Assembly: GCA_030680175.1 (NCBI GenBank)
Contig: JAUXWO010000055.1
Span: 124,001 to 188,000, forward strand
Direction: 5' to 3'
DNA length: 64,000 nucleotides
Source: Vicinamibacterales bacterium
GTDB lineage: Bacteria > Acidobacteriota > Vicinamibacteria > Vicinamibacterales > UBA2999
The notes below the pieces were generated by a model. That model was not told the DNA's origin, ran no database searches, and saw nothing but the letters and a program-made list of their open reading frames with translations. The position numbers were made by a program, and so were the translations under genes. Below are positions 1-64,000 of this stretch, in pieces. The number at the start of each line of letters is the position of its first letter. The first letter of the stretch is position 1.

Positions 1-33
1 CTGGCCCGATACGGCTTCGCCCTGCCAGAGTAA
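1..33 (+). CDS. modA: ModA C-terminal end (partial)
   Basis: The first 33 bases encode LARYGFALPE and a TAA stop. The gene begins outside the window. A C-terminus with an ARYGF-type motif directly before modB fits the periplasmic molybdate-binding protein ModA. It is followed after 3 bases by modB, so it is the first visible gene of a molybdate uptake operon. The identification rests mainly on operon context, because only ten residues can be seen. Confidence 0.5.
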   Translation: MARYGFALPE

Positions 34-36
34 ACG

Positions 37-702
37 ATGGATTTCGCCGCACTTCGCGTGTCGTCGTTGCTGGCTCTGGCCACGGTGGTGGTCCTGCTCC
101 CGCTGGGCGTCTGGGCCGGTCACGCGCTCGCCGTCCGCACCTTCCGCTTCAAGCCCGTCGTCGAGGCGCTCGTCGCGGTGCCGCTCATCCTGCCGCCCAC
201 GGTGCTCGGCTTCTACCTGCTGGTGATATTCAGCCCGCGCTCACCGCTCGGCGCCGCCTTCGAGGCCGTCGCCGGCCAGACGCTGGCCTTCTCGTTCGCG
301 GGGCTGCTGGTCGCGTCGATGATCGTCAATATTCCGTTCGTGGTGCAGCCGATTCAGCGCGCGTTCGAGTCCGTACCGCGGGAGGTCCGGGAGGCCGCGG
401 CGTGTTGCGGCCTGACGCCGCTCCAGCGGTTCCTCCGGATCGAGATCCCGCTCGCCTGGCCGGGCATCCTCACGGCCGCCATGCTGGCGTTTGCGCATAC
501 GCTGGGGGAGTTTGGCGTGGTGCTGATGGTCGGCGGCAACATCCCCGGGGAAACACGCACGCTCAGCATCGCCATCTACGATCGGCTGCAGGCCTTCGAC
601 GATCAGGCCGTCGGCGTCATGGCGGCCACGCTGCTTGTGATCGCGGTTGCCACCCTGAGCGTCACCACATGGCTCGGACGTGCGGCGGGGCGTCGTGGGT
701 AG
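37..702 (+). CDS. modB: Molybdate ABC transporter permease ModB
   Basis: This 221-residue inner-membrane permease of the molybdate ABC transporter has about five hydrophobic segments. The cytoplasmic EAA loop that docks onto the ATPase is at about residues 116-145 (EAAACCGLTPLQRF). The segment GEFGVVLMVGGNIPGETRT is typical of ModB. The length is normal for the family. The gene starts 3 bases after the modA stop and overlaps modC by 23 bases, so the three genes should be co-transcribed and translationally coupled. The family transports molybdate or tungstate, and the sequence alone cannot say which. Confidence 0.93.
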   Translation: MDFAALRVSSLLALATVVVLLPLGVWAGHALAVRTFRFKPVVEALVAVPLILPPTVLGFYLLVIFSPRSPLGAAFEAVAGQTLAFSFAGLLVASMIVNIPFVVQPIQRAFESVPREVREAAACCGLTPLQRFLRIEIPLAWPGILTAAMLAFAHTLGEFGVVLMVGGNIPGETRTLSIAIYDRLQAFDDQAVGVMAATLLVIAVATLSVTTWLGRAAGRRG

Positions 703-1795
703 TCGCGCCCTCGGCGTGACGCTGCGGCAGGCGGCGCCGATTCCGCTCGACGTGTCCTTCACCTGCGACCCCGGGCAGGTGCTGGCCATCTTCGGCCCGT
801 CTGGCAGCGGCAAGACGACGATCCTCCGCAGCATCGCCGGTCTCTACACGCCCAGCGAGGCCCTGGTGCAGGCGGGCGACGAGACCTGGGTGGACACCGC
901 GGCGCGGTCTTCCGTGCCGGTGCATCGCCGCGCGGTGGGTGTCGTCTTTCAGGACTACGCGCTCTTTCCGCACCTCACCGCACTCAGCAATGTGATGACG
1001 GCCCTCGGGCATCTCCCGCGCGGCGAGCGCCGTGCACGCGCCGAGGCCCTGTTGACGCTCGTGCACCTCTCCCGTCACCGGGACCGTCGTCCTGCGGCGC
1101 TGTCGGGTGGTGAGCGTCAGCGCGTCGCCGTGGCGCGGGCGCTCGCGCGCGATCCGGCCGTGCTGCTCCTCGACGAGCCGTTCGCGGCCGTCGATCGATC
1201 GGTGCGCCGGCACCTGCAGGACGAGATCGACCAGATCCGCCGGTCGCTCGACATTCCGCTCATCCTGGTGACGCACGACTTCGACGATGTCGTGCGTCTG
1301 GCGACGCACTTGTTGCTGCTGGACGGGGGTCGCATGGTGGCGCTCGGCCCGCTCGGTGCGCTGACGAGCCGGCCTGATCTCCCGTGGCTGCGCGAGACCG
1401 CGGGTCTCGGGAGCCTGTTCGAAGCGACCGTCGTGCGGATCCACGCGTCACGGGGCCTGGCGGAGCTGGCCTTTCAGGGGGGGACCCTCTTCGCGCCGTG
1501 CCGCGCCCTGGTCGAGGGCCTGCGCGTGCGGGTGCGGATTCCGGCGCGCGAGATCATCCTGGCGAAGGAGCCGCCGCGGGGCCTGAGCCTGCACAACGTC
1601 CTGTCGGGGGCCGTCTCGGCGATGTACGGCGACCGAGACGCCGATCACGTGGTCGTGCAGATCGTCGTGGGCGAGGTCCGGCTGCTGGCGGAGGTGACGC
1701 GGGACGCCGTCACGCAACTCGGGATCGTGACGGGGCTCCCGTTGCACGCGCTGATCAAGTCGCTGTCGCTCGAGGTGCTGACGTCCCAGGCCTGA
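680..1795 (+). CDS. modC: Molybdate ABC transporter ATP-binding protein ModC
   Basis: This 371-residue cytoplasmic ATPase energises ModB. Walker A GPSGSGKT is near residue 39, the signature LSGGERQRVAVARAL near 140, Walker B LLLDEP near 163, and the switch histidine in VTHD follows. After about residue 290 comes a TOBE/molybdopterin-binding-like domain, as in ModC. The chosen GTG start lies 23 bases inside modB. The last 28 bases of the gene reappear as a degenerate copy at 7569-7596, and its downstream spacer reappears at 7768-8014, so this end of the operon was duplicated. Confidence 0.93.
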   Translation: MRRGVVGSRALGVTLRQAAPIPLDVSFTCDPGQVLAIFGPSGSGKTTILRSIAGLYTPSEALVQAGDETWVDTAARSSVPVHRRAVGVVFQDYALFPHLTALSNVMTALGHLPRGERRARAEALLTLVHLSRHRDRRPAALSGGERQRVAVARALARDPAVLLLDEPFAAVDRSVRRHLQDEIDQIRRSLDIPLILVTHDFDDVVRLATHLLLLDGGRMVALGPLGALTSRPDLPWLRETAGLGSLFEATVVRIHASRGLAELAFQGGTLFAPCRALVEGLRVRVRIPAREIILAKEPPRGLSLHNVLSGAVSAMYGDRDADHVVVQIVVGEVRLLAEVTRDAVTQLGIVTGLPLHALIKSLSLEVLTSQA

Positions 1796-2043
1796 GGAAC
1801 ACCCCTTCGCCGGAACCCCGGCACTGAGGCTGCCGAACCGCCGAGCCGCAGCCTCCTTCCGGGAGAGCATCACCCGGTAGGGGTGGTGCACGGGATGGCG
1901 GGCGACGCCTGACACACAGGCCGGCGAAAGATGAGGCGCCCCTTGCTGCTCGTCACTGCAGCGCTGCTGGCGGTGTGCCTCATCCTCCTGGGCACGCTGC
2001 TGGTGTGGAGCTACCCCGGAACGCCCAGGCCGTTCGTCGACGC
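1795..2043 (+). repeat. Left copy of ~250-bp direct repeat (modC/hydrolase junction)
   Basis: This block matches 7768-8014 base for base with scattered mismatches. It covers the spacer after modC and the first 113 bases of the alpha/beta hydrolase gene. Similarity stops abruptly at 2043 (right copy 8014). The block marks the left edge of the accessory island. Confidence 0.88.
1931..2043 (+). pseudogene. Truncated 5' copy of the alpha/beta hydrolase gene
   Basis: The ATG at 1931 begins a reading frame nearly identical to residues 1-37 of the hydrolase at 7902 (MRRPLLL start, hydrophobic anchor, GTPRPFVDA). The homology ends at 2043, and a TAA stop follows within a few codons. No catalytic region is left, so this is a dead fragment left by a duplication or insertion. 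Its antisense strand supplies the last ten codons of the NTF2-like gene at 2011-2418. Confidence 0.85.
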
Positions 2044-2418
2044 TACGGGTGTAAGGTGCGTCAGCATGCAGCGCCACTCTCCATCGACTCTGCGGTAGAT
2101 GTCGGTGATGTACTCGTCGGCCTCAATAGCGTCCCCGTTGAAGGTGCCGGTGTTCTGGCCGCGGCCGGTTACCCATGCCATGTCTCCCATGACACACGCA
2201 TGAGTGGCAACCTTGGTCATCGTGGCGTGGCTCAAGAGGCCAGAACCGATCACACCCAGGATGCGTGAGCGGGGAATGGGGCCGGCCTCTGGGGTTACGA
2301 GTATCCAGTCGTCCGTGACGCAACGCGAAATCTGCTCCACGTCATTGGAGATCATTGCCTTGTTGAAGGCATCCTCGAGCGCGATCAGGAACGGGGGGAT
2401 CTCTGTGTGGGTCATCAC
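2011..2418 (-). CDS. NTF2-like / SnoaL-like (DUF4440-type) protein
   Basis: This 135-residue cytoplasmic protein starts MMTHTEIPPF and has the helix-rich N-terminus followed by beta strands of the NTF2/SnoaL cone fold (TDDWILVTPEAGPI; GRGQNTGTFNGDAIEADEYITDIY; DGEWRCMLTHLTPV). The family includes small hydrolases, isomerases and proteins of unknown role, and no specific activity can be assigned. The last ten residues (ASTNGLGVPG) and the stop codon come from the antisense strand of the duplicated hydrolase fragment. The natural C-terminus was therefore replaced at the island boundary. The core after HLTPV is complete enough that the protein may still fold. Confidence 0.75.
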   Translation of the reverse strand: MMTHTEIPPFLIALEDAFNKAMISNDVEQISRCVTDDWILVTPEAGPIPRSRILGVIGSGLLSHATMTKVATHACVMGDMAWVTGRGQNTGTFNGDAIEADEYITDIYRRVDGEWRCMLTHLTPVASTNGLGVPG

Positions 2419-2727
2419 TTCACGTCCGACTCTGCCTGATGCGTCATGGTGCCCGGACTGGACACGCCTGAGTGAGGCCGCCCGGGAGGCGGCGTCACCG
2501 CGGCCGGCTTGTGTGCCTTATGCGCGACGACGACGAGAGAAGCCCATGGTTCAGTGAGTGTCCCATGTGGGAGCCCTCGTCCATCGGGAATGTGTGCTCT
2601 GAGCGAAGCCCACGCGCGGCCTCAGGGTCACATTCGTCTCCGTTCCACGTCGCGCGTCAGGGATGGCACGGGGTGCCAGCCGACGCTGCGCCGGCACCCC
2701 GCCATCGGCCGAGACCGCCGTCGCGAG
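2419..2727. other. Intergenic stretch without a gene
   Basis: These 309 bases lie between the NTF2-like gene and the DUF899 gene, both on the minus strand. Apart from a hairpin at 2670-2700, no conserved feature is visible. The stretch probably holds the DUF899 transcript end and the promoter of the NTF2-like gene. Confidence 0.5.
2670..2700 (-). terminator. Possible hairpin terminator after DUF899 gene
   Basis: An inverted repeat pairs GGGGTGCC with GGCACCCC around a short loop, 28 bases past the DUF899 stop. No clear T-run follows, so a role in termination is only likely. Confidence 0.4.
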
Positions 2728-3504
2728 CTACCCGTCGCGCTTTCGAAAGGCGGCCTCCCCTGCATCCGACACCTGCACCCACTTCGGGTCGGGCGCGGCG
2801 TCGGGGACGTAGCTGTCGTGCCAGTTCCACCATTTGTACGGCCGGCTCCGAGGGTAGCCATCCGGCGAGTCCTCCCACGTCTCCTGGCGCCTGAGCGCCG
2901 TCATGTCGAGGTAGCTCCAGGTCGTGCCCATTGCTTCGTCACCGCGGCTGTTGATGAAGTAGGTGCGGAACACGCGCTCGCCGTCGCGTATGAACGCGTT
3001 GGTGCCGTGCCATTCATCCACTCCGAAGTCGGCATCGAAGCCGTCGGTGATCGTGTACCAGGGCATCCTCCAGCCCATCCGCGCCTTCAGGCGGGCGATG
3101 TCCGTCTGCCGTGCACGCGAGACGTACGCGAGCGTCGTGTCGCGCGCGTTCAGATGGGCGAGGTGGGCGACCTGATCTGCTCCAAAGGAACAGCCAATGC
3201 AGGCGTGGTCCGGCCACCCATGCACGCCAGGCTCGAAGAACGCGCGGTAGACGATCAGCTGCCGGCGCCCCTCGAACAGGTCGAGCAGACTCGTCCTGCC
3301 CCCGGCCCCATCGAACTCGTACTCCTTCTCCACGGCGAGCCACGGCATCCGCCGGCGCTCGGCGGCCAGGGCGTCACGGGCGCGAGTCAGCTCCTTCTCT
3401 TTCACGAGCAGTTGCAGCCGTGCGGCCTCCCACTCCTGCGGCGACACAATCGGGGGTGTCTTCATCGCCGCGCCAGAGCCATGAAGGTCGGTCTTGGATT
3501 TCAT
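2728..3504 (-). CDS. DUF899 family thioredoxin-like protein
   Basis: This 258-residue cytoplasmic protein contains the DUF899 hallmarks: VYRAFFEPGVHGWPDHACIGCSFGAD with a CxxC pair at C102 and C105, LAHLNARDT, and WHGTNAFIRDGERVFRTYF. The family has a thioredoxin-like fold of unproven function, and the CxxC suggests redox chemistry. The chosen start at 3504 overlaps the stop of the upstream 54-aa gene by four bases (ATGA), which indicates translational coupling. An internal Met at 3465 is the alternative start. The gene lies downstream of the ECF42-like sigma factor and may belong to its target set. Confidence 0.85.
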   Translation of the reverse strand: MKSKTDLHGSGAAMKTPPIVSPQEWEAARLQLLVKEKELTRARDALAAERRRMPWLAVEKEYEFDGAGGRTSLLDLFEGRRQLIVYRAFFEPGVHGWPDHACIGCSFGADQVAHLAHLNARDTTLAYVSRARQTDIARLKARMGWRMPWYTITDGFDADFGVDEWHGTNAFIRDGERVFRTYFINSRGDEAMGTTWSYLDMTALRRQETWEDSPDGYPRSRPYKWWNWHDSYVPDAAPDPKWVQVSDAGEAAFRKRDG

Positions 3505-3665
3505 CGCACTTTCTCCTCGTCCGCCGGTCCCTCCGGCGCGTCATGGCCGGAGAGCATCGCCGCAGGCTTCCTGCGGACCTGTCTCGCGACGACGGTGGCC
3601 AGGCCGCCCGCCGATCCCGCACCCGCGACGATCAGCACCATCGTCGATACACACGCTGGACACAT
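3501..3665 (-). CDS. Small Cys-containing membrane-anchored protein (54 aa)
   Basis: This short protein begins MCPACVSTMVLIVAGAGSAG and has one hydrophobic segment at about residues 7-30 followed by a charged tail. A good ribosome binding site (GGAGGCAGGAG) lies just upstream. Small proteins with an MCPAC start and a hydrophobic glycine-rich segment are, from memory, a recurring neighbour of DUF899 genes. The function is unknown, and the N-terminal CPAC could be a redox or metal site. It overlaps the DUF899 start by four bases, so the two are made together. Confidence 0.7.
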   Translation of the reverse strand: MCPACVSTMVLIVAGAGSAGGLATVVARQVRRKPAAMLSGHDAPEGPADEEKVR

Positions 3666-3756
3666 CTCCTGCCTCCTCGACTCCGGCCGGAGCCGTGGTG
3701 GCCCCGACCATTTGTTCTTATGGCGTTCGAGAGGCCGGTATTTCGACAAGCGGCCG

Positions 3757-4977
3757 TCAGCTGCGCCGGTCGAGCAGGAAGCGGCGAACGGCGGGGTCTT
3801 CGGTCAGCCCGATCGCCCGGTCGTAGGCTGCCGCTGCCTCGGACAGGCGATCGAGCGAGCGCAGCAGGTGGGCGCGCACGGCCCAGTAGGGCTGGTAGGT
3901 GGCGACGGCAGGACTGCCGAGCGCATCGAGCAGCGCCAGCCCGTCTGCGGGGCCGGACGCCTCTGCCACGGCGGCGGCTCGAGCGACGCGGGCGCCGAGC
4001 GTCGGGGCCACGTGCACGAGTTGATCGTAGAACATCACGATGGCCCCCCAGTCGGTGCGGCCGGTGCGCGCGCGATCGACATGCACCGACTGGATGGCGG
4101 CCTCGAGCTGAAACCGGCCGCACCGCCCGAATCGCGCGGCCTCGGCGAGTTCGGCTTCAGCCTCCTGAATCTCTGGCGCCGACCACACCGCGGGATCCTG
4201 CTCCGAGAGTGGCAAGTAACGGCCGTCCCGGGATCTTCCGGCCGCGCGCCGCGCGTCGCAGAACAGCATCAGGGAAAGCAGCCCGCGCACTTCGGGTTCG
4301 TCGGGCAACCGTTCGCGCACGACGCGCGCGAGCCAGATGGCCTCATCCATGAGATCCCTTCCGCCCGTGTCGGTGCCCTCCGTGTCGTCGCGGCCGAGAC
4401 CATACGCCCCGTAGATGGCTTCGAGCACCGCATCCAGCCGCGGCGGAAGCTCGGGTGCCGGGGGAACCTGAAAGGGAATGCCCGCCCCCCGAATCTTCCG
4501 CTTCGCGCGCACGAGTCGCTGCCCCATCGTGGCCGGTGCCACGAGGCACGCCTGCGCAATGCGCGCGGCGTCCAGGCCGAGCACGGTCTGGAGCATGAGC
4601 GGCGCATGCAGTGAAGGATCGATGGCGGGGTGCGCGCAGACGAACATCAGCTCGACACGCCGGTCCGGGAACATGTCGCCCACCGTCGCCGAGGTGGCAG
4701 GCTCGGCGGCGAGCGCCCGGATCGCGTCTGCGTGCTCGTGCCTCACGCCCGTCCGGCGCGCGCCGTCTATCAGCCGATGGCGGGCGACCGTCAGCAGCCA
4801 GGCGCCCGGGTTCTTCGGCACGCCGTCGTTCGGCCACGACGTGAGAGCCGCGAGCAACGACTCGCCGAGCGCGTCCTCGGCTTCGTCGACGTTGCCGAAT
4901 GCCGACGAGAGGAACGCCAGCAGGCGGCCGTACTGCGTTCTGGCCACCGCCTCCACCGTGCGGCCTGCATCCGCCAT
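3757..4977 (-). CDS. ECF sigma factor with TPR-like C-terminal extension (ECF42-like)
   Basis: This 406-residue protein has an N-terminal sigma region 2 (about residues 10-85, DEAEDALGESLLAAL and PGAWLLTVARHRLIDGARR). Region 4 is at about 115-170 (QTVLGLDAARIAQACLVAP). A helical, TPR-like extension of about 200 residues (DUF6596-type) then runs to the end. This layout and the immediately preceding DGPF gene (stop 6 bases away) match the ECF42 group. In that group no anti-sigma factor is known, and the extension is required for activity in studied cases. It probably directs RNA polymerase to its own operon. Confidence 0.88.
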   Translation of the reverse strand: MADAGRTVEAVARTQYGRLLAFLSSAFGNVDEAEDALGESLLAALTSWPNDGVPKNPGAWLLTVARHRLIDGARRTGVRHEHADAIRALAAEPATSATVGDMFPDRRVELMFVCAHPAIDPSLHAPLMLQTVLGLDAARIAQACLVAPATMGQRLVRAKRKIRGAGIPFQVPPAPELPPRLDAVLEAIYGAYGLGRDDTEGTDTGGRDLMDEAIWLARVVRERLPDEPEVRGLLSLMLFCDARRAAGRSRDGRYLPLSEQDPAVWSAPEIQEAEAELAEAARFGRCGRFQLEAAIQSVHVDRARTGRTDWGAIVMFYDQLVHVAPTLGARVARAAAVAEASGPADGLALLDALGSPAVATYQPYWAVRAHLLRSLDRLSEAAAAYDRAIGLTEDPAVRRFLLDRRS

Positions 4978-4983
4978 CGAGCG

Positions 4984-5358
4984 TCAGGGCGTGGTGATCG
5001 TCGCGTGCATCGCGACCGCCATCGGCCTCACCTCGACGGCGCCCGTCGCCGCGGCGGGGCAGCGCGCGGCCCATTCGAGCGCGGCGTCGATCGACGCCAC
5101 GTCCAGAATCATGAATCCCCCAAGCTGCTCCTTGGTTTCGGCGAACGGGCCGTCCTGAACGTGACGCCGGCCGTCCTTCATCTGAATCGTCGTGGCAGTC
5201 GCGGTGTCCTCGAGCGGGGCGCCGCCGCCAGCGAAGACGCCGGCGTCGACCAGCGCCCTGTAATACGCGCGCCAGGCGGCAACGTAAGGTTCGCGCACCG
5301 AGGGTCCTCGAGCCTCGAAGTCAGCCGGCGTCTCGTAAATCAGCATGACGTACCGCAT
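4984..5358 (-). CDS. DGPF-domain (YCII-related) protein
   Basis: This 124-residue protein starts MRYVMLIYET and carries the DGPF motif at residues 69-72 within QDGPFAETKEQLGGFMILDV. It has the YCII-like alpha-beta fold. The ATG at 5358 has a good ribosome binding site (GGAGAAGG), so a longer in-frame extension to 5460 was rejected. Genes of this kind are the standard partner of ECF42 sigma factors, and the gene lies six bases upstream of that sigma gene here. The biochemical role is unknown. The pair is likely an operon with autoregulation. Confidence 0.9.
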   Translation of the reverse strand: MRYVMLIYETPADFEARGPSVREPYVAAWRAYYRALVDAGVFAGGGAPLEDTATATTIQMKDGRRHVQDGPFAETKEQLGGFMILDVASIDAALEWAARCPAAATGAVEVRPMAVAMHATITTP

Positions 5359-5472
5359 GAGCCTTCTCCACACGCTGGCGGGACCGGAAGGACCCGTCGT
5401 TCTTTCTCCATGACGTCCGAGGAGGCCGGATTTCGACATCCGCACAGGAATTCTGCCCACGGGAGGTGCGGC

Positions 5473-6180
5473 TCATCGAGCCTTCCAGTCAAGACCGAAC
5501 CGCGCCAGCATCTCACGTTCACCAGCGCGAGTAACGCTCAAGGCGCGGCTGTCGAGATCCTGGCGCACCCAACGTCTCTTGAGCGCCACGTGCAGCACGG
5601 CCGCGCCGAACGCGCCGCCGAGATGGGGCCGTCGTTCACTCCAGTCGAGGCACGCGTACGCGAAACGACGACGGAGCGTTCGAGTGGCGGCGACGTCGAT
5701 GCCGAGCCCCGCACACGCCTTTGCGCCTGCTGGTGAGAGGTCGTACGCGCCGTCAGGCGCCGAGCCGCCGGTCAACCAGCCGAGGCCTGTGAACCGGTCG
5801 TGCAGACACACGCCAAGCGAGCCGGCGATGTGATCGTAACAAAGCCGCGCGGCGCGCAGCCGATTCGGCGTGTTCGGGACGAAGGCATCGCGGGCACCAC
5901 CGGCAAGCACGCTCAGCGCCTCGAGCACGGACGCCACGTTGGCGTCTGCCAGGCTGTAGTACCGGTGCTTCCCCTGGGCGAGCACCTTGACCAGACGCAG
6001 GTGCTTCAGCCGCTGCAGGTGCACGCTGGCCGTTGATGGCGTGACGTCAGCAACCGCGGCCAGTTCGGTGCTCGTGCGCGCGTGGCCGTCCGCCAGGGAG
6101 TAGAGCATGCGGGCACGCGCGGGCTCGCCGATGGCCGCGGCAATCGACGCCGCCGCCAGGTCGGGGTGGTCGACATCCAT
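5473..6180 (-). CDS. ArsR-like winged-helix transcriptional regulator
   Basis: This 235-residue protein has an N-terminal ArsR-type winged helix at about residues 10-95: [19 protein letters not shown], then the recognition-helix region [12 protein letters not shown] and the wing [17 protein letters not shown]-terminal region of about 130 residues has no recognised sensor domain, as in the larger ArsR-like regulators found beside small detoxification genes. No CxC metal site is seen, so metal sensing is unlikely. It lies divergent from the NIPSNAP/PEP-mutase pair and upstream of the DGPF-ECF operon, so it may control either set. Confidence 0.82.
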
Positions 6181-6365
6181 GCTGTGATGGTAGACGAAGT
6201 GTCATTGCGCGGCAACGGGCACACTGCCATCCCATGCAGGCATCAGAACTCCCACGCACCACGATCGGCCGCCGCGACGCTCTTGCCACGATCGGCGCGA
6301 CAAGCGCCGCGCTGACTCTTGGCTTCACTGAGGCCGTAACCACACAACCCATGAGGAGGACCCGC

Positions 6366-6710
6366 ATGAAGGTGACGTGCGTGATTCGTTATCAGATCGA
6401 CCCGTTTCAACGAGACGCGTTCAGCGAGTACGCACGGAACTGGGGGCGCATCATCCCCAGATGCGGAGGTCACCTGGTCGGGTACTTTCTTCCCCACGAA
6501 GGCACAAACGACGTTGCGTGGGGTTTGATCGCGTTCGACAGCCTCGCGTCGTACGAGACGTATCGCGCACGTTTGAAGGCCGATCCCGAAGCGCGCGCCA
6601 ACTTCGCCATGGCGCAGACGAGGCAGCTGATTCTTCGTGAGGAGCGCAACTTCGTCGAGGTCGTCGATGGCACACTCGATGTGCCCGCTGCTCTTCCAGT
6701 GATACCGTGA
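6366..6710 (+). CDS. NIPSNAP family protein
   Basis: This 114-residue protein starts [19 protein letters not shown] and continues with [22 protein letters not shown] and LRLKAD-type helices, the ferredoxin-like dimeric alpha-beta barrel pattern of NIPSNAP proteins. The function in bacteria is unknown. The start at 6366 follows a strong ribosome binding site (GAGGAGG). The frame stays open upstream to 6234 and there encodes [19 protein letters not shown], which looks like a Tat signal. Either that is a relic of another gene or a longer secreted form exists. The next gene follows after 7 bases. Confidence 0.8.
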
Positions 6711-6717
6711 GGTGCCC

Positions 6718-7536
6718 ATGTTGACACAAGCCGAGAAGGGCGCTGCCTTCGCCGCCCTGCATGCGCGAGACGAGGCATTCATCATTCCGAATCCATGGGA
6801 CATCGGCACAGCGCGGCTGCTCGCGCATCTGGGCTTCGAGGCGTTGGCCACCACCAGCGCCGGCTATGCCTTCTCCGTCGGACGGCGGGATGCCACGATC
6901 GGCCGCGACGAGACAATCGCGCACGCCGCGACCATCGTGTCGGCCACTGACCTCCCGGTGAGCGCTGATCTCGAGAACGGCTTTGGCGACGCTCCACACA
7001 CGGTGGCCGAAACCATCAGACTCGCCGCCGAGGCCGGGCTCGCCGGAGGATCGATCGAGGACCTGCCACGGTCCGCGGGTGCTGTGCCGTATGACACCGA
7101 GCACGCGGCCGACCGGATCCGGGCGGCCGCCGAAGTTGCGCGCAGCCTTCCGTGTCGCTTCACGCTGACGGCGCGTGCGGAGAACTATCTGGCGGGAAGA
7201 CCGGACCTCGGCGACACCATCACCCGGTTGCAGTCCTACCAAGCCGCCGGTGCCGACGTGCTCTATGCGCCCGGCCTGACCCGCCACGAGGACATCGCGG
7301 AGGTCGTTCGCGCCGTCGACCGCCCGGTCAATGTCCTGATGGGCCTGCACGGCGGGCCGCTGAGCCTGGCGACGCTGTCAGCGATCGGCGTCAGACGCGT
7401 CAGCGTCGGCGGCGCGCTCTCGCGCGCCGCGCTCGGCGCGTTTCTTCGCGCCGCCAGGGAGATGCGGGACCGGGGCACCTTCAGGTTCGCAGACGAGGCC
7501 CCCAGCCATCGTGACATCACGGCGATGTTCGAATAG
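6718..7536 (+). CDS. Isocitrate lyase / PEP mutase family protein
   Basis: This 272-residue TIM-barrel enzyme has IPNPWDIGTARLL near residue 22, the metal-binding motif SADLENGFG at 82-90, and SIED at 112-115. This is the pattern of the small PEP-mutase/oxaloacetate-decarboxylase-like branch. The KKCGH loop of true isocitrate lyase is absent. It probably cleaves or forms a C-C or C-P bond next to a carboxylate, with Mg2+. The substrate cannot be told. The ATG at 6718 is preferred over an in-frame GTG at 6712. It forms a two-gene unit with the NIPSNAP gene. Confidence 0.88.
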   Translation: MLTQAEKGAAFAALHARDEAFIIPNPWDIGTARLLAHLGFEALATTSAGYAFSVGRRDATIGRDETIAHAATIVSATDLPVSADLENGFGDAPHTVAETIRLAAEAGLAGGSIEDLPRSAGAVPYDTEHAADRIRAAAEVARSLPCRFTLTARAENYLAGRPDLGDTITRLQSYQAAGADVLYAPGLTRHEDIAEVVRAVDRPVNVLMGLHGGPLSLATLSAIGVRRVSVGGALSRAALGAFLRAAREMRDRGTFRFADEAPSHRDITAMFE

Positions 7537-7901
7537 TTCTTCGATGCAAGAACCGTCGACCACACACCGCTCGAAGTGCTGACGTCCCAGACATGACGCC
7601 GGGCGCCCATGCCGCGCACGCTTTCGGCGCCGCAGGCGTTCGAGCTGGTCACGTTCGGGAAGGGCGATCGCTTCTCGCGGCACAACATCGACAAGACGTC
7701 GGCGCTGCTCCAGGCCGACGACCTCGGAGGAACCGTTCGCGGTGGCGCCACCCCCTCGCCGCCACGTAGGAACACCCCGTCGCCGGAACCCCGGCACCAA
7801 TCCCGCCGAACCCGAGTCCCGGCCTCTTTCCGGGAGAGCATCACCCGGTATGGGTTGTGCACGGGAAGGAGGGCGACGCCTGACACACGGGCTGGCGAAA
7901 G
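7537..7901. other. Intergenic stretch at right edge of island
   Basis: These 365 bases hold no convincing complete gene. At 7569-7596 lies a degenerate copy of the last 28 bases of modC (25 of 28 identical by eye). From 7609 an open frame encodes SAPQAFELVTFGKGDRFSRH and more, which looks like a fragment of an unidentified protein. From 7768 the direct repeat shared with 1795-2043 begins. Confidence 0.6.
7569..7596 (+). pseudogene. Remnant of modC 3' end
   Basis: The bases match 1768-1795, the end of modC including its TGA stop, with three mismatches. The order modC end, spacer, hydrolase is the same as in the left copy. This supports duplication of the modC/hydrolase junction rather than chance similarity. 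Confidence 0.7.
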
Positions 7902-8014
7902 ATGAGGCGCCCTTTGCTGCTCTTCACTGCGGCGCTGCTGGCGGTGTGCCTCATCCTCCTGGGCACACTGCTGGTGTGGAGCCACCCCGGAACGCCCAGG
8001 CCGTTCGTCGACGC
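7768..8014 (+). repeat. Right copy of ~250-bp direct repeat
   Basis: This is the partner of 1795-2043. Here the repeat runs into the intact hydrolase gene from its ATG at 7902. Scattered substitutions show that the duplication is not recent. Confidence 0.88.
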
Positions 8015-9002
8015 GGCCGGCCTGCGGCTTCCGGGCAGCATCTCGGAGAAGATCCGCGTCGTCATCAACGGGGCGGAGCAGGGGATGTTCATCACGGGGA
8101 GAGACCGCACGAACCCCGTGCTGCTCTACCTCCATGGCGGCATGCCCGAGTACTTCCTGACGGAACACTACCCCACGGGTCTCGAGGCCCTCTTCACCGT
8201 GGTGTGGTGGGAGCAGCGCGGCTCGGGGCTGTCGTATCGCGCGGACGCGTCCCCGGACACGGTGACGGTCGAGCAGCTGATCGCCGACACGATCGCGCTC
8301 GCGAGGTACCTCCGCGAGCGCTTCCACACGGAGAAGGTCTACCTGATGGCGCATTCAGGGGGGACCTTCATCGGCATCCAGGCGGCGCAGCGCGCGCCGG
8401 AGCTGTTCCATGCGTATCTGGGCGTGGCGCAGATGTCGCACCAGCTGGCGTCCGAGCGCAGGGCCTACGAGTACATGCTCGAGCAGTTCCGGGCGCGGAA
8501 GAACGGCCGAATGGTGCGGCGTCTCGAGGCCGCGCCCGTCACCATGACGGGGGGGACGCCGCCGGCTTACCTGGCGCTGCGTGACGAGGCGATGCACCAG
8601 CTTGGCATCGGCACCACGCGCGACATGACGTCGGTGATGACGGGCGTCTTCCTGCGGTCGCTGCGAAGCCGGGAGTACACGTTGTCGGAGAAGCTCAACC
8701 TGTGGCGCGGCAAGGCCCGCGCCGGTGTGAGCGCACAGTGGGCCACGATGCTGGCGACCGATCTGAAGGAGACGGTGCCCGAGCTGGACATTCCTGTCTA
8801 CTTCTTCAGTGGCGTCCACGACTACACCTGTTCGTACGTCGAGGCGAGGTCCTACTTCGAGCAGCTCCGGGCGCCGCGCAAGCGGTTCTACTCGTTCGAG
8901 CACTCGGCCCACAGCCCGATGTTCGAGGAGCCAGAGCGGATGCAACAGATTCTGCGCGACGACGTGCTGGCGGGAGGACAGCGGATTGCTGAGGTGAGGT
9001 GA
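7902..9002 (+). CDS. Alpha/beta hydrolase, proline-iminopeptidase-like
   Basis: This 366-residue protein has an uncleaved-looking N-terminal hydrophobic anchor (residues 4-26) and then an alpha/beta-hydrolase fold. HGG is at 78-80 (oxyanion region), WWEQRGSGLS at 102-111, and the nucleophile elbow AHSGG has Ser152. The likely acid is Asp307 in SGVHDYT and the likely base His337 in EHSAHSP. The catalytic triad appears complete. The WEQRGSG pattern is shared with proline iminopeptidases (S33). It is probably membrane-tethered and periplasm-facing. A truncated copy of its 5' end lies at 1931. Confidence 0.88.
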   Translation: MRRPLLLFTAALLAVCLILLGTLLVWSHPGTPRPFVDAAGLRLPGSISEKIRVVINGAEQGMFITGRDRTNPVLLYLHGGMPEYFLTEHYPTGLEALFTVVWWEQRGSGLSYRADASPDTVTVEQLIADTIALARYLRERFHTEKVYLMAHSGGTFIGIQAAQRAPELFHAYLGVAQMSHQLASERRAYEYMLEQFRARKNGRMVRRLEAAPVTMTGGTPPAYLALRDEAMHQLGIGTTRDMTSVMTGVFLRSLRSREYTLSEKLNLWRGKARAGVSAQWATMLATDLKETVPELDIPVYFFSGVHDYTCSYVEARSYFEQLRAPRKRFYSFEHSAHSPMFEEPERMQQILRDDVLAGGQRIAEVR

Positions 9003-9033
9003 CGTTCAGAGCTTGAGGTTCTCAGGACGTCGG

Positions 9034-9780
9034 TTAGTGGGCAAACAGCCGCGCGGAATCGCCGCCGAGAAGGGCGAAGTAGGAGAAGGCAAGGTCGCCG
9101 GCGAAGTGCAGCGCCATCCCCGGGAGGATCGACCCCGATTTCAGCGCCAGGTACCCGTAGACCACCGACGCGAGGAAGAGGCCTGGCGCGAGGGCGAGCA
9201 GGTAGGCGAGGCCGTGGCTGGCATGGAGGAGGGTGAAGGCCGCGCTCGTCACCAGGATCGCGAACGTGGGCCCGATGCGCTCCAGGTGGCTCTGCATGTA
9301 GCCGCGAAACGCCATCTCTTCGACCACGCCGGCGACCAGTGGGGCCATGAGCAGGGCGGAGAAGCGAATGGCGGTTGTCGGATACGGACTCAGGTCCGCG
9401 GGCGGGCGACTGGTGCCCATCAGCACGTACAGCACATAGAGTCCGACCAGCGCGCCGATCAAGCCCAGGATCGTGGTCAGGCTGTCTCCAGACCAGGCGC
9501 CGGGCTGCGGTCGCCAGAGGCGCAGGTGGAATCGTCGCGCCGCCGATGTGCGGCGCGGCCAACCGCGGCCGCTGAGCCACGCGAGCATGACGACCAGCCA
9601 TGACCCCGTCGCGACCGCGGCCCAGGGCACGTCTGGACGCTCGCTGATGTTCAGCCTGATCAGCGTGACCCACGACATCGTGCCAATGGTTGCAATCGAC
9701 AGGCCCATCAGCAGGGCGACGACGATGGTCTTTCCGACGGAAGGGATCGCTGCGTCAGGCGTCGCGCCGGCATCGGTCAT
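9034..9780 (-). CDS. CPBP intramembrane metalloprotease (CAAX-like)
   Basis: This 248-residue integral membrane protein has six to seven hydrophobic segments. The family motifs are present: EExxxR (E154, E155, R159 in VEEMAFRGYM), His186 in FTLLHASHG, and His225 in LHFAGDL. Together these should form the metal site. Bacterial CPBP proteins process membrane substrates or bacteriocins or act as chaperone-like scaffolds. It lies 42 bases downstream of an ECF sigma gene on the same strand. A link to the sigma factor is possible but there is no anti-sigma gene to act upon nearby. Confidence 0.88.
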   Translation of the reverse strand: MTDAGATPDAAIPSVGKTIVVALLMGLSIATIGTMSWVTLIRLNISERPDVPWAAVATGSWLVVMLAWLSGRGWPRRTSAARRFHLRLWRPQPGAWSGDSLTTILGLIGALVGLYVLYVLMGTSRPPADLSPYPTTAIRFSALLMAPLVAGVVEEMAFRGYMQSHLERIGPTFAILVTSAAFTLLHASHGLAYLLALAPGLFLASVVYGYLALKSGSILPGMALHFAGDLAFSYFALLGGDSARLFAH

Positions 9781-9822
9781 GGTGCTTCCTTTCGTGCAGA
9801 GGGTGCGCAGACCCGGGACCCG

Positions 9823-10350
9823 TCATGTGGCGCCCTCCGTCAACTGTTGCCGGGCGGCGGCACGGGCGCGTCGGAGCAGGCTCTTCGCGGCCTCGACCGA
9901 GATGGCCAGGCGCAGGGCGATCTCGCCGATCGTGAGTTCTTCGAGGTCGCGCAGCAGGATGATCTGACGGTATCGCTCGGGCAGGGCCGCCAACGCGCGC
10001 GCTACGTCGAGGCGCAGCTCATTCGCGGGCACATGGGCGAAGCGCGCCGAATCCTCGAGGGTCTTCAGTTCCTCGACGCTGCGCAGGCACATCAGCACCG
10101 GCAGGGCGCAGAGCCGTGCGATGACCCTCACGAGCCAGGCGCCGAGCGCCGCTGGGCTCCGAACGTCACCGACGCGCCGATAGACGACGATCAGCGCTTC
10201 CTGCACGACGTCCTCGATGGATGACGAGGCATAGCACTGAAACCGCGCGTAGCGCTGGATGTCGGGCTGCAGCTGCGAGAGTAGCCGTTCGAGGGCCGCC
10301 CGGTCGCCCGCCTGCGCCGCCGCGAAGAGGTCCCTGTCCACATGCAGCAT
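9823..10350 (-). CDS. ECF RNA polymerase sigma factor
   Basis: This 175-residue protein has sigma region 2 at about residues 10-75 (RYARFQCYASSSIEDVVQEALIVVYRR) and region 4 at about 118-168 (ALPERYRQIILLRDLEELTIGEIALRLAISVEAAKSLLRRA). No extension or adjacent anti-sigma factor is seen. It starts 145 bases from the divergent ADOP permease gene. Sigma factors next to ADOP permeases are common in Acidobacteriota, so it may drive that gene and the downstream CPBP protease. Confidence 0.9.
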   Translation of the reverse strand: MLHVDRDLFAAAQAGDRAALERLLSQLQPDIQRYARFQCYASSSIEDVVQEALIVVYRRVGDVRSPAALGAWLVRVIARLCALPVLMCLRSVEELKTLEDSARFAHVPANELRLDVARALAALPERYRQIILLRDLEELTIGEIALRLAISVEAAKSLLRRARAAARQQLTEGAT

Positions 10351-10495
10351 CGCCCGTCTAGCCTATAGGAGGGGGCGATTGGGCAAAACGGGTCGCGGGC
10401 TGAAAAAAAAGGTGCCGGCGAACCATCGCCTTTCACTTGAAGCCCTGGTGGACCATGTGAGAGGCTCTGCTCCTGGGCCGGGGCTTGCTCAACCG
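10351..10495. promoter_or_regulatory. Divergent promoter region between ECF sigma factor and ADOP permease
   Basis: The 145 bases between the two divergent starts contain the only AT-rich pocket nearby (around 10360-10410, including an A8 run at 10404-10411). They must hold promoters for both directions. No repeated ECF-type box could be identified with certainty. Confidence 0.4.
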
Positions 10496-13060
10496 ATGAC
10501 GACCATCCGACGTGTTGTCCTGCGAGTGCTGTCATTGTTCCGCACCGGCGCGGCCGAGGCGGAGCACGACGCGCGCGGATTTCGCTGGCTGGACAACTCG
10601 CGGGCGGACTTCACGCTGGGCGCGCGGATGCTGGCCAAGTACCCCGCGCTGTCGTTGATCGGCGGTGCGGGCCTGGCGGTCGGCGTCGCCATCGGCGCGG
10701 CCTTCTTCGCGTTGATGTATTCCTTTTTCTACGCCACGCTGCCGGTCGAGGGCGGTGAGCGGATCGTGGCACTCGAGCATTGGGACACCGACGCGAACAG
10801 CGAGATGCGGCGGTCGATGCACGATCTCGTGACGTGGCGGCGCGAGATGAAGACGGTCGGGGAGATCGGCGCGTTTCGAACCATCGCGCGCAACGTAACC
10901 GTTGCCGGCGGCGCGGTGGAGTCCGTTGAGGTCGCACAGATCACGGCGGACGGCTTCAACATCACCCGTGTGAATCCGGTCATCGGACGCGCGATTGTTG
11001 CCGCCGACGAGAGTGCCGCTGCCTCGCCGATCGTGGTCATCGGCTACGACGTGTGGCACTCGCGATTCGGCGGTGACCGGTCGGTGCTGGGGCGGGAGCT
11101 GCAGCTCGGCAACGTGGCGCACACCATCGTCGGCGTCATGCCCGAGGGGTTCGGATTTCCCGTCAACCACAGCTACTGGATACCCCTCAGTAGTACCGAA
11201 GCTGCGACGTTCGGACCGCGAGAGGGCCCCGACATCTTTATCTTCGGACGCTTGCGCGACGGCGCGTCGATGGCGCAAGCCCAGGCCGAGCTCTCGGCAC
11301 TTGGCGCGCAGGCGGCCAGCGCGTTTCCGCCCACGCATGCCCGGCTGCGACCGCGCGTGATGCCGTACGCGCACCCGATCCTCGACATCCAGGGGAGCAG
11401 CACCACCCGCGACTTCATGGCGCTGCAGTCGATGAGCAGCCTGCTGGCGCTGATCGTCGCCGTCAATGTCGGCGTCCTGGTCTACGCCCGGACCGCCACG
11501 CGACAACGGGAGATCGCCGTTCGAACGGCGCTGGGCGCCAGCCGCCGCCGCATTATCGGTCAGCTGTTCATCGAAGCACTAGTGCTCAGCGCGGCAGCCG
11601 CGGCCGCCGGCATCGGGCTCGCCAGATTCGGCCTCGCACAGGGGTTCGCCATCTATGCCGCCGAGGGCAACGATGCGCTGCCCTACTTCCTCAAGCCCGA
11701 AATGCCATTGGCGGTGTACGTGTACGTCGCCCTGCTGACCGTGTTCGCGGCCGTGGTCGCCGGCGTGCTTCCCGCGTTGCACGCGACAGGACGACGAGCG
11801 CTTGACACCTTGAAGCAGGCGAGCGGCACCGACGGGCTGCGCCTGGGGCGCGTCTGGACGGCCATGATCATTGCGCAGGTGGCGATCGCGGTGACGGGAG
11901 TCTCGGCGACCATCACGATGGGTTGGTCTGGACTCCAACGCGGCCTGACGACGGCCAACTACAGCGAAGGGTCCTTCCTCGCGGCCACGATCACCGCTGA
12001 TCCCGATCCCCCGGCCGGCATGCCAGCGTCCGTCTACGAGCGCGAATCGGTTGTGCGTTTCGAGAAAACGAAAACCGATCTCGTGGCCCGCCTCGAAGCC
12101 GAACCGGCCGTGGATGACGTGACGGTGGCGACCACCATCCCGGGCGCCGAGCCGAGGGCGCGCATCGCCATTGACGGAGCGGTCAACGTTCACGCCGGTG
12201 CTCTCGAGGTGCGCTTCAACCGCGTCGCCCAGGATTTCTTCGACGCGTTCGGCGCGCGGGTCATTGCCGGCCGCGCGTTACACGACAGCGATGGCACGGG
12301 CGCAACGCAGGCCATCGTCGTCAATCGCGCATTCGTGAATCAACTGCTGGGCGGCGCCAATGCCGTCGGGCGCCGGTTGCACTACGTCGAGGCGGGCAGG
12401 CGCGAAGCGGCGAGGAGTGGCACCACCACGCAATATGAGATCGTCGGTGTGGTGACCGACCTGGGCACCAACACCATCGCGCCGGACTTGGTCGAACCGG
12501 TCATCTATCACGCGCTGCCGGGCGCGACGCGCGCGACGGCGCTGATTCGGATGCGCGGCAACGATCCCTTGCAGTTTGCATCCCGCCTTCGAGATTTGAC
12601 CGCGGCGCTCGATCCCACGCTGCGGTTGCGGATCGTGACCTTCAGCGAGATGAAGCGGCAGCAGATGATTGGGCTCCGCCTGATGGTGCTCGGTTCCTCG
12701 CTGGTGATCCTGACCGCGCTGCTGCTGTCGGCGGCCGGTATCTACGCCATGATGTCGTTCACCGTGTCGCAGCGCCGCAGGGAAATCGGCATCCGGGCTG
12801 CGATGGGCGCTGATGCCGGCCAGCTGTTGCGAAGCATCTTCACGAGGGCGGCGCTGCAGCTCGCGGCAGGCGTCGTGGTCGGCCTCGTGCTAGCGCTATT
12901 GATCGATCAAGCCAGCGACGGCGAGCTGCTCGGCTCCTTCGGCCGCGGCCTGTTGCCGGTCACGGCCGTGGTCATGACGATCGTCGGATTGTTCGCCACG
13001 ATGGGCCCGGCCCGTCGAGGCCTGCGTATTCAGCCCTCTGAGGCCCTCCGCGCCGAATAG
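10496..13060 (+). CDS. ADOP-type ABC permease (MacB/FtsX family)
   Basis: This 854-residue inner-membrane protein has the duplicated MacB-like layout. TM1 is near residues 55-75. A periplasmic MacB_PCD domain follows (about 80-290, NITRVNPVIGRAIVAADE and VGVMPEGFGFP). The first FtsX domain is at about 310-470, with REIAVRTALGASRRRI. A second periplasmic domain follows, then a final FtsX domain with RRREIGIRAAMGADAGQLLR. No ATPase gene is adjacent, as is usual for 'acidobacterial duplicated orphan permeases'. The start at 10496 (MTTIRRVV) was chosen because upstream codons overlap the sigma gene. The substrate is unknown, and mechanotransmission or efflux is assumed from MacB. Confidence 0.9.
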   Translation: MTTIRRVVLRVLSLFRTGAAEAEHDARGFRWLDNSRADFTLGARMLAKYPALSLIGGAGLAVGVAIGAAFFALMYSFFYATLPVEGGERIVALEHWDTDANSEMRRSMHDLVTWRREMKTVGEIGAFRTIARNVTVAGGAVESVEVAQITADGFNITRVNPVIGRAIVAADESAAASPIVVIGYDVWHSRFGGDRSVLGRELQLGNVAHTIVGVMPEGFGFPVNHSYWIPLSSTEAATFGPREGPDIFIFGRLRDGASMAQAQAELSALGAQAASAFPPTHARLRPRVMPYAHPILDIQGSSTTRDFMALQSMSSLLALIVAVNVGVLVYARTATRQREIAVRTALGASRRRIIGQLFIEALVLSAAAAAAGIGLARFGLAQGFAIYAAEGNDALPYFLKPEMPLAVYVYVALLTVFAAVVAGVLPALHATGRRALDTLKQASGTDGLRLGRVWTAMIIAQVAIAVTGVSATITMGWSGLQRGLTTANYSEGSFLAATITADPDPPAGMPASVYERESVVRFEKTKTDLVARLEAEPAVDDVTVATTIPGAEPRARIAIDGAVNVHAGALEVRFNRVAQDFFDAFGARVIAGRALHDSDGTGATQAIVVNRAFVNQLLGGANAVGRRLHYVEAGRREAARSGTTTQYEIVGVVTDLGTNTIAPDLVEPVIYHALPGATRATALIRMRGNDPLQFASRLRDLTAALDPTLRLRIVTFSEMKRQQMIGLRLMVLGSSLVILTALLLSAAGIYAMMSFTVSQRRREIGIRAAMGADAGQLLRSIFTRAALQLAAGVVVGLVLALLIDQASDGELLGSFGRGLLPVTAVVMTIVGLFATMGPARRGLRIQPSEALRAE

Positions 13061-13186
13061 ACCCTGGCATTGCTCAAGCCTGCGCGCCGGATTGCCAACG
13101 ATGTCAAGAACCCGGATTAGCGGTCTCGATGTGGAGACGTTCTGGAGACGGCCAAAGGGTTGCCACCCGCGAAGCCGAAGGCGAGC

Positions 13187-13458
13187 CGGGATGTGGCTGA
13201 ATCGGCCTCGTAGCCAACGAGCGAGCTGAATGGCGAGCGAAGTTGGCTGGGTGCTGAGGGATTCGGTCATGCTCCGAGCGAGCCTTCGGCGAGCTCGGGC
13301 TTGAGCTAGAAACCTGCCGAGCAGACAACGAGCGATTGAATGGCGAGTGAGTTGGCTGGGCTCTGAGGGATTCGCACTCATCCCGCGAAGCCGCAGGCGA
13401 GTCGGGATGTGCCTGAATCGGCCTCGCAGCCAACGAGCGAGCTGAATGGCGAGTGAGT
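13187..13458 (-). repeat. Tandem tRNA-Gln 3'-tail repeats
   Basis: Downstream of tRNA-Gln (minus strand) the 3' end of the tRNA and its flank recur about every 108 bases: CGAATCCC, then CCCAGCCAACT, then TCGCCATTCA and CTCGTTG. The complete tRNA end is near 13480-13459, and partial copies are near 13373-13340 and 13263-13230. Between copies lie sequences of the type CTCGCC[T/G][T/G]CGGCTTCGCGGG that can fold. Confidence 0.85.
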
Positions 13459-13532
13459 TGGCTGGGAGGCAGGGATTCGAACCCCGATAAGCAGAGTCAG
13501 AGTCTGCTGTCCTACCGTTGAACGACCTCCCA
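13459..13532 (-). tRNA. tRNA-Gln (anticodon CUG)
   Basis: A complete cloverleaf on the minus strand pairs acceptor TGGGAGG with CCTCCCA, with discriminator G and an encoded CCA. The anticodon stem GCAGA/TCTGC encloses loop CTCTGAC, giving anticodon CTG. The T arm is CGGGG-TTCGAAT-CCCTG. It is followed by tandem degenerate copies of its own 3' end. Confidence 0.95.
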
Positions 13533-13668
13533 GCATGGGGTCGCGAGCGAGGCAGGAACTTCCGATTATATCGACGCCGTCCGCGGGCCGCAAGATCCCG
13601 TTGCCTCCGACGGGCCCGCGGGGGTAGATTCGACCGGATCGGCGGCCATTTCAGGCCGAGGAGGCTCC

Positions 13669-14685
<1,017 letters not shown>

Positions 14686-14889
14686 TCACGGACAAACACG
14701 AAGGCCACGTCCGCCTCCGCGGCCGGAGGCTGCTGCGGCGTGACCTCGCCGAAGCTCGCCTGATGCTGAGGCGAGCGGAGGCGGGAAGGCCACGAAGGTC
14801 ACTCTTGTGATCCGGTTTCGCCGCTGGATCGCCGAGTGAATTCTCGGTGTTTTCTTCGTGGCCTTCGTGTGCTTCGTGTTTGTACGTGA
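14686..14889. repeat. Palindromic MITE-like element, copy 1
   Basis: The element begins at the DUF3500 stop with ACAAACACGAAGGCCACG. It ends at about 14889 with the inverse (CGTGGCCTTCGTG, then TTCGTGTTTGTACGT). The core near 14808-14835 carries a small GATCCGG hairpin shared with copy 2. No transposase is encoded. Reading through it yields KHEGHEG-type peptides, a common annotation artefact. Confidence 0.85.
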
Positions 14890-14975
14890 CGGCAGGCGTC
14901 GGCCGGTTACGGGCAGTGACGAGCGGTGGGACGGGGGACCTCCGGATCCCACGCGGGCGGGGCTATACTGCGCTG

Positions 14976-16406
14976 ATGACGACACGCGCCCTGAGCCCCG
15001 CTGCCACATGCGTTTTGGTTGCCGCGTTCCTGACCGCCGGCGTGAGCGCCGACGAGTGGGCGCGGTTCCGCGGTCCGAACGGGTCGGGACTCACCGACGC
15101 GACCAACGTGCCCTCCGAATTCGGGCGCGACAAGAACATGCTGTGGCGCCTCCCGCTGCCCCAGGGCCACTCCTCTCCCATCCTGCTCGACGACCGCATC
15201 TACCTCACCGCGCTCCGCGACGACGTGCTGGTGACGATGGCGATCGACCGCGCGAAGGGGACGATCCTGTGGGAGCGGGCCGCCCCCAAGGTCGCGACGA
15301 ACGTCGTCGACAAACGCAACAACCCGGCGTCGCCGAGCCCGGCCGTCGAGCACGACGGCATCTACGTCTTCTTCCCCGACTACGGCATGCTGGCCTACGA
15401 CCGCGCGGGCACGGAGCTGTGGCGCATGCCCCTCGGCCCGTTCAACAACATCTACGGCATGGGCGCCTCGCCCATCATCGTCGGCGACACCGTGGTGCTG
15501 GTGTGCGACCAGAGCCTGCAGTCCTACATCATGGCCGTCGACAAGCGCACGGGCGCGGTGCGCTGGAAGGTGGACCGGCCGGAAGCGAAGAGCGGGCACT
15601 CGACGCCGATCCTCTGGAAGGACCAGGACGGACGCGATCAGATCCTGGTGCCCGGATCCTTCCTGCTGACGTCGTATGACGCGGCGACGGGCGAGAAGCT
15701 GTGGTGGGTGGCGGGGCTATCGTTCGAGATGAAGTCCACGCCGGTGATCAACGGCGACACCATCTACGTGAACGGCTACGGCGCGCCGGTCAACGATCCG
15801 GGCAACAAGGTGACGGTGCCCTCCGCCGACGAAGTGTGGAAGACGTTCGACAAGGACGGGAACGGGCTCCTGTCGATGGACGAGTGGCCGAGGTTCACGG
15901 CCGCGTTCTGGTTCGAGGCGACCGATCTCGACAGGAACGGCAAGCTCGACAAGGACGAGTGGTCGTACTACCGCGCCGCGCTCGAGTCCGAGAACGGCAT
16001 GCTGGCCATCCGGCTCGGCGGACGCGGCGACATGACGGACGCGTCCGTGCGCTGGAAGTACCAGCGCAGCGTGCCGCAGCTGCCGTCGCCGATCGTCTAC
16101 GGCGGCGTGCTGTTCATGGTGAACGACAACGGGATCATCACGACGCTCGACCCCGAGACCGGCGCGCTGCTCAAGCAGGGCCGCCTCGAGGGGGCGCCCG
16201 GCTCGCACTACGCGTCGCCGGTGGCCGCTGACGGGAAGATCTTCTTCTCGAGCCAGGACGGCGCGGTGGTCGTCGTCGAGCCCAACGCCGAGATCCGGAC
16301 GCGCGTGGTCAACGATCTCGGCGAGGAAATTTACGCCACACCGGCCATCGTCGACGGCCGGATCTACGTGCGCACCACGCAGGCGCTCTACGCGTTCGGG
16401 CGGTAG
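14976..16406 (+). CDS. PQQ-like beta-propeller protein with embedded EF-hand pair, secreted
   Basis: This 476-residue protein has a signal peptide (about residues 1-24), then WARFRGPNGSGLT and repeated blades with WRLPLPQGHSSPI, YDRAGTELWRM, DKRTGAVRWKV and YDAATGEKLWWV. This is an outer-surface or periplasmic beta-propeller. Two canonical EF-hand loops, DKDGNGLLSMDE (about 292-303) and DLDRNGKLDKDE (about 317-328), sit between blades. Dehydrogenase residues for bound PQQ are not evident, so a structural or binding role is more likely than catalysis. The start is at 14976 because upstream codons lie in the repeat. It has palindromic repeats on both sides. Confidence 0.85.
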   Translation: MTTRALSPAATCVLVAAFLTAGVSADEWARFRGPNGSGLTDATNVPSEFGRDKNMLWRLPLPQGHSSPILLDDRIYLTALRDDVLVTMAIDRAKGTILWERAAPKVATNVVDKRNNPASPSPAVEHDGIYVFFPDYGMLAYDRAGTELWRMPLGPFNNIYGMGASPIIVGDTVVLVCDQSLQSYIMAVDKRTGAVRWKVDRPEAKSGHSTPILWKDQDGRDQILVPGSFLLTSYDAATGEKLWWVAGLSFEMKSTPVINGDTIYVNGYGAPVNDPGNKVTVPSADEVWKTFDKDGNGLLSMDEWPRFTAAFWFEATDLDRNGKLDKDEWSYYRAALESENGMLAIRLGGRGDMTDASVRWKYQRSVPQLPSPIVYGGVLFMVNDNGIITTLDPETGALLKQGRLEGAPGSHYASPVAADGKIFFSSQDGAVVVVEPNAEIRTRVVNDLGEEIYATPAIVDGRIYVRTTQALYAFGR

Positions 16407-16407
16407 G

Positions 16408-16556
16408 CGTCACGTACAAACACGAAGGCCACGAAGAGACGAAGGACGCACGAAGTGATGTCTCGAGTTCAAGGATCCGGTTCCGGGCCGGATCGTTGAG
16501 GAGAACACTCTTTCGTGCGTCTTCGTGGCCTTCGTGACCTTCGTGTTTGTACGTCT
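16408..16556. repeat. Palindromic MITE-like element, copy 2
   Basis: The outer arms pair CGTACAAACACGAAGGCC (from 16411) with its inverse ending near 16554. The inner arms GACGCACGAA and TTCGTGCGTC also pair, around a GATCCGG core. It fills the gap between the convergent PQQ-propeller and GMC genes from stop codon to stop codon, and is a plausible bidirectional terminator. Confidence 0.88.
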
Positions 16557-18205
16557 CAGTCTGAGGACGCGATGAGGGCCGCGGCCTTTTCACCGATCAT
16601 CACGCATGCGGCGTGGGTGGCGGTGTTGACCAGGCGGGGCATGATCGACGCGTCGGCGACGCGGAGGCCGGTGAGGCCGTGCACGCGCAGCTGCGCGTCC
16701 ACGACGGCGTCATCGCCCGGGCCCATGCGGCAGGTGCCGGCCGGATGGTAGATCGTGTCGGCCGAGCCGCGCAGGAACGCGGCGACCTCCGCGCGGGAGC
16801 GCACGGCCGGGACCGGCGCCAGCGCCTCGGCGCGCAGCGCGTCGAAGGCGGCGGCTGCCGCCAGCTCGCGTGCGATGAGCACGCCCGAGACGAGCGACTC
16901 GAGATCGGCCTCCTCCTGGAAGAAGCGGCCGCGGATGACGGGCGGCGCCAGCGGATCGGCCGAGCGCAGCCGGACCTCGCCGGTGCTCAGCGGGCGCCCC
17001 TGCGTGATCGTGATGCCGAGGGCCTCGTCCGGTGAGTCCGACCCCCGGCCCACGTTGAACTGCAGGTCCGGCACATCGTCATCCGCCGCGCGCGGACGCC
17101 GCGTGGCATCCGAGAAGGTGAAGAGACACGCCGTCACGCTCGACGGCGGCAGCATCGTCCGGCCACGCCAGCGGACGGTGATGCGCATGTGATCCTGCAG
17201 GTGTGCGCCGACACCGGGCAGGTCGAGCACGACGGGCACGCCCACCGCGCGGAGATGATCGGCGGGGCCGACGCCCGACAGCAGCAGGAGCTTCGGCGTG
17301 TCGATCGCGCCGCTGCAGACGATCACCTCGCGGGTGGCGCGCACGGTCTCGCGGCGTCCTTCGCGGATCACTTCGAGGCCGACGCATCGCGTGCCCTCGA
17401 AGAGGAGCCGCGCCGCGTGCGTGTGCGGCATCACCGAGAGGTTGGGGCGGGAGAGCGCGGGCGCCAGGTACGCGTCGGCGGTGCTGTGACGCCGGCCGTT
17501 CCGGATGTTCTTCTGCAGGAAGCCGGCGCCGTTGGCCTGGCGGCGCCCGTTGAACTCCCACACGGGATCCGCGGCGAAGCCGAGCGACCGCGCGGCCTCG
17601 AGAAACGCGTGATGGCCCGCATGCGGGTCCGTGCCGTCCGCGACGGCGAGCGGCCCGCCCGCGCCGCGCGCATCGCTCGCGCCGCGCGAGTTGTCCTCGG
17701 CCCGGCGGAAGAAGGGCAGGACCTCGTCCCATCCCCAGCCGGGGTTGCCGGCCTCACGCCACGCGTCGAAGTCCCGGTGATGGCCGCGGATGTACGCCAT
17801 CGCGTTGATGGCGCTCGACCCGCCGTACGCCTTGCCGCGCGGGATCGGGATGCGGCGGCCGTTCAGCGCAGGCTCGGGCTCGGTCTCGTAACCCCAGTCC
17901 CATGCCGACCCCATCAGCGACACCCAGCGGCCCGGCGTCTCGATGGCGGGATCCCCGGCACTCGGCCCCCCGGCTTCAATCAGGAGGACGCGGACGGAGG
18001 GATCAGCAGAGAGGCGGTACGCGACCACGCAGCCGGCGGAGCCGGCGCCGACGACGATCAGGTCGTACGGGTCCGACGGGTCCGACGGGTCCGGCAGGTC
18101 CGACAGGTTCGCTTGCCCTGAGCGAAGCCGAAGGGACAGGTCCGCGACGGTGGTCGAGGCGAGGCCGACTCCCATGGTGCGAATGAAATCACGTCGTCTC
18201 ATCAA
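16556..18205 (-). CDS. GMC-family FAD-dependent oxidoreductase, Tat-exported
   Basis: This 549-residue protein starts with a Tat signal (RRRDFIRTMGVGLAS). Its FAD-binding motif is VVGAGSAGCVVAYRLS, preceded by an unusual linker. Further hallmarks are GGSSAINAMAYIRG, the second GMC signature CSGAIDTPKLLLLSGVG, and the catalytic region YHPAGTCRMG with NTATHA near the end. GMC enzymes oxidise alcohols, and the choline-dehydrogenase-like subgroup is closest. Between the Tat signal and the Rossmann fold lies a repeat-derived linker (LSLRLRSGQA, then DPSDPSDP). The gene ends at the MITE-like repeat. Confidence 0.9.
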   Translation of the reverse strand: MMRRRDFIRTMGVGLASTTVADLSLRLRSGQANLSDLPDPSDPSDPYDLIVVGAGSAGCVVAYRLSADPSVRVLLIEAGGPSAGDPAIETPGRWVSLMGSAWDWGYETEPEPALNGRRIPIPRGKAYGGSSAINAMAYIRGHHRDFDAWREAGNPGWGWDEVLPFFRRAEDNSRGASDARGAGGPLAVADGTDPHAGHHAFLEAARSLGFAADPVWEFNGRRQANGAGFLQKNIRNGRRHSTADAYLAPALSRPNLSVMPHTHAARLLFEGTRCVGLEVIREGRRETVRATREVIVCSGAIDTPKLLLLSGVGPADHLRAVGVPVVLDLPGVGAHLQDHMRITVRWRGRTMLPPSSVTACLFTFSDATRRPRAADDDVPDLQFNVGRGSDSPDEALGITITQGRPLSTGEVRLRSADPLAPPVIRGRFFQEEADLESLVSGVLIARELAAAAAFDALRAEALAPVPAVRSRAEVAAFLRGSADTIYHPAGTCRMGPGDDAVVDAQLRVHGLTGLRVADASIMPRLVNTATHAACVMIGEKAAALIASSD

Positions 18206-18227
18206 TCAGAAACAACCCACAAAGAGG

Positions 18228-18312
18228 CTCCCCACCACCCACCACCCACTACCCACCACCCACTACCCACCACCCACTACCCACCACCCACTACCCACCA
18301 CCCACTACCCAC
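18228..18312. repeat. Heptamer array CCACTAC/CCACCAC
   Basis: About eleven tandem 7-bp units alternate CCACCCA and CTACCCA. On the minus strand the array reads GGGTAGTGGGTGG. Its first TAG is the stop codon of gltX at 18305-18307. The G-rich strand could form a quadruplex. Confidence 0.9.
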
Positions 18313-19618
18313 GCCCCAGAAACTCTATCAGCCCGTCCATCCGCTCCACCACCACCGGCCGGCCGAGCAGGACGAGCATCTCGAACAGGCCGGGGCTGAC
18401 CATGCGGCCGGTCATCGCGATCCGCGTGGCGTGAATCAGCGTGCCCGCCTTCACGCCGCGGGTCTCGGCAAGGGCGCGCAGTGCGGCCTCCAGTGTCGCC
18501 TCGTCGAAGGGCCCGGTCGCCTCGTACACCCCGCGCAGCGCCGTCAGGTGCTCAACGACGCCCGGCGCCGACAGATGCTTCGCCACCGCGGCGGCATCGT
18601 ACTCCGCCGGACCGCGCAGGAAGGGCTGCAGCTGGTCGACGTACTCCGTCAGCCGCTTTGCCCGTGGACGCAGTAGCCCCAGCACGCCCGCCCACCAGGC
18701 GGGGTCCTTCGGTGTCCCCGCACCAAGCAAGGGCTCGATCGCGCTGCGAAGCGCATCGTCAGTCAGCTGCTGCAGGTAATGATGATTGAACCAGTCGAGC
18801 TTCTCGGTGTTGAACACGGCGTTGCCGCCGCTGATGCCGTCGAGCGTGAAGGCCGCGATGAGCTCGTCGCGCGAGAAGATTTCCTGGTCGCCCTTGCCCG
18901 GCGACCAGCCGAGGAGCGCGAGGAAGTTCACCATCGCGTCGGGCAGGTAGCCGAGCTTGGCGTACTCGGTGACGGACGTCGCACCGTGCCGCTTGCTGAG
19001 GCGCTTCTTGTCGGGGCCCATGATGAGCGGCACGTGCGCGAAGGCGGGCGTCGGGGCGCCGAGCGCCTCGTAGAGCAGCACCTGCTTCGGCGTGTTCGAG
19101 ATGTGGTCGTCGCCCCGGACCACGTGGGTGATGCGCATGTCGATGTCGTCCACCACGACCGAGAGGTGATAGGTCGGGTGGCCGTCGGACCGCAGGATCA
19201 CGAAGGGCTCGATGTGCTCGTTCTCGAACGCGATCGGTCCGTGCACGATGTCGGTGAACGCCGTGCGGCCCTCGGGCACTGTGAAGCGGATGGCGCCCTC
19301 GTCGCGCACGGCCTGGCCGCTGGCGAGCAGCTGCTCGGCCGCCGCGCGGTACTTGTCGAGCCGCGCCGACTGGAAGTACGGCCCGTGCGGGCCGTCCACC
19401 TCCGGCCCCTCGTCCCAGTCGAGGCCGAGCCACCGCAGCCCCTCGAGGATGCCGCCCACCATCTCGTCCGACGACCGCGCCACGTCGGTGTCCTCGATGC
19501 GCAGGACGAAGACGCCGCCGTGCCGGCGTGCGTACAGCCAGTTGAAAAGCGCCGTCCTGGCGCCGCCGACATGAAGGTAGCCGGTCGGGGAAGGGGCAAA
19601 GCGAAGGCGCACAGACAT
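18305..19618 (-). CDS. gltX: Glutamyl-tRNA synthetase lacking the zinc-binding insert
   Basis: This class I synthetase charges tRNA-Glu. HVGG (HIGH motif) is at 16-19, KRLSKRHG (KMSKS) at 205-212, and RGDDHISNTPKQ between. It has 437 residues, shorter than the usual 465-485. After LLASGQAV (residue 104) the sequence jumps directly to RDEGAIRFTVPEG. The stretch that normally follows (YxCYC...YDGRC, about 40 residues, the zinc-binding SC-fold region of GluRS) is missing in frame. The upstream open frame beyond 19618 is rejected because it reads repeats. The stop codon lies in a heptamer array. Confidence 0.93.
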   Translation of the reverse strand: MSVRLRFAPSPTGYLHVGGARTALFNWLYARRHGGVFVLRIEDTDVARSSDEMVGGILEGLRWLGLDWDEGPEVDGPHGPYFQSARLDKYRAAAEQLLASGQAVRDEGAIRFTVPEGRTAFTDIVHGPIAFENEHIEPFVILRSDGHPTYHLSVVVDDIDMRITHVVRGDDHISNTPKQVLLYEALGAPTPAFAHVPLIMGPDKKRLSKRHGATSVTEYAKLGYLPDAMVNFLALLGWSPGKGDQEIFSRDELIAAFTLDGISGGNAVFNTEKLDWFNHHYLQQLTDDALRSAIEPLLGAGTPKDPAWWAGVLGLLRPRAKRLTEYVDQLQPFLRGPAEYDAAAVAKHLSAPGVVEHLTALRGVYEATGPFDEATLEAALRALAETRGVKAGTLIHATRIAMTGRMVSPGLFEMLVLLGRPVVVERMDGLIEFLGRG

Positions 19619-19649
19619 GGTGCCGACTAGTTTAGTGCGCCTCGGCACA

Positions 19650-19735
19650 TCTGGTGATGTGGTGATGTGGTGATGTGGAGATCTTAAGGCGTGATGTGCG
19701 ATGTGAGATCTGGCAGATCTATCCGGGGATCTTCC
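19650..19735. repeat. Octamer/GATC-rich array
   Basis: TGATGTGG occurs three times in tandem, followed by AGATCT- and GATCTGG-like units. It lies upstream of gltX (divergent side) and downstream of the RMND1-like gene. Members of the same family lie at 23281-23372, 58660-58775 and 63045-63295. Confidence 0.8.
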
Positions 19736-19779
19736 CAAGCCGACGCGAACGCCACGCCGTAGGCGTAGGCCGCGAGCCG

Positions 19780-19862
19780 CGAGCTGAAAGCCGACAGCTG
19801 AAAGCCGAAAGCCGAAAGCCGAGAGCTGAGAGCTGATCGCTGACAGCCGAAGGCCGTCCGCG
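19780..19862. repeat. Heptamer array AAGCCGA/GAGCTGA
   Basis: About ten 7-bp units of AAGCCGA, GAGCTGA and CAGCTGA type end about 12 bases from the stop codon of the RMND1-like gene. The same unit, in the other orientation, builds the arrays at 23132-23280 and 32350-32440. Confidence 0.85.
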
Positions 19863-19866
19863 CGGT

Positions 19867-20964
19867 CTACGTCATGATGCCCATGAAGAACAGCATCAGC
19901 TCGAACAGCAGGATCGCCACAATCGCGGCCTCCAGCACCTCGCCGCGGTCCATGCCGGTCTGGTCGACGGCGAAGCGGTAGATATCGTCGAGGGTCTTCA
20001 GCTTGCCCTGCACCGCGCTGCGCCACGCGGGGACGCCGAGCCGCGCCGAGACGAGCGCGAGCAGGCGCGCGGCATGCACGTCGCCCACGAGCTTCAGCGC
20101 GTTGTCCGTGCGGTCGGTCAGCTCGGTGACGTCGATGAGGAGCGCATGCAAATGGCGCGCGGCGCGCGTGAAGCGGCGGCCGAGCCAGATCTCGTACCAG
20201 CGGCTCGGCGCCTGCAGCTTGGCGTAGCTCTCGACGAGTTCCGCCTCGAGCCGGTCGTCGTAGTACCGGAACTGCAGGAGCTGTGAGTTGGCGAACTCGA
20301 AGAGCTCGAGCGCGCCCTGCAGGCCCGCCTCCGTGTCGTACACGAATGCGTTGTTCCAGGTGGGGACCACCAGGTCGGTGGCGAGATAGGACAGGCGGTG
20401 CCGGAAGACCTCGTCGTGTTCCTGGCGGCTCATCGGCCCCGCCTCGCCGCTCAGCATCCCCAGGATCTCCTCGCCGTGCACCTCGATCATGTCGTCCGCG
20501 GACGACGGGGGGTCGAGGGCGCTCACGGCGAAGACGAAGTAGTCCTCCGACAGGAAGTGCGCGCGCGGGCCGCGCACCGCCGGGCCCATACGCGCGAGCA
20601 GGCGCCGGCATTCCTCCTCGGCGGCGTGCTCGAGCCGGGGGTCGCCGCCGATTCGTCGGGCCAGCGCGTCGAACTCGGCCCACGTGCCCGCGAACGGCAG
20701 CGTGAGCGCGAACGAGACGATGCCGTAGTCGTAGACCTTGACGCGCATCCGCGCACCCGCCAGCGCGTCGCCGCCGATGGGGTCGGCGTCGAACTGCAGC
20801 GGCGGCTGCTGGTAGCGGACGTAGGCGGGGATGGCGGGCTTGGCGACGAGCTGGGCCCGCGCCGTGGCGCCGCCGATGAGCGCGGGCAACGCCGCCAAAT
20901 CCACGGACTCGGCCACGTCAAAGAGGTAGAATCCGGTGATCTGACCTTCGCGGATCGCACCCAT
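19867..20964 (-). CDS. RMND1/DUF155 family protein
   Basis: This 365-residue protein shows the DUF155 pattern: DYGIVSFALTLPF near residue 78, a helical middle part (YDDRLEAELVESYAKLQAPSRWYEIWL), then TDNALKLVGDVHAARLLAL, LDDIYRFAVDQ, and a C-terminal hydrophobic helix EAAIVAILLFELMLFFMGI that anchors it to the membrane. The family includes yeast Rmd1/Sif and human RMND1, which is tied to mitochondrial translation. The bacterial role is unknown. The gene is divergent from arsC, with a repeat between. Confidence 0.82.
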   Translation of the reverse strand: MGAIREGQITGFYLFDVAESVDLAALPALIGGATARAQLVAKPAIPAYVRYQQPPLQFDADPIGGDALAGARMRVKVYDYGIVSFALTLPFAGTWAEFDALARRIGGDPRLEHAAEEECRRLLARMGPAVRGPRAHFLSEDYFVFAVSALDPPSSADDMIEVHGEEILGMLSGEAGPMSRQEHDEVFRHRLSYLATDLVVPTWNNAFVYDTEAGLQGALELFEFANSQLLQFRYYDDRLEAELVESYAKLQAPSRWYEIWLGRRFTRAARHLHALLIDVTELTDRTDNALKLVGDVHAARLLALVSARLGVPAWRSAVQGKLKTLDDIYRFAVDQTGMDRGEVLEAAIVAILLFELMLFFMGIMT

Positions 20965-20997
20965 GCAGCCACCCTATCAAATCGGCCGGGCGACCGC

Positions 20998-21036
20998 GAA
21001 TGGCGAACGGCGAACGGCGAATAGCGAATAGCGAAC
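20998..21036. repeat. Heptamer array GGCGAAC/AGCGAAT abutting arsC start
   Basis: Five 7-bp units (GGCGAAC twice, GGCGAAT, AGCGAAT, AGCGAAC) run directly into the ATG of the arsenate reductase gene. The position where a ribosome binding site should be is therefore repeat sequence. Confidence 0.85.
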
Positions 21037-21441
21037 ATGAACCTGCTCTTCCTGTGTGTCGCCAATTCCGCCCGCAGCCAGATGGCCGAGGGCATCGCGC
21101 GTGCGCGGCTGGGTCCTGGCGTGCGCGTGCAGAGTGCCGGCTCCGTGCCGACACGTGTGAACCCGCTGGCCATTCAGGCGCTCGACGAGATCGGCATCGA
21201 CATCCGTGCCCAGCACTCGAAGAGCGTGGACACGATCGATCCCGCGTCCGTCGACGTGGTCATCACGCTCTGCGCGGAAGAGGTGTGCCCGGTATTCCTG
21301 GGTGAGGCGAGGCGGCTGCACTGGCCGCTGCCCGATCCGGCGGGCGCGCCGCCAGACGAAGCGCTGGCGAAGTTCCGTGAGGTGCGCGACGGGATCGCGC
21401 GGCGCATCGAGGAGTTCGGCAGCGCCCAGGGCTCAGGGTGA
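21037..21441 (+). CDS. arsC: Arsenate reductase, thioredoxin-coupled LMW-PTP type
   Basis: This 134-residue protein has the low-molecular-weight phosphatase loop C7-VANSA-R13 (CX5R) near the N-terminus. The resolving pair Cys79 and Cys84 lies in CAEEVCP, and the acid is in WPLPDP (about 97-101). The three cysteines mark it as an arsenate reductase rather than a tyrosine phosphatase. It should reduce arsenate to arsenite in the cytoplasm with thioredoxin. No arsenite exporter or ArsR gene is adjacent. A heptamer array abuts the start codon. Confidence 0.88.
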
Positions 21442-21567
21442 GCCGGTCCGCGCGCCGCGTCATGTTGCCGGAAACTCGCGTGGCTCCTGTTCGCCACCGG
21501 CCCTGAAGGCGCCAACGGTCGCCGGCGACGGCTCGGAGACGCTCGACCTGACGGCGGGGTACCTGAC

Positions 21568-23121
21568 GTGTGGACGACTGACGCTCCGGCGCCTACGCGC
21601 GCGGTGCTCCTGATCGCGGGAGCGATCGGTGTGCTGGCGGCTGTGGCGGCAGCCCTTCTCGATTACACGCTCGCGTACAACGATGCGCGTGCCCGGCTCG
21701 TCGTGGCCCGCCGCGTGTTCGACAGCCTGACGCCAGGATTCGATCAGCTTGGCGGGATCTGGCTGCCGCTGCCACACCTGCTGCAGTTGCCGCTCGTTCA
21801 GAGCGACGTCCTGTACTCCACCGGGTTCGGCATGGTCGCGATCAACGTCGCGGCGTTCGCCGGGCTGGCCGTGGCGACCCTGCACATCGTGACGCGGATC
21901 ACCGGCACGCCGCGGGCCGGCGTGGCGGCGGTGGCGCTCGTCGTGTCGCATCCGGACCTGCTGTACCTGCAGGCCACCCCGATGACCGAGATGCTGACGC
22001 TCGGATTGATCGCGGGCGCCACGGCGCTGCTGTTGTCGCCCGGCACCGAGCGGTGGCGGACCTGGGCGGCCAGCGCGCTGCTCGCGCTGGCGATGCTGAC
22101 GCGTTACGAAGCCTGGCTGGCCGCCGGGGCGATCGTGGCGGTCACGACGTGGGGGGCGTCCCGCCAGCCGGACGGCGCGCGTGGATGGGGCCATCGCGTC
22201 GCACCCCTTGCGGCGATGTGTGTCGCGGCACTCGGATGCGCGGCGGCGTGGAGCAAGGCGATGACCGGATCGTGGTTCGTCGCCAGCGGCTTCTTTCCGC
22301 AGACGGAGGTCCTCGGACGGCCGCTGTCTGCCGTCTCGGAGGTCGCACGCGTAACCGTGCAGACGGCGGGACCGGGGCTGTTGATTCTCGCGGCCGCGGG
22401 TGCGCACTGGGCGATCACCCGGGCGCGGTGCGCGCCCGCCGGCCGCATGCGGCTGCTGGCGGCGGCGCCGATTCCCGCGGCGCTGCTGTACGCGAGCCTC
22501 GCGTATGCCGGACACCCGATGTTGAACCGGTTCGCCGTGTTCCTCCTGGTGCCGGCGATCTGGCTTGGGATGGCCGGCGTTCTGGCGCTGCGGAATGCGG
22601 GGTGGGTGCGCCTGCGCACGGCGCTCGTCGCGGCAGTCGTCGTGTGGCAGGCGGGCCTCTGGGTGCGGCCGCCGGTCGTACGCGAGGCCGCGATGGATAT
22701 GCATCAGCGCGACGCCTTCCGCGTCGTCGTCGACGCACTCGAGCCCGTGAGCGGTGACGAGCGGCTGCTGGCCAGCATGTGGACGGCCGCCGCGATCCTG
22801 CACGATCTGTCGACGCGCGGGATGCCGCTGCGGCGCGTGGTCCATGAAGGGAACGGCGAACACTGGCGGCTGGCCATCGCCACACCGGCCAACCACGTCT
22901 CCTGGGTCCTCGTCACGTGCCTGCCGGGAGATGGCGACCGCGTGGCGCACGGCCTCGGGTTCTCGAGCGACTTCACGGCCGCGTTTGAACTGGCGGCGAA
23001 GACCAGGGAGTTGGAACTCTACCGGCTCAGACGCACCGGCGCCATTCGCGGCTCACCGGAGTTCTGCGGAGACCCGGCGCCCGCCCGGCGCCTTGACGAG
23101 CTGGCCACCCCCGTCCACTAG
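21568..23121 (+). CDS. Multi-pass membrane protein, GT-C glycosyltransferase-like
   Basis: This 517-residue protein has a GTG start and roughly ten to twelve hydrophobic segments. The first extracytoplasmic loop contains DARARLVVARRVFDSLTPGF and GGIWLPLPHL, a pattern seen in GT-C (PMT/ArnT-like) transferases, with an acidic residue after TM1. Later comes a MLTRYEAWLA motif. GT-C enzymes move sugars from lipid carriers to lipids or proteins on the outer face of the membrane. Donor and acceptor are unknown. It is followed by a long heptamer array. Confidence 0.72.
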   Translation: MWTTDAPAPTRAVLLIAGAIGVLAAVAAALLDYTLAYNDARARLVVARRVFDSLTPGFDQLGGIWLPLPHLLQLPLVQSDVLYSTGFGMVAINVAAFAGLAVATLHIVTRITGTPRAGVAAVALVVSHPDLLYLQATPMTEMLTLGLIAGATALLLSPGTERWRTWAASALLALAMLTRYEAWLAAGAIVAVTTWGASRQPDGARGWGHRVAPLAAMCVAALGCAAAWSKAMTGSWFVASGFFPQTEVLGRPLSAVSEVARVTVQTAGPGLLILAAAGAHWAITRARCAPAGRMRLLAAAPIPAALLYASLAYAGHPMLNRFAVFLLVPAIWLGMAGVLALRNAGWVRLRTALVAAVVVWQAGLWVRPPVVREAAMDMHQRDAFRVVVDALEPVSGDERLLASMWTAAAILHDLSTRGMPLRRVVHEGNGEHWRLAIATPANHVSWVLVTCLPGDGDRVAHGLGFSSDFTAAFELAAKTRELELYRLRRTGAIRGSPEFCGDPAPARRLDELATPVH

Positions 23122-23131
23122 CGCCTGCGCT

Positions 23132-23280
23132 GGGCTCTCGGCTCTCGGCTCTCGGCTCTCGGCTCTCGGCTTTCGGCTTTCGGCTTTCGGCTCTCGGCTC
23201 TCGGCTTTCGGCTTTCGGCTCTCGGCTTTCGGCTCTTGGCTCTTGGCTCTCAGCCTTCGGCTCTCGGCTTTCGGCTCACA
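23132..23280. repeat. Heptamer array GGCTCTC/GGCTTTC
   Basis: About twenty tandem 7-bp units of GGCTCTC and GGCTTTC with a few variants (GGCTCTT, AGCCTTC). It starts about 10 bases after the stop of the GT-C-like gene. All frames are open through it, giving LSAFGSR-type repeats that are artefacts. Confidence 0.92.
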
Positions 23281-23372
23281 GATCTCAGATCTCTAGATCC
23301 AAGATCTTCAGATCCCCAGATCTGAAGATCCCCGATCACGAGATCACCACATCACCACATCACCAGATTCTT
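23281..23372. repeat. GATC-rich 7-8 bp array
   Basis: Units drift from AGATCTC to AGATCCCC and then ATCACCAC. The array ends exactly at the diguanylate cyclase stop codon, reading from that gene TAG-AAGAATCTGGTGATG. It fills the convergent gap together with the preceding array. Confidence 0.85.
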
Positions 23373-24590
23373 CTAGCCTGCCGCCACCGCCATCAGGGCG
23401 GCCTGTTCCGTGACCTCGCTTACGCAGTACCGGTTCCGTCCCTCCCGCTTGGCGCGGTAGAGCGCCGCGTCGGCCCTCCCCATGAGCGACTCCACGTCGA
23501 GTTCGCCCGGCAGCGCCGAGGCGACGCCGATGCTCGCCGTCACGCGGAGGCCGTCCTCGTCGCGCGGCGCCGCGGCGATCGCGCGCCGCAGCTGGTCGGC
23601 CACCTGCGCGGCGCCGGAGGCCGGCGTGTCGGGCAGGATCAGCAGGAACTCGTCACCGCCGTAGCGGCAGCGCGTGTCGCTGCTGCGCAGCACCTCGCGC
23701 AGTTGCGCGCCCACCGACTGGAGCACGAGGTCGCCCTTCAGGTGGCCCCACGTGTCGTTGATCCCCTTGAAGCCGTCGAGGTCGAACATGATCACCGCCA
23801 GCGGCTCGCGGCTGCGGCGCGACCGATGCAGCTCGTGCTGCAGCACCTCGACCGCATGCGCGCGGACCACGCAGCCGGTGAGCGCGTCCTGGATGCCGGT
23901 CTGTCGCGCATCCTGCAACAGCCGCGTGTTACGCGCCGCGACCGCCAGCGTGGCCCCCGCCGCGCCGATCGCCGCGCGCTCGCGCATCGTCAGCGCCGGC
24001 TCGTTGCGGATGATGATGGCGCCGACGGCATGGGGCCCGGTGAGCAGCGGGAAGCAGACATCGTGTTCGCCCTCGACGCCGTGCCGCGCGGCCTCGCCGA
24101 TGGCGCCCGCCGCCGCCAGGCGCACGAGGCGCTGCAGTGAGTCGGGGGTATGCCGCTGGTCCATGCGGACATCGCGCAGCAGCACCTCGACCCCGGACGG
24201 CTGCCGCCAGAGCACGGTGCACTCGCGGTCGCCGAGGAGGCGGGGCAGGTGGCGTCCGAGCGCCTGCGACAGGGCGTCGCGGTCGGTGGCGCTGGCCAGG
24301 GCCTGGCCGAACGCCATCAGCCGCTCGAGTTCCTCGGTGCGCGCGCGCGTCTCGGCCATCTCCTGCCCGAGCGCGGCCAGGGCGGCCCGGGCCTGCACGC
24401 GCTTGCTGTAGTGATGGAAGGCGAGCGCCACCACGAGCAACGTGAGCGCCGGGAGCAGGTCGACCCGGTACTGCTGCTCGAGGTCACGCGTCAGGTCGAG
24501 GAGCCACCGCAGGGGCCGCTCGAAGGCGACGATGGCGCCGGCGATGAGGGCGATGGCCAGCGACGTGTCGTGCCGGGTGATCAAGCGCAT
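23373..24590 (-). CDS. Diguanylate cyclase with GAF-like domain
   Basis: This protein of about 405 residues, starting MRLITRHDTS, has two N-terminal hydrophobic helices. A coiled coil (RAALAALGQEMAETRARTEEL) and a GAF-like region (FGQALASATDRDALSQ, VCFPLLTGPHAVGAIII) follow. The C-terminal GGDEF domain has the intact catalytic YGGDEFLLI and FDLDGFKGINDTWGH motifs. It should make c-di-GMP from two GTP. An RxxD inhibitory site (RSSD, four residues before YGGDEF) appears just upstream of the active site. An upstream Met at 24653 is possible but lacks a ribosome binding site. Confidence 0.9.
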   Translation of the reverse strand: MRLITRHDTSLAIALIAGAIVAFERPLRWLLDLTRDLEQQYRVDLLPALTLLVVALAFHHYSKRVQARAALAALGQEMAETRARTEELERLMAFGQALASATDRDALSQALGRHLPRLLGDRECTVLWRQPSGVEVLLRDVRMDQRHTPDSLQRLVRLAAAGAIGEAARHGVEGEHDVCFPLLTGPHAVGAIIIRNEPALTMRERAAIGAAGATLAVAARNTRLLQDARQTGIQDALTGCVVRAHAVEVLQHELHRSRRSREPLAVIMFDLDGFKGINDTWGHLKGDLVLQSVGAQLREVLRSSDTRCRYGGDEFLLILPDTPASGAAQVADQLRRAIAAAPRDEDGLRVTASIGVASALPGELDVESLMGRADAALYRAKREGRNRYCVSEVTEQAALMAVAAG

Positions 24591-24742
24591 GAATGCCTCG
24601 CTCGCGGTAGAGCAAGATCCGGACCCGGCGCCCACGCGTGCATTCATGGGCATTGACGGCTGTCACCCGGAGGCGCACGCTGTGCGCCCCCGGTGCGCAC
24701 GGGGCCGCACAGGTGAGCGCCCGCGACTGCGGGGGCCTCGGA

Positions 24743-26221
24743 TCAGGGCGTCCGGGCCCCCGGGGCAGGGAGGTACTCGGGATACAGCCGTTCGGCGCAC
24801 GACGGGCAGATGCTGTGGGTGAACTCCGCCGCGCTGTGGCTCGAGACATAGGCCTCGACTTGTGTCCAGTACCCGTTGTCGTCGCGGATGTTCTTGCACG
24901 AGGCGCAGATGGGGAGCAGCCCCTTGAGGGCGTTCACGCGGTCGAGCGCCTCCGAGAGGGCCTCGGCCTGGGCGCGGAACCGGGCCTCCGATTGCTGCTT
25001 CAGCCGGAAGCGCCCGTACAGCAGCGCGAGGCTGACGAGCACCAGCAGCGCGATCGCGGCCAGCGCCGTGCGCGTCGTCCTGACCTGCGTGAGCTCGGCG
25101 GTGCGCAGCGCGCCTTCCTGCTCGAGCAGGCGGATCTGGCGTTGCTGCCGGTCGGTGTCGTGGGCCACCTGGAGGCGCTGCAGGCGCTCGGCGTTCTCCT
25201 GATTGAACATCTGGTCGCGCACCTGCTGGTACTGGAGCTGATGGGCGTACGCCGCCTGGTAGTCGCCCCGTGCCGCCTCGAGTTCGGCCAGCGACCGCAG
25301 GGCGTTCGAGCGCATCAGCGGCGCCTCGATCTCCTCGGCCATCGTCAGCGCGCGGTTGAAGGCGGCCGTGGCGCCGGCGACGTTGCCGATGCGCCGGAAG
25401 ACGTCGCCGAGGTTCAACTCCGTGGCCATCTCGCCGCGGGTGTCCCCAACCTGGCGCCGGAGGGCCAGGGCCTGCGCGTACGTCCGCAGGGCCGCGGCCG
25501 GATCCGTCTGCACTTCCACCTGGCCGATGGCGTTGAGGGCCACGGCGATCCCGCGCGGGTCGTTCAGCTCCTCGCGGATCGCCATCCCGCGCCGATAGGC
25601 CGCGAGGGCGTCCGGGAAGCGGCCCATCGCGAAGTACACCAGGCCCATGTTGTGGTGCGAATAGGCCTCACTGGACCGGTTGCCGAGCTCGATCTTGAGG
25701 GCCAGCCCCTGTGCGTGGTACTCGAGCGCCGTTTCGTACTCGCCGATGTTGCGATAGGCGTTGCCGAGGTTGTTGTAGGAGTACGACAGGCCTTCCTTGT
25801 CGCCGGTGCGTTCGCGAATCGCCAGCGCCTTGAGGTGCGCTTCGAGGGCTTCGGGGAACCGCCCGGCGTCGGCCTCGATGAGGCCCAGCGTGTTGTAGCC
25901 CTGGGCTTCGCCCCACGCGTCCCCGAGGGAGACAGACAGGCGGATCGAGTCCTCGGCGTTCTGTTTCGCGATATCGAGCAGGCTCTGGTTGCGGTAGCCG
26001 TAGGCCACGTAGTTGAGGGCCTCGGCCTCCCCACGGACATCGCCGGCGGCGCGCGCGGCGGCCAGCGCCTCGAGGGCGACGGTGAGCGACCGCTCCGGGT
26101 CGGTCTCGCTGAGGGCCTTGGCCTCGGCATTGAGCGTGGCCACGGGGCCGGTGGCCCCGGGCTGTGCCGCCGCCGTGCCAGTGCCCAGGCACACCAGCAT
26201 CCCGATCAGCAGGATGCGCAT
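24743..26221 (-). CDS. TPR protein with transmembrane helix and Cys4 C-terminal tail
   Basis: This 492-residue protein has a signal peptide (MRILLIGMLVCLGTGTAAAQ) and about seven tetratricopeptide repeats (for example YNNLGNAYRNIGEYETALEY). A coiled coil follows (ENAERLQRLQVAHDTDRQQRQ), then one TM helix (LAAIALLVLVSLALLYG) and a cytoplasmic tail. The tail has PICASCKNIRDDNGYW and, 27 residues on, CPSCAERLYPEY, a CxxC...CxxC arrangement. The same tail motif is known at the ends of PAS and response-regulator proteins. The layout resembles a sensor without a kinase. An upstream Met at 26239 is possible. Confidence 0.8.
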   Translation of the reverse strand: MRILLIGMLVCLGTGTAAAQPGATGPVATLNAEAKALSETDPERSLTVALEALAAARAAGDVRGEAEALNYVAYGYRNQSLLDIAKQNAEDSIRLSVSLGDAWGEAQGYNTLGLIEADAGRFPEALEAHLKALAIRERTGDKEGLSYSYNNLGNAYRNIGEYETALEYHAQGLALKIELGNRSSEAYSHHNMGLVYFAMGRFPDALAAYRRGMAIREELNDPRGIAVALNAIGQVEVQTDPAAALRTYAQALALRRQVGDTRGEMATELNLGDVFRRIGNVAGATAAFNRALTMAEEIEAPLMRSNALRSLAELEAARGDYQAAYAHQLQYQQVRDQMFNQENAERLQRLQVAHDTDRQQRQIRLLEQEGALRTAELTQVRTTRTALAAIALLVLVSLALLYGRFRLKQQSEARFRAQAEALSEALDRVNALKGLLPICASCKNIRDDNGYWTQVEAYVSSHSAAEFTHSICPSCAERLYPEYLPAPGARTP

Positions 26222-26336
26222 GGATAGAGACTGTAGCATTGGTCTCAGGGTCGCACGTGTGCACGAACGATGCCGGGGAGGTCATGTCGCGCCCTGCGGC
26301 CCGGAATCAGAGAGGACCGAGGGGGTCAGGACCGAG

Positions 26337-26360
26337 GGGGTCAGGTCATGAAACATGAAC
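26337..26360 (+). repeat. Direct repeat, left of P-type ATPase gene
   Basis: This 24-bp sequence begins GGGGTCAGGTCATGA and differs at one base from the copy at 29216-29239. A partial third copy (CCAGGTCATGA) follows at about 26377. The motif resembles the GGGGTCAG ends of REP/RAYT-associated sequences. Confidence 0.8.
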
Positions 26361-26455
26361 GGGGGAGACTGGGGGCCAGGTCATGACCGGAGACCGTGCG
26401 GGCGTGCAACCCCGCACAGCCTCGATCTGCCGGGGGCTGAAGGGAAGATCGCCCG

Positions 26456-29230
26456 ATGGCGGAGGGTAGCCACGGCCAGAACGCCCGCCCGGAGGCGGTC
26501 GCGTGGCACACGCTGCCGGTCGCCGAGGCCGTCGATCGGTTGCAGGCCGATGCCACGCGCGGTCTGACCGAAGCCGAGGCTGCCCGCCGGCTCGCCGAGT
26601 CCGGCCCGAACGCCCTGGTTCAGGCGCCGCCGCGCTCCACCCTGGCGATCCTCCTGGCCCAGTTCAAGAGCCTCATCGTCGCCCTGCTGGTCGCGGCCAC
26701 GGCGATCGCCTTTGCCATGGGCGAAACCATCGAGGCGGCCGCTATCCTGGTCGTCATCGTCATCAACGCGGCCATCGGTTTCCTGACGGAGTGGAGGGCG
26801 GCGCAGGCGTTGTCCGCCTTGCAGAAGCAGTCGGTGCGGGTGGCGCATGTGATTCGGGAGGGGGCGGAGCGGGCGATTCCATCGGCACAGCTGGTGCCGG
26901 GCGATCTGGTCGTCATGGCCGCCGGGGCGCGCGTCCCGGCCGACGGCCGCATCGTCGAGAGCGTGCGGCTGCAGATCGAGGAGGCGGCGCTGACGGGCGA
27001 ATCGCAGGCCGTCACGAAGTCGTCCGAGCCGCGCCCGGACGCAGAGGCCGCCATCGGGGACCGCCTCAACATGGCCTTCCTGGGCACGACGATCACCGAC
27101 GGGCGCGGGCGGCTGCTGGTGACGGCGACGGGAGCGAGCACGGAGGTGGGCCGGATCGGTGTGCTGATCGACGAGGCGATCGACCGCGCCACGCCGCTGG
27201 AGCAGAAGCTGGCGCGGCTCGGACGCCTGCTCATCGTGGTCGTGTTGTCGCTGTGCGCCGTCATCGTGCTGGCCGGCTGGCTTCGCGGCGCCACGGATTT
27301 CTGGCAGATGCTGAAGGTCGGCCTGTCGCTGGCGATCGCCGCCGTGCCCGAGGGCCTGCCCGCCGTCACCACCATGACGCTGGCGATTGGGATGCAGCGC
27401 ATGGCCCGCATGCGCGCGCTCGTCCGCCGGCTGCCGGCCGTCGAGACGCTGGGCTGCACCACCGTCATCTGCACGGACAAGACCGGGACGCTGACCCGGA
27501 ACGAGATGACCGTGAGCGTCTTGGTGCTGAACCAGCGACAGATCGACGTGAGCGGCACCGGGTATGCGCCCGACGGTACGTTTCAGGACGGCGACACCCG
27601 TGTGGACCCGCGCGCGGATGCGCATCTGACGCTGGCGCTTCGCGTCGGCGCCTTGTGCAACGACGCGCGCATCGAGCGGGCCGACGGCCGGCACACGGTG
27701 CTGGGCGATCCGACCGAGGCGGCCCTGATCGTCGCGGCGGAGAAGGCCGGGATGGACCCGGCGGTCCTGGCCCGCGACTTCCCGCGGACGAGCGAGGTCC
27801 CGTTCGACAGCGCGCGCAAGTGCATGGTCACCGTGCATCGCCCCCCGGGCGGTCCGGCCGTCGCGTTCGTCAAGGGATCGCCGGGGACGCTGATCGCGGC
27901 GAGCCTCGATCAGGTCAGCGCCGCCGGCGTGTCGCCCCTCACCGCGGACGACCGTCAGCGCTCGGAGGAGGCGAACGAGCGGCTGGCCGGGGCGGCGCTG
28001 CGCGTGCTTGGCCTGGCCTATCGCGAGCTTCCGGAGGGCGACGCCGAGGGCGATCTCGTTCGCGATCTGACGTTCGTCGGGCTCGTCGGCATGAGCGACC
28101 CGCTGCGGGACGAGGCGAAGGCCGCCATCGCCACCTGCCGCGACGCCGGCATTCGCACCGTGATGATCACGGGCGATCAGCCGGCGACGGCCGCCGAGAT
28201 CGCGCGGCAACTGGGGATCGACCGCGGGCCCGACGGGCGGCCGCTCCAGACCGTGCACGGCCGCGATCTGCTGGACCTGGACGCCGAGGGCTGGCAGCGG
28301 GTCGTGGCCGACGCCGGCGTGTTCGCCCGCGTCTCGCCGGAGCACAAGCTGCAGATTGTCGAGGCCCTGCAGCACCACGGGCACGTTGTCGCCATGACGG
28401 GCGACGGCGTGAACGACGCCCCGGCCATGAAGCAGGCGGACATCGGCATCGCCATGGGCATCAAGGGCACCGAGATCGCCAAGGAGAACGCCGACATGGT
28501 GATCACCGACGATGACTTCGCGAGCATCGTCGGGGCGGTCGAGCAGGGGCGGATCATCTACGGGAACATCCTCCGGTTCCTGCACTACCTGCTCTCGTGC
28601 AACTTCTCGGAGGTCCTGACCGTCTTTCTGGCGATCATGTTCGGGTGGCCGCTGCCGCTGGTGGCGCTCCAGATCCTGTGGCTCAACTTCATTACCGACA
28701 TCTTCCCGGCGTTTGCGCTGGCGCTGGAACCGTCGGCGCCTGATGTGATGACGCGCCCGCCGCGCGACCCCGGCGAACCCCTCCTGACGCCGCAGGTTCT
28801 CGTGTTGATCGCCTGGCAGGGGCTGCTGATCACGGCCGCGACGCTGGTCGCGTTCGGCGTCGGCATGCGCTGGTACGGGGCGGAGGGTGACGGCGTACGG
28901 CAGGCGATCACGATGGCGTTCATGACGCTGGCGCTGGCCCAGGTCTTCCATGCCTTCAACGCCCGTTCGCGGACACGGTCGGCGTTCGACAGCCGCCTGT
29001 TCACCAACGGGTGGCTCTGGGCGGCGGTGGCGCTGTGCCTGATCCTTCAGGCGGCGGCGGTGTACGTGCCCCTGCTGCAGCAGGTGCTGCAGACGGTGCC
29101 GCCCGCGGCGCCGGATTGGGGCGTGATCGCGGCCTGCGCGCTGATGCCGGTGGCCGTTGTGGAAGTGGTGAAGGCGATGCAGCGCGTCGCGGAACCGGGG
29201 GTGGGGGTCGGGGTAGGGGTCAGGTCATGA
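26456..29230 (+). CDS. P2A-type (calcium-type) cation-transporting ATPase
   Basis: This 924-residue P-type ATPase has an N-terminal cation-ATPase domain, TGES near residue 180, the phosphorylated Asp341 in DKTGTLT, TGDGVND near 648 and a C-terminal membrane domain. Residues corresponding to the SERCA calcium sites are visible: PEGLP in M4, NxxE in M5 (SCNFSEV) and NxxTD in M6 (NFITD). Calcium export is therefore likely, although Mn2+ or Na+ relatives exist. The last residues VGVGVGVRS and the TGA stop are read from G-rich repeat sequence, and the gene is flanked by 24-bp direct repeats. Confidence 0.92.
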   Translation: MAEGSHGQNARPEAVAWHTLPVAEAVDRLQADATRGLTEAEAARRLAESGPNALVQAPPRSTLAILLAQFKSLIVALLVAATAIAFAMGETIEAAAILVVIVINAAIGFLTEWRAAQALSALQKQSVRVAHVIREGAERAIPSAQLVPGDLVVMAAGARVPADGRIVESVRLQIEEAALTGESQAVTKSSEPRPDAEAAIGDRLNMAFLGTTITDGRGRLLVTATGASTEVGRIGVLIDEAIDRATPLEQKLARLGRLLIVVVLSLCAVIVLAGWLRGATDFWQMLKVGLSLAIAAVPEGLPAVTTMTLAIGMQRMARMRALVRRLPAVETLGCTTVICTDKTGTLTRNEMTVSVLVLNQRQIDVSGTGYAPDGTFQDGDTRVDPRADAHLTLALRVGALCNDARIERADGRHTVLGDPTEAALIVAAEKAGMDPAVLARDFPRTSEVPFDSARKCMVTVHRPPGGPAVAFVKGSPGTLIAASLDQVSAAGVSPLTADDRQRSEEANERLAGAALRVLGLAYRELPEGDAEGDLVRDLTFVGLVGMSDPLRDEAKAAIATCRDAGIRTVMITGDQPATAAEIARQLGIDRGPDGRPLQTVHGRDLLDLDAEGWQRVVADAGVFARVSPEHKLQIVEALQHHGHVVAMTGDGVNDAPAMKQADIGIAMGIKGTEIAKENADMVITDDDFASIVGAVEQGRIIYGNILRFLHYLLSCNFSEVLTVFLAIMFGWPLPLVALQILWLNFITDIFPAFALALEPSAPDVMTRPPRDPGEPLLTPQVLVLIAWQGLLITAATLVAFGVGMRWYGAEGDGVRQAITMAFMTLALAQVFHAFNARSRTRSAFDSRLFTNGWLWAAVALCLILQAAAVYVPLLQQVLQTVPPAAPDWGVIAACALMPVAVVEVVKAMQRVAEPGVGVGVGVRS

Positions 29231-29239
29231 ATCATGAAC
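29216..29239 (+). repeat. Direct repeat, right of P-type ATPase gene; supplies the stop codon
   Basis: This is the second copy of the 24-bp repeat, one mismatch from the left copy. The ATPase TGA stop at 29228-29230 lies inside it. A further GGGGGTCAGGCCATGA follows at about 29276. Confidence 0.8.
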
Positions 29240-29335
29240 AGGGGTCACCGGGTGGCCGGGGGTGGGGGTCGGGGGTGGGGGTCAGGCCATGAATCGTGAA
29301 AGTCCGGGGGGCAGTGAAGGCTCCCGCCTCGCCCC

Positions 29336-30862
29336 TCAAAGGTCAGGCTCGGGCGGGCACGCCAGCGTGCGCAACAGGGGCTCGTGTTCCTGCACGAGGC
29401 GTTGTGCGTTCGCTCTCGAGTAGTTCCACGTGCGCCAATCGCCGGGACGCCTGGCCCGCGCCTCCGAACCCCAGCGGGTGACCAGCCAGTGTGCCGTCGC
29501 GCAGCGGCCGGGCTCCGGGAGCGTGGGCAGCGCGGCGACGAGCGCGGGCACGGCGTCGGCGCTCAGTGTCCGCACGTAGCCCGCGTCGAACGCCGCACCC
29601 AGGTGCGCCCGCTGGAGGTTGGCCTCCACGATGCGCGCATCGGGATTCACAATCGCGAGCAGGACGGCCGCGGCCAGGGCCGTCGTCACCGCGCCGGCGG
29701 TGAAGTAGCGGGGCGCGCCTCGGAGCACGGTCGCCGAGAACAGCACGAAGATCACGGCCAGCCAGATGATGAACGCCGTCGTCAGGAACCGGAGCTGCGT
29801 GAGGCCGTACGCCTCCTGGTAGAGGTGCATCCGGTACAGCGCCGACGCGAGGATCACGAGGATCAAGACCTCGAGGCCGGCGGCCATCATGCGCACGGCA
29901 CGCTGATCCCGCGCCGGCTGGTGGCGCACGAGCCAGAGGCCAACGAGCAGCAGCGGCAGCACCAGGAACGCCGCCGCGACGAGCTCGAAGAAGCCGCGCC
30001 GCGCGTACTCCGCATACGTCAGTCCCGTGGTCGCCTGCACCAGCGCTTCACCGCCGAAGAGGTACGCAGACTGCACGGCGATGAAGACGACGAAGAGCGC
30101 CATCACCAACCCGAGCGCCACACCGACCTCGAGCGCGCCAAGCCCGAGGCTGAGCGTGTGGCTGCGCGGCAGGTCGCCGCCATCGCTCGCGACGACCCAG
30201 TACAGCCAGCCGGCGGCGAGCCAGGCGAAGACGCCCGTGAGGATCACGTGGCTGGCGACCTGGTCCAGTTCGATGGTGATGAGGTTGTCGAGCAGGTGGG
30301 CGAAGGCCGCGTCGGCCGAGACGAACAGCGCGCCGAATACGACGAGCGGCGGCACCGCGAGGACGATGCCCCGGACGATGGCGCCGGTCCGTGTGTGCCA
30401 TGGCGCCCAGCGCATCGCGCCGGCCTGCATCATGATGGCGAGCCGGGCGATGCCGAACGCCGCGTGGAGCCCCGTCGCGAGGGCCTCGGCGATGAGATCC
30501 CACGTGTCGCTGTCCCTGGGGTCGCGGGCATGCGCCACGACGGCCGTGGCGACGAGCGCGATCAGCACGCCGAGGACGGCGGCCACGATCAGGGGCGGGG
30601 AGGCCCGCCAGGCCAGCACCGCGGCCAGCACGGGGACGGTCGCCCACAGCCAGAGCCCCGCCCCGCGTACCGGCAAGTGCAGCCGCCGCACCAGCAGGTG
30701 AAATCCAAGCGCGAAGGCGAGCGCGGCGACCAGGGCGTTGAGGCCCCACGGCTCCACGCGCAGGAGGAGGTTGCCGGCCACACCGAGCACGACGGCGAGG
30801 CCGAGCACCGTCAGGGCCACGTGCGACGCGCGGTCCCTCATCGTTTCCCGAACTGTCTCCAT
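29336..30862 (-). CDS. DUF4153/DUF4173 multi-pass membrane protein
   Basis: This 508-residue protein has about twelve hydrophobic segments and a soluble C-terminus of about 80 residues. The segment YLFGGEALVQATTGLTYAEY, then ARRGFFELVAAAFLVLPLLL, is typical of DUF4173. Conserved Tyr and Arg residues in that loop are intact. The family function is unknown. It often lies near two-component or stress genes. It is convergent with the P-ATPase gene across a G-rich spacer and is probably monocistronic, with its promoter in 30863-31051. Confidence 0.82.
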   Translation of the reverse strand: METVRETMRDRASHVALTVLGLAVVLGVAGNLLLRVEPWGLNALVAALAFALGFHLLVRRLHLPVRGAGLWLWATVPVLAAVLAWRASPPLIVAAVLGVLIALVATAVVAHARDPRDSDTWDLIAEALATGLHAAFGIARLAIMMQAGAMRWAPWHTRTGAIVRGIVLAVPPLVVFGALFVSADAAFAHLLDNLITIELDQVASHVILTGVFAWLAAGWLYWVVASDGGDLPRSHTLSLGLGALEVGVALGLVMALFVVFIAVQSAYLFGGEALVQATTGLTYAEYARRGFFELVAAAFLVLPLLLVGLWLVRHQPARDQRAVRMMAAGLEVLILVILASALYRMHLYQEAYGLTQLRFLTTAFIIWLAVIFVLFSATVLRGAPRYFTAGAVTTALAAAVLLAIVNPDARIVEANLQRAHLGAAFDAGYVRTLSADAVPALVAALPTLPEPGRCATAHWLVTRWGSEARARRPGDWRTWNYSRANAQRLVQEHEPLLRTLACPPEPDL

Positions 30863-31051
30863 GGGGCGCCCTCTGTGCCGCGCCAGCCGGTCGGGGCGGC
30901 GCTGTGCAGGAGGATCGTTCAGGCGGCCCCGCGCCGTCTTGACCCGCGCGTGAGCATTTCGTGAGATGTCTGTGAGGGGAGGGGATTGCGGGGGCGCCGG
31001 GATGGTATCCTTGGAGTTCGCGTCCCGCGCGACGGTCCGGAAGGGCCGAGA

Positions 31052-31145
<94 letters not shown>

Positions 31146-31309
31146 CCCTTCGCTCTGCGAGCTTCGGCTGGCTGGTGAGGGCGGGCTTCAGGCGCTCGCC
31201 GGCTCGTCGCCGAGCCGGCTCGGGCGCGAATCCCTGGGTCACCGCCGCCTTCGCTCTGCTCGGCTCAACCCCCGCCTTCGCTTCGCTCGGCTCACTCCCG
31301 CGCCTTCAA
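31146..31309 (+). repeat. tRNA-Ser 3'-tail repeat region
   Basis: CGAATCCCT, then CACCGCC and CCTTCGCTCTGC, occurs at the tRNA end (from 31125) and again from 31227. Between and after lie palindromic stretches built of CTTCGCT/GCTCGGC, including GCCGGCTCG-TCG-CCGAGCCGGC. The arrangement parallels that behind tRNA-Gln at 13 kb. Confidence 0.75.
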
Positions 31310-32272
31310 CTACACCAGTGCACCCACGCCTCGCGACAGCCGGGCGGCGACCACCCGTAGCGCTTCCGCCATCTCCGGCGGGTCCAACAGCGTGAACTCG
31401 ACCCCCGCATACGCCAGCTGCCCGGCGATCGCTTCGTAGCTGTCGTCGCCAATCGTCAGCACGGCATGCGTGTCGTCGTGCGGCTCGACCTGGCCCATCC
31501 ACCCCGGCACCCTGGCGCGGACCTCGGCGGCGGTGCCCGGGACGAGCACGCGCGCCTGACAGCGGCCCGACGGCATCCGGATGGACCGCGCCACGAACGT
31601 GGCGAAGTCCTCCGGCGGGTCGCGCGGGGCGAACCGCTCGCCGAGCGTGAAGCCGGACGCACGGTCGATGCGGTCCACGCGGAACGTCCGCCAGTCGTCG
31701 CGATCCAGATCCCACGCCGCCAGATACCACCGGTCGCCCGTGTGCACCAGCCGCATCGGCTCCACGCGCCGCGTCGTCGCCGCGCCGCGCCCGTCCTTGT
31801 AGCGGAACCGCGCCAGGAGGCGGTCGCGGCACGCGCCGGCGATGGCGGCCAGCATGCGCAGGTCGACCGCGGATCGCGGGTCTGCGATCGTCAGCGTCAC
31901 GGCGGGCAGCGCGCTCATGCGGCGCCGCAGCCGCTTCGGCAGCAGCTGATCGAGCTTGGCCAGCACGCGGAGCGCCACGTCCTCGGTGTTGGCCAGGCTG
32001 CTCGCCGCCGCACCGAGCGCCATCGCCACCGCGACCGCCTCGTCGTCATCGAGCAGCAGCGGCGGCGTCACCGTGCCGGCGCTCAGACGATAGCCGCCGC
32101 CCGGGCCGGACGAGGCGTCGACGACGTAGCCGAGATCGCGGAGGCGCTCGACATCACGGCGCACGGTGCGCCCCGTGATCTCGAGGCGGGCGGCGAGGTC
32201 GCCGCCAGGCCACTCACGCTGCACCTGAAGCAGCGACAGAAGGCGGAGGAGGCGCGCAGGGGTCGGCAGCAC
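31310..32272 (-). CDS. WYL-domain transcriptional regulator (YafY/DeoR-like)
   Basis: This 320-residue protein has an N-terminal winged helix (residues 1-60, RLLRLLSLLQVQREWPGGDLA and ITGRTVRRDVERLRDLGY), then GGGYRLSAG. A WYL domain follows at about 140-215 (RRVEPMRLVHTGDRWYLAAWDLDRDDWRTFRVDRI), with a WCX region to the end. WYL proteins sense ligands or nucleic acids, and this subgroup commonly controls a neighbouring small enzyme gene. The divergent DinB-like gene, now broken, is the obvious candidate target. The start at 32272 fits the family length. Confidence 0.9.
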   Translation of the reverse strand: MLPTPARLLRLLSLLQVQREWPGGDLAARLEITGRTVRRDVERLRDLGYVVDASSGPGGGYRLSAGTVTPPLLLDDDEAVAVAMALGAAASSLANTEDVALRVLAKLDQLLPKRLRRRMSALPAVTLTIADPRSAVDLRMLAAIAGACRDRLLARFRYKDGRGAATTRRVEPMRLVHTGDRWYLAAWDLDRDDWRTFRVDRIDRASGFTLGERFAPRDPPEDFATFVARSIRMPSGRCQARVLVPGTAAEVRARVPGWMGQVEPHDDTHAVLTIGDDSYEAIAGQLAYAGVEFTLLDPPEMAEALRVVAARLSRGVGALV

Positions 32273-32349
32273 GCCGCCATGATAATCGAGGACCGAATCT
32301 GTCCTCGACTGGCGATACCTTCGCTGTGAGCTATCGGCTGTCAGCGATC

Positions 32350-32498
32350 AGCCACCAGCTTTCGGCTCTCGGCTCTCAGCTCTCAGCTCTCAGCTTTCGG
32401 CTCTCGGCTTTCGGCTCTCGGCTTTCGGCTCTCGGGCAGCCGATCCGTCGATCCTGCTCCGGACCAATCTGCAATCTGCAATCTGCAATCTGCCATTC
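32350..32498. repeat. Heptamer arrays GGCTTTC/GGCTCTC and CAATCTG
   Basis: From about 32357 to 32440 lie some eleven GGCTCTC, GGCTTTC and AGCTCTC units. After 27 bases of single-copy sequence, four CAATCTG units follow (about 32467-32494). They occupy the divergent gap between the WYL regulator and the broken DinB gene, so they lie inside a promoter region. Confidence 0.88.
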
Positions 32499-32510
32499 TT
32501 CGGAGGTCCC

Positions 32511-32992
32511 ATGACCACGACCGCGCCGCTCACGAGCTTCATGCCCATCCCCGCCTTCCTCGCGCACTGGCAGGGGCATCGACGATTGACGCGCCGCCTC
32601 ATCGAGCTGTTCCCGGAGGATCAGCTGCACACGTTCTCAATCGGCGGCATGCGCCCGTTCGGCGCGATCGCCATGGAGCTGCTCGCCATCGCCGCCCCCG
32701 CCGCGCGCGGCGTCCTCACCGATCAGTGGGACGAGATGAGGCACGACCAGAAGGTCTCCAAGGCCGAGATCCTGCGGCTGTGGGACGAGAGCACGGCCGC
32801 CATCGACGAGATGTGGCCGCAGATTCCGGCGGCGCGCTTCCACGAGTCGATGATGGCTTCGGCCAGTACCCCGGCACGGGCTACGACATCCTGCTCTACG
32901 CCATCGACAACGAGATCCACCACCGCGGCCAGGGCTACGTCTATCTGCGCGCGCTCGGCATCGAGCCGCCCGGGTTCTACGATCGGGACTAG
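32511..32992 (+). pseudogene. DinB-family gene with frameshift
   Basis: A good ribosome binding site (CGGAGG) precedes MTTTAPLTSFMPIPAFLAHW. The frame follows a DinB four-helix protein to RFHESMM near 32855. There the homology moves to the next frame, giving FGQYPGTGYDILLYAIDN, then EIHHRGQGYVYLRALG and the natural stop at 32992. Loss of one base explains the break. Joined, the protein would be about 160 residues with the DinB metal-binding His region intact. It may be a real inactivation or a sequencing or assembly error. It is divergent from the WYL regulator. Confidence 0.85.
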
Positions 32993-33096
32993 TGGAAGAG
33001 CTGCCTGGGGGCGGGCACCGCGCCCGCCCCCAGTCGGCAAGACTGCGGCTTCGGACCGCTATACTGGTGGGCATTAGGGTCAGCCTCGACTTGACC

Positions 33097-33160
33097 ACCC
33101 CACGACCCACGACCCACGACCCACGACCCACGACCCACTACCCACTACCCACTACCCAGA
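33097..33160. repeat. Heptamer array CCCACGA/CCCACTA abutting hemH start
   Basis: Five CCCACGA units and three CCCACTA units end two to three bases before the ATG of hemH. No Shine-Dalgarno sequence is left in the usual position. Confidence 0.92.
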
Positions 33161-33162
33161 AG

Positions 33163-34182
33163 ATGCCCTTCGACGCCGTCCTCCTCATCTCCTTCGGCGG
33201 CCCCCAGGGGCCCGACGATATCCGGCCGTTCCTGGCCAACGTGCTCCGCGGCCGCCGGATTCCGTCCGAGCGCATCGAGGAAGTGGCGCACCACTACGAG
33301 CTGTTCGGCGGCGTCTCGCCGATCACCGAACTCACGATGAAGCAGGCCGCCGGCCTGCGCAGCCGCCTCGAGACGTCCGCCCATGGGCTGCCCGTCTACG
33401 TCGGCATGCGCAACTGGACGCCGTTTCTGGCCGACACCCTCGCCCGGATGTCACGCGACGGCATCCGTCACGCGATCGGGTTCATCCTCGCGGCCCAGAA
33501 GTCCTATTCGAGCTGCGGCCAGTACAAGCAGAACGTCCACGACGCGCGCCTCGCACTGCGCGATGCCGGCCTTGCCGACGTCGACATCACCTATGTGCCC
33601 AACTGGCACGCGCACGATCGCTTCATCGAGGCCAACGCCCAGCACGTCCGCGAGGCGATGGCCACGCTGCCGGCGGACGTGGCGCCGCGCGCGCGGCTGG
33701 TCTTCACGGCCCACAGCATCCCGGTGCCGTCCGCGGAGGCGTGCCAGTACCGCGAGCAGCTCCAGGAATCGGCGCGCCTCGTGGCCGAGCGGCTCGGACA
33801 CGCCGACTGGGTGCTCGTCTACCAGAGCCGCAGCGGCCGCCCCGACGACCCGTGGCTCGGCCCCGACATCTGCGACTACCTGCGCGAAGCGCGCGCCGGC
33901 GGCCTCGAGGCCGCGGTGCTGTGCCCGATCGGCTTCGTCTGCGATCACGTCGAGGTGCTCTACGACCTTGATTACGAGGCCGCGGCCGTCTGCCGCGAGG
34001 TGGGGCTCGAGATGCGCCGCGCCGAGACGGTCAACGACGACCCGCGCTTCCTCGACATGATGGACGATGTCGTCGAACAGATGATGGACCGCTACGCGAC
34101 GGGCCGGCCGCTGCAGATTGTGTCGGCGACGGGCTTCGAGCGGCGCGAGGGTCCGCCGCCTCACGCGCGTCCACCGCGCTGA
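33163..34182 (+). CDS. hemH: Ferrochelatase
   Basis: This 339-residue enzyme inserts Fe(II) into a porphyrin in the last part of heme synthesis. It starts MPFDAVLLISFGGPQGPDDI. The active-site histidine is in FTAHSIPVPS and the conserved glutamate region in GFVCDHVEVLYDLDYEA. The coproporphyrin-dependent and protoporphyrin types cannot be separated by eye. The frame is open far upstream, but that part reads a heptamer array, so the start is placed at 33163. No other heme gene is adjacent. Confidence 0.92.
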   Translation: MPFDAVLLISFGGPQGPDDIRPFLANVLRGRRIPSERIEEVAHHYELFGGVSPITELTMKQAAGLRSRLETSAHGLPVYVGMRNWTPFLADTLARMSRDGIRHAIGFILAAQKSYSSCGQYKQNVHDARLALRDAGLADVDITYVPNWHAHDRFIEANAQHVREAMATLPADVAPRARLVFTAHSIPVPSAEACQYREQLQESARLVAERLGHADWVLVYQSRSGRPDDPWLGPDICDYLREARAGGLEAAVLCPIGFVCDHVEVLYDLDYEAAAVCREVGLEMRRAETVNDDPRFLDMMDDVVEQMMDRYATGRPLQIVSATGFERREGPPPHARPPR

Positions 34183-34273
34183 TCCGCCACTCCGGTGCGC
34201 GCGAAGGCGATGGCGCCGCGTGCGCGTTCGCGCCCCTTGCGCCCCGGCACAGCCGCAAGTACGCTTCCATCCG

Positions 34274-36370
34274 GTGGCCCAGCCTCTTCCCTCATCGTCT
34301 GCACCCGCACCCGCGGCCACCCCGGCGCCGACGCTGGCACACACGATCGGCCTGAACCTCCTGCTCGCCTTCGTGTACTGGGCGGTGTCGGAGGTCACGC
34401 TCCGCGGGGTGGGCGAGCAGGTCGGCGTGCTGCCGCTGTGGCCGGCCACGGGTGTGGCGCTGGCCGCCGTCTACCGCTACGGTCCCCGCCTGCTGCCCGG
34501 CGTCTTCCTTGGCTCGGCCCTGACCATGGTGACGCGGTCGCCGGCGCTTGGGGTCTTTGGCGTCGCGCTGGCCTCGATGCTCCAGGTGCCCGTCGAGATC
34601 CGCGTGATGACGCTGCTCGGCTTCAATCCGCGCCTGGAGCGCGTCCGCGACTCCGGCATCCTCGGTCTCGCCGTGGCCCCGGCCGGGGCGCTCGTCTCGG
34701 CCCTGATCGCCATCCCGTTCCTGATGGCCGCCGGCGTCGTGCCGGCATCGGGCGCCGTCTGGGGCGGTGTGCTGTGGTGGCTGCGCAACTGGCTCGGCAC
34801 GATCGTCGTCGGCGGCTTCGTGTTCGCCTGGCTTTATGCCCGGCCGATCGTCTGGACCCGCGCGCGCGCCCTCGAGGCGGGTGGCGTCGCGCTGGTCCTG
34901 CTGCTGATCGGGCAGTCGATTCTCGGGGAGCGCGGCCTCTTCGGCACCGGCAACCTGCCGTTCGGGTTCGTGTTCTTCCCGCTGGTCGGGTGGGCGGGCC
35001 TGCGCTTCGGGGCGCGCGGCGCGGCCACGGTGACCGTGGTCGGGGCCGCCCTTGCCACGGTGACGGCCGCCTACGGCATGGGGGCGGCAGCGCTCGTGCC
35101 CGAGGGGTACGCGGTGCTCGTGCTGCACGTCTTCTTCACGCTCGGCTCGCTGAGCGGCCTGGTGCTGGCCGGCGTGATGGCCGAGCGCGAGGAGGAGCTC
35201 CGCCGGCGGCTCGCGCTCGAGGAGCAGCTCCGGCACTCGCAGAAGATGGAGGCCGTCGGCCGGCTCGCCGGCGGCATCGCGCACGACTTCAACAACCTGC
35301 TCACCGCCATCATCGGCTACAACGAGATCGTGCTCCAGGCGCTGCCGCCCGATCACGGCAGCCGCGAGGACGCCGAGGAGATCGGCCGCGCGGCGATGCG
35401 CGCCGCCGAGCTCACGCGGCAGATGCTCGCGTTCAGCCGCCGCCAGATCCTGCAGCCGCAGGTCGTGAACCTGAATACGGCGCTCACGCAGGTGGAGCCG
35501 ATGCTGCGCCGCGTGCTTGGCGAGGACATCGTGATGACGATTGCCCCGCGCGCGTCGAACCCGCTCGTGCGCGTGGACCGCGGGCAGCTCGAGCAGGTCA
35601 TCATGAACATGGTGGTCAACGCGCGCGACGCGATGCCGCAGGGCGGACGGCTCACCGTGGAAACCGCCGACGCGCTCCTCGACGAGGAGGGCGCGCGCCT
35701 GCATCGCGACGCGCGTCCCGGCTCCTATGCCGTGCTCGCCATCAGCGATACCGGGGTCGGCATGAGCCCCGAAACGCGCGCGCGCATCTTCGACCCGTAT
35801 TTCACGACCAAGGACATCGGCAAGGGCACCGGCCTCGGCCTCTCCACGGCCTACGGTATCGTCCAGCAGAGCGACGGGCACGTCAGCGTCTACAGCGAGG
35901 TCGGCATGGGCACGACCTTCCGCGTCTACCTGCCGCGTGCCGAGGCCGACACCGAGACCGTGGTCGCTGCCGGGTCGGACGAAGCGCCGCACGGGACGGA
36001 GCACATCCTGCTCGTCGAGGACGACAAGATGGTGCGGCGGCTCTCGCACGAGATCATGGTGCGGCTGGGGTACAGCGTGACGGAAGCCGCGTCGGGCCGC
36101 GCCGCGCTGGCGCTTGGCGGCGACGACACGCGACGGTTCGACCTGCTGCTGTGCGATGTCGTCCTCGGCGACATCAACGGCCCGGCCGTGGCCGAGGCCA
36201 TTCGCGCCCTGCGGCCGTCCGTCCGGGTGCTGTTCATGTCCGGCTACACCGACGATGCGATCGTCCAGACGGGGGTGCTGAACGAGGGCGTCCCGTTCCT
36301 GCAGAAGCCGTTCACGCCCGTGCAGCTGGCCCAGAAGATCCGCGAAGTCCTCGACGCCCCCGAAGAGTGA
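34274..36370 (+). CDS. MASE1 hybrid sensor histidine kinase
   Basis: This protein of about 698 residues has an N-terminal MASE1 membrane sensor with about eight helices (residues 20-295, [17 protein letters not shown]). A coiled coil follows ([15 protein letters not shown]), then HisKA with phospho-acceptor His337 in [11 protein letters not shown], and HATPase with VVNARDAMP and [13 protein letters not shown]. The C-terminal receiver has Asp628 in LLCDVVLGD. It is a complete hybrid kinase of the kind with a terminal receiver. The GTG at 34274 is preferred because the longer frame overlaps hemH. The signal is unknown. The Ser/Thr kinase gene follows after 19 bases. Confidence 0.88.
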
Positions 36371-36389
36371 GCTCAGGTATGATCCTGCC

Positions 36390-39215
<2,826 letters not shown>

Positions 39216-39218
<3 letters not shown>

Positions 39219-39424
39219 TGGGGCGTCATGGGTAGTGGTGGTGGGTAGTGGGTCGTAGGTAGTGGGTAGTAGGTAGTAGGTAGTGGGTAGTGGTAGGTGG
39301 TGCGGCCACGCCAACCCCACCACCCCACTTCCCACCACCCCACTTCCCACCACCCCACGACCCGCCGGCCCACGACCTACGACGCACTACCCACTACCTA
39401 CTACCTACTACCTACTACCCACTC
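39216..39424. repeat. Mirror-image heptamer arrays between convergent genes
   Basis: The left half is built of GTAGTGG/GTAGGTA units, the right half of CCACTAC/CTACCTA units. Together they form an imperfect inverted repeat of about 200 bases, with CACTTCCCACCACCC twice near the centre. The left end contains the kinase TAG stop (39216-39218). The right end contains the CoA-transferase TAG stop (39415-39417). Confidence 0.9.
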
Positions 39425-40326
39425 CCCACCACCGCCCCCCGCACTTGCCGCAGGACCGCAAGGTCGCGATCGCTCGGGCCGGGCGTGACCGGCAGGTCGT
39501 CCTGAAGGCGGATCGCCCAGGGGATGCGCGCGGCCACCTCCTCGCGCGTCACGCCCGGGTGCAGGGAGCGCACGGTCAGCTCCGCCGGTGCGCCCTCGAA
39601 TCCGTAGACGGCCAGATCCGTAATCAGCAGCTGCGGTCCCGCTCCGTAGGGGTCAGATCTTGATCGTTGCGCTGTGCCGGGGTCAGATCTTGATCCTTGC
39701 ATGGAGCTGGAAGCCGGGAAGCGCTCCACGCAAGGATCAAGATCTGACCCCGGCCTTCCCCCGCAAGGATCAAGATCTGACCCCAGGCTCCCTGACCCCA
39801 GGCTCCCTGACCGCAGTTTCCCCGGCCTCCGGTCGTGGCCGGGGCTCGTGACGAACTCGACGCGCTCGACGAGCAGCCGCGGCGTCTGCCGCGCGATGAC
39901 GATGGTCTGCCGTGCCAGCAGGGCGATGTCGCAGGCGCCGCCGCTGCCCGGCAGGCGGACCTTCGGCGCGTCGTACGGACCAATCACCGTGGTGTTCAGG
40001 TTGCCGTAGCGATCGATCTGCGCCGCGCCGAGGAAGCCGACGTCGATCAGCCCCCCCTGCAGGTAATAGAGGAACACCTCCGGCAGCGAGCACACGGAGG
40101 CCGCGCCCGACACGAGCGTCGGATCCCCGATCGAGGCGGGCAGCCGCTCCGGCCGCGCGCCGACGACACCGGACTCGTAGACGAGTTCGAGGTCGGGCGC
40201 GTGGAGCCGCCGTGCGAGGTTGCAGGCCACGTTCGGCAGCCCGATGCCGACGAACACCCGCTGCCGGTCGGCCAGGGCACGCGCCGCCGTGACGATCATC
40301 AGCTCGTCGCGCGAGCACGGCGTCAC
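39415..40326 (-). CDS. CoA-transferase subunit B with repeat-derived insertion
   Basis: This 303-residue subunit belongs to a two-subunit family I CoA-transferase. It contains RVFVGIGLPNVACNLARR, YESGVVGARP, EVFLYYLQGG and DIALLARQTIVIARQ, then TDLAVYGFEGAP, LTVRSLHPGVTREEV. Between SPGHDRRPGK and PQLLITD lie about 59 residues (169-227) encoded by a palindromic repeat. Without them the length would be normal, about 244. The GTG start overlaps the subunit A stop by four bases. The last residues and the stop are read from a heptamer array. CoA donor and acceptor are unknown. Confidence 0.85.
   Translation of the reverse strand: MTPCSRDELMIVTAARALADRQRVFVGIGLPNVACNLARRLHAPDLELVYESGVVGARPERLPASIGDPTLVSGAASVCSLPEVFLYYLQGGLIDVGFLGAAQIDRYGNLNTTVIGPYDAPKVRLPGSGGACDIALLARQTIVIARQTPRLLVERVEFVTSPGHDRRPGKLRSGSLGSGSLGSDLDPCGGRPGSDLDPCVERFPASSSMQGSRSDPGTAQRSRSDPYGAGPQLLITDLAVYGFEGAPAELTVRSLHPGVTREEVAARIPWAIRLQDDLPVTPGPSDRDLAVLRQVRGAVVGSG
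39649..39820. repeat. REP-like palindromic repeat cluster inside the CoA-transferase gene
   Basis: Two direct copies of GGGGTCAGATCTTGATC (from 39649 and 39679) are followed by two inverted copies ending at 39751 and 39784. Beyond them comes a short tandem CCCCAGGCTCCCTGA. The arms can fold into one large cruciform. The GGGGTCAG...TTGATC motif is typical of sequences linked to Y1/RAYT transposases. It is a multiple of three in effect, leaving the gene in frame. Confidence 0.9.
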
Positions 40327-41240
40327 GCGTACCTCCCGTAGTTCACCGGCGCCGCGAACGCGGGCTCGGCGGCGAGCTGCTGCACACGCTCCTCGCCGAG
40401 CAGCCGCATGTACGCGTCGCGATCCGGCACGCCGTGCACCCACGCGTCGAGCCAGGCGCGCAGCCGGTCGTGGTCGCGCGAGATCTCATCCCACGCGTCG
40501 TAGAACGCGGCGTCGCGGTCGTAGTACCCCTGCGCGTAGGAGGGGTGCGCCCCGTGACGCGCCACGCACACCGCCGAGACCTTCGACCCCGGGACCAGCG
40601 TGCGGTTCGGATCCGCGCGCACGACCGAGGACGGCACGATCTCCTCGGCCGTGATGATCACGCGGTCGGCGGCGAAGGCGGACTCCTTCTGTGCGCCCGT
40701 GAGACCCCACACCTGCGCGTTGCCATCGGTATCGGCGCGCTGCACGTGCAGCAGCGCCACGTCGGCACGCAGGGCCGGCACGGCATCGAGCGCCTCGCCC
40801 GTGAACGGGCACGTCACGGTCGAGATCGACGGGTTGACGCCCGGCAGGTCCGAACCGCGCAGGCTGCGCAGCGGCATGAACGGCAGGCCCGAGGCCCCGG
40901 CGAAGAGCCGCATCGCCAGCGCGAAGTGCGAGTACTCCTCGATGACGATCGGCGACGGAATCCCCTGCTCGACCGCGCGGCGGAAGGCGTGGAGCGAGCC
41001 GACGCCCGGGTTGCCGGCCCAGCTGAAGACGAGCTTCCGGCAGCAGCCTGCCGCGATCATCTGGTCGTAGATCAGGTCGGGCGTCAGCCGGACGAGCGTC
41101 AGGTCGCGCCGGCCCTGGCGGATGATCTCGTGCGCGGCGGCGAAGGGGATGAGGTGCGTGAAGCCTTCGAGGATGACCGTATCGCCGTCGCGCACATGCG
41201 TCGCGACGGCCTCGGTGAGCGAGCACAGCTTCGATGTCAT
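40323..41240 (-). CDS. CoA-transferase subunit A
   Basis: This 305-residue subunit starts MTSKLCSLTEAVATHVRDGD and contains TVILEGFTHLIPFAAAHEII, RKLVFSWAGNPGVGSLHAFRRA and VIEEYSHFALAMRLFAGA, the pattern of glutaconate/3-oxoadipate-type CoA-transferase A subunits. It overlaps subunit B by four bases and the upstream aminotransferase by four bases (ATGA), so the three genes form a tight operon. The operon order (aminotransferase, A, B) suggests that the keto or semialdehyde product of deamination is later activated as a CoA ester. The substrate is unproven. Confidence 0.88.
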   Translation of the reverse strand: MTSKLCSLTEAVATHVRDGDTVILEGFTHLIPFAAAHEIIRQGRRDLTLVRLTPDLIYDQMIAAGCCRKLVFSWAGNPGVGSLHAFRRAVEQGIPSPIVIEEYSHFALAMRLFAGASGLPFMPLRSLRGSDLPGVNPSISTVTCPFTGEALDAVPALRADVALLHVQRADTDGNAQVWGLTGAQKESAFAADRVIITAEEIVPSSVVRADPNRTLVPGSKVSAVCVARHGAHPSYAQGYYDRDAAFYDAWDEISRDHDRLRAWLDAWVHGVPDRDAYMRLLGEERVQQLAAEPAFAAPVNYGRYA

Positions 41241-42604
41241 GATCGGGGCGTCTGGGTGGCGATGGTCGCGGCCGCCACGGTGAGTGCACGGGCGAGGCGC
41301 GCCGCCAGGTCGTCGACCTCCTCCGCGCGGATGATGTACGGCGGCGCCAGCAGGATCTGGTCGCCGCGGCCGTCGGGCAGCGTACCCGCACAGGGATACA
41401 CGATCAAGCCCTGTTCGAGCGCGGCCTCGAACACGCGCTGGGCGAGGCGGGTGGCGGGCGGAAACGGCTCGCGCGTGGCCCGATCCGCCACGAGTTCGAG
41501 GCCAACCAGCAGGCCCCGGCCGCGCACATCCCCCACCATGGCGTGCTGCCTCGCGACCGGCGTCAGGGCCTCGCGCAGTCGCGCGCCCATCGCCTCGACG
41601 TGGGCGAGCAGCCCCGTCTCGTCGATCACCCGCTGCACCTCGACGCCGACGGCCGCGGCGAGCGGGCTGGCCGAGTACGTGAACCCGTGGATGAACTGGC
41701 CGGGCGGGGTCTGGCGGATCGCATCGTACACGCGTCCCGAGACGATCACCGCGCCGAGCGGCGCGTAGCCGCCGCTGAGTCCCTTCGACAGCACCACGAC
41801 GTCCGGCCAGACGCCGTAATGCTCCATCGCCAGCCGGCGTCCCGTGCGCCCGGCGCCCGACATCACCTCGTCGGCGATGAACAGCACGTCGTGGATCCGG
41901 CATGCCTCGGCGACGCGGCGGAAGTAGTCGGGCGGCGCCCCCACGCCCGGCGCGCTCGCCCCGACGACGGGCTCGATCATGACGGCGGCCAGATCCGCGT
42001 CGTGGCGGGCGATGGCGGACTCGACATCCGCCGCGCATTCGCTCGCGCACGCGTCCGGGGTCTGTCCGTGCGGGCAGCGGTAGCAGTAGCTGGTCGACGT
42101 GCGTATGGCCGGCGCAAGCATGGGCCCGTACGGCGCGCGGCGGCGGGCGAGCCCCGTCGCCGAGAGGGCGCCCATCGTGGCGCCGTGGTACGACACCTCG
42201 CGTGAGGCGATGCGGAAGCGGTCCGCGCGTCCGCGCGCCAGCTGGTACGCGCGCGCCAGCTTGATCGCGGTGTCCACCGCCTCGGATCCGCCGGAGGTGA
42301 AGAGGACGCGCGCGTCGGGATCGGGCACCCACGCGGCGAGCCGGTCGCTCAGCTCGAGGGCGGGCTCGCTGATCCAGACCGACGAGTGGGTGAAGGCCAC
42401 GGTGGCTGCCTGCCGCGCCAGGGCCTCGACGATGCGGGGGTGGGCGTGGCCGAGGCAGGCGACGGCGGCGCCGGACGCGCCGTCGATGAAGGCGCGGCCG
42501 TCGCGGTCGTAGAGGTGGATGCCCTCGCCTCGGGCGACGGTGAGAAGGGGCCCTCCGGGGACGCGCGGGAAGAAGTGGGCCGTGTCCGAGGGCGCGGGCG
42601 TCAT
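41237..42604 (-). CDS. Class III PLP-dependent aminotransferase
   Basis: This 455-residue enzyme has GSEAVDTAIKLARAY near 106 and HGATMGALSATG near 140. Asp245 (IADEV) contacts the PLP ring nitrogen, and the Schiff-base Lys274 lies in VLSKGLSGGYAPLGA. A cysteine cluster (Cys174, 177, 186, 190) is characteristic of a subgroup of these enzymes. Class III members act on omega-amino groups such as GABA, beta-alanine or diamines. It heads the operon with the CoA-transferase subunits. The divergent CocE-type hydrolase starts 131 bases away. Confidence 0.9.
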   Translation of the reverse strand: MTPAPSDTAHFFPRVPGGPLLTVARGEGIHLYDRDGRAFIDGASGAAVACLGHAHPRIVEALARQAATVAFTHSSVWISEPALELSDRLAAWVPDPDARVLFTSGGSEAVDTAIKLARAYQLARGRADRFRIASREVSYHGATMGALSATGLARRRAPYGPMLAPAIRTSTSYCYRCPHGQTPDACASECAADVESAIARHDADLAAVMIEPVVGASAPGVGAPPDYFRRVAEACRIHDVLFIADEVMSGAGRTGRRLAMEHYGVWPDVVVLSKGLSGGYAPLGAVIVSGRVYDAIRQTPPGQFIHGFTYSASPLAAAVGVEVQRVIDETGLLAHVEAMGARLREALTPVARQHAMVGDVRGRGLLVGLELVADRATREPFPPATRLAQRVFEAALEQGLIVYPCAGTLPDGRGDQILLAPPYIIRAEEVDDLAARLARALTVAAATIATQTPRS

Positions 42605-42735
42605 GGGCGGTTAGGCGTAGGCCATTTGGCTGCGGTATGCTCCGCCCCGTTGCGGTGTGGGCACATGTTCGCACCAAACCCCGCCTGCCCGCCACCCCCG
42701 GCGTGCAACGGGCGCACGGGCTCAGCGAGGTGCGT

Positions 42736-44520
42736 ATGCAGTGGCGGCGTCGAGCAATCCTGGCGGCGGTCCTGGCCGTGGCGGCCAATGTGGTGGTCAC
42801 CGTTCAACCGCGCGAACCCCGTGTCCGGGTCGATCGCCACGTCGAGGCGCGGATGCGCGACGGGGTGATCCTGCGCGCCGACGTCTACCGCCCCGACGCG
42901 GAGGGGCGCTTTCCGGCGCTGCTGCAGCGCACGCCGTACTCCAAGCACCCTCAGGCCGAGGACAACCAGTTCTCCCGCCTCGCCGCCCTCGGCTACGTCG
43001 TCGTCGTGCAGGACACGCGCGGGCGCTACATGTCGGACGGCGTCGCGCGCGCGCATGACGAGGGCGAGGACGGGTACGACACCGTCGAGTGGGTGGCGCG
43101 CCTGCCCTACGTCAACGGCCGGGTCGGCATGTTCGGTGGCAGCTACAGCGCGACGACGCAGTTGCTGGCCGCGCCCCTTCGTCCGCCGTCACTGGTGGCA
43201 CTCTTCCCCTCGGCGTCGTATGCGAGCCGGTACGACATGGTCTTTCAGGGCGGGGCGTTCTATCTCTACGATGGCCTCTCCTGGAACCTCGGCCAGGGCG
43301 TGGACGTGCGCCGGCGCCGCGAGACGCCCCAGGTGTCCCGGGACGGCGCCATCGGCATGAGCGACGAGGAGCGTGCGCTGTTCCGCGGGGCGTGGTTGTG
43401 GCACGTGCCGCTCAAGACGATGAGCGCGATGCGCGTCGGCGAGTTCTCGCCGGCGTACTTCGACATGCTCGAGCACCCCTCGTACGACGCGTTCTGGGAG
43501 ACGTTCGATGTCGCGGCGCGCCACAAGGAATTCGAGGTGCCCGCGTATCACCTCACCGGGTGGTACGACACGCTGCTGAACGGCACGCTCGCGAACTTCG
43601 CAGGGCTGCGCGCCAGCGCCCGCACCGAGGCGGCGCGGCAGGGCCAGCGGTTGATCGTCGGGCCCTGGACGCACGCGCGCCCCGCGGCCGGCACGACGTC
43701 GATCGGCGGCGTGGACTACGGTGCGGACGCGGGGTTCGATTCGGCCGGGCTGATGCGCGACTGGTTCGACTACTGGCTGCGCGATGGCAGCGACGCGATC
43801 CTGTCGCGCGCGCCGGTGCGGATCTTCGTGATGGGCGAGAACCGGTGGCGCGACGAGCAGGAGTGGCCGCTCGCACGCGCGAGAGACACACCGTACTACC
43901 TCCACAGCGGTGGCCGCGCCAACACGCGTGACGGGGACGGCACGCTGCACATCGAGGCGCCCGGCGATCAGCCGCCGGACCAGTACGTCTACGATCCCTG
44001 GAATCCGGTGCCCACCGGACAGACGGGCGTCTACTCGCGCCAGCCGGACGATCGACGGGACGTGCAGACGCGGGCCGATGTGCTCGTCTATACCAGCGCG
44101 CCGCTGACGGCGCCGCTGGAGGTCACCGGCCCCGTGACGCTGCACCTCTGGGCGGACTCGTCCGCGCGTGATACGGACTTCACGGCGACCCTCGTCGACG
44201 TCCTCCCAGACGGCACCGCGCGGGCGCTGACCGACGGCATCCTCCGTGCGCGCTATCGCCACAGCAAGACGACGCCGGCGCTGCTCGAACCCGGCCGGTC
44301 CGAGGAGTTCCGGATCGAGGTCGGGGCGACGAGCAATGTGTTCCTGCCGGGCCATCGCATCCGCCTCGAGGTGTCGAGCAGCAACTTCCCGCGCTTCGAT
44401 CGCAACCCCAACACCGGTGGGGTGTTTGGGGAGGAGACGGAACTGCGGCGGGCCACGCAGACGGTGCATCACACCGAGGCGCGGCCGTCGCGCCTGGTCC
44501 TGCCGGTGGTGCCGCGATGA
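42736..44520 (+). CDS. CocE/NonD family hydrolase (X-Pro dipeptidyl-peptidase-like)
   Basis: This 594-residue protein has a signal or anchor sequence (RRRAILAAVLAVAANVVVTV). The alpha/beta-hydrolase domain has RDGVILRADVYRP, TPYSKHP, VVQDTRGRYMSDG and the nucleophile Ser136 in GGSYSA. A C-terminal jelly-roll domain has TGPVTLHLWADSSARDTDF, AVLLD-type strands and GHRIRLEVSSSNFPRFDRNPN. Members hydrolyse amides or esters such as X-Pro peptides, alpha-amino esters or cephalosporins. The start at 42736 was chosen for the signal sequence. The M28 peptidase gene overlaps its stop by four bases. Confidence 0.9.
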   Translation: MQWRRRAILAAVLAVAANVVVTVQPREPRVRVDRHVEARMRDGVILRADVYRPDAEGRFPALLQRTPYSKHPQAEDNQFSRLAALGYVVVVQDTRGRYMSDGVARAHDEGEDGYDTVEWVARLPYVNGRVGMFGGSYSATTQLLAAPLRPPSLVALFPSASYASRYDMVFQGGAFYLYDGLSWNLGQGVDVRRRRETPQVSRDGAIGMSDEERALFRGAWLWHVPLKTMSAMRVGEFSPAYFDMLEHPSYDAFWETFDVAARHKEFEVPAYHLTGWYDTLLNGTLANFAGLRASARTEAARQGQRLIVGPWTHARPAAGTTSIGGVDYGADAGFDSAGLMRDWFDYWLRDGSDAILSRAPVRIFVMGENRWRDEQEWPLARARDTPYYLHSGGRANTRDGDGTLHIEAPGDQPPDQYVYDPWNPVPTGQTGVYSRQPDDRRDVQTRADVLVYTSAPLTAPLEVTGPVTLHLWADSSARDTDFTATLVDVLPDGTARALTDGILRARYRHSKTTPALLEPGRSEEFRIEVGATSNVFLPGHRIRLEVSSSNFPRFDRNPNTGGVFGEETELRRATQTVHHTEARPSRLVLPVVPR

Positions 44521-46691
44521 GGACGAGGGGAATCATGCGAAGGGTGACGGGAGGGCTTGCCGCACTCGCGGTCCTGATGATCACGGCATGCGCGCAGGAG
44601 CCCCCCGCGCCGGATCTGGCGCGCCTCGGCTTCACGACCGGCGCGTTCGAAGCGCAGCAGTCCGCCGAGCAGGCGTTTGCCTCGGGGCTCTCGGCCGCCG
44701 AGATGTCCGACTTCCACCGCGCGGTGAGCGCCCGCCCGCACATGGCGGGCACCGACGGCGCCCGCGAGGTGGCGGAGTACCTCCAGCGCACGCTCTCCGG
44801 CTTCGGCCTCGAGACGACGACCTACGAGTATCAGGTGCACCTCTCGCATCCGCGCGACGTGCAGATCGCGATCACCGCGCCAACGCGCGTGCCGCTGTCG
44901 GTCATCGAACCATCGTCCGATCTCGATCCCGACAGCCGCCATCCCGAGCTGACGCCCGGCTTCGTCGCCTACTCCGCGTCCGGCGATGTCGAGGCGCCGA
45001 TCGTCTACGTCAACTACGGCCTGCCCGCCGACTACGCCCGGCTCTCGGCCGCCGGGGTCGACGTAAGCGGCGCGCTCGCCATCGCCCGCTACGGCCGCAG
45101 CCACCGCGCGGTCAAGGTGCACACCGCGCAGGAGCAGGGCGTGCGCGGCATCATCTTCTACAGCGATCCCGCCGACGATGGGTATGTGCGCGGCGCGGAG
45201 GCGCCGGACGGCTTCTGGCGCGGGCCTGGCATGCTGCAACGCGGCAACGCCAAGTTCAGCTGGTTCTGGCACGGCGACCCCCTGACGCCCGGCGTCGCGG
45301 CGTCCGCCGATGCCCCGCGCGTGGATGTGGCGGCCGCACCCACGTTGCCGCGCATCCCCGTGGCGCCGCTCCCGTGGTCGGAGGCGCGCAAGATCCTCGA
45401 GCGGCTCGACGGGCCCGTGGCGCCCGCCGGCTTTCAGGGCGGCCTGCCGTTCACCTACCGCACCGGCCCGTCGCTCTCCGTGCACCTGAAGGTGGCGATG
45501 GACGACGGGCTGAAGACGATCCGGAACGTCGTCGCGCGGCTGCCCGGACGTGGGCCGCAGACGGTCCTCTTCGGCACGCATCACGACGCCTGGACGTTCG
45601 GCGCGATCGATCCCGGCACGGCGATGGCGGTGCTGCTCGAGATGGGCCGGGGCCTCGGCGCGCTGGGGCGCCAGGGCTGGCAGCCCGAGCGCTCGATCGA
45701 GGTCGCGTTCTGGGACGCGGAGGAGTACGGCCTGATCGGCTCGACGGAGCACGCCGAGGACTTCCAGCAGTCGCTCCGCGAGCACGCGGTGGCGTACGTG
45801 AACACCGACATGTACTACCAGGGCCGCTTTGACGCCGGCGGCGCCGCCACGCTGCGCGACTTCGTCGTCGAGGTCGCACGCGACACGCCGGACGGCGATC
45901 GCAGCGTCCTCGACGGCTGGCGCGAGAGCGAGTGGGCCCGCCAGACGCCCGACCGTCGCCGGCAGGGACGCGGGGCGTTCGACGTGGAACTCCGCGCGCT
46001 CGGGAGCGGCGCCGACTTCGTGCCGTTCCAGGTCTTTCTCGGCCTGCCAACGCTTTCGCTCGAGTTCATCGGCGCGGGCGGCTACGGCTTCGGGACCTAC
46101 CACTCGAACTACGACACGCGCGCCTATTTCGACCGCGTGGCCGACCCGGGCTTCCGGCAGGGGCTGGTGCTGGCGCGGCTGCTCGGCACGACCGCCATGC
46201 GGCTGGCCAATGCGGAGATCGTGCCGTATCGCTACTCGCACTACGGCCGCCAGCTCGCGACGGCGCTCGCCGGCGTGCCGGCGTGGGGCGTCGACGACGA
46301 GGGCCGTACGGTGCTTGCCATCGATGTGTCGCGCGCCGAGCGCCTGGCCGGGGACGTGGCCACGAAGGCCGAGGCCCTCGAACGCGCGCTTGACGCCGCG
46401 CTGGCCCGCGGCGCGCTCGATGCCGACATGCGCCAGACCATCAACATGCGCCTGGCCCGGCTCGAGCAGCGGCTGCTCAACGAGGACGCGCCGCCAGACG
46501 AGCGCTGGTTCCGCCACGTCGTGCACGGCTGGAACATCTACGCGATGTACGACGGCCAGCCGTTCCCGGGCCTCGCCGAGGCCGTGCGGCTCCGCGACGA
46601 GGCGCGCCGGGATGCGGAACTCGAGGCGATTGCCGCAGGACTGACGCGGCTCGCCGAGGGCATTGACGAAGTGCACGCGCTCGTCAGGTAA
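44517..46691 (+). CDS. M28 family metallopeptidase, GCPII/PSMA-like lipoprotein
   Basis: This 724-residue protein has a lipobox-like signal ending ITAC (Cys25). The architecture matches glutamate carboxypeptidase II: an N-terminal protease part, a PA-type insert (VKVHTAQEQGVRGIIFYSDPADDG), the zinc peptidase core and a C-terminal helical dimerisation domain. Metal ligands are visible in THHDAWTFGAIDPGTA (near 355-366), WDAEEYGLIGSTE (catalytic Glu pair near 403), YVNTD and YHSNYDT. It should remove C-terminal residues from short peptides outside the cytoplasm. It is coupled to the CocE-type gene by an ATGA overlap. Confidence 0.92.
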   Translation: MRTRGIMRRVTGGLAALAVLMITACAQEPPAPDLARLGFTTGAFEAQQSAEQAFASGLSAAEMSDFHRAVSARPHMAGTDGAREVAEYLQRTLSGFGLETTTYEYQVHLSHPRDVQIAITAPTRVPLSVIEPSSDLDPDSRHPELTPGFVAYSASGDVEAPIVYVNYGLPADYARLSAAGVDVSGALAIARYGRSHRAVKVHTAQEQGVRGIIFYSDPADDGYVRGAEAPDGFWRGPGMLQRGNAKFSWFWHGDPLTPGVAASADAPRVDVAAAPTLPRIPVAPLPWSEARKILERLDGPVAPAGFQGGLPFTYRTGPSLSVHLKVAMDDGLKTIRNVVARLPGRGPQTVLFGTHHDAWTFGAIDPGTAMAVLLEMGRGLGALGRQGWQPERSIEVAFWDAEEYGLIGSTEHAEDFQQSLREHAVAYVNTDMYYQGRFDAGGAATLRDFVVEVARDTPDGDRSVLDGWRESEWARQTPDRRRQGRGAFDVELRALGSGADFVPFQVFLGLPTLSLEFIGAGGYGFGTYHSNYDTRAYFDRVADPGFRQGLVLARLLGTTAMRLANAEIVPYRYSHYGRQLATALAGVPAWGVDDEGRTVLAIDVSRAERLAGDVATKAEALERALDAALARGALDADMRQTINMRLARLEQRLLNEDAPPDERWFRHVVHGWNIYAMYDGQPFPGLAEAVRLRDEARRDAELEAIAAGLTRLAEGIDEVHALVR

Positions 46692-46699
46692 GGTGGAAG

Positions 46700-47005
46700 T
46701 CGCCCGGGTCGGGAATCATCCGCAGATGCCGCGGATGCCGCGGATTCAATCGAGTGGTCGCGCTGGCGCGTGCAGGAAGTCCCGCGCGCGGCCTCTGGCC
46801 GCGGACGGCGCCGATGAACGGGGCGGTCACGAGAGCCACCGAGGCACCCATCGGCTCTCGTGATCGCCCCGTCCATCGGCGCCCGTCGCCGGTCGCAGAC
46901 CGGCGACCGCGGGACACACGCACGCGCGACGGCGGTCCCGACCTGTCAGCCGGTCGTCATCTGCGTAATCCGTGTAATCTGCGGATGGCCGTCCCACGCC
47001 GTCGA
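46700..47005. repeat. ~300-bp imperfect palindrome (MITE-like)
   Basis: The central arms GGCGCCGATGAACGGGGCGG, then TCACGAGAGCC (from 46814) pair with GGCTCTCGTGATCGCCCCGT, then CCATCGGCGCC (to about 46890). Outer arms also match: ATCCGCAGAT near 46717 and ATCTGCGGAT near 46976. The ATCTGCGTAATCCGTGTAATC ends are a widespread repeat type. No protein is encoded. It fills the gap of 336 bases between the M28 and P1 peptidase genes. Confidence 0.85.
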
Positions 47006-47027
47006 CAGCGTCCCTGAAGGAGTTCTC

Positions 47028-48239
47028 ATGCGCGCATTGATCTATGGAGTGCTGCTGGCGGCCGCGACGCTGGGCGTGGCCGCGCACGGGCAGCCGGCCG
47101 CGAACGCGTCGGATGCCCGGGTTCGCGCCCGCGATCTCGGCATCACCATCGGGACGTTCACGCCCGGCCCGCTCAACGCCATCACCGACGTCGACGGCGT
47201 GCTCGTCGGGCACGCGACGATCATCCGCGGCGAGGGGCCGCTCGTGGTCGGCGAGGGGCCGGTGCGCACGGGCGTCACCGCCATCCTGCCGCGCAAGGAT
47301 GTGTGGTTCCAGGGCGTCTACGCGGCGTCGCACACGCTGAACGGCGACGGCGAGATGACCGGACTCCACTGGGTGCGCGACATGGAGACGCTCGTGCACC
47401 CCGTGCTCATCACCAACACGGGCAGCGTCGGCGCGGTCCATGATGCGGCCGTGCGCTACATGACCGAGCGCCATCCGACACGGTCGTGGGCAACACTCCC
47501 CGTCGTGGGCGAGACGTGGGACGGGCAGCTCAACGACGTCCGCGGACGCCACGTCCAGTTCGAGCACGTGGCGGCCGCCATCGACAGCGCCGCCTCCGGG
47601 CCGGTGGCGGAGGGCAATGTGGGCGGGGGCACGGGGATGGTGTGCTTCCGCTTCAAGTGCGGCATCGGCACCTCGTCGCGCGTGCTGCCGGCGGATCAGG
47701 GCGGCTACACGATCGGCGTGCTCGTGCAGGCCAACTTCGGCGGACGCGATCAGCTGCGCGTGGACGGCGTGCCCGTGGGCCGCGCCATCACCGACCTGCT
47801 CCCCGCCGTGCCGGAAATGGCCGGCGGCTACCCGCGCGAAGGCTCGATCATCGTCGTCATCGCCACCGATGCGCCGTTGTCGTCCCGCCAGCTCGAGCGC
47901 GTGGCGCGCCGCGCGGCGCTCGGCATCTCGCGGACCGGCGGGACGGCCGGCAACACGAGCGGCGACATCATCCTGGCGTTCTCGACCGCCAACGTGATGC
48001 CGCTCAACGACCCGCCGCGCCTCTTCACGCAGCAGATGCTGGCGACCGACTTCGTCGAACCGGTCTTCCGCGCCACCGTGGACGCGACCGAGGAGGCCAT
48101 CCTGAACGCGCTGATGAAGGGCGCGACGATGCAGGGGGCTGACGGACGGGTGGTGCACGAGCTGCCGTACGACCGGCTGGCGGCCATCATGCAGCAGCAC
48201 GGCCGGACGGTCCGCGTGCCGGGCGCCCCGCAGCCGTAG
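47028..48239 (+). CDS. P1-family peptidase (DmpA/BapA-like), secreted
   Basis: This 403-residue Ntn-hydrolase has a signal peptide (MRALIYGVLLAAATLGVAAHG). The family pattern is clear: ARDLGITIGTFTPGPLNAITD, DGVLVGHATI, TGVTAILPR, GNVGGGTGMVCFRFKCGIGTSSR. The autoprocessing region AGNTSGDIILAFSTAN has Ser311 in TSGD as the probable nucleophile. Relatives self-cleave and act as aminopeptidases on D-amino-acid, beta-amino-acid or ordinary N-termini. A good ribosome binding site (GAAGGAG) precedes 47028. The gene continues the run of secreted peptidases. Confidence 0.9.
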   Translation: MRALIYGVLLAAATLGVAAHGQPAANASDARVRARDLGITIGTFTPGPLNAITDVDGVLVGHATIIRGEGPLVVGEGPVRTGVTAILPRKDVWFQGVYAASHTLNGDGEMTGLHWVRDMETLVHPVLITNTGSVGAVHDAAVRYMTERHPTRSWATLPVVGETWDGQLNDVRGRHVQFEHVAAAIDSAASGPVAEGNVGGGTGMVCFRFKCGIGTSSRVLPADQGGYTIGVLVQANFGGRDQLRVDGVPVGRAITDLLPAVPEMAGGYPREGSIIVVIATDAPLSSRQLERVARRAALGISRTGGTAGNTSGDIILAFSTANVMPLNDPPRLFTQQMLATDFVEPVFRATVDATEEAILNALMKGATMQGADGRVVHELPYDRLAAIMQQHGRTVRVPGAPQP

Positions 48240-48314
48240 CCGCCTCTGGGGACGAACCAGTCCGAATGCCTGCACGGCGGCCCGGCTGCGATAGAGTGAA
48301 GGCGGACACCACGG

Positions 48315-48854
48315 TTGGCCCTCACTTCCACCATCTACCAGTTCGACATCGACCTCGCCGACCACGATCGCGGGGTCTACGAGCACCTCGACCTGCGCGT
48401 GGCGCGGCACCCCTCGGAATCCGAGGACTACCTCGTCACGCGCGTGCTGGCGTACTGCCTCGAGTACACCGAGGGCATCGCGTTCTCGAAGGGGCTGTCG
48501 AGCCCGGAGGACCCGACGATCGCGGTGCGCGATCTGACAGGCGCGATCCACACATGGGTCGAGATCGGCGCCCCTGACGCGGCGCGCGTGCACAAGGCGG
48601 GCAAGGCCGCCGGGCGTGTGGCCGTCTACACGCACAAGGATCCGGGGCAGATGCTGCGGCTCTGGGCGAACGAGCGGATCCACCGCCTCGACGCGCTGGA
48701 GCTGTACCGCGTCGATCGCGTCTTGCTCGATGGGCTGATCGCCGCGCTCGATCGCCGCGTGGCCTGGTCGATGTCGATCAACGACCGCGAGTTGTACGTC
48801 GCGGTGGGGGACCGCACGATCGAGGGCCGCGTCGCGCGGGTGCCGGTGGGCTGA
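48315..48854 (+). CDS. yaeQ: YaeQ family protein
   Basis: This 179-residue protein starts MALTSTIYQFDIDLADHDRG (TTG codon), matching the usual YaeQ N-terminus MAL.ATIYK. Further matches are YLVTRVLAYCLEYTEGIAFSKG and WVEIGAPDAARVHKAGKAA. The fold resembles a PD-(D/E)xK nuclease, but the role is not established. It was once proposed to suppress rfaH loss in E. coli. The TTG start is preferred because it gives the conserved N-terminus. It stands between the P1 peptidase and a hybrid kinase. Confidence 0.9.
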   Translation: MALTSTIYQFDIDLADHDRGVYEHLDLRVARHPSESEDYLVTRVLAYCLEYTEGIAFSKGLSSPEDPTIAVRDLTGAIHTWVEIGAPDAARVHKAGKAAGRVAVYTHKDPGQMLRLWANERIHRLDALELYRVDRVLLDGLIAALDRRVAWSMSINDRELYVAVGDRTIEGRVARVPVG

Positions 48855-48901
48855 AGCCGCCGGCGCCGGCAGGTGCCCCTGCAAGCGCGCTATCATGCGG
48901 T

Positions 48902-51391
48902 GTGGCCCCCAGCCTGTCGTGGCGTGCCCGACTCGCGCTGCCCGCCGGTATCGTGGCCGTGTGGCTCACCCTCGTCACCCTGACGTGGGTGGCGGTCGAG
49001 ACGCAGGCCCGGTTCGACGAGGAGCAGGCGCTCGCCGCCGCTACTGAACGGACCCGCAACCTGGCCATCGCGTTCGAGCAGTACGCCATCCGGACCATCG
49101 AGGGTGCCGACGACATCATCCGGGCGGTCGCCTACGGTTACGGGCACGCAGGTAACGCGCTGGACCTTCCCGGCCTGGTGAACGCGCTCGGCGTCGACCT
49201 CGGCGCCTACGACGCGATCAGCCTCGTGGATGCCACCGGCTCGGTCGTCCCGAGCGGCACGGTCCCGCCGATCGCCGCGCCGATCAACATCGCGGACCGG
49301 GAGCACTTCCTCGTCCACCGCGATCAGGAGATGGCCGGGCCGTTCATCGGCCGGCCCGTGCGGTCACGGCGGTCGGGCAGGGACATGGTGCCCATCACCC
49401 GCCGTCTGAACGGCCGCGATGGGCAGTTCGCGGGCGTCGTCTCCGTCCAGTTTGAGCCGTCGCGCTTCACGGCTGTCTACGGGGAGGCGACACAGGGCGC
49501 GCGCGGCGTGATCTCGCTCATCGGCCGCGACGGTGTGACCCGGGCCCGCCGCGTCGGCGACCGCCTGAGTTCGGGCGAGGACATCACCGGTGCGCGGTTG
49601 ATGGCGGAGTGGGCCGCGCGGCCAGACGGCACGTACATCGGCCCCGGGGGGGTGGACGGCGTCCTGCGGCTGTTCAGCTATCGCACCGTGGGTGCCTATC
49701 CGCTTGTGGCGGTGGTCGGTGAGGCCGTGGACGACGTCCTTTTCAACACACGCGCCCGCAAGCGGACCTACCGTTGGGCTGCCGCGGCGGTCACGGCAGG
49801 CACCTCCCTGTCGGCCGGCCTGCTCCTCGCGGCTTTCATCCGCGGCCGTCGGATGTACGAACGCCTCGACGCCAGCCACGGCCGCTTCAAGGGGATCTTC
49901 GACCACACCGGTGACGCGATGCTGCTGGCCGATGGCGAGGGTCGCTATCTCGACGCGAACCCCGGCGCCTGTGCCATGCTCGGCTACCCGCGCGAGGCGC
50001 TCCTCGGCAAGACCGCGGCCGACCTCGTCGTCGGCTATGGCACTGGCGATACCTCGGTGCTGTGGGCGCAGTTCCTTGCCGACGGCGTGATGAGCGGCGA
50101 ACTGCAGCTGCGCCGGAGCGATGGCGAGATCATTGATGTGGAATACCGCGCCGTCGCGAACATCGAACCCGGCGTGCATCTGTCCGTGCTGCACGACGTG
50201 ACCGAGCGGCGCGTGCTCGAGACGCGCACACGGCGCGCGCAGCGCATGGAGAGCCTTGGCACGCTCGCCGGAGGGATCGCGCACGACCTGAACAATGCGC
50301 TCACCCCGATCCTGCTGTCCACGGAGATGCTCCGCGAGGACGAAGCCGACCCGCGACGGCGGGAGCTGCTCGGCGGGATCGAGGACAGCGCGCGCCGCGG
50401 CGCACACATGGTGCAGCAGTTGCTGTCGTTTGCGCGCGGCGTCGACGGCGAGCGGGTGGACGTGGCGCCCGGCGAGATCGTCCAGGCCGTCGCGTCCATC
50501 GCCCGCGACACGTTCCTCAAGCACGTCCGGATCCAGACCACGGTCGGCGAGGGGCTGCAGACGATCGCCGCCGACCCGATGCAGATCCACCAGGTCCTGT
50601 TGAACCTGTGCCTCAACGCCCGGGATGCGATGCCCGAGGGCGGGACGCTGACGATGACCGCGGTGGACGTCGAGGTGGACGAGCGGTTCGCCACCCGCCA
50701 TCCGGATGCGGCCGCGGGCCCGTACGTGCGAATCACCGTCGCCGACACGGGGACGGGCATCCCCGTGAACGTCGTCGATCGCATCTTCGATCCGTTCTTC
50801 ACGACGAAGCCCTTCGGACAGGGCACCGGGCTCGGCCTGCCCACGTCGCTGGCGATCGTCCGCAGCCACGGCGGGTTCCTCTGGGTCGAGAGCGAGCCCG
50901 GGAGGGGCACGCGGGTCCACGTCTACCTGCCGGTGGGCGGGGCCTCCGGGACGGGCGCCGGGACGGTCGAGGCGCCGCTGCCGCCACGCGGGGAGGGGCA
51001 GTGCGTGCTGGTGATCGACGACGAGGCCACCGTACGCGAGGCGGTGCACCACGCGCTCGAAGCGCACGGGTACCGCGTGCGGCTGGCGGCCGGCGGCGCG
51101 CAGGGGGTGGCCGCCTATGCGTCGCACCACGACGAGATCGTCGCCGTCATCACCGACATGATGATGCCCGGCATGGACGGGGTGGCGACGATGGGCGCGC
51201 TGCGCCGGATCGATCCCGCGGTGCGCCTGATCGCCGCGACCGGGCTGCCGGAGGAGGCGCGCCTCGCGCGAGCGCGGGACGCCGGGGCGGCCGCCGTCGT
51301 CGCCAAGCCGTTCACCACGGCCACGCTCCTCCGTGCGCTGCACGAGGCGCTGACATCCGCCGCGGCGCCGGAGGGCGCCGACTCGCGATAG
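48902..51391 (+). CDS. Cache-PAS hybrid sensor histidine kinase
   Basis: This 829-residue protein (GTG start) has TM1 at about 8-30, a periplasmic double-Cache-like sensor (about 45-285, with DREHFLVHRDQEM and YRTVGAYPLVAVVGE) and TM2 near 295-315. PAS follows at about 325-440, HisKA has His461 in GGIAHDLNNAL, and HATPase has VFTTKPFG-type sequence and GTGLGLPTSLA. The C-terminal receiver has Asp752 in ITDMMMPGMDG. Cache domains bind small organic acids or amino acids. Since the neighbours are secreted peptidases, amino-acid sensing is an attractive but unproven idea. The M61 gene starts one base after its stop. Confidence 0.9.
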   Translation: MAPSLSWRARLALPAGIVAVWLTLVTLTWVAVETQARFDEEQALAAATERTRNLAIAFEQYAIRTIEGADDIIRAVAYGYGHAGNALDLPGLVNALGVDLGAYDAISLVDATGSVVPSGTVPPIAAPINIADREHFLVHRDQEMAGPFIGRPVRSRRSGRDMVPITRRLNGRDGQFAGVVSVQFEPSRFTAVYGEATQGARGVISLIGRDGVTRARRVGDRLSSGEDITGARLMAEWAARPDGTYIGPGGVDGVLRLFSYRTVGAYPLVAVVGEAVDDVLFNTRARKRTYRWAAAAVTAGTSLSAGLLLAAFIRGRRMYERLDASHGRFKGIFDHTGDAMLLADGEGRYLDANPGACAMLGYPREALLGKTAADLVVGYGTGDTSVLWAQFLADGVMSGELQLRRSDGEIIDVEYRAVANIEPGVHLSVLHDVTERRVLETRTRRAQRMESLGTLAGGIAHDLNNALTPILLSTEMLREDEADPRRRELLGGIEDSARRGAHMVQQLLSFARGVDGERVDVAPGEIVQAVASIARDTFLKHVRIQTTVGEGLQTIAADPMQIHQVLLNLCLNARDAMPEGGTLTMTAVDVEVDERFATRHPDAAAGPYVRITVADTGTGIPVNVVDRIFDPFFTTKPFGQGTGLGLPTSLAIVRSHGGFLWVESEPGRGTRVHVYLPVGGASGTGAGTVEAPLPPRGEGQCVLVIDDEATVREAVHHALEAHGYRVRLAAGGAQGVAAYASHHDEIVAVITDMMMPGMDGVATMGALRRIDPAVRLIAATGLPEEARLARARDAGAAAVVAKPFTTATLLRALHEALTSAAAPEGADSR

Positions 51392-51392
51392 G

Positions 51393-53309
51393 ATGAGAGG
51401 CATGTGGCCGCCCATGACCGCCCCGCGACGCGTACTGCTCGCCATCGGGATCTGGCTCGTCCTCGCTGCGCCGGCGTTTGCGCAGGCCGCGGTCGAGTAT
51501 CGCGTGTCGTTTCCCGCGCCCGAGCATCGCTGGATGCAGGTCGAAGTGGCGTTCCGCGACATCCCGGCCGGCGTGCTCGACGTGCGCATGAGCCGGACCT
51601 CGCCCGGGCGCTACGCGCTGCACGAGTTCGCCAAGAACGTGTTCGACGTGGCGGTGACGAACGGCGCCGGCGCCCCGCTCACCCCTGCGCGCCCGAACCT
51701 GCACCAGTGGGCCGTGTCCGGGCACGACGGCACCGTCGTCGTCCGCTACCGCATCTTCGGCGACCGCACGGACGGCACGTATCTGAGCGTGGATGCCGAA
51801 CACGCGCACGTGAACATGCCCGCGTCGCTGATGTGGGCGCGGCAGCTCACGGCGCGGCCGGCGCGCGTCACGTTCGTGCCGCCGCCCGCGCGGCCTGGGC
51901 GCGGCGCGTGGCGCGTGGCCACGCAGCTGTTCCCGACCGGCGATCCGTACACCTTCACCGCGCCAAACCTCGCGTACCTGCTTGACAGCCCGGCCGAGCT
52001 CAGCGACTTCACGCTCCGCACGTTCCGGGTGACGGACGCGCGCGGCGCATCGCCCGAGTTCCGGATTGCCCTCCATCACGACGGCACCGACGCGGAGGCC
52101 GATGCCTATGCACGCGATGTCGAGGCCATCGTGCGCGAGGCGCTGGCCGTGTTCGGCGGCGAGTTCCCGGCCTTCGAGACCGGCACCTACACCTTCATCG
52201 CGGACTACCTGCCGTGGGCCAGCGGCGACGGAATGGAGCACCGCAACAGCACGATCCTGACGAGCGCCGGCGCCCTCCGGAATCCCGCGCAGCGGATCGG
52301 GCTGCTCGGCACCGTCGCGCATGAGTTCGTCCATGCCTGGAACGTCGAGCGCATCCGGCCGCACTCGCTCGAACCCTTCGACTTCGAGGACGCGAGCGTA
52401 TCGGGCGAGCTCTGGTTCGGCGAGGGCTTCACGAGCTACTACGACGACCTGATCCTCCACCGCGCCGGGCTGGCGTCGCTCGACGCGACGCTGGCGAGCT
52501 TCGCGGCCACGATCAACGCGGTGCAGCTCGGGCCGGGGCGGCAGATCCGCAGCGCGGAGGAGATGAGCCAGCTGGCGGCGTTCGTCGACGCCGCGGTCTC
52601 GATCGACCGCACCGCCTGGCCCAATACGTTCATCTCGTACTACACGTGGGGCGCGGCCCTCGGCCTTGGCCTGGATCTCGAACTGCGCCGCCAGTGGAAC
52701 AGCGTCGCGTCGCTCGACACCTTCATGCAGGCGATGTGGGCGGCATTCGGCCGTCCCGGCCAGCAGACCCCCGGGGTGGTGTCGACGCCGTTCACCGTGG
52801 CCGGCCTGATGTCGGAGCTGTCGGAGGCGGGCGGGGGGCGCGCGTTCACGCAGGCGTTCTTCTCGCGGTACGTGCAGGGCCGCGAGGTGATGGACTACGC
52901 GCCATTGCTCGCCCGCGCGGGGCTCGTCATGCGGCCGCGCGCCACGGGCCAGGCGTGGCTGGGCGCCGTCCCGCTCACGTTCACCGGCGGGGCCGGCGCC
53001 CTCGTGAGCGGACTCGTCCCGTTCGACTCGCCGCTCTACCAGGCCGGTGTCGCGTTCGAGGATCGCCTCCTCGCGATCGACGGGATCGAGGTCGCCTCGC
53101 AGGCCGCGCTCGACGAGGCGCTGGGCCGGCTCGCCCCGGGCCGCGCCGTCCCGCTCCGCTTCGTCCGCCGCGGTGGTGAGATCGTCGCGGGCACCCTGGT
53201 GCCGATCGAGGACCCGCGCATCGAGATCGTCACGCTCGAATCAACCGGTGGCGCCCCGTCGCCGGCGCAGCAGCGCTTCCGCGGGGAGTGGCTGGGAACA
53301 CGACAGTAG
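51393..53309 (+). CDS. M61 family peptidase with PDZ domain (copy 1)
   Basis: This 638-residue secreted metallopeptidase has a signal peptide (about residues 8-30) and an N-terminal beta domain. The zinc motif is HEFVHAWN (His310, Glu311, His314), with the third ligand in WFGEGFTSYYDDL. A C-terminal PDZ domain at about 520-610 has VSGLVPFDSPLYQAGV and FEDRLLAIDGIEV. M61 enzymes are glycyl/alanyl aminopeptidase-like. A second, shorter M61 gene lies at 56851. The gene directly follows the Cache kinase and precedes the rhodanese by 11 bases, so the three are likely an operon. Confidence 0.9.
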   Translation: MRGMWPPMTAPRRVLLAIGIWLVLAAPAFAQAAVEYRVSFPAPEHRWMQVEVAFRDIPAGVLDVRMSRTSPGRYALHEFAKNVFDVAVTNGAGAPLTPARPNLHQWAVSGHDGTVVVRYRIFGDRTDGTYLSVDAEHAHVNMPASLMWARQLTARPARVTFVPPPARPGRGAWRVATQLFPTGDPYTFTAPNLAYLLDSPAELSDFTLRTFRVTDARGASPEFRIALHHDGTDAEADAYARDVEAIVREALAVFGGEFPAFETGTYTFIADYLPWASGDGMEHRNSTILTSAGALRNPAQRIGLLGTVAHEFVHAWNVERIRPHSLEPFDFEDASVSGELWFGEGFTSYYDDLILHRAGLASLDATLASFAATINAVQLGPGRQIRSAEEMSQLAAFVDAAVSIDRTAWPNTFISYYTWGAALGLGLDLELRRQWNSVASLDTFMQAMWAAFGRPGQQTPGVVSTPFTVAGLMSELSEAGGGRAFTQAFFSRYVQGREVMDYAPLLARAGLVMRPRATGQAWLGAVPLTFTGGAGALVSGLVPFDSPLYQAGVAFEDRLLAIDGIEVASQAALDEALGRLAPGRAVPLRFVRRGGEIVAGTLVPIEDPRIEIVTLESTGGAPSPAQQRFRGEWLGTRQ

Positions 53310-53320
53310 AAGGAGACGAC

Positions 53321-53743
53321 ATGCCCAGATCCGTGCAACGACTGGCCGTGCTGACCGCGTTCGTGGCGGCAGCCTGGCTGCTGCCGGTGGCCGACGCCTC
53401 GGCGCAGGCCGTGCGCAACGTGCCGCGCGTCAGCGTGGACGAGGTGAAGAAGCTCATCGCCGAGAACAAGGTCCTGCTCGTGGACACGCGCATCGAAGGC
53501 GAGTTCCTGATGGGCCACATCCCCGGCGCCATCAACATCAGCTTCCTCGACGCCGACTGGCGTGCCGAGGAGTTGAAGGGCGAGAAGCGCCAGATCGTCA
53601 CCTACTGTGCTTGACTGAACGAAGCCACGAGCGCCCGTGCGGCGGTCGAGTTCATGAACAAGGGCATTCCGAACGTGACGACGCTCCTCGGCGGCGTGGC
53701 CGCCTGGGTCGAGTCGGGCGGCAGGCTCGTCAGAGGGAAATAG
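53321..53743 (+). CDS. Rhodanese-like protein with one in-frame TGA (possible selenoprotein)
   Basis: A strong ribosome binding site (AAGGAGACGAC) precedes MPRSVQRLAVLTAFVAA, a signal peptide. The rhodanese domain shows VRNVPRVSVDEVKKLIAEN, VLLVDTRIEGEFLMGHIPGA and KRQIVTYCA. Codon 98 (53612-53614) is TGA. The same frame then continues intact: LNEATSARAAVEFMNKG, IPNVTTLLGGVAAWVESGG to a TAG at 53741. Relatives read YCACPNEATSA, so TGA replaces the second cysteine of the active-site loop. Either it encodes selenocysteine or the gene carries a nonsense mutation. The first cysteine (Cys96) is kept. If read through, the product has 140 residues. Confidence 0.75.
53615..53642 (+). promoter_or_regulatory. 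Weak candidate SECIS-like hairpin after the TGA
   Basis: Directly after the TGA, CACG (53626-53629) can pair with CGTG (53636-53639) around loop AGCGCC, extended by GC/GC across a bulge. The loop begins 15 bases after the TGA and has G at its second position. This is close to, but at the edge of, the bacterial SECIS pattern. It could equally be a chance hairpin in GC-rich coding DNA. Confidence 0.25.
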
Positions 53744-53748
53744 GGTGC

Positions 53749-53772
53749 GCCGGACGGGTTACTCCGTCCGGC
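53749..53772. terminator. Bidirectional hairpin terminator
   Basis: A perfect 9-bp inverted repeat, GCCGGACGG and CCGTCCGGC around GTTACT, sits between the convergent rhodanese and NtrC-like genes and includes the stop codon of the latter. It lacks a long T-run. Confidence 0.6.
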
Positions 53773-55126
53773 CCTCGTCCGTCAGGGGGATGCCGAAGCG
53801 TTCGGCCATGCGGTAGAGCGTGCGGCGGTCGATGCCGAGCACCTCGGCCGCCCGCGTGCGGTTGCCGTGGACCTGCTCCAGCACGTGCAGCAGGTAGCGG
53901 CGCTCGAGCTCATCGAGTGAGGGCAGGTCGCCGAAGAGGGTCTGCGGACCCGGCGCAGCCTTGCTCGCCAGCGTCCCCGGCAGGTCCGCCGCCTCGACGC
54001 GCGACCCGCGGCAGAAGACGACCAGCCGCTCGATCGTGTTCTCGAGTTCGCGCACGTTGCCGGGCCACGGATGGCCGGTCAGCGCCTCCATCGCCGCGGG
54101 CGCGATCTCGATCTGGCGTCCCGCCTTCGCGCACGCCGCCTGCAGGAAGCGCTCGACGAGCAGCGGGATGTCCTCGCGCCGCTCACGCAGCGGCGGAAGG
54201 TGGATGATCACCACCCCCAGCCGGTAGAACAGGTCCTGCCGGAACCGGCCGTCCGCCACGGCCTTCTCCATGTCCACGTTCGTCGCGGCCACGATGCGCA
54301 CGTCCACCTGCACGGTGCGCGACCCGCCGACCGGCCGCACCTCGCCTTCCTGCAGGACCCGCAGGAGCTTCACCTGGAGCGCCGGCGACATCTCGCCGAC
54401 CTCGTCGAGGAACACCGTGCCGGTGTGCGCGGCCAGGAAGATGCCCTTGTGGTCGCTCACCGCGCCGGTGAACGACCCCTTCACGTGGCCGAAGAGCTCC
54501 GACTCGAGCAGCGTTTCCGTCAACGCCCCGCAGTTGATGGGCACGTACGCCCGGGCGGCGCGCGTGCTGTGCTCGTGAATCGCGCTGGCGACGAGTTCCT
54601 TGCCCGTGCCGCTCTCGCCGATGATGAGCACCGGCACGTCGGCCGTCGCCGCGTACGCGATCTGCTTGTAGACGCTCGTCATCGCCGGGGTGCGTCCGAG
54701 CAGGCCCGGTGCGATCGTGTCGCGGACGGCGGCCGTGGCCGGGAGCGACGGGGCCTGCTGCAACGCACGCTCGACGAGCTGCTTGATCTCGGTGATGTTG
54801 AAGGGCTTGCTGACGAAGTCGAATGCCCCCTCACGCACGGCCTCGACCGCCTTCTCGAGCTCGCCGAATCCGGTGACGATGATCACCTGCGTGGACGGCG
54901 CGGCGGCGCGGATCTGCCGGAGCACATCGATGCCGTCCAGCCGCGCGTTCAGCTTCAGGTCCGACACGACCAGGTCGTAGGGCTTCGCGCGCGCCCGGTC
55001 GATCGCCATCTCGGGATCGGTCGTCGTCTCGATCTCCCGCCCGGGCCGTGCCAGCAGCTCCTGCATGAAGCGGCACGTCTCGACATCGTCGTCCAGGATG
55101 AGGATGCGGGTGGTGGGTGCGTTCAT
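53759..55126 (-). CDS. NtrC-family sigma-54-dependent response regulator
   Basis: This 455-residue regulator has a receiver domain (1-120) with phospho-acceptor Asp56 in VVSDLKL and KPF near 108. The AAA+ domain has Walker A GESGTGKE (170-177), the sigma-54 contact loop as GSFTGA (217-222, Ser in place of the commoner Ala) and the Walker B region GTVFLDEVGEMSP. A Fis-type helix-turn-helix lies at the end (GNRTRAAEVLGIDRRTLYRM). It should activate sigma-54 promoters when phosphorylated by the HAMP kinase encoded just upstream (ATGA overlap). Flanking M61 genes are possible targets. Confidence 0.93.
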   Translation of the reverse strand: MNAPTTRILILDDDVETCRFMQELLARPGREIETTTDPEMAIDRARAKPYDLVVSDLKLNARLDGIDVLRQIRAAAPSTQVIIVTGFGELEKAVEAVREGAFDFVSKPFNITEIKQLVERALQQAPSLPATAAVRDTIAPGLLGRTPAMTSVYKQIAYAATADVPVLIIGESGTGKELVASAIHEHSTRAARAYVPINCGALTETLLESELFGHVKGSFTGAVSDHKGIFLAAHTGTVFLDEVGEMSPALQVKLLRVLQEGEVRPVGGSRTVQVDVRIVAATNVDMEKAVADGRFRQDLFYRLGVVIIHLPPLRERREDIPLLVERFLQAACAKAGRQIEIAPAAMEALTGHPWPGNVRELENTIERLVVFCRGSRVEAADLPGTLASKAAPGPQTLFGDLPSLDELERRYLLHVLEQVHGNRTRAAEVLGIDRRTLYRMAERFGIPLTDEGRTE

Positions 55127-56709
55127 GGTTCCGTCGTGTCGTCGCCGGCCGCGCCGGCGGCCGGCAGGTCGATGGTGAACGTGGTGCCGCGGCCCACCTC
55201 GCTGGCGACGCTGATGCTACCACCGTGGCTCTGGACGACGTCACGCGCGATGCTCAGCCCGAGCCCGGTGCCGCGGCCCGCCGGCTTGGTGGTGAACCAT
55301 TGCTCGAAGATGCGCGCCAGCACATCGGGTTCGATGCCCAGCCCCGTGTCCTCGATGCTGATGCGGACGATCGCCGGATCCGGCGTCGAGATGCGAATCG
55401 CCAGCCGCCCGCCGGCCGGCATCGCGTGGACGGCGTTGTTGACCATGTTGAGCAGCGCCAGTTCGAGGTTCACGGGGTCGACGAGGACCTCGGTCACCAC
55501 CGCCGGCGCCTCCAGCTCGAGCCGGATGTGCGCGGCCTCCAGGTTCGGCCGCACCGCCTCCGCCACGCGGTCCACCAGCTCCCGCGCCGTCGTCCGGCTG
55601 CGCGGACCCAGCCGGCGCGAGCGGTCGAGCAGCGTGCGCACGGTGGTCGTCACCTTGGCGATCTGCTCCTCGATCACGGCCAGACGGCGTGAGACGTCCG
55701 GATCATCGCCGATCTGCTCCCGCAGCAGCTGGACGTGACCCGAGATCAGATTGAGGGGCGTGCCCACCTGGTGGGCCACGTTGGCGGCCGTCTGTCCGAT
55801 GGACGCCAGCTGCTCCGCTCCGGCCAGCTGCTCGCGGACCGCCAGCAGCCGGTGGTAGGCGTCCACACGCTCCACGTTGCGCCGTTCGATTTCGCCCGTC
55901 GCCTCACGCACCCGCGCCTGGAGCGCGTCGTTGAAGTGCTCCATGTGCTCGAGCATCTGATTGAGGCCGCGCGCCACGTCGGCCAGATCGTCGCCGCCCG
56001 AGACCGGCGCGCGCGCCTGGAGGTCCCCTTCGGCCACGCGATCGACCGTCTCCCGGAGCTGCCGGATCGGGGTGTAGACGATCGGCTTGGCGAGCAGATC
56101 GACGACCACGACCAGGACGAAGATGGCCACAGCCGCGAACCAGAGCATGCTGCCGAGGGCGCGCCGCTGCAGGCCGAGGACGGCGGCCACGTCGGACCTT
56201 ACGATCACGGCGCCGGCCGTGCCGCGATCCGTCTCGAACGGAGCCGCCACGCGAAGGATCGCCTCATTCCTGGCCACGCGCGTCTCGCGATCGCCGATGG
56301 CGCGTGCGCCGAGCTGGAGGCCTTCGTCCGCAGGCGGGAGGCCGGAGGTCGCCAGAACCATCACGCCCTCGCCGCTGCGGGCGATCACGGCGATCCGGTC
56401 CACCTCGCCGGCTGACAGATCGATGTCGCGGATGCGCGCCTCGACGGCCGAGATGGGCAGGGGGTCGCCCATCCCTCGCACCTCGCCGGCGACGAGCTCC
56501 GCCGTGCGGGTGGCCGTGGCTTCGAGCTCCTGGAGCAGAACCTCCTCGGCGGCGCGCACCGACAGCCATCCCGAGACGGCCATCGTCACGGTGACGGTCG
56601 CCACGATGGCGAGGGCGAGGCGAACGCGCAGCGACCCGAACCAGCGCGCCCCGCGTGAGGCGGGCCGCCGGGTAAGGGTGCTGAGAGGGTTCGAGGACAA
56701 CTGGGTCAC
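55123..56709 (-). CDS. HAMP sensor histidine kinase, NtrB-like
   Basis: This 528-residue kinase has TM1 at about 30-50, a periplasmic sensor (about 52-185), TM2 at about 187-208 and HAMP at about 208-262. A coiled coil follows, then HisKA with His313 in ANVAHQVGTPLNLISGH and HATPase with NMVNNAVHAMP and GRGTGLGLSIARDVV. A GTG start at 56709 (VTQLSSNPL) is chosen. The open frame continues farther upstream but would overlap the divergent M61 gene. Its stop overlaps the NtrC-like gene by four bases, so they form a cognate pair. Confidence 0.9.
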   Translation of the reverse strand: MTQLSSNPLSTLTRRPASRGARWFGSLRVRLALAIVATVTVTMAVSGWLSVRAAEEVLLQELEATATRTAELVAGEVRGMGDPLPISAVEARIRDIDLSAGEVDRIAVIARSGEGVMVLATSGLPPADEGLQLGARAIGDRETRVARNEAILRVAAPFETDRGTAGAVIVRSDVAAVLGLQRRALGSMLWFAAVAIFVLVVVVDLLAKPIVYTPIRQLRETVDRVAEGDLQARAPVSGGDDLADVARGLNQMLEHMEHFNDALQARVREATGEIERRNVERVDAYHRLLAVREQLAGAEQLASIGQTAANVAHQVGTPLNLISGHVQLLREQIGDDPDVSRRLAVIEEQIAKVTTTVRTLLDRSRRLGPRSRTTARELVDRVAEAVRPNLEAAHIRLELEAPAVVTEVLVDPVNLELALLNMVNNAVHAMPAGGRLAIRISTPDPAIVRISIEDTGLGIEPDVLARIFEQWFTTKPAGRGTGLGLSIARDVVQSHGGSISVASEVGRGTTFTIDLPAAGAAGDDTTEP

Positions 56710-56850
56710 GGAAGTATATGCGAAGACGTGGGTTAGCCTGCGCCTGCCGCCGGAGACACGCCGACTCGGGTTCGGCGTTCCTCTCCACGGAGCAAGGGCC
56801 GTTCCTGGTCCCGCCTCCCGTCGCGCGGGACCCACGTAAAATACCGGGGC

Positions 56851-58653
56851 ATGAACCGGACCCTTCGCTGCCTCCTGACCGCGTGCTTCACGATGATGAT
56901 GATCGCTGCCACCACGGCGGGCGCCCAGACGCCCGCGCCGATCGCCTACACGATTCGCTTTCCCGCGCCGGCCACGCACTACATGGAGATCGAGGCCGTC
57001 TACCCGACCGGTGGTCGCGCCGAGATCGACCTGTTCATGGCGGTGTGGACGCCCGGGTCGTACCTGGTGCGCGAGTACGCCCGCCATGTGGAGCAGGTCG
57101 TGGCGCGCGGAGCGGCCGGGCAGGCGCTGGCCGTCCGCAAGACGACGAAGAACCGCTGGCGCGTGGCCACCGGGGGCGCGGCGTCGGTGACGGTCCGCTA
57201 CCGCGTCTACGGCCGCGAGATGACGGTGCGCAACAACTGGATCGAGGCCGGGTTCGCGATGCTGAACGGCGCGCCCACGTTCCTGACGCTGGTCGACGAC
57301 GGCCCGCGCGCGCACCGGGTGCGGCTGGAACTGCCGGAGGGGTGGACGACGACCGCCACGGCGCTCACACGCGTGGAGGGCGAGGCGCACAGCTACGTGG
57401 CCGAGGACTTCGACACGCTCGTTGACAGCCCCATCGTCGCGGGCAACCCCGTCATCACGGAGTTCGCGTTCGGCGGCAGGCCCCACTACGTGGTGCACGA
57501 GGGAGACCCCTCGCTCTGGGACACGGCGCGCGCGAACGACGACGTGCGGAAGATCGTGGAGGTGACGCGCGAGATGTTCGGCGAGGTGCCGTATCCGCAC
57601 TACTACTTCCTCAACATGGTGACCGAAGCGGGTGGCGGGCTGGAGCACAAGAACTCCACGCTCCTGATGGCCAACCGGTTCACGACGCGGGCACGGCGGT
57701 CGTACCTGGGCTGGCTCACCCTCGTGAGCCACGAGTACTTTCACGTGTGGAACGTGAAGCGCCTGCGGCCCGTCGCCCTGGGTCCGTTCGATTACGAGCA
57801 CGAGAACTACACCGAGAGCCTGTGGGTGGCGGAGGGTGTCACGTCATACTTCGGCGACCTGCTCGTCAGGCGCGCCGGGCTGTCCACCCGCGGCGAGTAC
57901 CTCGAGGGCCTGTCCACCGAGATCGCGAACCTGCAGAACGCCCCGGGCCGCGCGGTGCAGACGACCGCCGCCTCGTCGTTCGACACCTGGATCAAGCAGT
58001 ACCGCCCCGACGAGAACTCGCCGAACACGGCCATCAGCTACTACACCAGCGGGCAGGTCATCTCGTTCCTGCTGGATGCGAAGATCCGCGCGGCGACCAA
58101 TGGTCAGCGGTCGCTCGACGATGGGATGCGGCTGGCGTATCAGCGGTACTCGGGCCCCACCGGCTATACGCCCGACGAGTTTCACGCGGTGATGTCGGAG
58201 GTCGCCGGCGTGGATCTCGCGCCGTGGTTCGCGCGGGTGCTGACGACCACCGAGGAGTTCGACTACACCGAGGCGCTCCACTGGTATGGCCTGCGCTTCC
58301 GTCCCGCGGAGCCGACGACACGGGCGTGGACGGGCCTCGTGACGCGCAACGATGCCGGCCGGCTGCTCGTCTCCCAGGTGCGGCGCGACACGCCTGGCTA
58401 CGCCGCGGGCCTCAATGTGGACGACGAGATCCTGGCGATCGATGACCTGCGGGTGCGCGCGGACCAGCTGACGAACCGGCTGGAGCAGTACAAGGCCGGG
58501 GATCAGGTCACGCTGCTCGTGGCGCGCCGCGAGCGCCTCATGCGCCTCGTGCTGACCTTCGGCGCCGAGCCCGGCCGCGCCTGGCGTCTCGAACCGGATC
58601 CAGGGGCGACGGAGGAGCAGCGGAAGCGCCTCGCCGCGTGGCTGGGAGACTGA
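56851..58653 (+). CDS. M61 family peptidase with PDZ domain (copy 2)
   Basis: This 600-residue secreted metallopeptidase has a signal peptide (about 1-25). The zinc motif HEYFHVWN (His294, Glu295, His298) lies in LTLVSHEYFHVWNVKRLRP, and the third ligand region is ESLWVAEGVTSYFGDLL. A C-terminal PDZ domain (about 490-570, VSQVRRDTPGYAAGLNVDDE) follows. It is a diverged paralogue of the gene at 51393 rather than a recent duplicate. It is divergent from the NtrB/NtrC-like pair, with 141 bases between starts, and may be under its control. A GATC-rich array starts just after the stop. Confidence 0.92.
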   Translation: MNRTLRCLLTACFTMMMIAATTAGAQTPAPIAYTIRFPAPATHYMEIEAVYPTGGRAEIDLFMAVWTPGSYLVREYARHVEQVVARGAAGQALAVRKTTKNRWRVATGGAASVTVRYRVYGREMTVRNNWIEAGFAMLNGAPTFLTLVDDGPRAHRVRLELPEGWTTTATALTRVEGEAHSYVAEDFDTLVDSPIVAGNPVITEFAFGGRPHYVVHEGDPSLWDTARANDDVRKIVEVTREMFGEVPYPHYYFLNMVTEAGGGLEHKNSTLLMANRFTTRARRSYLGWLTLVSHEYFHVWNVKRLRPVALGPFDYEHENYTESLWVAEGVTSYFGDLLVRRAGLSTRGEYLEGLSTEIANLQNAPGRAVQTTAASSFDTWIKQYRPDENSPNTAISYYTSGQVISFLLDAKIRAATNGQRSLDDGMRLAYQRYSGPTGYTPDEFHAVMSEVAGVDLAPWFARVLTTTEEFDYTEALHWYGLRFRPAEPTTRAWTGLVTRNDAGRLLVSQVRRDTPGYAAGLNVDDEILAIDDLRVRADQLTNRLEQYKAGDQVTLLVARRERLMRLVLTFGAEPGRAWRLEPDPGATEEQRKRLAAWLGD

Positions 58654-58659
58654 ATTGAA

Positions 58660-58775
58660 TCTTGTGATCTCGTGAGGTGGTGATCTGCGATCTGGATCTC
58701 GGGATGTTGGATGTGAGATCTATCTCGTGATCTCAAGATCTATCTGGTGATCTAGTGATCTAGTGATCTAGTGAT
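58660..58775. repeat. GATC-rich array between convergent genes
   Basis: It contains units such as GTGATCTC, GAGATCTA and, at the end, four tandem TGATCTAG octamers. It fills the gap from the M61 stop to the GT4 stop. The GT4 TAG runs directly into it. Confidence 0.88.
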
Positions 58776-59948
58776 CTACGGAGCGGTGGCGAGTGTGGAG
58801 AGCAGGGACTCGATGCGGGTCATGACCGTGGGCCAGCGGTATTCCGACTCGACGTAGGCGAGGCCCTGGCGGCCGAACCGGCGGGCCTCCTCGGGGTGGT
58901 CGAGCAGCCACGACAGGCCGGCCGCGAACTCACGGTAGGTGCCGTAGTGCAGTCCGCCGTTGGCCCGGCGCACCTGCCCGCGGAGGACCGCGCACCGGGC
59001 GTTGACGAGCGCCGGCAGTGACCGGTTCCAGGCTTCGAGGAGCGCGATGCAGAGGCTCTCGTACGGCGAGGGCATCACGAGCGCGCGGGCGCGCGCGAAG
59101 AGCGCCTCGCGGACCTCGTCGCTGACGAAGCCGAGCACGCGGACGCGCGGATGCGCCGGCAGCGCCGTGTGCACAGGGCCGGCGAGCACGAGCGTGACGT
59201 CGCGGCCCTCCTCCGCCTGATAGCGGATGAAGTGCTCGACGAGCGCGTCGCAGCCCTTGTTGCGATCGACCCGGCCGAGATAGACGACGAACGGATCAGC
59301 GAGCCCCAGCGCGTCGAGCGCCGATGGGGAGGCCGGCGCGGCCGGGTCGAGCCCCGTGCCGATCACGATCGACGGACCCACGGCGCCTCCCGCGCGTGCC
59401 GTCACCATGTCGCGCTCTTCCTCCGTCAGGAAGATGTACCCGCGCGGACGGCGGAAGAACGCGCCGAGCGTGGCGAAGTCCAGCACCGGATCCTCTTCCG
59501 CCGTGGGCACGAGCACGGCGCGGTCCGCCACGACCGGTAGCCCGGCGATCGACGGGTAGTACCGGAACGCCCAGAACAGCACCAGGTCGTAGTCGTGCCC
59601 GTGCGCGCGCAGGTAGTCGACGAGCGCCGGGGTCTCGGGGCCGTTCGCGAGAAACCACGCCGCCTCGTCGTCGGCCGTGTGGCGTCGTGCGAACGCCCGG
59701 TCGCTGAGGTCGCGGAAGGCGTGCAGGTCGCGCTGGCGCGCGACCGGGAAGCGGCGGATCCGAACGCCACCGGCCTCCGACACGCCGGGCGGCAGCGTGT
59801 TGCGCCAGTGGACGTAGTCGGCGGCGCACGTCGTGAGCACCTCGACCTCGTGGCGGACGGCGAGCCGTTCGGCGAGGTGCCGGCAGTGGGCTTCCGACCC
59901 CCCCGTGATGCCGGCGCCATAGCGCTGGACGACGCAGGCGATCTTCAT
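58776..59948 (-). CDS. GT4-family glycosyltransferase
   Basis: This 390-residue GT-B transferase starts MKIACVVQRYGAGITGGSEAH, the glycine-rich loop of the GT4 family. It contains VVYLGRVDRNKGCDALVEHF at the donor domain and SPYESLCIALLEAWNRSLPAL, the EX7E-type motif that binds the sugar nucleotide. It is cytoplasmic or membrane-associated and acts in surface polysaccharide or glycolipid assembly. The acceptor is unknown. The start at 59948 overlaps the stop of the upstream small gene by four bases. A longer open frame upstream is rejected for this reason. Confidence 0.9.
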   Translation of the reverse strand: MKIACVVQRYGAGITGGSEAHCRHLAERLAVRHEVEVLTTCAADYVHWRNTLPPGVSEAGGVRIRRFPVARQRDLHAFRDLSDRAFARRHTADDEAAWFLANGPETPALVDYLRAHGHDYDLVLFWAFRYYPSIAGLPVVADRAVLVPTAEEDPVLDFATLGAFFRRPRGYIFLTEEERDMVTARAGGAVGPSIVIGTGLDPAAPASPSALDALGLADPFVVYLGRVDRNKGCDALVEHFIRYQAEEGRDVTLVLAGPVHTALPAHPRVRVLGFVSDEVREALFARARALVMPSPYESLCIALLEAWNRSLPALVNARCAVLRGQVRRANGGLHYGTYREFAAGLSWLLDHPEEARRFGRQGLAYVESEYRWPTVMTRIESLLSTLATAP

Positions 59949-60379
59949 CGCGCGTCCGGCGGCGTGACCCGCCCCGCGCGGAGGTCCTCGACCTCGCGCC
60001 TGAGCGTAACGACCTCCACGACGAGCGTCTCGATCGTGGCCATCAGCGTGTCGTTGACACGCGCCTGGCGCTCGAAGTTGTCGCGGCTGAACTCGTAGAG
60101 CCACCGCGTGAGCGGCAGCAGCACGCGTTGCTTGGCGAAGAGCACGAGGCGGCCGGACCGCTTCCGGTGGGTGGTGAAGCGCAGGCTGGTGGCCAGTTCC
60201 CAATCGTCTTCGTCGAGCAGCAGCGTGGGCATCATCAGCAGCCGCCGGCGCTCGAGCGCCTTGCGGTAGACGGCCTCGGCTTCATCGAACACCCGTTCGG
60301 TGAGGAGGGGCGAGGCGGGATCGGTGCGCGCCAGTTCCTCGCGCAGGCGGGCCCGGACCGCCTGCCGCACGTCGTTCAT
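59945..60379 (-). CDS. Unrecognised protein upstream of GT4 gene, C-terminal coiled coil
   Basis: This protein of about 144 residues starts MNDVRQAVRARLREELA and is rich in Arg, Glu and Leu. The middle part has ERRRLLMMPTLLLDEDDWELATSLRF and KRSGRLVLFAKQRVLLPLTRWLYEFSRDNF. The end is a coiled coil (LMATIETLVVEVVTLRREVEDL). No family is recognised. The overlap with the glycosyltransferase gene suggests a partner role in polysaccharide assembly. An upstream GTG at 60409 is an alternative start. The divergent DUF5916 gene begins about 110 bases away. Confidence 0.7.
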   Translation of the reverse strand: MNDVRQAVRARLREELARTDPASPLLTERVFDEAEAVYRKALERRRLLMMPTLLLDEDDWELATSLRFTTHRKRSGRLVLFAKQRVLLPLTRWLYEFSRDNFERQARVNDTLMATIETLVVEVVTLRREVEDLRAGRVTPPDAR

Positions 60380-60489
60380 CACCGCATCGGTCTCGAGATC
60401 ACGGCCCACGGAGGCCAAGTATAGAGGTTTCCGGCAGAAACCAACCTTTCCCCCCTGGCATTCGTCTACTCCGAGTGCGTCCACATCCC

Positions 60490-63042
60490 ATGCCGTCCTT
60501 CATGCGTCTTGCCGTTGTCCTGGCCCTCGCCGGTCCCTTGTGTCTGGCGGCACCCGCGCGCGCGTCGCGCCTGCCCGCCATCGTGACGGCGCAAGCCGTC
60601 CCGACCGGCACCGCCATCGTCCTCGACGGCCAGTTCGACGAGCCGGTCTGGGAGGAGGCGCCCGTCATCTCCGAGTTCGTGCAGCGCGAGCCGGCGGAGG
60701 GGCAGGCGCCGAGCCAGCGCACCGAGGTGCGGGTGGCCTACGATGCGCTCGCGCTCTACGTCGCCGTACGGGCGTACGACACCGACCCGTCGGCGGTCGT
60801 GGGCCTCCTGACCCGCCGGGATCAGCGGTCGCCGTCCGACTGGATCAAGGTCGCGGTGGACTCGTACCACGATCGCCGCTCCGCCTACGAGTTCGCGGTC
60901 AACCCGGTCGGCGTCAAGCTGGATCGCTACTACTTCAACGACAGCTCGAGTGACGACACCTGGGACGCCGTGTGGGACGTCGCGGTCGCGCGCGACGAGA
61001 CGGGCTGGCGCGCCGAGTTCCGCATCCCGTTCTCGCAGCTGCGGTTCAACAACACCACGGGCGGGCCGGTCGGGTTCGCCGTGGCGCGGGAGATCGGACG
61101 GCTGGCCGAGACGTCCACGTGGCCGCTGCTCTCGCGCAACGAGACCGGGCTGGTGTCGCAGTTCGGGGAGCTGCACGGACTGCGCATGGCGGGCACGCCG
61201 AAGCGGCTCGAGGTGCAGCCCTACACGCTGGGGCAGGTGTCGGTGGCGCCGCTGTCCGCGGTGAATGCGCTCGTGGACCGCACCGACCCGTCCGGGTCCG
61301 GCGGGCTGGACCTGAAGTACGCCCTGACCCCCGGGCTCACGCTCACGGCGACGGCGAACCCCGACTTCGGCCAGGTGGAAGCGGATCCCGCCGTGGTGAA
61401 TCTCGACGCGTTCGAGACGTTCTTCCAGGAGCGCCGGCCGTTCTTCGTCGAGGGGTCGGGCACGTTCCGCTTCAACATGGACTGCAACGACGGCGAGTGC
61501 ACGGGCCTGTTCTACTCGCGACGGATTGGCCGCGCGCCGCAGGGCGCCGCCTCCAGAGGCGCCGGGGAGTTCGCGGCACAGCCGAGCGCGGCGACCATCC
61601 TCGGGGCGGCGAAGCTGACCGGCCGCGTCGGGCGCTTCGCGGTCGGCGCCATCACGGCGTACACGCAGGAAGAGCAGGCCACGATCGCCGGGGGACTCGA
61701 CCGGCGATCCCAGGTGGTCGAGCCGTTCTCGGCGTATCAGGTGCTGCGCGCACGGCGCGAGTTCACGAACCGCTCCACGCTCGGCTTCATGGCCACGGCC
61801 GCCAACCGGCGGCTGGATCAGGCGGTGCGCTTCCTGCCGGAGTCCGCGTACTCGGCCGGGATGGACTACGACTGGCGCATCCGTCCCGACTACAACCTGT
61901 CGGGGTATTTCGCGAGCAGCCATGTGCGAGGGTCGACCGAGGCGATCACGCGCCTCCAGACCAACGCCGTGCACCAGTACAACCGCGTGGACGCCGGGCA
62001 CGTGGCGCTCGACCCCGGGGCCACCGCCATCAGCGGGCACGCCGGGGCGATCGCGTTCGGCAAGATCGGCGGGGAGCGCACGCGGTTCAACGCCCACTAC
62101 GGGTACAAGAGCCCGGGCTTCGACATCAACGACCTCGGCTTCCAGCGGCGCGCCGACGAGAAGACGATGAGCCATTGGTTTCAGCTGCGCTACAACACGC
62201 CGGGGCGGTTCACGCGGTCCTGGATGGTCAACTTCAACCAGTGGGCCGGCTGGAACTTCGATGGCGACCGCACGTTCAGCGGCGGCAACATCAACATGCA
62301 CTGGACGTGGCAGAACAACTGGCGCGCCGGGTTCGGCGTCAACGGCCAGATGGCGCCGTTCCGCGATCGCTCCACGCGGGGTGGTCCCGGCGTGCGCGGC
62401 AACAGCAACGTCAGCCTCTGGTACTACATGGATCTCGACGATCGCCGTGCGATCATCCCCGGCTACAACGGCTATCACGAGGCCGACAGCGAGGGCACCC
62501 GGCGCCACAACTTCAATCCGCGCATCACCTGGCGCCCGAACTCCGCCGCCTCCGTCCAGCTCGGCGTGCGCTACGGCATCAACGATGACGATGCGCAGTG
62601 GGTGCGGAACGAGGACCGGGACGGCCGGACGCGGTACGTCTTCGGCCGCATCGAGCAACGCACCGTGGCGATGACGGCCCGCGTCAACTACACGGTCACG
62701 CCGACGCTCTCGATCCAGACCTACGCCGAGCCATTCGTCTCCGCCGGCGCGTACTCCAGCTTCCGCGAGCTCGTCGATGGGCGCGCGGACGACTACGCTG
62801 CGCGCTACCGGGCCTACGACGGCGGCCGCAGCGCGGACTTCAACTACCGCTCCTTCCGCACGACCAACGTGCTCCGCTGGGAGTACCGTCCGGGCTCGTC
62901 GCTCTTCGTCGTCTGGCAGCAGGGCCGGCAGGACGTGGCGGGCGAGGGCGACTTCCGCTTCGGCCGCGACTTCGGCGACCTCTTCTCGGCGCCGTCCCAC
63001 AACGTGTTCCTGGTCAAGCTCTCCTACTGGTTCAACATGTGA
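60490..63042 (+). CDS. CBM9-like / DUF5916 outer-membrane protein
   Basis: This 850-residue secreted protein has a signal peptide (about 1-25). An N-terminal CBM9-like beta sandwich at about 35-215 has IVLDGQFDEPVWEEAPVI, YDALALYVAVRAYDTDP, and WRAEFRIPFSQLRF. A large DUF5916 region follows (NPDFGQVEADPAVVNLDAFE, then FFQERRPFFVEG, YSRRIGR). Its many alternating aromatic beta strands end in SYWFNM, a C-terminal aromatic residue pattern suggesting an outer-membrane barrel. The function is unknown, and surface binding or processing of carbohydrate is assumed. An upstream GTG at 60475 is possible. A repeat array starts at its stop. Confidence 0.88.
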   Translation: MPSFMRLAVVLALAGPLCLAAPARASRLPAIVTAQAVPTGTAIVLDGQFDEPVWEEAPVISEFVQREPAEGQAPSQRTEVRVAYDALALYVAVRAYDTDPSAVVGLLTRRDQRSPSDWIKVAVDSYHDRRSAYEFAVNPVGVKLDRYYFNDSSSDDTWDAVWDVAVARDETGWRAEFRIPFSQLRFNNTTGGPVGFAVAREIGRLAETSTWPLLSRNETGLVSQFGELHGLRMAGTPKRLEVQPYTLGQVSVAPLSAVNALVDRTDPSGSGGLDLKYALTPGLTLTATANPDFGQVEADPAVVNLDAFETFFQERRPFFVEGSGTFRFNMDCNDGECTGLFYSRRIGRAPQGAASRGAGEFAAQPSAATILGAAKLTGRVGRFAVGAITAYTQEEQATIAGGLDRRSQVVEPFSAYQVLRARREFTNRSTLGFMATAANRRLDQAVRFLPESAYSAGMDYDWRIRPDYNLSGYFASSHVRGSTEAITRLQTNAVHQYNRVDAGHVALDPGATAISGHAGAIAFGKIGGERTRFNAHYGYKSPGFDINDLGFQRRADEKTMSHWFQLRYNTPGRFTRSWMVNFNQWAGWNFDGDRTFSGGNINMHWTWQNNWRAGFGVNGQMAPFRDRSTRGGPGVRGNSNVSLWYYMDLDDRRAIIPGYNGYHEADSEGTRRHNFNPRITWRPNSAASVQLGVRYGINDDDAQWVRNEDRDGRTRYVFGRIEQRTVAMTARVNYTVTPTLSIQTYAEPFVSAGAYSSFRELVDGRADDYAARYRAYDGGRSADFNYRSFRTTNVLRWEYRPGSSLFVVWQQGRQDVAGEGDFRFGRDFGDLFSAPSHNVFLVKLSYWFNM

Positions 63043-63044
63043 AG

Positions 63045-63295
63045 AATCTGGTGATCTCGTGATGTGGTGATCTGGTGATCGGATGTGCGATGTGGAGATC
63101 TCCAGATGTATCTAGTGATCGGATGATCTGGCGATGTGCGGGCCGAGCGGCCAGGCGGGACGCGAATGCACATCCACAGATCCGCAGATCAGTCGATCCG
63201 CAGATCAGTAGATCAGTAGATAGATCTGACATCGAGGCATCGGGGCATCAGATCACCACATCACCACATCACGAGATCATCAGATTTGCTAGGAT
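63045..63295. repeat. Long GATC-rich array
   Basis: This array of about 250 bases has units of TGATCTGG/TGATGTGG type and, later, AGATCAGT and ATCACCAC. It starts directly after the DUF5916 stop (TGA-AGAATCTGGTGATC) and runs to within a few bases of the DinB start. A single-copy insert lies near 63138-63170. Confidence 0.88.
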
Positions 63296-63301
63296 CTCCC
63301 C

Positions 63302-63844
63302 ATGCCCATCTCGAAGCCAGCCGTCGGGGAGTATTCGGCGTTCTATCAGGGGTACCTGGACCGCGTGGCGGCGGAGCCGCGGCTGCGGCCGGTCCTGGCC
63401 CGCCAGTTGACCGCGTTCGAGGCGCTCGCCGGCCTCGACGAGGCGCGCGCCAGCCATCGGTACGCGGACGGGAAATGGAGTGTGCGCGAAGTGGTGGGGC
63501 ACCTGGCGGATGCCGAGCGCATCTTCGCCTACCGGATGCTCCGCATCGCCCGGGGCGATGCGACGCCGCTGGCCGGCTTCGACGAGAACGTCTACGTCGC
63601 GGCCGCCGGATTCGAGCGGCGGCCGATGGTGGAGGTGGCAGGCGAACTCCGCGATGTGCGCCAGGCGACGCTGTCGCTGCTGCGGTCGTTCGACGAGTCG
63701 ATGGCGACGCGCGAGGGCCGCGCCAACGAGACGCGCGTCACGCTGCGCGCCATCGCCTGGATTGTCGCCGGGCACGCTGCGCATCACCTGGCCGTGCTCG
63801 GCGAGCGCTATGGTGTGAGTGTGGCGGAGCCGGGGACCCGGTAG
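63302..63844 (+). CDS. DinB-family protein
   Basis: This 180-residue four-helix-bundle protein has W(S/T)VREVVGHLADAE with His67, and GHAAHHLAVLGERY with His158 and His162, the usual DinB metal triad. DinB-fold proteins include bacillithiol S-transferases and maleylpyruvate isomerases, and many are uncharacterised. The role here is probably thiol transfer or detoxification. It differs from the broken DinB gene at 32511 in sequence and length. It is followed by a hairpin that includes its stop codon. Confidence 0.88.
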   Translation: MPISKPAVGEYSAFYQGYLDRVAAEPRLRPVLARQLTAFEALAGLDEARASHRYADGKWSVREVVGHLADAERIFAYRMLRIARGDATPLAGFDENVYVAAAGFERRPMVEVAGELRDVRQATLSLLRSFDESMATREGRANETRVTLRAIAWIVAGHAAHHLAVLGERYGVSVAEPGTR

Positions 63845-63854
63845 CCCGGGTCCC
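63833..63854. terminator. Hairpin terminator between convergent genes
   Basis: A perfect 9-bp stem GGGACCCGG / CCGGGTCCC encloses TAGC and includes the DinB stop codon. It separates the DinB gene from the convergent partial gene. Confidence 0.6.
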
Positions 63855-63874
63855 GTCTCCAGTCCTCGCTGGTC

Positions 63875-64000
63875 TTACGCCGCCCGCTTCAGGTACGTCT
63901 CCCGCTCGCGCGCCAGCGCCATGCGCGCGACGACGAGCTGGTAGATCCGGAAGTTGACGTAGGCGGGCACCGCCAGCATGAGCGCCACGAGGGCGCCGTC
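63875..64000 (-). CDS. Partial gene, C-terminus of a membrane protein
   Basis: The last 41 codons of a minus-strand gene read DGALVALMLAVPAYVNFRIY, then QLVVARMALARERETYLKRAA and a TAA stop. One hydrophobic helix and a basic tail suggest a membrane protein with a cytoplasmic C-terminus. The rest lies outside the window, so no family can be named. Confidence 0.6.
   Translation of the reverse strand, partial: DGALVALMLAVPAYVNFRIYQLVVARMALARERETYLKRAA

Follow-up and report, generated by a model that had tools for sequence, protein, structure and literature searches.

A probably exported rhodanese with an in-frame UGA beside its active-site cysteine, predicted to be a selenoprotein with relatives across its phylum

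We analyzed a 64,000-nt stretch of a Vicinamibacterales bacterium genome (the window), in which a single-domain rhodanese gene lies at positions 53321-53743 of the plus strand and encodes 140 amino acids when its sole in-frame TGA (codon 98, 53612-53614) is read as selenocysteine (Sec). Read directly from the sequence, the gene begins at an ATG (53321-53323), carries the ribosome binding site AAGGAG (53310-53315) 5 nt upstream, and ends at a natural TAG stop (53741-53743), all on the plus strand. The AAGGAG abuts the 3' side of the TAG that closes the gene directly upstream, which encodes an M61 family glycyl aminopeptidase with a PDZ domain (51393-53309, plus strand; PF17899 and PF05299) and is probably co-transcribed with the rhodanese. 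The M61 gene is found directly 5' of the rhodanese in all f1-family relatives examined, in Sec and Cys forms alike, and this adjacency suggests co-expression without implying a shared function. Another M61 glycyl aminopeptidase gene with a PDZ domain is present at 56851-58653, which places two such genes within 8 kb. On the 3' side, the rhodanese unit is bounded by a convergent gene for an NtrC-type sigma-54 response regulator (53759-55126, minus strand; PF00158 and PF00072), which lies outside the unit. Between the two convergent genes there is an inverted repeat (GCCGGACGG...CCGTCCGGC, window positions 53747-53772) without a run of T, a possible shared terminator.

The read-through product matches PF00581 in Pfam at 62.9 bits (cut-off, 22.2) over residues 38-131, a span that crosses the TGA. 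Residues 1 to approximately 29 (...ADASAQA; 53321-53407, plus strand) form a probable Sec-type signal peptide, with a charged N-terminus, a hydrophobic core, and A-x-A sites, features that we read directly from the sequence. Most homologues likewise have a hydrophobic leader at the N-terminus, and the rhodanese is probably exported. An AlphaFold model built from a 21-sequence alignment, with Sec modeled as Cys, adopts a rhodanese fold with a mean pLDDT of 89.7, in which a central strand (residues 91-95, ending at Tyr95) is followed by the active-site loop (96-101) and a helix (102-113). The best Foldseek matches of this model are rhodaneses (E of 1e-9 to 3tp9), and Cys96 aligns with the catalytic loop cysteine of the solved structures. 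This residue, encoded by TGT (53606-53608, plus strand), sits right behind the strand at the position of the canonical rhodanese nucleophile and opens the CxU part of the motif YCAU (residues 95-98), while Ala97 and residue 98 lie where the loop is extended by about two residues. Classical single-domain rhodaneses (GlpE, 1gmx; BH2092, 3nhv; the rhodanese domain of 3tp9) share the fold and the catalytic Cys past the central strand, but the window protein differs from them in its loop, longer by about two residues, in its additional Cys/Sec at +2, and in its probable export.

A sequence-only reading of the locus had proposed that a single TGA interrupts an otherwise intact rhodanese at a position where Cys would be expected after Tyr-Cys-Ala. 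The ATG, AAGGAG, TAG, and uninterrupted PF00581 match agree with the first half of this proposal, and comparison with homologues bears out the second. A close homologue (E below 1e-20) is present in 21 of the 162 genomes from the same order; codon 98 is TGA in 10 of these (from 10 genera, including that of the window) and Cys in 11. A wider search through 396 genomes of the phylum added further copies to reach 43 examined, among which codon 98 is TGA in 27, Cys in 16, and nothing else. Cys96 is invariant in all 43, as are G124, G125, and W129 downstream of the TGA, and the Sec proteins of the order share on average just 44% identity. The initial reading had also counted against itself that Leu, and not Pro, follows the TGA, a doubt that falls away since codon 99 is variable (L, V, P, H, R, S, A, T, or Q among homologues) and Leu there is unremarkable. 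In one genome (G200, locus L081, minus strand), rhodanese genes at 1036-1356 and 1537-1914 are arranged in tandem, one with a TGA and one without.

Since TGA is one base away from the Cys codons TGC and TGT, it could in principle mark a nonsense mutation or a base-call error, so that the gene would be a pseudogene in the first case and a misread but intact Cys gene in the second. However, 26 further copies, divergent and drawn from separate assemblies, have the same TGA, the window copy has no damage besides the TGA, and the constraint on the downstream hairpin described below is limited to TGA copies. We consider this explanation vanishingly improbable and reject both of its forms, which the independent TGA copies already refute.

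When the Sec/Cys state was placed on a maximum-likelihood tree, at least five changes were needed among the 43 copies. Within the window's own family, TGA is present in the window and in one other genome (G100), and Cys is present in three other genera. Given the spread of Sec across the deeper branches, this pattern fits repeated loss of Sec to Cys. The selB gene is present in all nine of the other TGA genomes of the order, and a selC match was found in seven of the nine, the two without one being less complete assemblies (87 and 90%). Since selB and selC are also present in most of the Cys genomes, the Cys forms are not explained by loss of the machinery.

Downstream of the TGA, we identified a candidate SECIS hairpin (53628-53648, plus strand; arms 53628-53635 and 53641-53648) from the minimum-energy fold, synonymous constraint, and pair counts over 27 sequences. 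The hairpin begins 13 to 15 nt past the UGA and presents an apical loop of CGUGC (53636-53640) with GU at 53637-53638. Against it, the window stem contains one G.G mismatch (53631/53645), below which the stem is lengthened by A-U, G-C, and C-G pairs, and its folding energy as a single sequence does not stand out (z = -0.52). The lack of distinction by energy alone explains why the hairpin had at first been judged only a marginal SECIS, a judgment that the comparative data do not uphold. Codons 103-108 (ACGAGCGCCCGTGCGGCG), which encode T-S-A-R/G-A-A in the order's 10 Sec copies, use identical synonymous codons 96% of the time in these copies (245 of 254 same-residue pairs), compared to a median of 58% elsewhere, and rank highest of 85 six-codon windows. 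Codon shuffling within genes (1,000 trials) gave a mean of 97 such pairs and a maximum of 149. In the Cys copies, on the other hand, the same codons reach 46%, near the lowest of all windows.

The constrained bases pair as AGCGCC-[C/G]GUGC-GGCGCU, and the apical-loop GU is invariant in all 27 Sec copies. Across these copies, standard pairs fill 90.5% of the stem-pair cells, compared to 29-49% when the partner strand is slid, and three stem pairs show changes on both sides, C-G to U-A among them. The high conservation of the sequence leaves only modest covariation, and pair counts alone would be modest evidence, since the stretch also encodes protein and the shuffle controls take no account of the tree. 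What argues strongly for a recoding signal is the synonymous constraint confined to TGA copies and not the pair counts. No family was matched in an Rfam scan of the region; the hairpin is so short and variable that it may simply be absent from Rfam. In E. coli fdhF and other formate dehydrogenase genes, the SECIS is a stem-loop a short way past the UGA that carries GU in its small apical loop. The window hairpin is likewise near the UGA and has an apical GU, but it differs in its CGUGC loop and its one stem mismatch.

The sequence-only reading had called for a search for selA, selB, selC, and selD and held that absence of selB or selC would speak against it. The genome assembly (5.0 Mb over 143 contigs; completeness 100%, contamination 2%) contains all four, each above its curated cut-off. 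The match to selB scores 321 bits (cut-off, 242) together with its neighbors in the frame, and the frame is full length and holds both EF-Tu-like and SelB winged-helix domains. The selC match scores 64.8 bits (cut-off, 47) and has the anticodon TCA, while selA and selD score 517 and 272.7 bits, respectively. A point against the selenoprotein reading is that selB sits on an 8.8-kb contig (C92) of a multi-contig assembly.

An in-frame TGA that is read through could also reflect reassignment of TGA to an amino acid across the genome, or general suppression. Against this, TGA ends real neighboring genes in the window (48315-48854, 55123-57801, and 56851-58653), and rnr and prfC, which lie beside selB and were named from their sequence, likewise end in TGA; moreover, the TCA anticodon that was found belongs to tRNA-Sec. 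TGA is therefore an ordinary stop in this genome, and the recoding would be local and programmed with the code unchanged. We reject reassignment as an exceedingly improbable reading.

The genome also contains a formate-dehydrogenase-like molybdopterin oxidoreductase gene with an in-frame TGA (CNRT-U-HAPSVAGL; positions 1834-1836 of locus L094, minus strand; contig C62 of the window's genome, G000, at about 84 kb). Downstream of this TGA lies the hairpin CGUCGCC-GGUCU-GGCGACG, whose loop, GGUCU, is also found in several of the rhodanese copies. This gene is another likely selenoprotein of the same genome. Searching the genome with a covariance model of the hairpin revealed no further convincing selenoprotein, as none of the weaker matches had a fitting TGA within a plausible gene whose frame stays open both before and after it, and a single-protein search of the genome contigs returned only remote, ordinary rhodaneses.

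We next compared the window protein with described selenoprotein families. A review from 2026 lists five forms of rhodanese selenoprotein, of which form 3 is NF041203, with a CxU motif (PMC13188914, Table 1). NF041203 (rhodanese_LYCAU, "rhodanese-like domain-containing protein form 3") is the family that the window protein matches best, and all 43 homologues match it as well; it shares with the window protein the CxU motif, its position in the active-site loop, and the single-domain size. However, the window protein scores 68.6 bits, below the curated cut-off of 115 bits, which is passed in only one of the 396 sampled genomes of the phylum. Most of the matches at 75-110 bits in these genomes have exactly one TGA, and the curated threshold seems to be set too high for this phylum. 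These scores place the branch outside the family as curated, as a relative of a predicted kind and not a filed member, and our literature search found no paper describing this rhodanese branch. Forms 1, 2, and 4 (PF00581; motifs UxxS and UxxG) and TsoB (NF045694), a DsbD-like fusion with two Sec residues, also combine a rhodanese domain with Sec, but their listed motifs begin at Sec and name no Cys at -2, unlike the CxU of the window protein (PMC13188914).

An apparent stop and its recoding signal, kept in 27 copies across the phylum, point to a selenocysteine two residues past the active-site Cys. The UGA/Cys interchange, the constrained hairpin, and the machinery are all observed in the sequences, and from them we infer that the gene almost certainly encodes a selenoprotein in which UGA 98 specifies Sec, in agreement with the candidate status that the sequence-only reading had given it. 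The fuller account, which we regard as very probable, is of an exported single-domain rhodanese whose UGA 98 would be decoded by SelB and tRNA-Sec under the direction of the downstream SECIS hairpin. For its CxU pair, a role in persulfide/thiol redox is the best supported.

For the reaction itself, we suggest that Cys96 would take up sulfane sulfur to form a persulfide, after which Sec98 would attack Cys96-S-SH, freeing sulfide and leaving a Cys-Se selenylsulfide to be re-reduced by a thiol donor. Alternatively, the CxU pair may act as a more general thiol/persulfide redox couple. We put the chances that the pair performs persulfide-reductase or redox chemistry of this kind at about even. The main rival is a pure sulfur-transfer role, in which the Sec codon is real but the protein is a sulfurtransferase or chalcogen carrier that supplies an acceptor with sulfane sulfur or selenium. 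Both the rhodanese fold and the retained canonical Cys are compatible with a carrier, and rhodanese domains act as sulfur carriers in many systems. On the other hand, a likely exported protein would be remote from the cytoplasmic sulfur-carrier pathways, and a second chalcogen residue at +2 is typical of redox proteins (CxC and CxU), so that we view a carrier as possible but rather unlikely. Under either the persulfide-resolving chemistry or the more general redox couple, the window protein would be the selenium counterpart of the Cys-x-Cys rhodaneses found in its relatives.

Ordinary annotation would end this rhodanese at residue 97. The gene is found repeatedly across the phylum, still accompanied by its recoding signal, so a fair number of selenoproteins there have probably been mis-annotated. 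The window rhodanese and its relatives extend an already-predicted kind of selenoprotein. More tentatively, and with the balance of our judgment somewhat against it, the exported CxU rhodaneses may form their own family of selenium-dependent persulfide reductases that is widespread in the phylum and has largely escaped notice, since annotated genes end at the UGA and the NCBI cut-off is too high. With at least five changes between Sec and Cys in 43 copies, these genes offer a useful case for asking why lineages keep selenium or swap it for sulfur.
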